The translations under genes and the position numbers were made by a program. DNA of 32,245 nucleotides from a virus: the IMG/VR virus record IMGVR_UViG_3300030098_002804, positions 1-32,245 of that record. The stretch is one strand, 5' to 3'. Positions 1 through 32,245 of the stretch are shown here, piece by piece; position 1 is the first letter of the stretch, and each line of letters begins with the position of its first letter. Under the pieces are notes generated by a model. It saw only the letters and a program-made list of their open reading frames with translations. It had not been told where the DNA came from and searched no databases.

Positions 1-77
1 TAATTAAGGTTTTAAAATCAGAGTAAAATGGCAGAAGACAACAAAGTTTTAATTGAGTTAGAGTTTCAAGGCTCACA
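1..77. repeat. Terminal direct repeat (left copy), circular contig overlap
   Basis: The first 77 bases are identical to 32168-32244 at the right end. They cover the end of the 908-residue tail protein gene (last codons and stop) and the start of the tape measure gene. The reading frames continue exactly across the join, as expected if a circular or circularly permuted genome was cut at an arbitrary point. One further base can be compared and it differs: g at 78, a at 32245. The unit length is then about 32,167 bp. A true short terminal repeat is possible but less likely, because the break falls inside coding sequence. Confidence 0.93.
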
Positions 78-2595
78 GGAAACATTAAAACAATTAGTAG
101 ATGTTGAAAATCAATTAAAAGAGGTCAATAAAAATATTAAAACCAATACGGGGGATAGTATTAAAAACAAAAATGAACAAATAAAGCTTAGAGAAGCTAG
201 AAAAACACTAAATGCTGAAGTAAAAAAGCAAGTACAAAATTTTAAAGACGACAATGTACAAATAGAAAAACTTGGCAAATCTTATAATGACTTAGTCCTT
301 AAAAATAAAATTTTAGTAAAAGAATACAAACAACTAGACCCAAGCCTTAAAGAAAATGCTGAAAGGATGGAACAGTTGGCATCAGAAATAAAAAACAACA
401 CAGATACACTAAAAGATTACGATGAAGCTTTAGGCAGAAACTTTAGAAACGTAGGAAATTATAAAGAAGCTATTACTGAAGCCTTGCAAGAATCAGGCTT
501 ATTTGGTAGGGAATTGGGTGTAATTAATAAGGTACAAAAAACATTCACCGATGTTACTGAGGGCGCAGGCAAAGCAGTTTCATTTATTAAAGATGATTTT
601 AACGAGTTTAGGGGTAATATATTAAAAGGCAATAAGGGAATTATTGCTAGTATAAAAAGCCTTAAAGGTTTACGAATAGCATTAATTGCAACAGGCTTGG
701 GTGCTATTACTATTATATTAGGAACAGTTATTACTCTTTTTCAACGTTGGCAACCTGCAATAGATTTTGCAAGTAAAGCAATGACAATACTCGGCTCAGT
801 AATAAATGAAGTAATAAGTAGAGCAGGCATATTAGCAACGGCAGTAGTAAAATTATTTAAAGGAGATTTTAAAGGTGCTAGTGAAGATGCTAAAAAGGCA
901 GTAGATAACCTTAGTTCATCATTGGTAGATGCTGCAAAAAATGGAGCAAAAATTGCTGATACAACAGTAGAACTAAGAAAATTAAGGCGAGAAATAAACC
1001 TTACTAATCAACAACTTCAAAACCAAAGAGATATAGCACAATTAATAGCTGATGATAATACTAGAAACTTTGAATTAAGAAGACAACAGGCAGAAAAGGT
1101 AAGGGAATTAAATGAAAGAATAGCACAAAACACAGTTAAGCTTGCACAAAAAGAATTTGAAATTGCAAAAAGAAAAGTAGCAAATGACAAGCTAAACAAT
1201 AATTTATTAGATGAACAAAATCAAAAGCTAGTTGAATTAAAACAAGCAGAACTAGACTTAAAACTAGTGCAACAGGAAAATGCTAAAGTAAGGAGGGAAA
1301 TAAATCGTGACCAATTAGAAGCACAACTTGATATTTTAATAGATGGCTTTGACAATCAAAAAACTATTAATGAAAAATCTATAACTAATGATAAAAAGAC
1401 ATTTGAAGAAAGGCGCAATATTTTAGAAGCAACAAGTCAGCTAGGAACAAAATCATTTAATGAGCAAATAGCAATAATTCAAAAATTAACTGATGAAAGG
1501 GTTAATGCTAATGAATTAATAGCTGAACAAGATGCCGTTGCTTTAGTTAAAAGAATAGAAGCATTAAAGCTTGATGAGATAAGTCAAACTAGATTACTAG
1601 AAATAATTAGAGATAGAAAAACGGCAATTAGTGATTTAACAGAGTTAGAAATAGAACTTAATGATGCAGAAGTTGAAAGCACTAGAAAATCAGAACAAGC
1701 AAAGCTAGATATTGAAAAGGAAAAAAACAAAGACAGTAAAGATGATTTAATAGCAACTATAAAAAAAGAAAGAGATTTTAAACTTGAAGATACTAGGCTT
1801 GGTGAAGAAGAAAGGCGAGCAATAATATTTGAAAGCGAAGAAAAAATAAAAGAGATAAAAAAAGCATCTGTTGATTCACAAAAACAAACAGAAGAACAGG
1901 CAATAAGTGAACGAATAAATAAGATAAGCCAAGCAGAGCAACAAATAGGAAGCTTATTAACGGCAACATCTAACTTATTTGAAGCACAAAAAAATAGAGA
2001 GTTAAATGCAGCAGGGGATAATGCTAAAAAAAGAGAAGAAATAGAAAAGAGGTTTGCTAAGAGGGGGCAAAGATTAGCTATTGCAGATGCATTAATAAGG
2101 GGTTCATTAGCAGTTATGAGAATAGCAGCTGATGTGCCAAAAGCTGATTTTGGTATAGCGACAGGGGTAATGATAGGCGCACAAATTGCATTAACTGCAT
2201 CGCAAGTTGCAGCAATAGCATCACAGAAATTTGCTAAAGGTGGTTTAGTTGATGGTGGTATGTTTGAGGGTAACAGTCATGCTCAAGGTGGGGTGAAGTT
2301 TGCTAGTGGAGGAAGAATCATGGAAGCTGAGGGAGGAGAAGCTATCATAAATAAGAGAAGTACGGCAATGTTTAAACCTTTGCTGAGTGCTATCAATACG
2401 GCAGGGGGTGGCAAGAAGTTTGCCCTTGGTGGTATTACTCCCGATGCACAACTAATGACAGGAGGGATAACAGAAGCAGGCATTGGCGCAGAGGTAGCAA
2501 AGCAGATTCAAAACGTAAAAGTTATTAATGTAGTATCAGAAACTACGGCACAACAAAATAATATTACTAATGTTGAAAGTGAAGCAATTTTTTGA
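28..2595 (+). CDS. Tail tape measure protein
   Basis: This 855-residue protein is the probable tail length ruler, the internal scaffold around which the tube is built. Long charged coiled-coil stretches occupy roughly residues 10-135 and 310-640. A hydrophobic segment at about 213-237 is typical of the membrane-inserting part of tape measures. After residue 730 the protein becomes glycine-rich with repeated GG-containing motifs (AKGGLVDGG, FASGGRIMEAEGGEAI), a common tape-measure C-terminus. No lysozyme or peptidase domain is visible. It starts one base after the stop of the 908-residue tail protein once the contig is closed, so it is translated with the tail genes. From its length I infer a long-tailed siphovirus. 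Confidence 0.92.
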   Translation: MAEDNKVLIELEFQGSQETLKQLVDVENQLKEVNKNIKTNTGDSIKNKNEQIKLREARKTLNAEVKKQVQNFKDDNVQIEKLGKSYNDLVLKNKILVKEYKQLDPSLKENAERMEQLASEIKNNTDTLKDYDEALGRNFRNVGNYKEAITEALQESGLFGRELGVINKVQKTFTDVTEGAGKAVSFIKDDFNEFRGNILKGNKGIIASIKSLKGLRIALIATGLGAITIILGTVITLFQRWQPAIDFASKAMTILGSVINEVISRAGILATAVVKLFKGDFKGASEDAKKAVDNLSSSLVDAAKNGAKIADTTVELRKLRREINLTNQQLQNQRDIAQLIADDNTRNFELRRQQAEKVRELNERIAQNTVKLAQKEFEIAKRKVANDKLNNNLLDEQNQKLVELKQAELDLKLVQQENAKVRREINRDQLEAQLDILIDGFDNQKTINEKSITNDKKTFEERRNILEATSQLGTKSFNEQIAIIQKLTDERVNANELIAEQDAVALVKRIEALKLDEISQTRLLEIIRDRKTAISDLTELEIELNDAEVESTRKSEQAKLDIEKEKNKDSKDDLIATIKKERDFKLEDTRLGEEERRAIIFESEEKIKEIKKASVDSQKQTEEQAISERINKISQAEQQIGSLLTATSNLFEAQKNRELNAAGDNAKKREEIEKRFAKRGQRLAIADALIRGSLAVMRIAADVPKADFGIATGVMIGAQIALTASQVAAIASQKFAKGGLVDGGMFEGNSHAQGGVKFASGGRIMEAEGGEAIINKRSTAMFKPLLSAINTAGGGKKFALGGITPDAQLMTGGITEAGIGAEVAKQIQNVKVINVVSETTAQQNNITNVESEAIF

Positions 2596-2626
2596 GGGCG
2601 CATACAGTTTAATTCTTTACTGTTAT

Positions 2627-2821
2627 ATGCCTAAAGTAAGTAAAAAGAAGTATGAACGGAGGATGGAAATTTGTTTTAAGTGTAGAGAAAGGCGAAGAAG
2701 TAGCTTTCTCAATCTGTTTGGCATATCAAAAGCCAACGATATCTGCGGACAATGTGGTTGTCTTATACATAAAAAGTGCCGATTGTTATTTGAAGAATGT
2801 CCACTAGAGAAATGGAGTTAA
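2627..2821 (+). CDS. Small Cys-rich Zn-ribbon phage protein
   Basis: This basic protein of 64 residues carries seven cysteines: C16-x2-C19, C40-x2-C43-x-C45, C51 and C58, with the ending CPLEKW. A CxxC pair, a CxxCGC block and a final CP..KW are a recurrent phage zinc-ribbon pattern with no agreed function. The frame stays open upstream to an ATG at 2570, inside the tape measure gene. I prefer the ATG at 2627 because it lies after the tape measure stop (2595) and the conserved part follows at once. The gene sits between tape measure and head genes and overlaps the next gene slightly. A structural or nucleic-acid-binding role is possible; I do not assign one. Confidence 0.7.
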   Translation: MPKVSKKKYERRMEICFKCRERRRSSFLNLFGISKANDICGQCGCLIHKKCRLLFEECPLEKWS

Positions 2822-3030
2822 CAGAATTAGATTATTTAGAGGTAAAAGATGCCGTTAAAAAGGTTAAATCAAATATGATATTCCCCTGTCGTGATAGCAT
2901 GATAACCTTACTTAAATTTTATAAACGGATGAATCCAAGAGCAGGCGTTTGTTTCTCATGCCCTGCGGAAAGAGCAAAGATTTTAAAATATGCAGTAAAT
3001 TTCATTGAGCAATGGCAAATAAACCAATAA
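2812..3030 (+). CDS. Hypothetical protein, tail-head junction region
   Basis: A short soluble protein of 72 residues, or 77 if the ATG at 2797 is used. Both starts overlap the end of the Zn-ribbon gene, which suggests coupled translation. It is helical and charged, with the pattern CRDSM followed by MNPRAGVCFSCPAERAK, so three cysteines might bind a metal. I do not recognise a family. It overlaps the next gene (start 3012) by 19 bases, in a tight three-gene string ahead of the prohead protease. Confidence 0.6.
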   Translation: MELTELDYLEVKDAVKKVKSNMIFPCRDSMITLLKFYKRMNPRAGVCFSCPAERAKILKYAVNFIEQWQINQ

Positions 3031-3344
3031 AGAAAACAGTCATGGACAGATTCAACAGACAGATAATTGAAGACTATAAAAAGGTCTTTGAGGACAATGC
3101 TACACTTGAAAACTTTGTATATTACCTTATTAAGAGAGGTATCATCCCAACAGAAAGAGCAAGAAACTATGCCATCGTCAGAGATTATCAAAAATACACT
3201 TTAGATGATACAGGCACAAAGACAGACTTTTGCTATGCAATGGAGAAAGACTACAAGCTTAGTGAGAGTCAAATCTACAACGTTATATCTCGTAATTTAC
3301 CTATCTTTTTTCTTGAAAAACATATAGATTATACTTTAGATTAA
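3012..3344 (+). CDS. Hypothetical protein before the prohead protease
   Basis: A helical protein of 110 residues starting inside the end of the previous gene. The N-terminal part is basic. Later parts (RGIIPTERARNYAIVRDYQK, then KDYKLSESQIYNVISR) look like two short helical units. The second could be a helix-turn-helix, with SESQIYNVI as the recognition part, but this is weak. No signal peptide or membrane segment is present. It is the last gene before a 63-bp gap holding a perfect inverted repeat, so it probably closes the unit that began with the tail genes. Confidence 0.6.
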   Translation: MANKPIKKTVMDRFNRQIIEDYKKVFEDNATLENFVYYLIKRGIIPTERARNYAIVRDYQKYTLDDTGTKTDFCYAMEKDYKLSESQIYNVISRNLPIFFLEKHIDYTLD

Positions 3345-3390
3345 CTATTTTATCTTTATTTCCAAAGTTGCATATACTTTTATATAGACG

Positions 3391-3408
3391 TATCGTATTA
3401 TTACGATA
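3391..3408. promoter_or_regulatory. Perfect inverted repeat at the protease start codon
   Basis: Seven-base arms TATCGTA (3391-3397) and TACGATA (3402-3408) flank a TTAT spacer. The last base of the right arm is the A of the protease ATG. The position suits an operator for a dimeric protein or a hairpin that hides the start codon. The sequence shows only the symmetry; the function is inferred. Confidence 0.45.
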
Positions 3409-4433
3409 TGAATACTACAAAAACTGATAATTGGTACAACTTAGCCTATCAGAATGAACAATTACACGTAGATATTTTCGGGGATATTGGAGATTGGGGA
3501 GTTAATGCAGAGAGCTTTATTGGAGAATTAAGAAGCGCAAATGGTAAAGACTTAGTTCTTAATATTTCTTCATTAGGTGGTTCTGTTAATGATGCACTAC
3601 AAATCCATGATTATCTGGCTTCATATAGTGGTAAGGTAACGGCAAAGATAACAGGCTTAACGGCATCAAGTGCTACTATAATTGCAATGGGGGCAAAAGA
3701 GGTGCTGATGTCTGAAAATGCGCTATTCCTAATACACAATGTTTGGACTCCTATGACGGCAGGCAATGCTGATGATTTACAAAGCGAAGCAGAGTCTTTA
3801 AGGCAGATTGATGAAATCTTAGTTAATATCTATAAAAAGAAAACAAAGCGAGCAGCAAGCACCATTAAAAAGCTTATGGCTGAGGAGAGGTGGATGGATG
3901 CAGAGGAAGCTTTAAGACTTGGATTCATAGATAAGACTTATGTACCATCAAAAGACATTATAAATAAAGTTATTCTAAATAAAATTGATGAGAATAACTT
4001 ACCGCTATTACCTGATGAAGTATTAGGTAATTTTATTAATTCACAAAATTTAGACAAAATGACTTTAGACAAAATCAACGAGAAAATTGACGTTGTCATC
4101 AATAAGATTGAAAATTTATTCAACAAGGAAGAAGAAACAGTTGAAACCTTAAACAAAGCAGAGGTTGAAGCTACTCTAAACGCTGAAATTGACGAACTTA
4201 AAAATCTTTATGACTGGCAATTAAATGAACAAGCTGATACTATCAAAGTGAAAGATGAGGAGATTAACAACCTTAAATTAAACTTTGAAGAAAGCTTAAA
4301 GGAATTGAATGAGAAGATTGAAAAACTTTCTGCAAATGAAACTGTGGTAGTGAAAGATGAAGATGCATCTTTAGAGGAGAAAGCAGAAGAAAATAATCCA
4401 TTCGATAACTTAGCTGAGAAGCTAAGATGGTAA
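3408..4433 (+). CDS. ClpP-type prohead protease with C-terminal scaffold-like domain
   Basis: This serine protease of peptidase family S14 type (341 residues) matures the procapsid. The ClpP fold spans about residues 17-180. The nucleophile is most likely S87 in GLTASSA, the histidine is H110 in LIHNVW, and the ending EEALRLGFID is typical of phage ClpP proteases. From about residue 195 onward the protein is a charged, helical, glutamate-rich extension predicted as coiled coil, ending NNPFDNLAEKLRW. I read this as a fused scaffolding or delta domain, which is known for other phage proteases. It lies directly upstream of the major capsid gene, and no separate scaffold gene is visible between them. 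Confidence 0.9.
   Translation: MNTTKTDNWYNLAYQNEQLHVDIFGDIGDWGVNAESFIGELRSANGKDLVLNISSLGGSVNDALQIHDYLASYSGKVTAKITGLTASSATIIAMGAKEVLMSENALFLIHNVWTPMTAGNADDLQSEAESLRQIDEILVNIYKKKTKRAASTIKKLMAEERWMDAEEALRLGFIDKTYVPSKDIINKVILNKIDENNLPLLPDEVLGNFINSQNLDKMTLDKINEKIDVVINKIENLFNKEEETVETLNKAEVEATLNAEIDELKNLYDWQLNEQADTIKVKDEEINNLKLNFEESLKELNEKIEKLSANETVVVKDEDASLEEKAEENNPFDNLAEKLRW
4409..4426 (+). other. Short hairpin at the end of the protease gene
   Basis: CTTAGC (4409-4414) and GCTAAG (4421-4426) form a perfect six-base stem around TGAGAA, just before the protease stop. A T-rich stretch follows about eight bases later (4433-4445). It could be a leaky terminator or an RNA processing signal between protease and capsid genes. 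The T-run is too far away for a standard intrinsic terminator. Confidence 0.3.
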
Positions 4434-4465
4434 TTTTTATTTTTTAAACATTAAAATTTGTAATA

Positions 4466-5470
4466 ATGGCAAATGCATTAACAACAAGTTTTTCACATAC
4501 GTATGCAGGTAAGGAGCTTTTAACTGAGATTTTTTATGCTCCTGCTGTTACAAGCGGACAGAACCCTTTTGAATTACACAGGGTAATGTCAGATGTGAAG
4601 ACTAAGAAGAATATATATACAGTAGGAAGTCTTACTAATATTATTCAATCAGATACGGGATGCGGTTTTTCAGCATCAGGCACAGTGGCTATCACTGACA
4701 AAGTAATCGACCCACAAAGACTTAAGATAAACGTCGAGCAATGTGAGGATGCATTCACTCAAACTATTTTCGCTGAAGCACAAAAAGCAGGAGTTGACAG
4801 AGCAGACATCACAGGAACTATCGTTTCTGAAATGGTTATCAACGCAGTAACTAGAGGAATGAGAGATGATTTGATAAAAGCAGCTTGGTTTTCTGATGCA
4901 GCTTCTTCTCATGCCATGTACGGCAATTTTGAGGGCTTCTTCGAGAGGATATTAGGCGGTTCAGGTTATTTATTAGACCTTAACAGTTCAGCCACATATG
5001 AGGCTGCTGACGTTCTAGCTACAGATGGAGCATACGCTGCACTTAAAAACCTATATGAAAATATGCCTGCGGCAATGAGGTCTATTAAAGGTTCTTTAGT
5101 GGCATACGTTACATCTTCAGTTTATGACAACTTACTTTCTACACTTGAAGCTAGTGGTACTGATTCAGGATTACAAAGAATCCAAGATGGTATTTCTCAG
5201 CTTAAGTTCAGAGGAATTCCTGTGGTGGACATGAGCCTTTGGGATGCATCACTTGCTGATACTTCTGCTAATCCTAATTCAGCAGCTATTGGTAGCAATG
5301 CAATCGTAATAACTACGCCTGACAACCTTGTTGTAGGAACAGATGTTACAGACCCAAGTTCAGAGCTTTCAGTTTGGTACGAAAAGAAAGATGAGAAATA
5401 TTATATTTCTTCAAAATTCTTGTTCGGTACACAAGTTGTTTTTGACGAGTTGATAGCAGCTGCATATTAG
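4466..5470 (+). CDS. Major capsid protein
   Basis: This 334-residue protein probably forms the HK97-fold shell. The assignment rests on its place directly after the protease-scaffold gene, its size, and its composition: soluble, mixed alpha/beta, rich in Ala, Ser and Thr, with few lysine clusters. The N-terminal part (MANALTTSFSHTYAGKELL) and the late segment SSKFLFGTQVVFDE resemble capsid proteins of Bacteroidetes phages. A strong terminator follows the stop codon, fitting a highly expressed gene. Its leader closely resembles that of the next gene. No frameshift or fused Ig domain is visible. Confidence 0.87.
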   Translation: MANALTTSFSHTYAGKELLTEIFYAPAVTSGQNPFELHRVMSDVKTKKNIYTVGSLTNIIQSDTGCGFSASGTVAITDKVIDPQRLKINVEQCEDAFTQTIFAEAQKAGVDRADITGTIVSEMVINAVTRGMRDDLIKAAWFSDAASSHAMYGNFEGFFERILGGSGYLLDLNSSATYEAADVLATDGAYAALKNLYENMPAAMRSIKGSLVAYVTSSVYDNLLSTLEASGTDSGLQRIQDGISQLKFRGIPVVDMSLWDASLADTSANPNSAAIGSNAIVITTPDNLVVGTDVTDPSSELSVWYEKKDEKYYISSKFLFGTQVVFDELIAAAY

Positions 5471-5476
5471 TAATAA

Positions 5477-5504
5477 AGGGAGGGTTTCGGCTCTCCCTAT
5501 TTTT
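5477..5504 (+). terminator. Intrinsic terminator after the capsid gene
   Basis: AGGGAGGG (5477-5484) pairs with CTCTCCCT (5491-5498) as an eight-base stem with one G-U pair and a TTTCGG loop, followed by a T-run. It starts seven bases after the capsid stop codon and should separate capsid transcripts from the tail tube and portal genes downstream. Confidence 0.85.
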
Positions 5505-5524
5505 AAATATTAAATTATAATAAA

Positions 5525-6055
5525 ATGGCATTAACAGGAGGAATTACAGTAAGTTGTGCTGATAGTCAAAGACGTGGCGGAGTAAAGAAGCTTTGGATAA
5601 CAGACGTTACAAACATCACTTCTTTTACGGCAGGTTCAGGTCATGAATTTAATGCAGTTGTTGTTACATCAGGAACATTTTACAAGATACAATATGAAGA
5701 TTTTACGTTTAGCGTATCTTCAGAGGGTTCTAAGGAGAATGGCTCTAGTGTAATTAATCATAGCATTGAGTTTACTATTCCAAAGATGACAAAAGAAAAG
5801 GCTGCAAGTTTACAAGAATTTGTTGACCTTTGTAAAGCGGTTATCGTTGTGGAGGATTATAATGACCACTATTTTGTAATTGGATGGGATTCAGTTCTTG
5901 AGGATAAAGCAGGATTGAACATGACAGTCGACCAAGTAATCGGAGCAGGTTTACAGGATAGCAATCATTACGTTGTAAAAGGCGCAGGTATTTCAGCCGA
6001 ACTCTTTAGGGAGTATACGGGAGATGTTACTGACGCTAGTGACTTTCAGCAGTAA
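5525..6055 (+). CDS. Probable major tail tube protein
   Basis: A beta-rich protein of 176 residues flanked by a terminator on each side, like an abundant structural protein with its own transcript. It begins MALTGGITVSCADSQRRGGV, alternates beta-strand segments, and ends in a short helix-poor tail (TGDVTDASDFQQ). No other gene here looks like a tail tube protein, while tape measure, chaperone and completion genes are all present, so this is the best candidate by elimination. A capsid decoration protein is the main alternative, given its place between capsid and portal. Its leader is nearly the same as that of the capsid gene. Confidence 0.55.
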   Translation: MALTGGITVSCADSQRRGGVKKLWITDVTNITSFTAGSGHEFNAVVVTSGTFYKIQYEDFTFSVSSEGSKENGSSVINHSIEFTIPKMTKEKAASLQEFVDLCKAVIVVEDYNDHYFVIGWDSVLEDKAGLNMTVDQVIGAGLQDSNHYVVKGAGISAELFREYTGDVTDASDFQQ

Positions 6056-6065
6056 TAATTAAATG

Positions 6066-6103
6066 GCTTAAAAGGGGCACTATGTCCTTTTTAGGCTTTT
6101 TTT
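6066..6103 (+). terminator. Intrinsic terminator after the tail tube gene
   Basis: The segments GCTTAAAAGG (6066-6075) and CCTTTTTAGGC (6086-6096) pair as a ten-base stem with one T-G pair and one bulged T. Seven T residues follow (6097-6103). It lies 10 bases after the upstream stop and just ahead of the portal ATG, so portal expression must rely on read-through or a promoter I cannot see. Confidence 0.85.
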
Positions 6104-6109
6104 ATAGAT

Positions 6110-7378
6110 ATGGCAACAAGAGGAAAAAAACGTATTAACGCAGTAGGTCTGGCAGTTCAGCAACCTAAATTACCCGTAGAAACAGACAAGAGAAAAGACT
6201 TCAGAGGGAAATGGGTGCCGTTCTTTAAAGATGATAACAACACATTCCCTAATGACTGCGCAAAGAGGGCAAAGAGAAGTTCTACTCACAACGCACTAAT
6301 AGAGTCTAAGGTGGGTTATGTAGTCGGTCAGGGATTTAATGCTCACAGAGGGGCTGAAACAGTCGAAATAGAGAAAGAAAAGAACCTGTCTGACTATCTA
6401 AGTTCAGTAAACAATCATGATGAAAGCCTTATAGACGTTTATACTAAATGTGCTAGAGATTTAATCACTACAGGCAACTTTGCCGTTGAGGTGGTTAGAA
6501 GTGGTGGACAACAGTTTATCTTTCATAAAGACATCACAACTGTGAGGCTTGAAAAAGCAGACCAAGATAACAGGATTAATAATGTTTATGTTAGCCCTGA
6601 TTGGTCAAAAATTAAAAAGAATACAAGAGCAGGCACAGAAGAAAAAATTACTATAGTGCCATCATATAGATATGGCTCAAAAGAGAGTAATAGTATTTAC
6701 TATTGTAAGGAATACAGCCCTGAGATGAGATATTACGGCATTCCTGACCACTATTCAGCAGGCTTATGGGTAGACATTGAGTATTACATACCTAAATTCA
6801 ACATCGACAAGTTCAAAAATGGCTTCATGCCGAGTGCCATAATAGACCTATTCGGTACTGAACCACCTGAGGGCATGACTGCGCAGCAATACTTGGACAA
6901 GATAGTCGAAAAGTTCACAGGTGAGGGCAATAATTCTAAGATACTTTTTCAAATGTTGGATAGTCAGGAACAGAAGTCAAGCATACAAATATTAGACAAT
7001 ATCAAAGATGGAGATTTTCAAAAGCTTCATGACTTAGCAGTACAAAACATAATAACGGCACATAGGTTTACGCCATCACTTGCAGGCATCCAAACGGCAG
7101 GAAAGTTAGGAAGTGTTCAACAAATACAGACTGAATTTGAGATAATCAATAATACAGTTATAAGACCATATAAAGACAAATTATTAAGAGTTTTCAACAC
7201 TCTTATTAAAGAAGCAGGCTTTGATGTGAAGTTAGATGTTCATACATCATCTCCTGTAAGCGTTACTTCACTTATTCAACCATCTGAAGTGATGACAATT
7301 AATGAACAAAGACAGCTTCTTGGTTTACAACCTTTAGAGAATCAAGACGTATTACAAACTAAACAAAATCAATTATAA
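6110..7378 (+). CDS. Portal protein
   Basis: This 422-residue protein should form the dodecameric DNA gate at the capsid vertex. It follows the usual pattern: a basic N-terminus, a helical N-domain (CAKRAKRSSTHNALIESKVGYVVGQG), a central region, and the signature late segment AHRFTPSLAGIQTAGKLGS followed by a long stem helix (QQIQTEFEIINNTVIRPYKD). The ending MTINEQRQLLGLQPLE is typical of portals. Unusually, it sits after the capsid and tail tube genes rather than next to the terminase. Its stop overlaps the next start as TAATG. Confidence 0.87.
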   Translation: MATRGKKRINAVGLAVQQPKLPVETDKRKDFRGKWVPFFKDDNNTFPNDCAKRAKRSSTHNALIESKVGYVVGQGFNAHRGAETVEIEKEKNLSDYLSSVNNHDESLIDVYTKCARDLITTGNFAVEVVRSGGQQFIFHKDITTVRLEKADQDNRINNVYVSPDWSKIKKNTRAGTEEKITIVPSYRYGSKESNSIYYCKEYSPEMRYYGIPDHYSAGLWVDIEYYIPKFNIDKFKNGFMPSAIIDLFGTEPPEGMTAQQYLDKIVEKFTGEGNNSKILFQMLDSQEQKSSIQILDNIKDGDFQKLHDLAVQNIITAHRFTPSLAGIQTAGKLGSVQQIQTEFEIINNTVIRPYKDKLLRVFNTLIKEAGFDVKLDVHTSSPVSVTSLIQPSEVMTINEQRQLLGLQPLENQDVLQTKQNQL

Positions 7379-7731
7379 TGGCAGAGCAGGCAGGTTTTAT
7401 GGGCAATCAGGCATATAAAGACCAGATTACAACAAATGCAAGCGCAGATACTACAGCAAACTTTTCAATGACTGACAACATCAGCACATATACTCACGTT
7501 GCTGTTCAGGTGGTATGGAGTGGCTTAGATGCAACGGATGGTGTTATTAAAACACAATGGACTATTGATGGCACTAATTGGGAGGACTCACAAACTTATA
7601 CCTTAGCAACGGCATCAGGGAGTGAAATATTAAGTGATGCTGAGTTTACGGCTCATATGTTCAGGGTAAGATATGAAGCAGGGTCAAACACAACAGGAAC
7701 AATAAACGTTTATGCAAACGCAAAAGACTAA
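7378..7731 (+). CDS. Small beta-rich structural protein
   Basis: A protein of 117 residues overlapping the portal stop by one base. It consists almost wholly of short beta strands with Thr, Asn and Gly turns (HVAVQVVWSGLDATDG, QWTIDGTNWED, GTINVYANAKD). It resembles small Ig- or jelly-roll-like decoration or fibre proteins. There are no cysteines, membrane segment or signal peptide. Its place between portal and connector points to a virion protein. I cannot tell whether it decorates the head or seals the neck. Confidence 0.6.
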   Translation: MAEQAGFMGNQAYKDQITTNASADTTANFSMTDNISTYTHVAVQVVWSGLDATDGVIKTQWTIDGTNWEDSQTYTLATASGSEILSDAEFTAHMFRVRYEAGSNTTGTINVYANAKD

Positions 7732-8231
7732 TGGCTGAGGGTAAATTCATGACGGCAGGACAAGTAAGGTCTGAGGTAATACCGAATGAAGACTTTGATG
7801 AGGCATTAATAAATAATAAAATATTAATGGTTCAAAGGAAGTATTTGAGGGATTTACTAGGTGAAGACTTTTACATAGAGTTATACACCCAGAATGATGC
7901 TACACCAAGCACTTTAACAAGTGATAATACTACTTTGCTAGACGATTATATTAAGCCTATGTTAGCACATTATGTCGTTTATGAGTGTTTTCCCTCTATC
8001 AGAAGCAACATCACAAGCTCAGGTATAGTAACCCTTGACCAAGAGTTTACAAACCCATCAAGCCGAGAAGATTATGCTGCACTAAGGAATCAGATATTGG
8101 CTCATGCTGATGATTTAAGGGCTGAGTTGATTTATTATATTAAAAAACAACAAGAAGATGATAGTTCTAAATTTCCTTTATATGATAGAAAGGATAACTA
8201 TCAGGCAAAGTATGGAATTATAACCTATTAA
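7731..8231 (+). CDS. Probable head-tail connector (neck) protein
   Basis: A mainly helical protein of 166 residues. The pattern fits gp6-like connector proteins: an N-terminal segment with EVIPNEDFDEALINNKI, a central LLDDYIKPMLAHYVVYECFPSI, and a C-terminal helix AALRNQILAHADDLRAELIYY. Bacteroidetes phages often carry such proteins just after the portal; DUF6712 is the family I would test first. It overlaps the preceding stop by one base. It probably binds under the portal ring and joins it to the tail completion proteins. Confidence 0.6.
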   Translation: MAEGKFMTAGQVRSEVIPNEDFDEALINNKILMVQRKYLRDLLGEDFYIELYTQNDATPSTLTSDNTTLLDDYIKPMLAHYVVYECFPSIRSNITSSGIVTLDQEFTNPSSREDYAALRNQILAHADDLRAELIYYIKKQQEDDSSKFPLYDRKDNYQAKYGIITY

Positions 8232-8234
8232 ATT

Positions 8235-8405
8235 ATGACACTAGAAGACATGACATTTCAGGGAGGAGTTGCAGGGAGTACCGCAGTACAGATATTGGAT
8301 AAAGTAGATGTAAACGTAATGAATGACTACGTTTATTGTGCCGTTCTTCTAGTTACATTAGCTATAGGTTTAAAGAAATTATTTAACAAAGATAAAAAAG
8401 AATAA
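8235..8405 (+). CDS. Small single-TM protein after the connector gene
   Basis: A 56-residue reading frame starting three bases after the connector stop. The first half is polar (MTLEDMTFQGGVAGSTAVQI). A hydrophobic segment at about residues 33-46 is followed by a lysine-rich end (KKLFNKDKKE), which predicts one membrane span with the C-terminus in the cytoplasm. The tight spacing and clean charge pattern support a real gene. It could be an accessory holin or another small membrane protein; it is separated from the main lysis cassette by two fibre-like genes. Confidence 0.6.
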   Translation: MTLEDMTFQGGVAGSTAVQILDKVDVNVMNDYVYCAVLLVTLAIGLKKLFNKDKKE

Positions 8406-8448
8406 AAACATATTAATCATTAACATATTAATAAAAATATAATATATT

Positions 8449-9363
8449 ATGGGAATCACCATCAAAAATTTGCATAAGGATTTGCCTGAAGACCAATTGC
8501 ATGAGGCAAAGGGGTTTACAACGGCATCAAACAACACCTATCTAAAAAAGAATCAAGATGGCTCAAGTGAGTGGCTTGCTGAATATTGGCTAGAGCCTGT
8601 ACTTGGAGTTGTAACAGGGGCAAGCGCACCACCTACAGAGTCAACAGGACATCGATACATATTAACGGGGTCAAGTTTTAATGCAGGGTGGGATTCACCT
8701 GCACAACATGAGATAGTAGAATATAACGGCTCTAGTTGGGTTGGCATTACGGCAGTTGATGGAATGAGGGTTGTAGATTTAAGTGATGATAGCGTTTACT
8801 ATTTTAATACGGCATGGAATCAGGTAACAGATGCTAACACAAATACGACATATACCATTAGCGCAGTTGATAGTGGTGATGATGCCATAATAAGACTAAC
8901 GGCAGGCGGTTCAGGAAGTGGTGATGATGATGTTACTTTAGTAGCAGGCACAGGGATGACTATAACTCCTAGTGGTGATAATATTACACTTGCTTCAAGC
9001 CAAACAGAGAGCATAATATTGGCAGCATCAGATGAAACTACGGCACTAACAACGGGAACGGCAAAGATGACTTTTAGGATGCCTTATGCTTTTACTCTTT
9101 CAGCAGTAAGGGCAAGCTTAACAACGGCAGGCAGTACTAGTGGTACAACAACAATAGATATCAATGAGTCAGGAACTACGATTTTATCGACTAAGCTAAC
9201 TATAGACTCAACGGAAAAGACAAGCACTACGGCAGCTACGGCAGCAGTAATTAGTGATACTGCTTTAGCTGATGATGCAGAGATAACAATAGATATAGAT
9301 GCAGTTTCAGGTGGTGGAACTGAGAAAGGTTTAAAAGTAACTTTAATAGGTACAAAAGCATAA
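8449..9363 (+). CDS. Fibre-like structural protein with DUF2793-like region
   Basis: A Thr, Ser, Gly and Asp-rich protein of 304 residues. Residues about 55-125 (STGHRYILTGSS...GW, IVEYNGSSWVGI, YFNTAWNQV) look like a DUF2793-type domain, common in phage fibre and appendage proteins. A linker with a GGSGSGDDD stretch leads to a C-terminal beta domain (TLSAVRASLTTAGSTSG ... TKLTIDSTEKTS ... ITIDIDAVSGGG ... GLKVTLIG) that recurs at the ends of many phage structural proteins. It probably forms head or tail fibres involved in host binding. The gene is unusually dense in the hexamer ACGGCA. Confidence 0.7.
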   Translation: MGITIKNLHKDLPEDQLHEAKGFTTASNNTYLKKNQDGSSEWLAEYWLEPVLGVVTGASAPPTESTGHRYILTGSSFNAGWDSPAQHEIVEYNGSSWVGITAVDGMRVVDLSDDSVYYFNTAWNQVTDANTNTTYTISAVDSGDDAIIRLTAGGSGSGDDDVTLVAGTGMTITPSGDNITLASSQTESIILAASDETTALTTGTAKMTFRMPYAFTLSAVRASLTTAGSTSGTTTIDINESGTTILSTKLTIDSTEKTSTTAATAAVISDTALADDAEITIDIDAVSGGGTEKGLKVTLIGTKA

Positions 9364-9366
9364 TAT

Positions 9367-10188
9367 ATGGCATTTTTAGTAAATCCTTTTCAGGTACAAG
9401 CAGCAGTTAGTGGAGATGATGCTGATGCAACTGCATTTATAGATGCATTAACAACGGCAGGAGTAAGCTTATCATCAACAGAAGAAAGTGCTATAAATAC
9501 ATTAGTAACAGATTTAAAAACGGCAGGGGTATGGACTAAAATGCAGGCAATATATCCATTTGTAGGAGGAACGGCAACAGGGCATAAATACAATTTAGCA
9601 GACCCACAAGATACAGATGCAGCGTTTAGATTAGATTTTAACGGAGGATGGACGCATAGCGCAACAGGGGCAGACCCCAACGGAACAAATGCTTATGCAG
9701 ATACTCATTTTAATCCTCATGCTAATTTGGCAAGCTTTACAGACTCACATTTTGCAATTTATTCTCGTGATAATGTTTCAGATAATACAGTTATTTTAGG
9801 CGCATATGATAGTACAGTAGATTTATCACAAATTAGACCATCTAATTCGGGTGAGACATTTTGGGATGGCAGATTTTCACCTGCAACGGGCAAACTAGGG
9901 GTTTCTTTGTCTAACACCCAAAGCCTTATAATGATGAGCAGAACCTCATCAACATTATTAACAGGATATCATGTAAATTCATCTGTTGGTACTGTGACAA
10001 CTACAATGGCAACATCAATGGATAACCAAATTTATTTATCTGCAAGAAATAGCGGTGGATTGCCTAGTTTATATAATCCAAGAGAAATAGCTTTTGCATC
10101 TATGGGGTCATCAATGACATCAAGCGAACAGAGTGATTTTTACGATGCCGTACAAGCATTTCAAACAACTTTAAGTAGAGAAGTATGA
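9367..10188 (+). CDS. Putative tail fibre/adhesin-like structural protein
   Basis: A protein of 273 residues following the previous fibre-like gene after three bases. A helical N-terminus (ESAINTLVTDLKTAGVWTKM) leads to a beta-rich body with YPFVGGTATGHKYNL and DFNGGWTHSATG, recalling lectin-like sandwich domains of phage adhesins. The ending SSEQSDFYDAVQAFQTTLSREV is helical. I have the impression of similar proteins in other Bacteroidetes phages, without an assigned function. Host recognition is likely from its place after another fibre-like gene. Its stop overlaps the next start by four bases. Confidence 0.6.
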   Translation: MAFLVNPFQVQAAVSGDDADATAFIDALTTAGVSLSSTEESAINTLVTDLKTAGVWTKMQAIYPFVGGTATGHKYNLADPQDTDAAFRLDFNGGWTHSATGADPNGTNAYADTHFNPHANLASFTDSHFAIYSRDNVSDNTVILGAYDSTVDLSQIRPSNSGETFWDGRFSPATGKLGVSLSNTQSLIMMSRTSSTLLTGYHVNSSVGTVTTTMATSMDNQIYLSARNSGGLPSLYNPREIAFASMGSSMTSSEQSDFYDAVQAFQTTLSREV

Positions 10189-10388
10189 TACAAGTGGCAA
10201 AACTTACAGAAGAACAAAAAGACTCTTTAATAGGCAAAGAATACATTAAAGATTGTTACTTTAATCCTATACAAGATAATAATGATAATTGGATAATATC
10301 AATTCAAGAGCAAGAGCATTGTAATATTGATAATTTTTTATGGGTCAAAGATTTGACTTTAATAAATTATGAGCCAAAAGAGGAATAA
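10185..10388 (+). CDS. Small companion protein of the fibre gene
   Basis: A soluble protein of 67 residues overlapping the fibre gene by four bases (ATGA type). The motif GKEYIKDCYFNPIQDNNDNW followed by EQEHCNIDNFLWVKDL is a phage pattern I associate with short proteins next to fibre genes. It has two cysteines and no membrane segment. A fibre chaperone is a reasonable guess from position only. Confidence 0.55.
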   Translation: MIQVAKLTEEQKDSLIGKEYIKDCYFNPIQDNNDNWIISIQEQEHCNIDNFLWVKDLTLINYEPKEE

Positions 10389-10391
10389 AAA

Positions 10392-10616
10392 ATGACCTCC
10401 CTTAAAATTGACATTCAATATATAGCGACTTTTGGAGTGTTTGTTTGTACGTTGGTAGGATTTTATTATACCACATCTTACAGGCTTGATGAACTAGAAA
10501 AAAAGGTGGCTACATTAGAAAGTAATAGTGAAGCGGTTATAAGGCTTGAAGAAAGATTAAAGAATGTACAAACGAAAACAGATGAGATTTATAGGCATAT
10601 TATTTCTTCTGATTAG
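10392..10616 (+). CDS. Probable inner-membrane spanin
   Basis: A protein of 74 residues with one membrane span at about residues 9-28 (IATFGVFVCTLVGFYYTT), then a periplasmic coiled coil (YRLDELEKKVATLESNSEAV, RLEERLKNVQTKTDEI). This is the layout of an i-spanin, the inner-membrane half of the complex that breaches the outer membrane at the end of lysis. The identification depends on the next gene, a lipoprotein that starts inside this one in another frame, as in Rz/Rz1-type pairs. A small holin is the main alternative. The host must have an outer membrane for this reading. Confidence 0.62.
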   Translation: MTSLKIDIQYIATFGVFVCTLVGFYYTTSYRLDELEKKVATLESNSEAVIRLEERLKNVQTKTDEIYRHIISSD

Positions 10617-10833
10617 TTGTGGGGGCTACCAAGCTGATGAGCCTGTCATTCATAAGGATACAGTCATTATCAGAGATTACATTAGAGGTAATGATACATT
10701 AATATTTGATACGGCTAAGAAGTGCCAAAAAGATGTAATTTATGAACAGATGGACAGGATGTCAAAACTTGAAAGAAAACTTGAAAGAATCAAAAAGAAA
10801 CTTGAAAGAACCAAACGTAATAACGGCTATTAG
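10582..10833 (+). CDS. Probable outer-membrane spanin lipoprotein
   Basis: With the ATG at 10582 this encodes 83 residues: a short signal peptide (MRFIGILFLL) and a lipobox LISC with the acylated cysteine at position 13. A polar segment follows, then a C-terminal basic coiled coil built from KLER repeats. It starts inside the upstream coiled-coil membrane protein, +1 frame shifted, as outer spanins often do. An upstream in-frame ATG at 10564 would lengthen the signal and is less likely. The end overlaps the cell-wall enzyme gene. The lipobox is clear; the spanin role is inferred from context. Confidence 0.65.
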   Translation: MRFIGILFLLISCGGYQADEPVIHKDTVIIRDYIRGNDTLIFDTAKKCQKDVIYEQMDRMSKLERKLERIKKKLERTKRNNGY

Positions 10834-11389
10834 AAAGAAAGGATATGATGTCTTTGAGGAAGACTCTAAGCCTTTTAACCTTAACATTATTGCCATAAGA
10901 AGCAATGACCCTAAAGTTAATGTCTTTAACGACCATATGCATCTGTGTTGGAAATACAGAGGGCAATGGAATGACTTCAATTTTCCTATTACCTGTGATG
11001 CAGGTTTATATTGGTTAAACAATCCAATGTCAAAACTAGGAACGGCAGTTGTAAAAGAGGGGCAATACAAAGGATTGTGGAAGACAGGACTTCACAGGGG
11101 CAGATACTTTGCCCTAGTACAAAAAGCACCTGTTACTGTTATCAGGGATTATAATAAAGATGACAAGATAGACCTTGCATCAGGGAGAGAAGAAACGGGA
11201 ATATTTTATATAAACCATCATCGCGGAAATGCGAGCAGAGAATCCTATAAGGTCGGGAAATGGTCGGCAGGGTGTTTGGTCAATCCTCACCCTAGAATCT
11301 TTGAAATAGAGATGGAGATATTTAGAGAAGCTTCAAAAATATGGGGCGACAGTTTTACATTAACACTAATAAAAGAAAGTGACTTATGA
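10742..11389 (+). CDS. L,D-transpeptidase-like cell-wall enzyme, candidate endolysin
   Basis: A protein of up to 215 residues. Residues about 115-180 hold the key pattern: GLHRGRYFALVQ, then NHHRG (H159/H160) and, 15 residues on, W-S-A-G-C with C178. A histidine followed by S-x-G-C is the hallmark of YkuD-type L,D-transpeptidases, so the fold should act on peptidoglycan peptides. Phages carry such proteins as candidate lysins. It lies between the spanin-like pair and a holin-like gene. The ATG at 10742 gives a repeat-encoded leader overlapping the lipoprotein gene by 92 bases. A TTG at 10802 would start just before the conserved part (PNVITAIRKKGYDVFE). Confidence 0.65.
   Translation: MNRWTGCQNLKENLKESKRNLKEPNVITAIRKKGYDVFEEDSKPFNLNIIAIRSNDPKVNVFNDHMHLCWKYRGQWNDFNFPITCDAGLYWLNNPMSKLGTAVVKEGQYKGLWKTGLHRGRYFALVQKAPVTVIRDYNKDDKIDLASGREETGIFYINHHRGNASRESYKVGKWSAGCLVNPHPRIFEIEMEIFREASKIWGDSFTLTLIKESDL
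10766..10810 (+). repeat. Three copies of a 12-bp direct repeat
   Basis: AACTTGAAAGAA occurs at 10766-10777, 10778-10789 and 10799-10810. In the lipoprotein frame it encodes KLER units of a coiled coil. In the overlapping cell-wall enzyme frame it encodes NLKE units. The copy at 10799 also supplies a TTG that could be the true start of the enzyme. Confidence 0.8.
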
Positions 11390-11625
11390 AAAAGAAAGTA
11401 TTAAAAAAAGCTTTAGCTATTGGCAAGAGTATAGTTTTTGGCGTAGCTGATAATGTGCCTGTAGTAAATAGCATTAAGGCTAATATACAGTCAGAGTTGG
11501 GAGGTAAAGGCAAATTCGATTACATTAGGCTTGCTACTGCCATCGGCACACTAGGATTGATAATAGCATTTTTAATGGGGAAAGTTACAATCGATGAATT
11601 GGAACAACTTCTCGACCTTATCTAA
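11386..11625 (+). CDS. Holin-like small membrane protein
   Basis: A protein of 79 residues starting inside the stop region of the cell-wall enzyme gene. It has a lysine-rich N-terminus (MKKKVLKKALAIGKS), a moderately hydrophobic first part, and a clear membrane segment at about 49-64 (ATAIGTLGLIIAFLMG) followed by an acidic end. The GGKGKFDYIRL segment before the span is a pattern I associate with Bacteroidetes phage lysis regions. A holin role is inferred from size, topology and its place beside the candidate endolysin and spanins. Confidence 0.6.
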   Translation: MKKKVLKKALAIGKSIVFGVADNVPVVNSIKANIQSELGGKGKFDYIRLATAIGTLGLIIAFLMGKVTIDELEQLLDLI

Positions 11626-11718
11626 GCTATATCTATTAATAATAATAGTTTGGCTAGTAATGATAATAATACGGATTATGACGTAGAACGGCAATCGCTG
11701 AACGTTATAAACGTAAAC

Positions 11719-12555
11719 ATGGAGTATAAAAAAGATTGGGAGCAAACCTTTCTTCTTATCTCTGATGTTCATTTTGATAACCCTGATTGTGACAGAAAGC
11801 TTTTAAAGAAACATTTAGATAAAGCAGTTCAAGAGGGCGCAGGTATACTCATTAATGGCGACTTCTTTTGTTTGATGGAGGGGCGTAGTGACCCACGAAG
11901 TTCAAAAAAGATACGTGATAAAAATTTAGGTGTAAACTATTTAGATAATGTTGTTGAAGATGCCTGTGACTTCTTAGAGCCTTATGCATCTCATATCATA
12001 GGTATTGGCATGGGCAATCATGAAACCGCTATTTTGAAACGTAGCGAAACCAACGTCACAGAAAGACTTTGCGCCCTATTAAAGTATAAAACAGGCTTTC
12101 CCGTTTACAATATGCAATACTCAGGCTTTGTGAGGTTCTTGTTTAGTTACAAGTCTTCAAACGGTCATTATGGAGGGCGTATGTCTAACATACTACATTA
12201 CCACCATGGCTATGGTGGAAGCTCAGTAATGACTAAAGGAGTAAACAAACACGTTCAAAGATTAAGCTTTGTTCCAGATGCAGACTTTCATTGGATGGGT
12301 CACTCTCACCAAGAATATGTAGTCAGTCATCCAAGACTTAGACTGAGCCAAAAAGGTAAGATTTATCACGATGAATGTTTAATAATTAATACAAGCACTT
12401 ACAAAGATGAGTTCAAAAGTGGAGCAAGTGGATGGGCAAATGAAAAGGGATTACCACCAAAAAGAAAGGGCGGATTGTTCCTCAGATTCTATTACGACCA
12501 AACAAATTCTCAAGACAAAAGACCAATAAAATCTGAAGTTTTTAGAGTCAGATAA
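11719..12555 (+). CDS. Calcineurin-like metallophosphoesterase
   Basis: From the ATG at 11719 this is 278 residues with the full metal-binding set: D16-x-H18 in SDVHFD, D48 in NGDF, N100-H101 in GNHE, a histidine cluster HYHHG, and GHSH near residue 195. These are the metal ligands of calcineurin-type phosphoesterases, which hydrolyse phosphomono- or diesters including nucleic acid ends. The frame is open upstream to a TTG at 11650, so a longer form is possible; the polar upstream residues look less conserved. It is the last gene of the late region. Its substrate is not evident; DNA ends, nucleotides or cell-wall phosphates are all possible. Confidence 0.85.
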   Translation: MEYKKDWEQTFLLISDVHFDNPDCDRKLLKKHLDKAVQEGAGILINGDFFCLMEGRSDPRSSKKIRDKNLGVNYLDNVVEDACDFLEPYASHIIGIGMGNHETAILKRSETNVTERLCALLKYKTGFPVYNMQYSGFVRFLFSYKSSNGHYGGRMSNILHYHHGYGGSSVMTKGVNKHVQRLSFVPDADFHWMGHSHQEYVVSHPRLRLSQKGKIYHDECLIINTSTYKDEFKSGASGWANEKGLPPKRKGGLFLRFYYDQTNSQDKRPIKSEVFRVR

Positions 12556-12633
12556 TGACTTAAAACACCAATAACATATTAAGATTAATTTTAATATGAT
12601 AATTATTTTAAACTTTTTTTAATTAATTTTTAT

Positions 12634-12649
12634 TAAATCGCTAAATCGC
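12634..12649. repeat. Two tandem TAAATCGC units
   Basis: TAAATCGC occurs twice without a gap (12634-12641, 12642-12649), after an A/T-only stretch. It could be a binding site for a phage regulator or replication protein. Two copies alone are weak evidence. Confidence 0.5.
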
Positions 12650-12673
12650 GTTTAAGGCATCAAACAAGCGTTC

Positions 12674-12710
12674 TAAGGGCATAACTACTTTGGCTAGTAT
12701 ATTACCCTTA
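12674..12710. other. Imperfect hairpin in the early leader region
   Basis: Outer arms TAAGGG (12674-12679) and CCCTTA (12705-12710) continue inward, after an internal loop, with ATA/TAT and ACTA/TAGT pairs around a CTTTGGC loop. No T-run follows on the + strand, so it is not a standard terminator. It may be a structured leader RNA or protein-binding site. Confidence 0.4.
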
Positions 12711-12877
12711 AAAAGAAAAGATAACACAAACGCCTGAAACTCAACAAGTTATAAAGGTCATATATTATAAGAATTTTATATATTAAAATGGGTAAAAAAT
12801 AATATTTATAACCTTTATTTTTTTATATCGTTAAAATTATTTAACTTAGTAAAAAATTAATCATTAAATATATTGTT

Positions 12878-13012
12878 ATGACAGAAAAAGAAAAAATACA
12901 AAAAGAAATCAAAGCATTAAAGAACGCTTATAAAAACGGCAATGCTTGTATGAGTGTAAATGAATACACATCTTATTTATATCAAATGTTGCAAAAGTTA
13001 AAAGAAAAATAA
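12878..13012 (+). CDS. Small charged early protein (44 residues)
   Basis: A short reading frame (MTEKEKIQKEIKALK... ending YQMLQKLKEK) with an A/T leader ending in GTTATG, like neighbouring starts. It is highly charged and helical. A strong terminator begins 18 bases after its stop, so it may form its own short transcript, as expected for an early host-takeover or regulatory peptide. I do not recognise it. Confidence 0.55.
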   Translation: MTEKEKIQKEIKALKNAYKNGNACMSVNEYTSYLYQMLQKLKEK

Positions 13013-13030
13013 AACAACCAACCCTCAATC

Positions 13031-13061
13031 AGCCTCGTACCTCAGTCGGTCGGGGCTTTTT
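13031..13061 (+). terminator. Intrinsic terminator after the 44-residue gene
   Basis: AGCCTCG (13031-13037) pairs with CGGGGCT (13051-13057) with one T-G pair. Inside it ACC pairs with GGT around a TCAGTC loop, and TTTTT follows. It is the most G+C-rich hairpin in the early region and should isolate the small upstream gene from the genes that follow. Confidence 0.88.
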
Positions 13062-13097
13062 GGGTAGATACTATTATTAAACTAAAATTATATTATT

Positions 13098-13316
13098 ATG
13101 AAAAAGATTATTAAAGTGTTTGCATTAACAGAAATAGAAGTTATTGAAAGCGTACAATTATGTTCTCATGGATTATCAACTGAAACAATATCAGCTACAG
13201 TTAGGCTTCATCAAGGAGATTTTGAAACAGAACTTGAAGCATTAAAGTTCATTGATGAGTTTGATGGTCAAGAAGAACATGGGTTTGAAATTATACATAC
13301 ATTTGTTAAAAACTAA
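13098..13316 (+). CDS. Hypothetical early protein
   Basis: A soluble acidic protein of 72 residues (MKKIIKVFALTEIEVIESV ... EALKFIDEFDGQEEHGFEII). The leader just before the ATG is TTATATTATT, nearly the same as before the genes at 13744, 14010, 16025 and 17644. No known motif is visible. It begins a small cluster of early genes after a strong terminator, so a promoter should lie at about 13062-13097, but I cannot define it. Confidence 0.6.
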   Translation: MKKIIKVFALTEIEVIESVQLCSHGLSTETISATVRLHQGDFETELEALKFIDEFDGQEEHGFEIIHTFVKN

Positions 13317-13328
13317 AATTATAGAATA

Positions 13329-13472
13329 ATGGATATATTAATTGGATTTGGAATATTAGGAATATCATTGTTATTGGGAATGATAATTCTTGAGAAAGTT
13401 TTAAGATACCTAGACAAGAAAGGTATTATTGATATTCAAAAAATAATAAAAGATATAAATGATGAAGACTAA
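13329..13472 (+). CDS. Small membrane peptide (47 residues)
   Basis: A reading frame 12 bases after the previous stop. An N-terminal hydrophobic stretch (residues 3-21, LIGFGILGISLLLGMIIL) is followed by a charged tail with KVLRYLDKKG and an acidic end. This predicts a single membrane span. It overlaps the next gene by 14 bases. Small early membrane peptides in phages often alter the host envelope or block other phages, but nothing here proves that. Confidence 0.55.
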   Translation: MDILIGFGILGISLLLGMIILEKVLRYLDKKGIIDIQKIIKDINDED

Positions 13473-13677
13473 AGACTATATAATTAACTACCACAATCAA
13501 ATGAGGGCGGTATTGCTTTCAAAATGTTATGAATACGAAACAGAGTACCTTATAGGGCATGGCATCAGCAAAGAAACCTTAAAAGAGTATGAGCAGTTCT
13601 TTCTGGTTGGAGAATATGATGATGATGACAGGAACACAAGGTATTTTATCAATAAGAAAAAAAACAATTTATTTTAA
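13459..13677 (+). CDS. Hypothetical early protein
   Basis: A soluble protein of 72 residues beginning with two adjacent ATGs (13459, 13462) inside the end of the membrane peptide gene. It is rich in Tyr and Asp/Glu, with YEYETEYLIGHGISKETL and a GEYDDDDRN stretch, and ends in lysines. No family is recognised. The A+T-rich stretch that follows (13678-13743) may carry a promoter for the next gene. Confidence 0.58.
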   Translation: MMKTKDYIINYHNQMRAVLLSKCYEYETEYLIGHGISKETLKEYEQFFLVGEYDDDDRNTRYFINKKKNNLF

Positions 13678-13743
13678 AAAAGATTAGTTAATTTAATTTA
13701 ACTTTAGTAATTTAGTAAAATACGATAACAAAACAATATTATT

Positions 13744-13989
13744 ATGAATGATTTAGAAAAAGCCAAAAGATTATTTCCGACCAAAAAAGTTTGTTATTTA
13801 TCAGACTTGAAAATAAGCCATTCTGAAGATTTATGTGTTCAGTTTATACGTAATGAGCAATTAACTAAAGAAGTTTACACAGTTGCGCCTTTAGAAGACC
13901 AACATGAAAAAAACAAAGTAATTGTATGGAGGTGGTCTGATACTATGGCTATTTCAAAATCACCAAAAACTATATGTATAATTTATTAA
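13744..13989 (+). CDS. Hypothetical early protein
   Basis: An 81-residue protein with the leader ACAATATTATT before its ATG. It mixes strand and helix segments (FPTKKVCYLSDLKISH, NKVIVWRWSDTMAISK), has three cysteines spaced far apart, and shows no known motif. It ends 20 bases before the annealing protein gene and is probably in the same transcript. Confidence 0.55.
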   Translation: MNDLEKAKRLFPTKKVCYLSDLKISHSEDLCVQFIRNEQLTKEVYTVAPLEDQHEKNKVIVWRWSDTMAISKSPKTICIIY

Positions 13990-14009
13990 TTAAACTAAAC
14001 AATACTATT

Positions 14010-14411
14010 ATGAAAAATACAGAACGATTAAAACAATTAGCTACAGATTATGGTTTAACAGGGCAAGACTTCTATAAAGATGCAAGAGGTTTTGTTATCA
14101 TAACAAGAGCAGGGATAGAAAAGATACAACAACGGGATAGCATCGGAGTAACCTATATAACTGAAAAACTTGAGCCTGACTTTGTAGTCATCAGGGCAAT
14201 AGCAATGGTTGATGGTGCTAAAGTTGAAAGCTATGGAGAGGCATCACCTAAGAACTGTAAAAATGTTTATTATGTAGCAATGGCAGAAAAGAGAGCAAAG
14301 GCAAGAGCAGTTCTGCAACTTACACAGTTTTATCAATTAGGTGTTTATAGTGAAGATGAGATAGAAGACAAACAACCTGTAAAATCTAATAGCTATGCAG
14401 TCAGAAGTTAA
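14010..14411 (+). CDS. Probable single-strand annealing/recombination protein
   Basis: From the ATG at 14010, whose leader ATACTATT matches other early genes, this is 133 residues. An upstream in-frame ATG at 13974 lies inside the previous gene and is less likely. The core is GFVIITRAGIEKIQ, a strand region ending GEAS (76-79), then a helix with AEKRAKARAVLQL (92-104) and GVYSEDE. The pattern GEAS...MAEKRAKARA recalls phage annealing proteins of the Sak/ERF/Rad52-like groups, where a similar helix (AETRAIGRAL) is conserved. A Cas4-like exonuclease gene follows, the usual partner in two-component recombination. The family assignment is tentative. Confidence 0.55.
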   Translation: MKNTERLKQLATDYGLTGQDFYKDARGFVIITRAGIEKIQQRDSIGVTYITEKLEPDFVVIRAIAMVDGAKVESYGEASPKNCKNVYYVAMAEKRAKARAVLQLTQFYQLGVYSEDEIEDKQPVKSNSYAVRS

Positions 14412-14610
14412 GGAGTTTAAATTGCCCTCAGAACTGAGGCAGATAACAATGGATGCACGTTTAAGGCAGGAGATAATTGTGGCAATAGCTACGTTTAAAT
14501 ACAAGGTCTTAAATGGCAAAGAAGCAGTAAATGATGTAACAGATACTATTATTCAAATTATTAAATACTATGAAGATGCGAAATATACGAATATCACAAA
14601 GCCTCATTAA
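14395..14610 (+). CDS. Hypothetical protein between recombination genes
   Basis: A helical protein of 71 residues overlapping the annealing protein gene by 17 bases and the nuclease gene by about 40. Features include FKLPSELRQITMDARLRQEI and a C-terminal DVTDTIIQIIKYYEDA. No motif is recognised. The two-sided overlap suggests it belongs functionally with the recombination pair. Confidence 0.55.
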   Translation: MQSEVKEFKLPSELRQITMDARLRQEIIVAIATFKYKVLNGKEAVNDVTDTIIQIIKYYEDAKYTNITKPH

Positions 14611-15364
14611 AGAGCTTAATAAAGAGGGTTGTCAGTTGGCAGTCAAGAAAATGCTAGAGGGCGAAAGGTCAGAGCCTACAGAAGCAATGTTAAATGGTTT
14701 ATACTTTGAGCATTACCTAATCGGTGGAACTAGGGGTGGTGAAGTGCCTGAGTTTAAGCCTTTAAAAAATGGTAATAAGCCAAAGGCAGAATTAGACCTT
14801 ATTGACCTCATTGATAAGTCTAAGGAATTACTAACGGCTAATGATATTAAAATAGATGAAGTTCAGCCTGAGTATATATATGAAGATGTTGTTGCCCATC
14901 TTGATGCAGTTGGCTCAGTTAGGGGTGAGAAGTGCTTGATTGATATAAAATGGACAGGCACAAGGGAAGATGACAAATGGAATGGATGGGGAGAGCCTTT
15001 AATGAAAGAGGATGCCCATATTCAAGCAAAGCATTACGTTTGGACTTATATGATGGCAACGGGTCAGCACCTACCTTTTTATTTCATTGTATTTGGGAAA
15101 AGCGGATGGTGTAAGCTAATACGTTTTAACTGCGAACAAAGTGCATTACAAGAACATGAGAGTGTAATTAATGAAGCTAGGGCAAATATTAAACAAATGA
15201 TAAAAGATAAGTTTCCTTATAAGGCTCATTTAGGATTGTGCTCTAAGTGTTGGTACAAAAAAACCTGTAAAAGCTTTAGCAATCATTTAGAAATTGAAAG
15301 TTTTGATTTAGGTAATGATTTGTTTTTTATAGAAAACGATTATAAACAAAGTAAAAGAGATTAA
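14570..15364 (+). CDS. Cas4/RecB-like PD-(D/E)XK exonuclease with four cysteines
   Basis: A 264-residue nuclease (two residues shorter if the ATG at 14576 is used). Catalytic residues of the PD-(D/E)XK fold are visible: E47/H48 in GLYFEHYL, D112 in HLDAVG, and D125-x-K127 in LIDIKW, then a helix with HIQAKHYVWTY. C21 in SLIKELNKEGC and C224-x2-C227-x5-C233 near the end match the one-plus-three cysteine layout that holds the iron-sulfur cluster in Cas4 and AddB-type nucleases. It should resect double-stranded DNA to give single strands for the annealing protein encoded just upstream. There is no CRISPR array or other cas gene in the genome. Confidence 0.78.
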   Translation: MKMRNIRISQSLIKELNKEGCQLAVKKMLEGERSEPTEAMLNGLYFEHYLIGGTRGGEVPEFKPLKNGNKPKAELDLIDLIDKSKELLTANDIKIDEVQPEYIYEDVVAHLDAVGSVRGEKCLIDIKWTGTREDDKWNGWGEPLMKEDAHIQAKHYVWTYMMATGQHLPFYFIVFGKSGWCKLIRFNCEQSALQEHESVINEARANIKQMIKDKFPYKAHLGLCSKCWYKKTCKSFSNHLEIESFDLGNDLFFIENDYKQSKRD

Positions 15365-15365
15365 T

Positions 15366-15680
15366 ATGAATATACATACACTATATCAGATGTGCCAAGA
15401 GGTAGCACAAAGAGAAGATACAACAAAGGAACAGTTGTTCAATGGCGTTCAGGCGGTTTATATGGAATCCTGTAGGGTTCTGGGCAAGAAGCCAATGACT
15501 GCACGACAATGGGAGCGTAAGGTAAAGAAGTTTCAGGAGAAAGGCTTGCCCGTATATAAAACTTCTATTGATGATATGTATGCCATCACGACAACAGTAA
15601 GCACCTTTGATGATAGCACTAATGAAGATGTTATGAATGGCATTAAAAGAATGTACGAACTTACATTATCAAAATTATGA
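15366..15680 (+). CDS. Hypothetical protein after the exonuclease
   Basis: A helical protein of 104 residues starting two bases after the exonuclease gene. It has an N-terminal helix pair (YQMCQEVAQREDTTKEQLFN, MESCRVLGKKPMTARQWERK) and a Thr/Ser-rich centre. The MTARQWERKVKKFQEKGLP segment could be a DNA-binding helix pair, but I see no named domain. Its stop overlaps the next start (ATGA). Confidence 0.55.
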   Translation: MNIHTLYQMCQEVAQREDTTKEQLFNGVQAVYMESCRVLGKKPMTARQWERKVKKFQEKGLPVYKTSIDDMYAITTTVSTFDDSTNEDVMNGIKRMYELTLSKL

Positions 15681-15799
15681 AGAAGCATTTAATTGAAACA
15701 CTAGAAATATTATATCTTATGATAGGATTTATTATGATTATTACAGTAGCAGGAGTTATATCGTTAATTAAATTATTTAAAAATGGAACTAGAAATTAA
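15677..15799 (+). CDS. Small membrane peptide (40 residues)
   Basis: A tiny reading frame coupled by ATGA to the previous gene. It is almost all one hydrophobic helix (LYLMIGFIMIITVAGVISLI) with charged ends (MKKHLIET, KLFKNGTRN). It overlaps the next gene by 17 bases in another frame. The tight coupling on both sides makes chance less likely, though conservation would have to confirm it. Confidence 0.5.
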   Translation: MKKHLIETLEILYLMIGFIMIITVAGVISLIKLFKNGTRN

Positions 15800-15956
15800 A
15801 GAAATCAGAAAAAGAATCGAATATAAAGGATTTAAGAAGAAGTATCTGGCTGAGAGAATGGGCATCAGCAATGTAACATTAAGCTATTACCTTAATGAAA
15901 AGAGAAAGATGCCGATGATTATTAAAGCTAAATTAATAGGATTGCTTGGCTTATAG
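15783..15956 (+). CDS. Minimal Cro/C1-type HTH regulator
   Basis: A 57-residue protein made up of little more than a helix-turn-helix: IRKRIEYKGFKKKYLAERMG, ISNVTLSYYLNEKRKMP, then a closing helix. YLAERMGISNVTLSYYL fits the XRE/Cro pattern, with helix 2 at about 21-26 and the recognition helix at 29-36. It starts inside the membrane peptide gene, and its last codons form part of a terminator. It could repress early or late transcription. Nothing here pairs with it as a divergent CI/Cro switch, so a lysogeny switch is not supported. Confidence 0.75.
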   Translation: MELEIKEIRKRIEYKGFKKKYLAERMGISNVTLSYYLNEKRKMPMIIKAKLIGLLGL

Positions 15957-15973
15957 TCAGGCATCCTTTTTTT
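15939..15973 (+). terminator. Intrinsic terminator overlapping the HTH gene end
   Basis: GGAT and GCTTGGC (15939-15950, with a bulged T) pair with GTCAGGC and ATCC (15956-15966), leaving a TTATA loop and followed by seven T residues. The stop codon of the HTH gene lies in the loop region, so translating ribosomes may influence termination. Confidence 0.82.
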
Positions 15974-16024
15974 ATTTAAGATTAATTTTATATATTTAAA
16001 TTTTATTAACAAAACCATATTATT

Positions 16025-16276
16025 ATGTTTAACAAATACAAATTTTTAGAAAACTTACAGGAACAAATCAACAATCTTGATGAAGATGAAGATAAAGAAA
16101 TGTTCCTGCATGAAGAATTAGATAGAGAAGTTATCTATTTTCATCATTGTTGGGATATATGTAAAGCATTAAATGGCAATTATTTTGAGGATGATGTTTT
16201 TGGCTTACCTACAAATATATCTCAACACGCTTATAATTGTTTATATGAATATGTTTATGATAATTTAAAATTATGA
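16025..16276 (+). CDS. Hypothetical protein before the replication initiator
   Basis: An acidic protein of 83 residues with leader CCATATTATT before the ATG. It is helical (FLENLQEQINNLDEDEDKEM) with a YFHHCWDICKAL segment. No known motif is seen. It follows a terminator, so a promoter probably lies at 15974-16024. Its stop overlaps the start of the replication initiator by four bases, making it the first gene of the replication unit. Confidence 0.6.
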   Translation: MFNKYKFLENLQEQINNLDEDEDKEMFLHEELDREVIYFHHCWDICKALNGNYFEDDVFGLPTNISQHAYNCLYEYVYDNLKL

Positions 16277-16998
16277 AAAGTTTATATTTTCCTCACGACA
16301 GTAATGCTCATGAAGATATGAGAGTTATTGAATTAAGAATGGACTATGGATGGGAAGCTTACGGACTGTTTTGGGCATTGCTTGAAGTGATGCGCATAGC
16401 AGACGATTATAGCATCTCTGACAATATAAAACCATTGGCTTATAAGTTTCAAATAAAGCCTGACAAGTTACAGGCAATTATTGACCGATGCCTTGAATTA
16501 AAGCTTTTAAGTAAAGAGAATAATATGTTGTATTGCAATGAGTTAAATGATAGGATGATAGCAGTAGAAAGTAAGAGTGCAAATGCAAGAAAAGCAGCAG
16601 AGAAAAGGTGGAGCAATGCTAATGCAATGCAAACGCATAGCGAACGCAATGCAATAAAAGTAAATAAAAGTAAAAGTAAATTAAATAAAAGTATTAGTAA
16701 TAATACTAATACAGGCTCTCGCCTTTTTAAAAATGACCCTTTATATGATTTTATAAATTTTGAGAAATGTTTTTTAAATTCAAAATATGAAAATGCTGAC
16801 CTTGAATTTTATTATGAGTCAGTTAAAAATTGGGCTGACAGTAATGGCACAAAAAAGAAAGATTGGGGTGCTACTGCCAGAAATTTTATGTTAAGGGATT
16901 TAAAAGACAATAAATTAAAACTGAAAAATGGAGTCAAACAAATTACAGACGAAGAACGAGAACTCGCACAATGGGTTCAAGATAACCTCAGCGATTAA
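16273..16998 (+). CDS. Replication initiator/organizer with DUF4373-like domain
   Basis: A 241-residue protein. Residues 1-100 (YFPHDSNAHEDMRVIELRMD, YGWEAYGLFWALLEVMR) match the winged-helix DUF4373/Lin1244 N-terminal domain of phage replication proteins related to DnaD. A low-complexity Asn, Lys and Ser linker (about 110-150) joins a C-terminal helical domain ending in TDEERELAQWVQDNLSD. Such proteins open the phage origin and help load the host helicase. The linker-coding DNA holds iteron-like repeats and a perfect inverted repeat, as in phages whose origin lies inside the initiator gene. It overlaps the next gene by 71 bases. Confidence 0.78.
   Translation: MKSLYFPHDSNAHEDMRVIELRMDYGWEAYGLFWALLEVMRIADDYSISDNIKPLAYKFQIKPDKLQAIIDRCLELKLLSKENNMLYCNELNDRMIAVESKSANARKAAEKRWSNANAMQTHSERNAIKVNKSKSKLNKSISNNTNTGSRLFKNDPLYDFINFEKCFLNSKYENADLEFYYESVKNWADSNGTKKKDWGATARNFMLRDLKDNKLKLKNGVKQITDEERELAQWVQDNLSD
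16614..16712. other. Candidate replication origin inside the initiator gene
   Basis: Three elements occur in order. AATGC occurs four times (16615, 16621, 16626, 16648), interspersed with two ACGC units. A+T-rich DNA follows with four TAAAAGTA copies (16655, 16665, 16671, 16686). A perfect inverted repeat closes it, with arms GTATTAGTA (16691-16699) and TACTAATAC (16704-16712) around ATAA. Iterons plus an A+T-rich stretch within the initiator gene recall the lambda O-gene origin. The caveat is that Lys/Asn/Ser linkers of this family tend to be repetitive. Confidence 0.5.
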
Positions 16999-17632
16999 GT
17001 ATATTGCTAAATTAAACGGCATTAAAGACTTAAAAACTGAAGATTTGAAATTTAGCGCACAATGGCTTAAAAATAATTTGTGGGGGCTAAGTATCGATGA
17101 GGTGCTAAAAGCCTCTGAGATGGCTTTAAAAGGGCATTTAACGCTAAAGAACGAACTGTTTGGAACTGTATCTCCCAAATATTTAGCTGAATTGATACAA
17201 AAATACAAGTTTTATAAAGCTGAAAAAGAAAAGTACAACAGACCTGCTCTGCCTGAAAAGACAATTTCAGAAGAAGAAAAGAAGTTTATTATCAGAAACA
17301 ACCTTATAAACACTTTTGAAAAATACAGAGAGGAAAAGGTAATGCCATTAGGGGCTTATGATGTACTGTTTAAGTTTGCATGGGGCAAGATAACAAGGTA
17401 TCCTGAAGAAGTTATAAACACCATTAAAAACGAAGTATCAAAATATTTTAGTGAGGGTTATGAACTAGAGAAAAGCCAAGTTAAAAACGTACTAGAATTA
17501 AGACAGATAATGGAAAAGTACAAAGATATTAACACTAAGCACTCATTTAAAAGTGAATGTAAAAAATTATATTTGAAAAGATATTTCGATGACCTGATTG
17601 AAATGAATGAACATATTAAAAACCATATTTAA
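16928..17632 (+). CDS. Replication-associated protein, possible helicase loader partner
   Basis: A helical protein of 234 residues that overlaps the initiator gene by 71 bases in another frame. After about 18 unstructured residues come AIKYIAKLNGIKDLKTED, SAQWLKNNLWGLSIDEVLKA and FGTVSPKYLAELIQKYKFYK, then a second helical half. I see no Walker motif, so it is not a helicase or an ATPase loader of the DnaC type. Pairing with the DUF4373 gene suggests a role in helicase recruitment or initiation. I do not recognise a named family. Confidence 0.6.
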   Translation: MESNKLQTKNENSHNGFKITSAIKYIAKLNGIKDLKTEDLKFSAQWLKNNLWGLSIDEVLKASEMALKGHLTLKNELFGTVSPKYLAELIQKYKFYKAEKEKYNRPALPEKTISEEEKKFIIRNNLINTFEKYREEKVMPLGAYDVLFKFAWGKITRYPEEVINTIKNEVSKYFSEGYELEKSQVKNVLELRQIMEKYKDINTKHSFKSECKKLYLKRYFDDLIEMNEHIKNHI

Positions 17633-17643
17633 ATTATATTATT

Positions 17644-17931
17644 ATGAAAACACAAGACCAAGTTTATAAAGTGCTAAAATATAGAGCAGAGGCACGAGAT
17701 AATGATAACTACCTTTGTTGGTTGGTATGGCACAACTTTTATAAAGACTCAATGGCTGATATAATGACATTTAGAGAGGACTTTATTAATAATAAAATAC
17801 CAAGTGCAGACTCAATAACAAGATACAGAAGAAAGATTCAAGAACAACACATAGAGTTGAGAGGTACAAAATATAGCGAAAGACAAAACAAGACAAAGAA
17901 AGTTAAAATAGAATTAGGATATGAGAATTAA
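17644..17931 (+). CDS. Conserved phage protein, SITRYRRKIQE type
   Basis: A 95-residue protein with leader TTATATTATT before the ATG. The key segments are YRAEARDNDNYLCWLVWHNF and a C-terminal PSADSITRYRRKIQEQHIEL followed by RGTKYSERQNKTKKVK. The arginine-rich helix after a PSxxSI turn recurs in small phage early proteins of unknown function and would suit DNA or RNA binding. It overlaps the next gene by 11 bases. Confidence 0.6.
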   Translation: MKTQDQVYKVLKYRAEARDNDNYLCWLVWHNFYKDSMADIMTFREDFINNKIPSADSITRYRRKIQEQHIELRGTKYSERQNKTKKVKIELGYEN

Positions 17932-18499
17932 AATAACAGAAGAAATGAAAAAACAGGCATTAATTGAAGCTAATAAAAGAGATGCCTATATAAAACATCA
18001 TTTTGAAGTTGGTCATATGACAAAAGAAGAAAGAGATAAAGTTGGCTTTATAGGTGAGTTTGCTGCCTGTAGTTTATTTGGTATAGATTGGAAAGAAAAC
18101 ATAAGAGATAATTATTATACTATTGATAACTGTGATTTAATAATAAATGGCAATAAGACTGATGTAAAAACTGAAACAGTACCATTAAAATATGCAAAGA
18201 AGATTATTAATGGAACAATAAAAGATGATGAAGTATATGGCAGGCGGTTAATACATGAAAACCAATATAAATTATTAAAGAAATATGATTTGATATTATT
18301 TGGTTTATTTATACGAGATGAATTAGATTATTTTTATTTTATTGGATATATGGAAACGGATGAAATATTAGGTAATTACAGACCAACAATAAAAAGACCT
18401 GATGGCGGTCAATATCCTTTTTCAGCTTGCCCTATACCAACATCAGAATTAAAACCAATTAAATTTTTATTAAAAAACCAATTAAAACTAGAATTATGA
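17921..18499 (+). CDS. Putative PD-(D/E)XK nuclease-like protein
   Basis: A protein of 192 residues. The N-terminal half reads KVGFIGEFAACSLFG (E46), NCDLIINGNKTDVKTE with D72, D81-x-K83 and E85, matching the E...D...DxK layout of PD-(D/E)XK nucleases. The second half (DLILFGLFIRDELDYFYFIGYM, PDGGQYPFSACPIP) resembles the strand region of restriction-like folds. It could be a structure-specific nuclease or an endonuclease acting on host DNA. The neighbours are replication genes. The fold call is good; the substrate is unknown. Confidence 0.62.
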   Translation: MRIKITEEMKKQALIEANKRDAYIKHHFEVGHMTKEERDKVGFIGEFAACSLFGIDWKENIRDNYYTIDNCDLIINGNKTDVKTETVPLKYAKKIINGTIKDDEVYGRRLIHENQYKLLKKYDLILFGLFIRDELDYFYFIGYMETDEILGNYRPTIKRPDGGQYPFSACPIPTSELKPIKFLLKNQLKLEL

Positions 18500-18675
18500 A
18501 AGACAGAGATTTATTTGCAGGACTTGCCATGCAAGAACTATTAAGATGGAACATTGAAAACAACATTGACATAAATTTTGTAGCTTTGAGTGAAAAAGCC
18601 TATTTAATAGCCGATGAGATGGTAAAGGTGGGTGATAAAGTTAAGCTTCCTGAAGACATAGAAAATATAGCATAA
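18496..18675 (+). CDS. Small conserved-type phage protein (59 residues)
   Basis: It overlaps the nuclease gene by four bases (ATGA). The beginning MKDRDLFAGLAMQELLR, a middle NFVALSEKAYLIADEMVK and an acidic end are a pattern I know from many small phage proteins (RDLFAGMAMQ...A.A...AD.M), which have no established function. It is helical and soluble. It ends in the same codons (KNIA/ENIA, DNA AAAATATAGCATAA) as the following gene. Confidence 0.65.
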   Translation: MKDRDLFAGLAMQELLRWNIENNIDINFVALSEKAYLIADEMVKVGDKVKLPEDIENIA

Positions 18676-18690
18676 CTTAAATATAGATAA

Positions 18691-18873
18691 ATGAAATATA
18701 TTGAATTAACAGAAGAAAATAAAGAAAAAGCATTAAAAAATTATGCTTTAACAATGGATATTGAGTTAAATGATTTTAATATAAAAAAAATTAAACATTG
18801 GTATATAAAAACTGAATATAATAATTTAGATAAAAATGGTAAATTAATATACTCATCAAAAAATATAGCATAA
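18691..18873 (+). CDS. Small early protein (60 residues)
   Basis: A protein rich in Lys, Asn, Tyr and Ile, beginning MKYIELTEENKEKALKNYAL and ending SSKNIA. It starts 15 bases after the previous stop. Its last 14 bases repeat the end of that gene, which suggests a small duplication or shared RNA element. The stop overlaps the next start as TAATG. It is noticeably more A+T-rich than its neighbours. No function is recognised. Confidence 0.5.
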   Translation: MKYIELTEENKEKALKNYALTMDIELNDFNIKKIKHWYIKTEYNNLDKNGKLIYSSKNIA

Positions 18874-19124
18874 TGGCAACAAGAGTATTATACAACTTAA
18901 AAAGGCGAGAAAGCCTGATTTCTGATGGTTATTTTGAGATTAAAAAACGGGCATCGACAATAAAAGACATTGAGTTGGCACGTTTATATAATGACAATAC
19001 AATGACTAAAGAGAAATTTTTTAATAGTGTTAAATCTCATAATAATGATTTTGATGAACAGAAAGACATTATTTACTTTTACACTACAGAATTTAAGCCT
19101 GCAATGATAGACCATGATTTTTAA
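18873..19124 (+). CDS. Hypothetical protein before SSB
   Basis: A soluble protein of 83 residues overlapping the previous stop by one base. The N-terminus is basic (ATRVLYNLKRRESLISDGYF) and the end acidic (DEQKDIIYFYTTEFKPAMID). No motif is known to me. A 55-base gap separates it from SSB. Confidence 0.55.
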   Translation: MATRVLYNLKRRESLISDGYFEIKKRASTIKDIELARLYNDNTMTKEKFFNSVKSHNNDFDEQKDIIYFYTTEFKPAMIDHDF

Positions 19125-19179
19125 AACCATAATATCAGATGGGGGTGATGAACAAGAATCAATAATTAAATACAACTAT

Positions 19180-19518
19180 ATGAATAAAGTAATTTTATGT
19201 GGTAATCTGGGCGCAGATGTCGAGGTTATCGGAAATGCATTAAAGCTATCAGTAGCTACAACATCAAACGTAAAAAAAGGTGATATGTGGGAGCAGAAAA
19301 CTGAATGGCATAATGTAATTATAACTAAAAGAAGTGATTGGTTAGAAGAAAACCTTACTAAAGGAACAAAGGTTTTAATAGATGGTAAGATAACATATTC
19401 AAATAAAGATGGTAAATACTACACCAACATTATCGGCAATGTAACAGTCTTAAGCACAGAGCCAAAGAAAGAGAAAGAAACACAGGCAGACTTTGCTGAA
19501 GATGGCTTACCGTTCTAA
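19180..19518 (+). CDS. ssb: Single-stranded DNA-binding protein
   Basis: From the ATG at 19180 this is a 112-residue OB-fold protein. It opens MNKVILCGNLGADVEV as SSBs do, has the strand set ALKLSVATTS, TEWHNVIITK and KGTKVLIDGKITYS, and a short acidic tail ending EDGLPF, which in bacterial SSBs recruits partner proteins. A longer form from 19114 is possible but adds residues that do not belong to the fold. It protects single strands during phage replication and recombination. Its end overlaps the VRR-NUC nuclease gene by 17 bases. Confidence 0.93.
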   Translation: MNKVILCGNLGADVEVIGNALKLSVATTSNVKKGDMWEQKTEWHNVIITKRSDWLEENLTKGTKVLIDGKITYSNKDGKYYTNIIGNVTVLSTEPKKEKETQADFAEDGLPF

Positions 19519-19879
19519 AGAATACGATTTACAATTAGCAGTTTGTAAATACCTGAAGTATCAATACCCCCATGTCTTATTTCGGTCAGACTTGGGTGGT
19601 ATTAAACTAAGTAAGGGAATGGCTATTAAGTATTCAAGACTACAACATAGTAGTGGATTCCCTGACCTTATTATTTACTACAAATCAAAGGGCAAATGTG
19701 GTCTTGCCATAGAACTAAAAACTAAGCCCGTTTATAAAATTAATGGCGAACTTTACAAAGACTCACACCTTGAGAAACAGTTAAGGATTTTAGAATATCT
19801 CAGAAAGCAAAACTTTGAAGCTGATTTTTGCGTAGGAATAGACCAAGCAATAAGAAAAATAGATAATTACCTATGTTAA
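19502..19879 (+). CDS. VRR-NUC domain nuclease
   Basis: A stand-alone nuclease of 125 residues using the ATG at 19502. E7 and Q11 lie at the N-terminus, followed by LFRSDLGGIKLSKG, then GFPDL with D55, and E71-L-K73 in CGLAIELKTK, the VRR-NUC version of the PD-(D/E)XK site. The end HLEKQLRILEYLRKQNFEAD is the usual helix after the active site. Stand-alone VRR-NUC proteins of phages are predicted Holliday-junction or structure-specific nucleases. It overlaps SSB upstream and the next gene downstream. Confidence 0.87.
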   Translation: MAYRSKEYDLQLAVCKYLKYQYPHVLFRSDLGGIKLSKGMAIKYSRLQHSSGFPDLIIYYKSKGKCGLAIELKTKPVYKINGELYKDSHLEKQLRILEYLRKQNFEADFCVGIDQAIRKIDNYLC

Positions 19880-20214
19880 ATCATAAGACCCTCTCGCAGA
19901 TGTACACTAAAGCCTATCAGGTGTTTTTACAATGGCTTCACGACAAAAAGAAACATGACTATGATTTTGATGTCGATTATATTAATAACTTAAACGGCTC
20001 ATACCTTAAATACCATATGAGAGATTTATATGACTTCTTTGATGAGCATGATATTCATATTGAAGTTTATAAGGAACACGTACTGGGAGAAAAACATTCT
20101 ATAAGATGGTGCTTCGACTGTGGAATAATAATGAGTAAAGGTTATGATAACAGGTTGTTTGCTGAGTGGGCAGCTTTTAAAACAGGATTTAAAGAATTAG
20201 AGAAGAAATTATGA
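19873..20214 (+). CDS. Hypothetical phage protein
   Basis: A protein of 113 residues overlapping both neighbours by a few bases. It is rich in aromatic and charged residues (YQVFLQWLHDKKKHDYDFDV, RDLYDFFDEHDIHIEVYKE, RWCFDCGIIMSKGYDN). A C-x2-C pair is present but no second pair. I do not recognise a family. Its place between VRR-NUC and the DnaA-like gene suggests a replication accessory. Confidence 0.55.
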   Translation: MLNHKTLSQMYTKAYQVFLQWLHDKKKHDYDFDVDYINNLNGSYLKYHMRDLYDFFDEHDIHIEVYKEHVLGEKHSIRWCFDCGIIMSKGYDNRLFAEWAAFKTGFKELEKKL

Positions 20215-20555
20215 TGTCACCATATGTATTTGTCGGTCTTGTCAGTAAAGACAATAAGGTATATAATGAAAAGAAGCTGATGAATAGCCTATTGATGTTA
20301 ACCTCAAGAATATTTGAAATAAGTGAAGATAAAATCCAATCAAAACGGAGAGTAAGGATATATGTTCAGGCTAGAACTGTGATAGCATCAATATTAAGAT
20401 ATAAATACAACATGAGCCTTTGTAATATCGGCAGAGCAATGAACAAAGACCATTCAACAGTTATCAATATGCTTAAAAACCATAAGACAGATATAACCTA
20501 TGATTTAGATTACAGAAAGAAATATGAACAAATTAAAAACCTGCATACATGCTAG
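20211..20555 (+). CDS. Stand-alone DnaA domain IV-like DNA-binding protein
   Basis: A protein of 114 residues. Its C-terminal half carries the DnaA helix-turn-helix pattern: KIQSKRRVRIYVQARTVIAS, then SLCNIGRAMNKDHSTVINML. IGR...DHSTV is the DnaA signature that contacts DnaA boxes (IG..GRDHTTV in hosts). There is no AAA+ ATPase domain, so it cannot act as a full initiator. It might bind host DnaA boxes to divert or block host initiation, or bind a phage origin. Two adjacent ATGs (20211, 20214) are possible starts. Confidence 0.75.
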   Translation: MMSPYVFVGLVSKDNKVYNEKKLMNSLLMLTSRIFEISEDKIQSKRRVRIYVQARTVIASILRYKYNMSLCNIGRAMNKDHSTVINMLKNHKTDITYDLDYRKKYEQIKNLHTC

Positions 20556-20728
20556 AATTTAAAACATTTTACTACCCCTTTTCATTTGATGAGCCTGAAG
20601 CTATTAAAACAAGAATAGAAGTCTTTAAAGATGGTGAATGTATCGAAACAGAAGATTTTACGTATATAGTAGAGGAAGATGAACTCGAGGGGTTCAAACA
20701 ATTTAAAAGAGAATATCATGAAGATTGA
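20549..20728 (+). CDS. Small acidic protein (59 residues)
   Basis: It overlaps the DnaA-like gene by seven bases and the ParB-like gene by 11, in a different frame from each. The sequence is strongly acidic at the end (ETEDFTYIVEEDELEGF). It is soluble and of unknown function. A charge-mimic or inhibitor role is only speculation. Confidence 0.5.
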   Translation: MLEFKTFYYPFSFDEPEAIKTRIEVFKDGECIETEDFTYIVEEDELEGFKQFKREYHED

Positions 20729-21323
20729 AAAAATAAATATTAATAAATTAAAACTTAATCCTGATAATCCAAGATTAATAAAAGACTATAAATTTGAAAG
20801 GCTAACAAAGTCAATAAAAGAATTTCCTGAAATGTTAAAAATAAGACCTATTGTAGTAAATAATGACATGACAGTATTAGGTGGCAATATGAGATTGAAT
20901 GCTTGTAAAGAAGCAGGCTTAAAAGATGTATATATTATTAAAGCATCAGAACTAACAGAGGAACAACAAAAAGAATTTATTATAAAAGATAATGTTAGCT
21001 TCGGTGAATGGGATTGGGATATGATAGCAAATGAATGGAGTACAGTAAACCTTGATGATTGGGGAGTTGATGTATGGCAGAATACAGATGATATGATAAA
21101 TATGATTAATGATAGTGATGAAAATAGCGAGTGGGTCGGTATGCCAGAATTTGAAGCAAAAGAAGAATCTTTAAAAATTGTTATAAGCTTTGAAAAAGAA
21201 GAAGACAGAGAAATATATGCAAAAGAACATAAAATGCAGTTTATAAAAAAACAACATAATGCATGGATGACAAGATATCCATTTATTGACCGAGAAGATT
21301 TAATTTCACTAAAATATGAATAA
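20718..21323 (+). CDS. ParB-like domain protein
   Basis: A 201-residue protein from the ATG at 20718. It starts with the ParB N-terminal fold: ININKLKLNPDNPRLI, SIKEFPEMLKIRPIVV, TVLGGNMRLNACKEAG. GGNMRLNA stands where ParB has its GxxR loop, now known to bind a nucleotide in several families. The part FIIKDNVSFGEWDWDMIANE and the later WVGMPEF are typical of phage ParB-like proteins placed next to or fused with DNA methylases. Here the neighbours are an FkbM methyltransferase and a glycosyltransferase. It may guide these to DNA; the role is unproven. Confidence 0.75.
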   Translation: MKIEKININKLKLNPDNPRLIKDYKFERLTKSIKEFPEMLKIRPIVVNNDMTVLGGNMRLNACKEAGLKDVYIIKASELTEEQQKEFIIKDNVSFGEWDWDMIANEWSTVNLDDWGVDVWQNTDDMINMINDSDENSEWVGMPEFEAKEESLKIVISFEKEEDREIYAKEHKMQFIKKQHNAWMTRYPFIDREDLISLKYE

Positions 21324-21324
21324 T

Positions 21325-21966
21325 ATGAAAAAAATAGTTTATTGCAATAATTCAGTTACAGGAGGGCATTATGCACTTCAAAACTTAAAATCTAAAGTAC
21401 CTTTTTGCAATCCAATGAGAGAATGTAAAAGTATAAAACTTTATAAAGAAGATATCGTTGCTGATATAGGTGCTTATGTAGGAGAATACTCAATTTATGC
21501 TTCTAATCAAGGTGTAAAAAAGGTATTGTCATATGAAGCAACACCAGAAACTTTTAATGTCTTAAAAATGAACAAAACCGACAATATGAATATTTATAAT
21601 AAAGCAGTTGTAGGTGATAACAGTAAAGAAATAGAATTATATTTATCTAAAGGCATTGGTGCAACAAATAGTATAGCAAAAAAAGGAATGAAAGCAGGGT
21701 ATATTAAAGTGCCTGCAATAAAATATGAAGAAGCTTTACAAGATGCAACAGTTGTTAAAATAGATGTTGAGGGGGCTGAGTATGGGTATAATATTATACA
21801 ACCACAATTAAGAGCCATCATTTTAGAGTTTCATCCATTAACTAAAAAAGATTGGATGCAAATGGCATATAATATAATGAATAAAATAAAAAGTCATGGT
21901 TTTAAACCAATTATAGAGCCAACTTTTAAAAGTGGATGGGATTTAAACAGTTCATGGGTACGATAA
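21325..21966 (+). CDS. FkbM-family methyltransferase
   Basis: A SAM-dependent methyltransferase of 213 residues (216 if the ATG at 21316 is used). Motif I reads VADIGAYVGEYS, the post-II acidic part VLSYEATPETFNVL, and VVKIDVEGAEYG is the FkbM signature. Known FkbM enzymes usually methylate a hydroxyl group, often on a sugar of a natural product or glycan. No target-recognition domain of a DNA methylase is visible. It sits between a ParB-like gene and a glycosyltransferase gene and overlaps the latter by 13 bases, so the most economical reading is that it methylates the sugar that enzyme transfers. Confidence 0.85.
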   Translation: MKKIVYCNNSVTGGHYALQNLKSKVPFCNPMRECKSIKLYKEDIVADIGAYVGEYSIYASNQGVKKVLSYEATPETFNVLKMNKTDNMNIYNKAVVGDNSKEIELYLSKGIGATNSIAKKGMKAGYIKVPAIKYEEALQDATVVKIDVEGAEYGYNIIQPQLRAIILEFHPLTKKDWMQMAYNIMNKIKSHGFKPIIEPTFKSGWDLNSSWVR

Positions 21967-22850
21967 ACAAATATCCTGTTTATATAGTTTCAAAAGGCAG
22001 ATGGGAGAATCCCTTGACTGCAAAGTTTTTTATAAAAGATAATGTAAAATTTAAAATAGTAGTTGAGCCAGAAGAATATAATAATTATTGTAAAGCTTTA
22101 GGTAAAGAAAATGTATTAAAATTACCTTTTTCAAATTTAGGGCAAGGAAGTATGCCTGCAAGAAACTGGATATGGAAACATGCTATTGACAATGGATCAG
22201 AAAAACATTGGATATTTGATGATAATATTCAAATGATAAGAAGATTAAATAAAGGCAGAAGAATACCCTGTAATGCTTTAAAAGCAATAAAAGTATTAGA
22301 AGAATTTACTGATAGATATAAAAATATTGCAATAACAGGCTTTAATTATGTTATGTTTGTTACAAATACTACAAAAAAACCTTTTTATCTTAATTGTCAT
22401 GTTTATTCAGCTATGTTAATTAAAAATAATATGCCCTATCGGTGGAGGTTAAAATATAATGAAGATGTAGATTTATGTTTACAAGTATTAGATAATAAAT
22501 TATGTACAGTATTATTTAATTCATTTATGGTACATAAAACATCAACAACTGCTAAAATGAAAGGAGGTAATCAAACAGACTTATACAAAAATAATGCCTA
22601 CGAAAAGAAAGTACTGAAAGCAAGAAGTCTTGAAGAAGTATGGCCTCAATATTCTAAAACAAAAATAAGGTTTAATAGACCACATCATTTTGTTGATTGG
22701 AAGAAACATTTTAAACATAAGCTAATAAGAAGAACAGATATTGATTGGGATGAAATAGAAAACAAAAAATATGATATTAAGCTAACAAAAAAAGATACTA
22801 TTAAAAGCCAAAGCCTGAAGAAATTTTATCAAGAAAATAAAGATGCCTAA
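21954..22850 (+). CDS. TET-associated-type glycosyltransferase
   Basis: A 298-residue enzyme from the ATG at 21954. It opens INKYPVYIVSKGRWENPLTA, then VKFKIVVEPEEYNNY, GSMPARNWIWKHA and HWIFDDNI, where DDN is the nucleotide-sugar/metal site of GT-A folds. YRWRLKYNEDVDLCLQVL and KMKGGNQTDLY follow. This fits the TET-associated glycosyltransferase group (GREB1-like), described in phages as decorating oxidised bases. No TET/JBP oxygenase or base hydroxymethylase is visible in this genome, so the acceptor is unknown. It is A+T-rich and ends eight bases inside the terminase small subunit gene. Confidence 0.77.
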   Translation: MGTINKYPVYIVSKGRWENPLTAKFFIKDNVKFKIVVEPEEYNNYCKALGKENVLKLPFSNLGQGSMPARNWIWKHAIDNGSEKHWIFDDNIQMIRRLNKGRRIPCNALKAIKVLEEFTDRYKNIAITGFNYVMFVTNTTKKPFYLNCHVYSAMLIKNNMPYRWRLKYNEDVDLCLQVLDNKLCTVLFNSFMVHKTSTTAKMKGGNQTDLYKNNAYEKKVLKARSLEEVWPQYSKTKIRFNRPHHFVDWKKHFKHKLIRRTDIDWDEIENKKYDIKLTKKDTIKSQSLKKFYQENKDA

Positions 22851-23256
22851 ACCTACGAAGTCGGACATATTAAAAAAGCAAATATTAATAGCACTAGAAA
22901 AAAGTCTTGGAGTGGTTACATCGGCCTGTAAAAACGTAGGAGTAGCACGAAGCACTTTTTATGATTGGTATAATGGCGATGAAGAATTTAAAAAGTCTGT
23001 TGATAGTATTGAAGATATTGCCCTTGACTTTGCAGAAAGCCAATTACACAAACAGATTAAAGATGGTAATGTAACTGCAACGATATTTTATTTAAAGACC
23101 AAAGGAACAAAGCGAGGTTATATAGAAAAGCATGACCATAGCTTACATCTTAAACCATTTACACATATAGAGATTGAACAAAAATTTGATGAGTACCAAG
23201 AAATTAAGCCTGAAGATAACGGAGATATACCACAAAAACTTAACGGCAAAGAATGA
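22843..23256 (+). CDS. terS: Terminase small subunit
   Basis: A 137-residue protein with an N-terminal helix-turn-helix (ILKKQILIALEKSLGVVTSA, CKNVGVARSTFYDWYNGDEE), a central oligomerisation helix (IALDFAESQLHKQIKDGN) and the C-terminal motif TKGTKRGYIEKHDH. This matches phage terminase small subunits of the phBC6A51-like type, which bind the packaging site and regulate the large subunit. It overlaps the large subunit gene by 68 bases. Confidence 0.88.
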   Translation: MPKPTKSDILKKQILIALEKSLGVVTSACKNVGVARSTFYDWYNGDEEFKKSVDSIEDIALDFAESQLHKQIKDGNVTATIFYLKTKGTKRGYIEKHDHSLHLKPFTHIEIEQKFDEYQEIKPEDNGDIPQKLNGKE

Positions 23257-24403
23257 TATAGTTATTAATAGAGGGGGTACAAGGTCAAGTAAGACATACT
23301 CCCTTTGTCAGTTGATGTGTTCTTATCTTATAAGCCAAGAAAATAAAAGAATAATTATAGCTAGAAAGACATTCCCTGCACTAAGACATTCAGTATATAA
23401 AGATATGATTGATATGCTTAAAACATATAAAATATATGAACTAGGTACTCACAACAAATCAGAGCATACATTCACTTACCATTACACAAAGAGTCAATTA
23501 GTATTTTTAAGTGTTGATGATGCCCATAAGGTAAGGGGATTAGAGAGTAATTATGTATGGCTTAATGAAGCTGATTCATTCACTTATGAGGATTTTAACC
23601 AGTTGTATTTAAGATTATCCAGAAAGTCAGAAGATGGCAAGCCTAACAAGATATTCTTAGATTTTAACCCCTCCGATATGTATTCATGGATAAAGACAGA
23701 ACTAGAGGACAAAGGCAGGGCAGAGGTTATTAAATCTAACTATCTAGACAACACATTTCTAGACAAAGAAACAGTCAGGAGGATTGAATATATGAGGGAG
23801 AATGACCCAAACTTTTGGCGCATCTTTGGACTTGGTGAATGGGGTGAGATTAAAGGTCTTATCTATAACAATTGGAAGTCTACTAATGAAATGCCTGAAA
23901 GCTATGATTGGAGGTTTATGGGCTTAGACTTTGGTTTCACTAATGACCCATCAGCACTTATTGAGATAAGGAAGTCAGGGCAACATATTTATGTACAAGA
24001 ACACATTTATAAGACAGGACTAACAAACTATGATTTAGTTGATGAGATGATAGCACAGGGCATCAGGGATGTTACTATTTTTTCAGACTCTGCCGAGCCT
24101 AAGTCTATCGCAGAAATAAACCGTTACGAAGAAGCTAGGCTTAACAGAATTAGGTTAGTGCCTACAACAAAGGGCAGAGATTCAGTAAAGCATGGCATCA
24201 ACTTAGTACAACAACAGAGTTTATTGATACATCAGGATAGTCATAACCTTTTACAAGAGATAAGGAACTATAAATGGCAAGAGAAGAACGGAGAGATGAT
24301 TAATGCACCTATAAATGCAAAGGGTGACCATGCCCTTGATGCCCTAAGATATGCCATTACAGGAGCAATAGGAATGAGAAAAACAGTTAGAGCATTTGGA
24401 TAA
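23189..24403 (+). CDS. terL: Terminase large subunit
   Basis: A 404-residue packaging motor and nuclease. The ATPase part holds the Walker A variant GGTRSSKT (29-36), the adenine or coupling segment IIIARKTFPALRHSVYKDM, and Walker B VWLNEAD. The nuclease part has GLDFGFTNDP, FSDSAEP and DHALDALRY, which supply the acidic metal ligands. The start at 23189 overlaps the small subunit gene; a TTG at 23174 would add five residues. This is the family's usual length with all motifs intact. The packaging type (cos or pac) cannot be read from this sequence by eye. Confidence 0.95.
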   Translation: MSTKKLSLKITEIYHKNLTAKNDIVINRGGTRSSKTYSLCQLMCSYLISQENKRIIIARKTFPALRHSVYKDMIDMLKTYKIYELGTHNKSEHTFTYHYTKSQLVFLSVDDAHKVRGLESNYVWLNEADSFTYEDFNQLYLRLSRKSEDGKPNKIFLDFNPSDMYSWIKTELEDKGRAEVIKSNYLDNTFLDKETVRRIEYMRENDPNFWRIFGLGEWGEIKGLIYNNWKSTNEMPESYDWRFMGLDFGFTNDPSALIEIRKSGQHIYVQEHIYKTGLTNYDLVDEMIAQGIRDVTIFSDSAEPKSIAEINRYEEARLNRIRLVPTTKGRDSVKHGINLVQQQSLLIHQDSHNLLQEIRNYKWQEKNGEMINAPINAKGDHALDALRYAITGAIGMRKTVRAFG

Positions 24404-24493
24404 AAAATAAAATTAATTGTGTTAAATTTTTTTAATTAAATAAAAAATGTTAATTTTAAGTATTGATATTATTATTTAACTAAATATACGATT

Positions 24494-24985
24494 ATGAAAA
24501 CAGGAAAAGATTTAATAAAAAGTTTAAAAGAAGAAATACAACATACTAAAGACCTTATATCTGACAGGCATAAGCGAATTAATGAGGGATTGACAGACAT
24601 GGATGATTGTTTTGTTAGCCAAAGAAGCAATGATTTAAATATATCATTGAATGAAGCAAAAATAAGTATTTTAGAGAATGGTGGTTTGTGGAGTTTTGAG
24701 GCTCTTTATTTTGAAGATGGAATGTTAGCATCTGATAAAATAGTTCCATCAAAATATGGCAGTTGTTGGGTATTGACAGATGAAGCTGAAGCAAGATATG
24801 GTAAGCGTTTTCTTGGTCTGTTAAAAGATGCTACTTATAAGAAAAGAGGCTTTAAAAGAGGAGATATTGAAAAACCTGCATGGGCAACGTATTCATCTAA
24901 TGGCACAGGAATGATGGGCGCATATATGGCATCTGTTAAAATCTTTCCATCACATACAAATTATTATACAGGAGAAACCTTATAA
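24494..24985 (+). CDS. Hypothetical protein downstream of terminase
   Basis: A protein of 163 residues set apart by a 90-base A+T-rich gap upstream and a terminator downstream, so it may form its own transcript. An N-terminal helical part (DLIKSLKEEIQHTKDLISDR) precedes a mixed region with VPSKYGSCWVLTDEAEARYG, KRFLGLLKDATYKKRGFKRG and KPAWATYSSNGTGMMGA. The leader before the ATG (ATACGATT) resembles early-gene leaders. No known family is recognised. Confidence 0.62.
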   Translation: MKTGKDLIKSLKEEIQHTKDLISDRHKRINEGLTDMDDCFVSQRSNDLNISLNEAKISILENGGLWSFEALYFEDGMLASDKIVPSKYGSCWVLTDEAEARYGKRFLGLLKDATYKKRGFKRGDIEKPAWATYSSNGTGMMGAYMASVKIFPSHTNYYTGETL

Positions 24986-25003
24986 ACTTATATGTTTTGT
25001 TTC

Positions 25004-25036
25004 AAACCCTCAGTCTTAAATGATTGGGGGTTTTTT
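25004..25036 (+). terminator. Intrinsic terminator after the 24.5-kb gene
   Basis: AAACCCTCAGTC (25004-25015) pairs with GATTGGGGGTTT (25022-25033) as a 12-base stem with T-G and G-T pairs and a six-base loop; the stem ends in a T-run to 25036. It separates the upstream gene from the HNH-tail operon. Confidence 0.87.
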
Positions 25037-25075
25037 ATTTTATAACCTATTTAAAAATATAACGTAAGACCCTGA

Positions 25076-25288
25076 GTGGTAACACTTGATGAGTTAGAAA
25101 GGAGGTTTAATGAAATGGAAATACCTGAAACACCAATATCTATAATAGGAGGGGTAATAAATAACCCTAAACTGTTTATTAAATCACATATTTCGTATCT
25201 TAGAGGAAACCCAAAGAACAAGACCTTTAGACCTTATTATGACAGGCTTTTACACCTTTTAAACTACCTAGATGAAAAACAAGAGTAA
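25076..25288 (+). CDS. Hypothetical protein, GTG start, ahead of HNH gene
   Basis: A helical protein of 70 residues starting with GTG at 25076. It reads VTLDELERRFNEMEIPETPI, then NNPKLFIKSHISYLRGN and RPYYDRLLHLLNYL. A proline-rich turn followed by F-I-x-S-H helices is a pattern I associate with small Bacteroidetes phage proteins (DUF6965-like would be the family to test). It overlaps the HNH gene by 17 bases. Confidence 0.6.
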   Translation: MVTLDELERRFNEMEIPETPISIIGGVINNPKLFIKSHISYLRGNPKNKTFRPYYDRLLHLLNYLDEKQE

Positions 25289-25607
25289 GTTATATTCTGT
25301 ATATGCTATGATAGCAGAAACTAGAGAGCATAAATGTACGGGGTGCAATAGGTATTCAGGGCAAGTGCAATTATCTCACAGTCATATAATCAGCAGAGCA
25401 AAAAGACCTGACCTAACTTGTGATATTGAAAACATTACTTATCATTGCTTAAGCATAGGAGAACACAAAGGATGTCATGATATTTGGGAACATGGCACAG
25501 TAGATGAGAAAAAGACCCTTTTTGACTATGAAAAAAATATGTCGTATATTCGGAGGGTTGATGAGGGCTTATATAATAAGCTGAGATTAAAAGAGATTGA
25601 AGAATGA
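25272..25607 (+). CDS. HNH-type nuclease-like protein
   Basis: A protein of 111 residues with C22-x2-C25, then QLSHSHIISRAKRPDL, ENITYHC (C59) and GEHKGCHDIWEHGT (C68, H69). Two cysteine pairs around an SHSHIISR core form a zinc-stabilised beta-beta-alpha metal site of HNH type. HNH proteins near terminases help package DNA in several siphophages, and the terminase lies 0.9 kb upstream. The catalytic histidines appear intact. A homing role is unlikely, since the gene is integrated into the operon by overlaps. Confidence 0.75.
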   Translation: MKNKSKLYSVYAMIAETREHKCTGCNRYSGQVQLSHSHIISRAKRPDLTCDIENITYHCLSIGEHKGCHDIWEHGTVDEKKTLFDYEKNMSYIRRVDEGLYNKLRLKEIEE

Positions 25608-25644
25608 CAACAGTTAATACAAATATTGGAGAAGTAAGATTATT

Positions 25645-25884
25645 ATGAAAACATCATATTTATTAGAATTTAATGAAGACCAACAAATGTTCCATTTTAA
25701 CAACTTAGAAAATGGCGTTTCTGTACATCCTAGACAAGAGCCAAACACTAATGAATGGAAAACATTATGCGAAGTTAAGGGTGATATTTTTGATGTGTAT
25801 CAGGTTTATACAAGCCTTAATATCAAGAAGAATAAAAAATATACATTTAAAGAATTAATAACTAAAATCAACAATAATGGATAA
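25645..25884 (+). CDS. Hypothetical protein
   Basis: A protein of 79 residues (MKTSYLLEFNEDQQMFHFNN ... FDVYQVYTSLNIKKNKKYTF) with mixed strand and helix character and no known motif. It lies 37 bases after the HNH gene. Its stop overlaps the next start by eight bases, placing it in the HNH-to-tail operon. Confidence 0.55.
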   Translation: MKTSYLLEFNEDQQMFHFNNLENGVSVHPRQEPNTNEWKTLCEVKGDIFDVYQVYTSLNIKKNKKYTFKELITKINNNG

Positions 25885-26182
25885 ATATGTTTTTGATAAT
25901 AACAGAGTTCATTACACAAGGATATGTTCAGTAACATATGAAGAATTTAATATCTCTGTTGATGAAAAAGACTTTAAGAAATGGGTTTTAAATGACCCTG
26001 ACACATACATTGATAGGAATATGGAAAGAGAAGTGTTTCATTATCTTGATTTTTATATCAGAGATACATTTTGTCGGGGCTTTACACCAATAGAAACGCT
26101 AAAAGAGTTTATTAACCCCTTTCATCCAACGTATGAACAAATAAGAGAATATAAAGAGAGTGTTTTACAATTATGTAACTAA
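25877..26182 (+). CDS. Hypothetical protein
   Basis: An acidic, aromatic-rich protein of 101 residues (YVFDNNRVHYTRICSVTYEE, DPDTYIDRNMEREVFHYLDF, INPFHPTYEQIREYKESVLQ). No membrane segment or known motif is present. It overlaps its upstream neighbour and ends 11 bases before the histone-like gene. Confidence 0.55.
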   Translation: MDKYVFDNNRVHYTRICSVTYEEFNISVDEKDFKKWVLNDPDTYIDRNMEREVFHYLDFYIRDTFCRGFTPIETLKEFINPFHPTYEQIREYKESVLQLCN

Positions 26183-26193
26183 AATTAATAACA

Positions 26194-26397
26194 ATGGCAA
26201 AGAGTACTAAAAAGACAAAGACTGCACAGGCAGTAGAAGAAATTAAAGAAGACCTTACTGCATCATATCATGAGATGTGTTCAGAGTTAGGCAAGAAAGC
26301 TACAGAGTTTCAAAGAGCTAGCAAAGTATCTAGCGCAAAGCATTTAAGAAATGCTATCAGGGCAATTAGGTTTGTGATTGAGGAACTAGAAAAATAA
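26194..26397 (+). CDS. Small basic histone H1-like protein
   Basis: A protein of 67 residues with a lysine-rich start (AKSTKKTKTAQAVEEIKEDL), a helix (YHEMCSELGKKATEFQRASK) and a closing helix (SAKHLRNAIRAIRFVIEELE). The layout resembles the short Hc1/histone H1-like proteins of Bacteroidetes, which have a KA.GTRVRK.LQ.LK type second helix. It could bind DNA. Its stop overlaps the tail chaperone start (TAATG), which instead suggests a structural or assembly helper, so the histone reading is tentative. Confidence 0.45.
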   Translation: MAKSTKKTKTAQAVEEIKEDLTASYHEMCSELGKKATEFQRASKVSSAKHLRNAIRAIRFVIEELEK

Positions 26398-27074
26398 TGT
26401 TAGTCTTTAATATAAAAGGCTCAAAGGAAAAAATCAATCTTCCTGAACATTGGCAAGAAATAAGCCTTGAAAAATATGGTAATTTTATAAATGCCATTCA
26501 AGAACTGCAAAAAGTATTAAAAGAGGAAGATAAAGATGAAACAAATCTTTTTGATATAATACTTAACCATAGAAAAGAATTTAATAAGGTATTTTGTTCA
26601 TTAACAGGGGTTAAAAGTGACATAGTAGATAATATAAAAGCATCAAACCTTGCTACAATTTATCTTCATATAAAAAAATTCTTAGAACCACCAAAAAAGA
26701 GCAACATAGAAAGTTTTATATTTAATGATGTAGAATATTTTTTACCTAAAAGCAAAAGCGATTATTTTGGAAATGTTTTTCCTATGGCTGAAGCAACATT
26801 TGGTGAAATTGTAGAAGCTATGCAAATAAAAGAAATGAGTGATGCATTTATAGATAATAATTATCTTGCATTACCTTATCAGATAGCTATACTTTGCAGA
26901 CCAAAAGGCGAAAAATATAATGATAGCATTATTAATAAAAGAGCAGAAATGTTTAAGGGTTTATCAATGGATGTAGTTTGGCAAATAGCTTTTTTTTTGA
27001 TAAAACACAAAAACAAATCCATGAGTCTTTTAAGTCAATATTTAACAAGTCAAAAGACAATAATGGAAGTATAA
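26397..27074 (+). CDS. Tail assembly chaperone (short, zero-frame product)
   Basis: A helical protein of 225 residues (INLPEHWQEISLEKYGNFIN ... VFPMAEATFGEIVEAMQIKE ... QIAFFLIKHKNKSMSLLSQY). It occupies the place of lambda G: a chaperone that coats the tape measure during tail assembly. Near the end it crosses nine T residues (26990-26998) in the phase T TTT TTT, and an overlapping -1 frame continues to 27244. Slippage after codon 200 would add 82 residues and give a 282-residue GT-like form. The tape measure gene is not directly next but four genes on, with all tail genes in one direction. Confidence 0.8.
   Translation: MLVFNIKGSKEKINLPEHWQEISLEKYGNFINAIQELQKVLKEEDKDETNLFDIILNHRKEFNKVFCSLTGVKSDIVDNIKASNLATIYLHIKKFLEPPKKSNIESFIFNDVEYFLPKSKSDYFGNVFPMAEATFGEIVEAMQIKEMSDAFIDNNYLALPYQIAILCRPKGEKYNDSIINKRAEMFKGLSMDVVWQIAFFLIKHKNKSMSLLSQYLTSQKTIMEV
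26990..26998 (+). promoter_or_regulatory. Programmed -1 frameshift slippery site
   Basis: Nine T residues read GCT TTT TTT TTG in the zero frame. The heptamer T-TTT-TTT at 26990-26996 fits the X-XXY-YYZ rule for simultaneous slippage, and the -1 frame is open for 82 codons beyond it. The -1 frame has no credible start of its own: the only candidate is a TTG at 26978 inside the overlap. Confidence 0.85.
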
Positions 27075-27244
27075 ATAGGCTCACTAAGTATGGGTGGTAT
27101 AATACTTTATATTTAGCTTCTGATGGTGATTTGAAAAAGATGAAAGACCTAGAAAAAATGCCTGTCTATGATGTTTTTGCATTTATTAATTATAAAATTG
27201 ATTATCAGAAAGAACATTTTAGTAAAAACAACGTAAAGAAATAA
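26996..27244 (+). CDS. Tail assembly chaperone C-terminal extension (-1 frame)
   Basis: This 82-residue segment is made only as the tail of the frameshifted chaperone. It begins FDKTQKQIHESFKSIFNKSK, then LTKYGWYNTLYLASDGDLKK and MPVYDVFAFINYKIDYQK. The part YGWYNTLYLASDGDL...PVYDVFAFINYK has the look of T-domains of tail chaperones (short helices with conserved W and Y), which bind the tape measure and tube subunits. It ends one base before the next gene. Confidence 0.8.
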   Translation, partial: FDKTQKQIHESFKSIFNKSKDNNGSINRLTKYGWYNTLYLASDGDLKKMKDLEKMPVYDVFAFINYKIDYQKEHFSKNNVKK

Positions 27245-27245
27245 T

Positions 27246-27737
27246 ATGGCAGATTTTACAGATATCGTTACAGAGTTTAGTACGATAGCAACGGCACAAT
27301 CAGGTATTAATAGTTTTAAGTATGGAAACCCTGATGAGATTAACACTTCAAGACAGAATACAAAGCCTTTATTAATTCTTAACAAACAAAGAAGTGCTTC
27401 TTTTCCTGACTTTCAAAAAAAAGTAAAAAGGTTTGAAGTAACTTTTGGTGTTTATGATACATTCCATGAGTCACAGAAAGCAAGTAAGACCTATGCTAAT
27501 AAACAACAGGACTTAATGAATTTATTAGAACAGTTTCTAAGGGAGTTTAGGAGTAGAAGTTTAGGAGATACTACAGAAGTAACTTCAACACAAGCATGGC
27601 ATATGCCTAGTGGTGCTGCTGATAGTGTTACTATTAGGTTTATTGAAGTTATAGGTGCAGATAAATTAGTTGGGGCAGTAGCGACTATAAACATATTTGT
27701 AAATGCCGATTGTGACACAGGAACATTTACTTACTAA
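27246..27737 (+). CDS. Probable tail completion/terminator protein
   Basis: A protein of 163 residues starting one base after the chaperone extension. It has an N-terminal helix (FTDIVTEFSTIATAQSGINS), a strand pair around RFEVTFGVYDTFHES, a helix (NKQQDLMNLLEQFLREFRSR) and late strands (SVTIRFIEVIGADKLVGAVA). This helix-strand-helix order with the phrase VTFGVYDT suits tail terminator proteins, which cap the tube and join it to the head. Its partner with an HK97 gp10-like fold follows directly (overlap of one base). The assignment is by pattern and position. Confidence 0.55.
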   Translation: MADFTDIVTEFSTIATAQSGINSFKYGNPDEINTSRQNTKPLLILNKQRSASFPDFQKKVKRFEVTFGVYDTFHESQKASKTYANKQQDLMNLLEQFLREFRSRSLGDTTEVTSTQAWHMPSGAADSVTIRFIEVIGADKLVGAVATINIFVNADCDTGTFTY

Positions 27738-28219
27738 TGAATCTACAACCAATAGCAACAAAACTAATAGCATCACTTGCAAATGAACTTATTAATCAAG
27801 GTCATAGAGGTACAGGCAAGCTGATAGCATCCCTTAAATCAGAGGTCGATAATATTAATTTAAAAGTTCTTATAAAATCTAAATTCTATGCCACTTTTGT
27901 AAATAAAGGTGTATTGCCTAGACAAATAAAATACCCTTTTGCTAAAAAAAGAATTGATGCTCTTAGAACATGGGTAATGAGGGTATTAAAAAAATCAGAT
28001 AAAGAAGCTCAGGGTCTTGCTTATGCTATTGCACGAACACATAAAGAACAAGGAATGCCAAGTTTTAATTCTTATAGATATTCTAAAAACGGCAGAAGAA
28101 GAAACTTTGTTCAATTTGCCATAGCTTCAGAAAAGAAATTCATTAAAGAAGAACTAAAGAAAGAATTTACTAAAGACTTTCAAGTAAGAATTAATAATAT
28201 AATAGCAAAAACAAAATAA
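27737..28219 (+). CDS. HK97 gp10-like neck/tail completion protein
   Basis: A basic protein of 160 residues. It has the helix NLQPIATKLIASLANELINQ, a GTGKLIASLKSEVD segment (the small-residue G-x-L-x-x-S-I motif of gp10-like proteins), then VLIKSKFYATFVNKGVLPRQ and a long basic helix region. These features match the HK97 gp10 family, which lies at the head-tail interface. The basic C-terminus (SKNGRRRNFVQFAIASEKKF) may face DNA. The neighbours are the tail completion and tail-tip genes. Confidence 0.7.
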   Translation: MNLQPIATKLIASLANELINQGHRGTGKLIASLKSEVDNINLKVLIKSKFYATFVNKGVLPRQIKYPFAKKRIDALRTWVMRVLKKSDKEAQGLAYAIARTHKEQGMPSFNSYRYSKNGRRRNFVQFAIASEKKFIKEELKKEFTKDFQVRINNIIAKTK

Positions 28220-28220
28220 T

Positions 28221-29474
28221 ATGGGCATAGCAATATTATCAAAACCTACAGATGATTCAATAAATTCAGTTTATAGACCAATCGTTTATGAAGTAGAATG
28301 CCCTGATACAAGTGGAACATTAGAACTTGTCAGAGCATCAATTAAACTATATATAAATGGGTCAGTAGTAAATAATAATAATCCTATAATGCAAGACCCT
28401 GACCTTGACCAAACAGGTGGAACGGCAGACCATACACAGTTCACCTTTGATGTTTCAGGAGTAGCTAGAAACTATATTACAAGTGATTTACAGACATTAG
28501 GGGAAAAGGGTGATTTAGATGCATCAAATAGCATGAAAACACTTTACATTGTTGTTGATGCAATATATAAGAATACGGCAACTAATGTATTAACTGTATC
28601 ATCAACGGCAGGCTTTGATAGTAATGTGTGCTATATCTTTAATGGGGTGTATCAGCACCAAGATACTCAAGGCTTTACAGACTATGAACTAGGGTCATCA
28701 AGTAAGAAGTTTTTAACTAATTTCCCATCAACAGAAAAGATAAAGATAAAAACTACAGAAAGCTTTATTTTAAGTGGTATTGATAAAAACACAAGTTCAG
28801 ATACTTATATTCAGGTAGTTACAAAAAACAGTTCAGGGTCAACAATAGATACATTTAAGATAGAAGCAACAAACGCTAATAAAAGATATGATTTTGGTGT
28901 AGGGTGTTTGAACTTTGCTAATATTGTTAGTGGTGATATGAATGTTGGCAACACAGGAACTCTTTTATTATCGGGAAACCCTATTATAGGAGCAACGGCA
29001 CAAACTTATGAAGTCACAGTAGCTGATGGTGGTGTTGGTACTATGTCAGAAACATTGACCTTTGAAATTGACAGAAAATCACATGACTATTCTACTAGAT
29101 TTCATTGGCTAAACAGATTAGGGGGGTTTGATAGTTGGACTTTTGATGGTGCATATAGCAGAGGGCAGAACCAGAGTAAAGCCCTTTATGAAAAGAATTT
29201 AGACTACTCATTTAACATTTATGACTCAGAAACGGGAGTTAATGCCGTTGAATCTAAGAACACTTTTGCTTCTTATAGTGGTTTACTATCTGAGAATAAA
29301 AGAAAGTGGTTGGAAGAACTTTATACCTCGCCTGAAGTGTATGTTGTTGAGGGTGGCAACTATGTGCCGATACTTATAACCGATACACAAGTAAAAACCG
29401 TAGATGATGATAAGAAACTTTTTCAGGTAAAAATTAATTTTAGTTACGCATATCAAAATGTTATAAATGTCTAG
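28221..29474 (+). CDS. Tail/baseplate structural protein
   Basis: A beta-rich protein of 417 residues with little similarity to named domains. Segments such as IALSKPTDDS-like starts (MGIAILSKPTDDSINSVYRP), FTFDVSGVARNYITSDLQ, and the late FHWLNRLGGFDSWTFDGAYS, KWLEELYTSPEVYVVEGGNY give the impression of a distal-tail or hub protein seen in Bacteroidetes phages. It overlaps the next, larger tail gene by eight bases. I infer a place at the tail tip, ahead of the 908-residue protein; a specific baseplate component cannot be named. Confidence 0.65.
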   Translation: MGIAILSKPTDDSINSVYRPIVYEVECPDTSGTLELVRASIKLYINGSVVNNNNPIMQDPDLDQTGGTADHTQFTFDVSGVARNYITSDLQTLGEKGDLDASNSMKTLYIVVDAIYKNTATNVLTVSSTAGFDSNVCYIFNGVYQHQDTQGFTDYELGSSSKKFLTNFPSTEKIKIKTTESFILSGIDKNTSSDTYIQVVTKNSSGSTIDTFKIEATNANKRYDFGVGCLNFANIVSGDMNVGNTGTLLLSGNPIIGATAQTYEVTVADGGVGTMSETLTFEIDRKSHDYSTRFHWLNRLGGFDSWTFDGAYSRGQNQSKALYEKNLDYSFNIYDSETGVNAVESKNTFASYSGLLSENKRKWLEELYTSPEVYVVEGGNYVPILITDTQVKTVDDDKKLFQVKINFSYAYQNVINV

Positions 29475-32193
29475 GATAGAGGTTGAAATCAGGGATTATT
29501 ATGTAAGTGGTGCTGAGAGGACAGTAGGTCAGCTTGATATTAAAGATAGTGATGAGTTCCCAATGTCTATTACTTATTTAATCGCTGATATTAAAAACCT
29601 TTCTATCAGGTCAGGAAGTTATACCAAGACTTTCAATGTGCCTGCAACAAAGAACAACAACAAGATACTTAAAGACATATGGAATCCAAACACATACGTT
29701 GATGATGTAAGCAGTTATACGGCAGCAGGGCATAAGATGCTATCACGAAAGCCCTGTATAATAAAAGTAGATGGTACGCCTGTGCTAAGGGGTGAGATAA
29801 AAGTTAAGAACGTAATCACTAAGGGCAGAAAGAAAGAATATGTATTGCAGATAATTGGCGACAATTCTGATTGGGTGAAGCAACTTGAAAACCTATATCT
29901 TAATGAATTGACAGAGTTTGATACTGCATCAGCAAATACCGACCATACCTTTAATAAAGCAACTATTGAAGCAAGCTGGTCAGGGGGCTATAGTGATTTA
30001 GAAACAGTATCATCATATGCTTATTTTTATCCTCTTATAAATTATGGAGGGTGGAAGAATAGTACAGGAGTTGTTGTTGAAGATTTGCGCCCTGCCGTAT
30101 ACATTAAAGCCATCTTAGATGCAGGCTTTAGGCAGGCAGGCTATACTATTAATTCAACATTCTTAAACAGTACTGATTTTAAAAAGTTGGTGTTGCCATA
30201 TCACAGTCATGGCTTTGGTTTAAGTGATTCTTATATAGATGCTAAAAAATTTAGGGCAGGGAGGACAACAGACCATACAGAAGAACAATTAAATTATATA
30301 ACCCCTGTTCAATATGATACACATACTATAATAGTTCCATTTAATAATGATAGCACAAGCCCAAATTTTGATACAGGGGGGCTTTATAATACTACAACAT
30401 ATAAATATTCAGCTAATGGCATTGATGATATAAGTTTTAAGGGCAATTTTGAAATAGAACATTTAAATGATAATGTAGATGTTAAAACAACTTATGTTCT
30501 ATTATTAAAGCAATATGATGGTAGTTCAACATCTTACAAAACTTTAAAATATTTTACTTTAGGATATGGTGAAAGCAAGTCATTTTCTTTTGATAGTGGA
30601 TATATAACAACATCAGCAAGCCATACATTTGAATTAGAATTAAGAAGTGTAACTGAAGCATATTTAATACCTGCAGGAATAACAGTATCACAAGCATATT
30701 ATTATCATAAATATAAAATTAAAACTTCATCATATATTGAGAATAATATAGATAAAATACCTCAAGGTGGATTTAGTGTAACACTTAAAGATATTCTTTC
30801 AGATAAGCATACAGTCTTAGATATTTTAAAAGGAATAACACATTTATTTAATCTTTACTATCGTACAGATACGGCTATGAAAACAGTCTATATAGAGCCT
30901 AGAGATACATTTTTTGATGATATCACATCGGCTAATGATTGGACTGCCAAGCTTAATAAAAATGATTATGAGATTAAGTATATAGATGATTATAAGAGAG
31001 AGCTAAAGTTTGGATATAAAAAGGATGGTGCTGATGGTCATTTAAAAGCTAGAGATAAAGAACATGACCTTGATGTCGGTGATTATAATTATACTTTAAG
31101 TGATAGGTTTTTAATTGGGAAACAGGAGTTTATTAATCCAACCTTTGCCGCTACGTATCACATAATGGATAAACACCTTATTTATAATTCAGCATCAGGT
31201 GTATATTTTGGATATAAGAATGAAAGAAAAGACAAAGCCCCTCTAATTGCAAGGATGTGGAAGAATTGGCAATCTGATGATTCCTCACAGGCAGTAAGTT
31301 ATGAATGGATGCCTAGAATACTTGTAAAATCATACGGCACTCAAGCAGATGATGATGGCAATAATAGAGTTTGGGAATGGGAGGGCACAAGTCAGACCAA
31401 CATACCAACGGCATTGATGTCAGGATATGCAAGCGTTACACAAGATAGCTTAGAATTTACAGGCTCTAGTGGACTCTTTCAGACGTACTATGGCAAGTAT
31501 ATTAAGGTAGTGGAAAAAGGAGTTTTAATCACCGCTATGTTTAAGCTTAATATTGAAGATTTTACCGAGCTGAACCTTAAAAAACCTATCTACATAGATA
31601 AGCCCTCAGATTTACATGGATATTACGTTATCAATAAGATTATAGACTATTCCCCTGCTAAGAAAGGGCTTACTAAGGTTGAGCTTGTAAAAATTGAGAA
31701 CTTAGGAACGGCAACACTTGATGCTACACAGATAGGCTCAATATTGCCAACAGGAATATTTGGAGAGATTGGCGACAGTAGAGGAAATCAACATTTAAAC
31801 AATCCTATCAATTTCGGTAGTGGTGGTAAGTTTGATGATGCTGATATTCTTATTGGCAGAGATTACAATAATACAACTTTAGTTCTTGACAATGGCTCTG
31901 GCAATATGGCATATGCAGGCTCAGGGAGCACAGTGTTAGGTAATGGCAACATAAGCAGGGGGTCAAATCAGACTATATTAGGAAATTATAATACACCAAA
32001 TACCACAGACATTTTTCAACTAGGCACAGGAACAAGTGATACGGATAGAGTGACTTCATTAAAAATAGATAAAGATGGTGTTATACAAGAGTATGGCGGT
32101 GTTATTCAGGCAGTCATTAATGATGTAGTTATGGATGTAATGATGGAAGATGAGGACAATGAACGTTTAATTAAGGTTTTAAAATCAGAGTAA
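29467..32193 (+). CDS. Tail-tip/baseplate protein with YadA-like head repeats
   Basis: A protein of 908 residues. The N-terminal domain (VEIRDYYVSGAERTVG, RSGSYTKTFNVPATKNNNKI, GTPVLRGEIKVKNVITK) looks like a hub or tail-tip core. A long beta-rich middle follows, and a fold with KPIYIDKPSDLHGYYVINKI and GLTKVELVKIEN closes the structural part at about residue 750. The last 150 residues change in character: LIGRDYNNTTLVLDNGSGNM, AYAGSGSTVLGNGNISRGSN and QTILGNYNT recall YadA-type trimeric adhesin head repeats, then a short helical end (DVVMDVMMEDEDNERLIKVL). It probably binds the receptor. The tape measure gene follows after one base on the closed circle. Confidence 0.7.
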   Translation: MSRIEVEIRDYYVSGAERTVGQLDIKDSDEFPMSITYLIADIKNLSIRSGSYTKTFNVPATKNNNKILKDIWNPNTYVDDVSSYTAAGHKMLSRKPCIIKVDGTPVLRGEIKVKNVITKGRKKEYVLQIIGDNSDWVKQLENLYLNELTEFDTASANTDHTFNKATIEASWSGGYSDLETVSSYAYFYPLINYGGWKNSTGVVVEDLRPAVYIKAILDAGFRQAGYTINSTFLNSTDFKKLVLPYHSHGFGLSDSYIDAKKFRAGRTTDHTEEQLNYITPVQYDTHTIIVPFNNDSTSPNFDTGGLYNTTTYKYSANGIDDISFKGNFEIEHLNDNVDVKTTYVLLLKQYDGSSTSYKTLKYFTLGYGESKSFSFDSGYITTSASHTFELELRSVTEAYLIPAGITVSQAYYYHKYKIKTSSYIENNIDKIPQGGFSVTLKDILSDKHTVLDILKGITHLFNLYYRTDTAMKTVYIEPRDTFFDDITSANDWTAKLNKNDYEIKYIDDYKRELKFGYKKDGADGHLKARDKEHDLDVGDYNYTLSDRFLIGKQEFINPTFAATYHIMDKHLIYNSASGVYFGYKNERKDKAPLIARMWKNWQSDDSSQAVSYEWMPRILVKSYGTQADDDGNNRVWEWEGTSQTNIPTALMSGYASVTQDSLEFTGSSGLFQTYYGKYIKVVEKGVLITAMFKLNIEDFTELNLKKPIYIDKPSDLHGYYVINKIIDYSPAKKGLTKVELVKIENLGTATLDATQIGSILPTGIFGEIGDSRGNQHLNNPINFGSGGKFDDADILIGRDYNNTTLVLDNGSGNMAYAGSGSTVLGNGNISRGSNQTILGNYNTPNTTDIFQLGTGTSDTDRVTSLKIDKDGVIQEYGGVIQAVINDVVMDVMMEDEDNERLIKVLKSE

Positions 32194-32244
32194 AATGGCA
32201 GAAGACAACAAAGTTTTAATTGAGTTAGAGTTTCAAGGCTCACA
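32168..32244. repeat. Terminal direct repeat (right copy), circular contig overlap
   Basis: It is identical to positions 1-77. It holds the stop codon of the 908-residue tail gene (32191-32193) and the tape measure ATG (32195-32197). The next and last base (32245, a) differs from base 78 (g), which suggests a population variant or an end-of-read error. Confidence 0.93.
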
Positions 32245-32245
32245 A
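32195..32245 (+). CDS. Tail tape measure protein, partial duplicate of the 5' end
   Basis: The first 17 codons of the tape measure gene, repeated because the circular genome was written with overlapping ends. They encode MAEDNKVLIELEFQGSQ, the same as from position 28. The final codon is CAA here and CAG at 76-78; both encode Gln, so the single difference is silent. It is not a second gene. Confidence 0.9.
   Translation, partial: MAEDNKVLIELEFQGSQ

Follow-up and report, generated by a model that had tools for sequence, protein, structure and literature searches.

Here we report that a class of phage TAGT glycosyltransferases is linked almost obligately to a short protein domain, named here GMPEF, and that, judging from gene neighbourhoods, the conserved unit is the TAGT together with this domain. 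The unit is present in a closed viral genome of 32,245 nucleotides (IMG/VR record IMGVR_UViG_3300030098_002804, positions 1 to 32,245; this whole stretch is referred to as the window), where GMPEF is the tail of a ParB-like protein and a gene for an FkbM methyltransferase lies between it and the TAGT gene. Many phages have TAGTs without a known route to an acceptor base, and a large class of these enzymes is now tied to a defined partner domain.

The locus is probably a phage DNA-glycosylation module. The TAGT would transfer a sugar to a DNA base, while GMPEF, as its partner, would hold or activate the enzyme on DNA through the ParB domain where a ParB is present. FkbM would most likely O-methylate the transferred sugar, making a methylated sugar a plausible product, and the payoff would likely be protection from host restriction. 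We infer DNA as the substrate, recruitment by ParB and GMPEF, sugar methylation and the anti-restriction role from sequence.

GMPEF is apparently undescribed: neither the domain nor the match between ParB tails and their partner enzymes was found in the searchable, mostly open-access literature, and an earlier description is possible. The type of ParB tail predicts the modifying enzyme. The role of ParB in phage DNA-modification loci and the targets of orphan TAGTs can be tested in isolated phages, for example Aeromonas phage Aeh1 and Vibrio phage 1.076.O, and a phage pair with and without FkbM offers a natural experiment on sugar methylation.

Genes of the locus

The initial annotation described an overlapping series of ParB-like, FkbM and TAGT genes in a closed genome. 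Open reading frame coordinates and Pfam matches agree on the series, and a terminal repeat bears out the closure (Table 1). ParB and FkbM overlap by 8 bp, FkbM and TAGT by up to 31 bp, and the TAGT gene overlaps the small terminase gene from 22843. Directly upstream of the block, positions 20211-20555 encode a small protein bearing the C-terminal DNA-binding domain of DnaA.

Table 1. Positions of the locus genes, their flanking terminase genes and the terminal repeat in the window
Feature	Position	Strand	Evidence or remark
Direct terminal repeat	1..77	.	identical to 32168-32244; closed genome, unit 32,167 bp
ParB-like protein	20718..21323	+	PF02195; alignment of 18 relatives; AF2 N-domain matches ParB/Noc structures
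GMPEF domain (EWVGMPEF...), tail of ParB gene, putative TAGT-partner domain	21117..21320	+	iterated HMM; motif-only scan
FkbM-type SAM methyltransferase, horizontally acquired add-on cassette by sequence comparison	21316..21966	+	PF05050, TIGR01444
TAGT glycosyltransferase (GT-A fold)	21936..22850	+	PF20691 E 3.9e-46; AF2 pLDDT 87
Small terminase subunit, same direction, overlaps TAGT gene	22843..23256	+	PHROG 309 and 4044
Large terminase subunit	23174..24403	+	PF04466 E 1.7e-28

The ParB-like protein consists of an N-terminal ParB/CTP-binding-type domain (residues ~1-125) and the C-terminal GMPEF domain (~134-201). It scores 27.2 bits against ParB_N (cut-off 26.3), and its AF2 N-domain matches ParB, Noc and Spo0J structures with a best E of 7e-7. 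Sequence matches to Pfam and PDB ParBs are confined to residues ~1-95, the full-length partition model TIGR00180 reaches 20 bits, below its cut-off of 58, and no helix-turn-helix domain was found in the protein, whose tail is GMPEF instead. An ATG at 20679, upstream of the ParB start, is absent from most relatives.

The TAGT assignment of the initial annotation is supported. The protein belongs to PHROG 842 and matches PF20691 with 158 bits (cut-off 27.5) over domain positions 1-205 of 205; residues D95, D96, D177 and D179 are invariant among 25 relatives, and a structure search with the AF2 model returned GT-A glycosyltransferases. The start of the relatives' TAGT aligns with 21963, but positions 21963-21965 read ATA here and not ATG, so the window gene likely starts upstream, inside the FkbM gene, at 21936 or 21954. 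The FkbM protein itself matches PF05050 (E 1e-9) and TIGR01444 (58.4 bits, cut-off 37.7), and its SAM motifs DIGxYVGEY and KIDVEGAEY are invariant in 5 relatives.

Linkage of GMPEF to TAGT

GMPEF spans about 65 residues, and in ParB relatives the tail follows the pattern EWxGMPEF...WxxxYP. The domain has no match in Pfam, PHROG or PDB, and its AF2 model in the tail is of poor quality. An iterated HMM recovers it in three settings: at the end of ParB, in a protein of its own next to a TAGT (often 75-110 residues), or as an N-terminal fusion to the TAGT. Fusions are found in Vibrio phages 1.076.O, 1.124.O and Kuja, Tenacibaculum PTm1, Aeromonas phiAS5 and Aeh1, and Pectobacterium POP12, while in Vibrio henriette GMPEF and TAGT are separate neighbouring frames. 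At two loci (L211 and L234) ParB, GMPEF and TAGT share a single open frame and polypeptide. HMMs were used because sequence queries yielded little: tblastn with a consensus-like GMPEF query returned nothing from named phages, and a search of this type with a stand-alone copy returned only the Aeromonas fusions.

The GMPEF alignment being too diverged for a locus scan, we scanned viral contigs at the DNA level for the motif EWxxMPEF, a search blind to TAGT. It gave at least 120 loci, 119 of them confirmed as GMPEF by HMM among the matches listed. In this set of 119 the TAGT is adjacent in 106, fused in 2 and 600-960 bp away in 9; the other 2 stretches end at the motif and are undecidable, leaving a TAGT nearby in 117 of 117 decidable loci among the matches listed. 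The converse count agrees. A script placed GMPEF within 1.3 kb of 69 of 74 TAGTs of the clade, and among the remaining five, L015 and L137 have GMPEF on inspection, L219 has a weak copy, and L022 and L026 start at a contig end, compared with 0 of 26 TAGTs outside the clade. The sets overlap in part, so these counts are not fully independent.

Most motif-scan loci, 71 of 119 among the matches listed, have no ParB, which weighs against the proposed module. The flanks of GMPEF-TAGT pairs without ParB are rich in genes for replication and recombination, small terminases, DNA methylases and Mom, with neither tail or capsid families nor a recurrent hydroxylating gene among the leading tallies. Tailoring of the sugar is suggested, across the loci surveyed, by a sugar epimerase in 18 loci and a UDP-sugar dehydrogenase in 4, along with sulfotransferase and additional glycosyltransferases.

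Mobility of FkbM and apparent exchange of ParB tails

The initial annotation asked whether the triple recurs in other phages and saw in the A+T-rich block a hint of separate origin. ParB-TAGT does recur before the terminase genes, and the order ParB-TAGT-TerS-TerL is conserved across 33 viral contigs that encode a close relative of the TAGT, but FkbM is found in a minority of them. It is absent from the close relative L001, whose ParB and TAGT have 93-95% DNA identity to the window copies and whose ParB ends directly on the TAGT. The FkbM of another relative, L006, is 96.3% identical to that of the window at the nucleotide level, compared with 71.3% and 73.1% for ParB and TAGT, indicating that FkbM moved alone and recently. 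On these comparisons FkbM is a horizontally acquired, optional and exchangeable add-on, and the triple is not a natural unit. The low GC content is real (ParB 27.9%, FkbM 29.0%, TAGT 26.6%, genome 33.0%) but not exceptional, since other early regions are as low (about 26-29% around 17.5-19.5 kb and 25% around 12.5-13.5 kb). A separate origin of the entire block was rejected because recent transfer is evident in FkbM only.

Elsewhere the junction between ParB and TAGT is occupied by further glycosyltransferases, among them a second TAGT, by a sulfotransferase, a radical SAM protein or another SAM methyltransferase, or by an SDR epimerase or nucleotide-sugar enzymes. Sulfotransferase-like and radical-SAM-like genes also lie between GMPEF and TAGT genes at L050:2155-2778, L233:1200-1907 and L285:665-1708, the first identified by Pfam and the other two judged by sequence only. 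The window FkbM family is absent from all 119 motif-scan loci, among the matches listed, and a search of named phages with the window FkbM gave no match. Relatives above about 48% identity adjoin a TAGT in nearly all cases, and one of them (L133) adjoins a TAGT of a different class. Between these two L133 genes, at 6641-7033, lies a stand-alone 131-aa tail copy, of the type carried by other ParBs beside this second TAGT class.

FkbM enzymes act on other substrates too, which counts against a DNA-glycosylation module, and FkbM might leave the sugar untouched and, regardless of the TAGT, methylate the base or some other target. A different FkbM family (PHROG 28597) occurs between ParB and Tet/JBP without a TAGT at 5 loci (L066, L067, L074, L075, L077). 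This arrangement suggests that the second family O-methylates the oxidised base itself, and indicates that an FkbM enzyme can be paired with such a base with no TAGT involved. We regard such independence as unlikely for the window FkbM, given the TAGT beside nearly all of its closer relatives, L133 included.

The position between ParB and the terminase genes was surveyed in 80 loci chosen by ParB similarity, one of the two search patterns lying in the GMPEF tail, which favours the GMPEF class. ParB was located in 78 loci, and 76 of these 78 have a modification-type enzyme in the slot: TAGT in 33, Tet/JBP in 19 (9 also with TAGT and 5 with the second FkbM family), fused DNA methylases in 16, Mom in 8, ABC-GNAT in 5 and PAPS-reductase-like proteins in 4, with overlapping counts and with class labels drawn from HMMs trained on these very loci and anchored by Pfam matches of representatives. 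Tail clusters follow the partner closely. GMPEF tails go with TAGT in 39 of 39 cases; two further tails pair with two other TAGT types (8/8 and 6/7), another two belong to Mom loci (7/7), one belongs to PAPS loci (4/4), and those of fused methylases go with their enzyme (15/15), while one tail type is common to TET (18) and ABC-GNAT (4). The N-domains show no such grouping: identity is 56% inside the GMPEF class and 59-62% to most other classes, and mapping the tail labels onto the N-domain tree takes 38 changes, where 7 is the minimum and shuffled labels average 57. Tails track the partner and N-domains do not, so tail and enzyme appear to have been exchanged as a pair on a shared ParB N-domain. 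The proposal that ParB guides base modification is upheld as a link, the ParB slot holding base-modifying enzymes, but not as guidance, only the N-domain being recognisable and no helix-turn-helix having been found.

Several slot contents deserve separate mention. Proteins of PHROG 6059, annotated as queuine tRNA-ribosyltransferase, match Tet_JBP (L063:2566-3357, E 7e-11, and L045:4735-5520), and a MED4-117 protein with the same annotation falls below the Tet_JBP cut-off yet has an E of 3e-8, so that the annotation looks wrong. The cyanophage protein of this name had been considered as a DpdA partner and was ruled out, as a family member from another contig matches Tet_JBP. Proteins combining ABC-ATPase and GNAT domains (L078:1860-2939, L044:5459-6559) are candidate base-modifying enzymes; L078 was scanned, and the Leptospira phage LE3 protein is annotated as GNAT. 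At 4 loci, among them L079:4590-5384 and L091:5387-6577, ParB has its own tail type and is followed by a PAPS-reductase/DUF3440 protein and a 265-aa partner of no known family.

Acceptor, substrate and known systems

The absence of a base-modifying partner noted at the outset is borne out. Neither a family search of the whole record nor Pfam scans of the window ORFs found Tet_JBP, thymidylate synthase (PF00303), or a C5 or N6/N4 DNA methylase; the PF12851 (Tet_JBP) search gave no signal in its controls and found TET in five positive records, including P12024L. A regular expression for 2OG-oxygenase residues gave no convincing candidate across the window ORFs. The lack of TET and thymidylate synthase extends to the GMPEF-linked class, TET being near 0 of 74 TAGTs of the clade versus 10 of 26 others (Fisher p 3e-7).

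The sugar may still be placed on DNA by ordinary hydroxymethyl-base glycosylation, the host or an unrecognised phage gene supplying the hydroxylated acceptor. Such a route is a variant of the DNA-glycosylation reading that departs from it on the acceptor only, and we consider it a real possibility, though not the outcome we expect. Several window ORFs have no assigned family, one of 28 small window proteins (the carrier was not pinpointed) gives a weak TauD match (E 0.0015), and five large named phages with a clade TAGT encode thymidylate-synthase-family proteins, which are not necessarily hydroxymethylases. Against it stand the 25 related motif-scan records (21-334 kb, which may be fragments), with Tet_JBP in 0/25, the thymidylate synthase family in 0/25, C5 methylase in 2/25 and N6/N4 methylase in 3/25, as well as the lack of a recurrent hydroxylating gene among the leading flank families. 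It also speaks against this route that Aeh1 and 65, two giant Aeromonas phages with a clade TAGT, are missing from the listed carriers of T4 gene 42 (PMC2993671). An Aeh1 glucosyltransferase, not necessarily the GMPEF-TAGT gene, is listed as acting on an unknown base (PMC8056088).

A tentative extension is that GMPEF-linked TAGTs glycosylate canonical, non-hydroxylated bases, or a base activated by another route, with ParB as a common DNA platform on which interchangeable tails select the enzyme (TAGT, Mom, Tet/JBP or methylase). If true, this would be new on two counts, the chemistry at the acceptor and the plug-in logic of the scaffold.

A target other than DNA is distinctly unlikely. In one form, a virion protein, terminase, ParB or a surface glycan would be glycosylated and FkbM would methylate that glycan. 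The genome has no base-hydroxylating enzyme, the nearest solved structures to the TAGT model are COLGALT1 and LARGE1, glycosyltransferases of proteins and glycans acting on collagen and dystroglycan, and FkbM enzymes are common in glycan pathways. We weigh these points against a ParB slot otherwise occupied by DNA-modifying enzymes, DNA-metabolic flanking genes whose leading families include neither tail nor capsid proteins, and the fusion of TAGT to a ParB domain. RNA such as tRNA is a very improbable substrate: modified tRNA bases are glycosylated in other systems, but the context here is ParB, Mom, DNA methylase and terminase.

The module that we favour, a TAGT acting on DNA with GMPEF, shares features with several known systems. 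The T6 TAGT is reported to glucosylate DNA by adding glucose to glucosyl-HMC, and the same paper counts solitary TAGTs, lacking an alpha- or beta-GT, in 288 of 753 phage genomes, a recognised puzzle (PMC13216743). The T2/T6 beta-glucosyl-HMC-alpha-glucosyltransferase has PF20691, PHROG 842 and the GT-A fold in common with the window enzyme; here, in contrast, no HMC synthesis was found, the thymidylate-synthase-family hydroxymethylase of the T-even pathway being absent from the window genome, and the TAGT has a near-obligate GMPEF partner and a ParB tail. Mosigvirus arabinosyl-cytosine clusters likewise combine sugar-nucleotide genes and a glycosyltransferase for phage DNA, but encode a thymidylate-synthase homologue making 5-hydroxy-dCMP that has no counterpart here (PMC13390438). 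The canonical TET-TAGT arrangement, as in Nonlabens phage P12024L (Tet_JBP - TAGT - DNA methylase), also places the TAGT beside DNA-modifying genes, and differs in the TET that both the GMPEF-linked clade and the window genome lack. DpdB, the ParB-like ATPase of 7-deazaguanine DNA modification (PMC12839542), resembles the window ParB at the superfamily level, as a ParB-type protein working with a base-modifying enzyme, although no DpdA-type partner was identified here. ParBc also occurs, with function unknown, in many CmoX contigs (PMC12783734). The ParBs fused to or adjoining phage DNA methylases and Mom have the same N-domain in the same place before the terminase; compared with these and with CmoX, the locus described here is set apart by a GMPEF tail and a glycosyltransferase as the partner.
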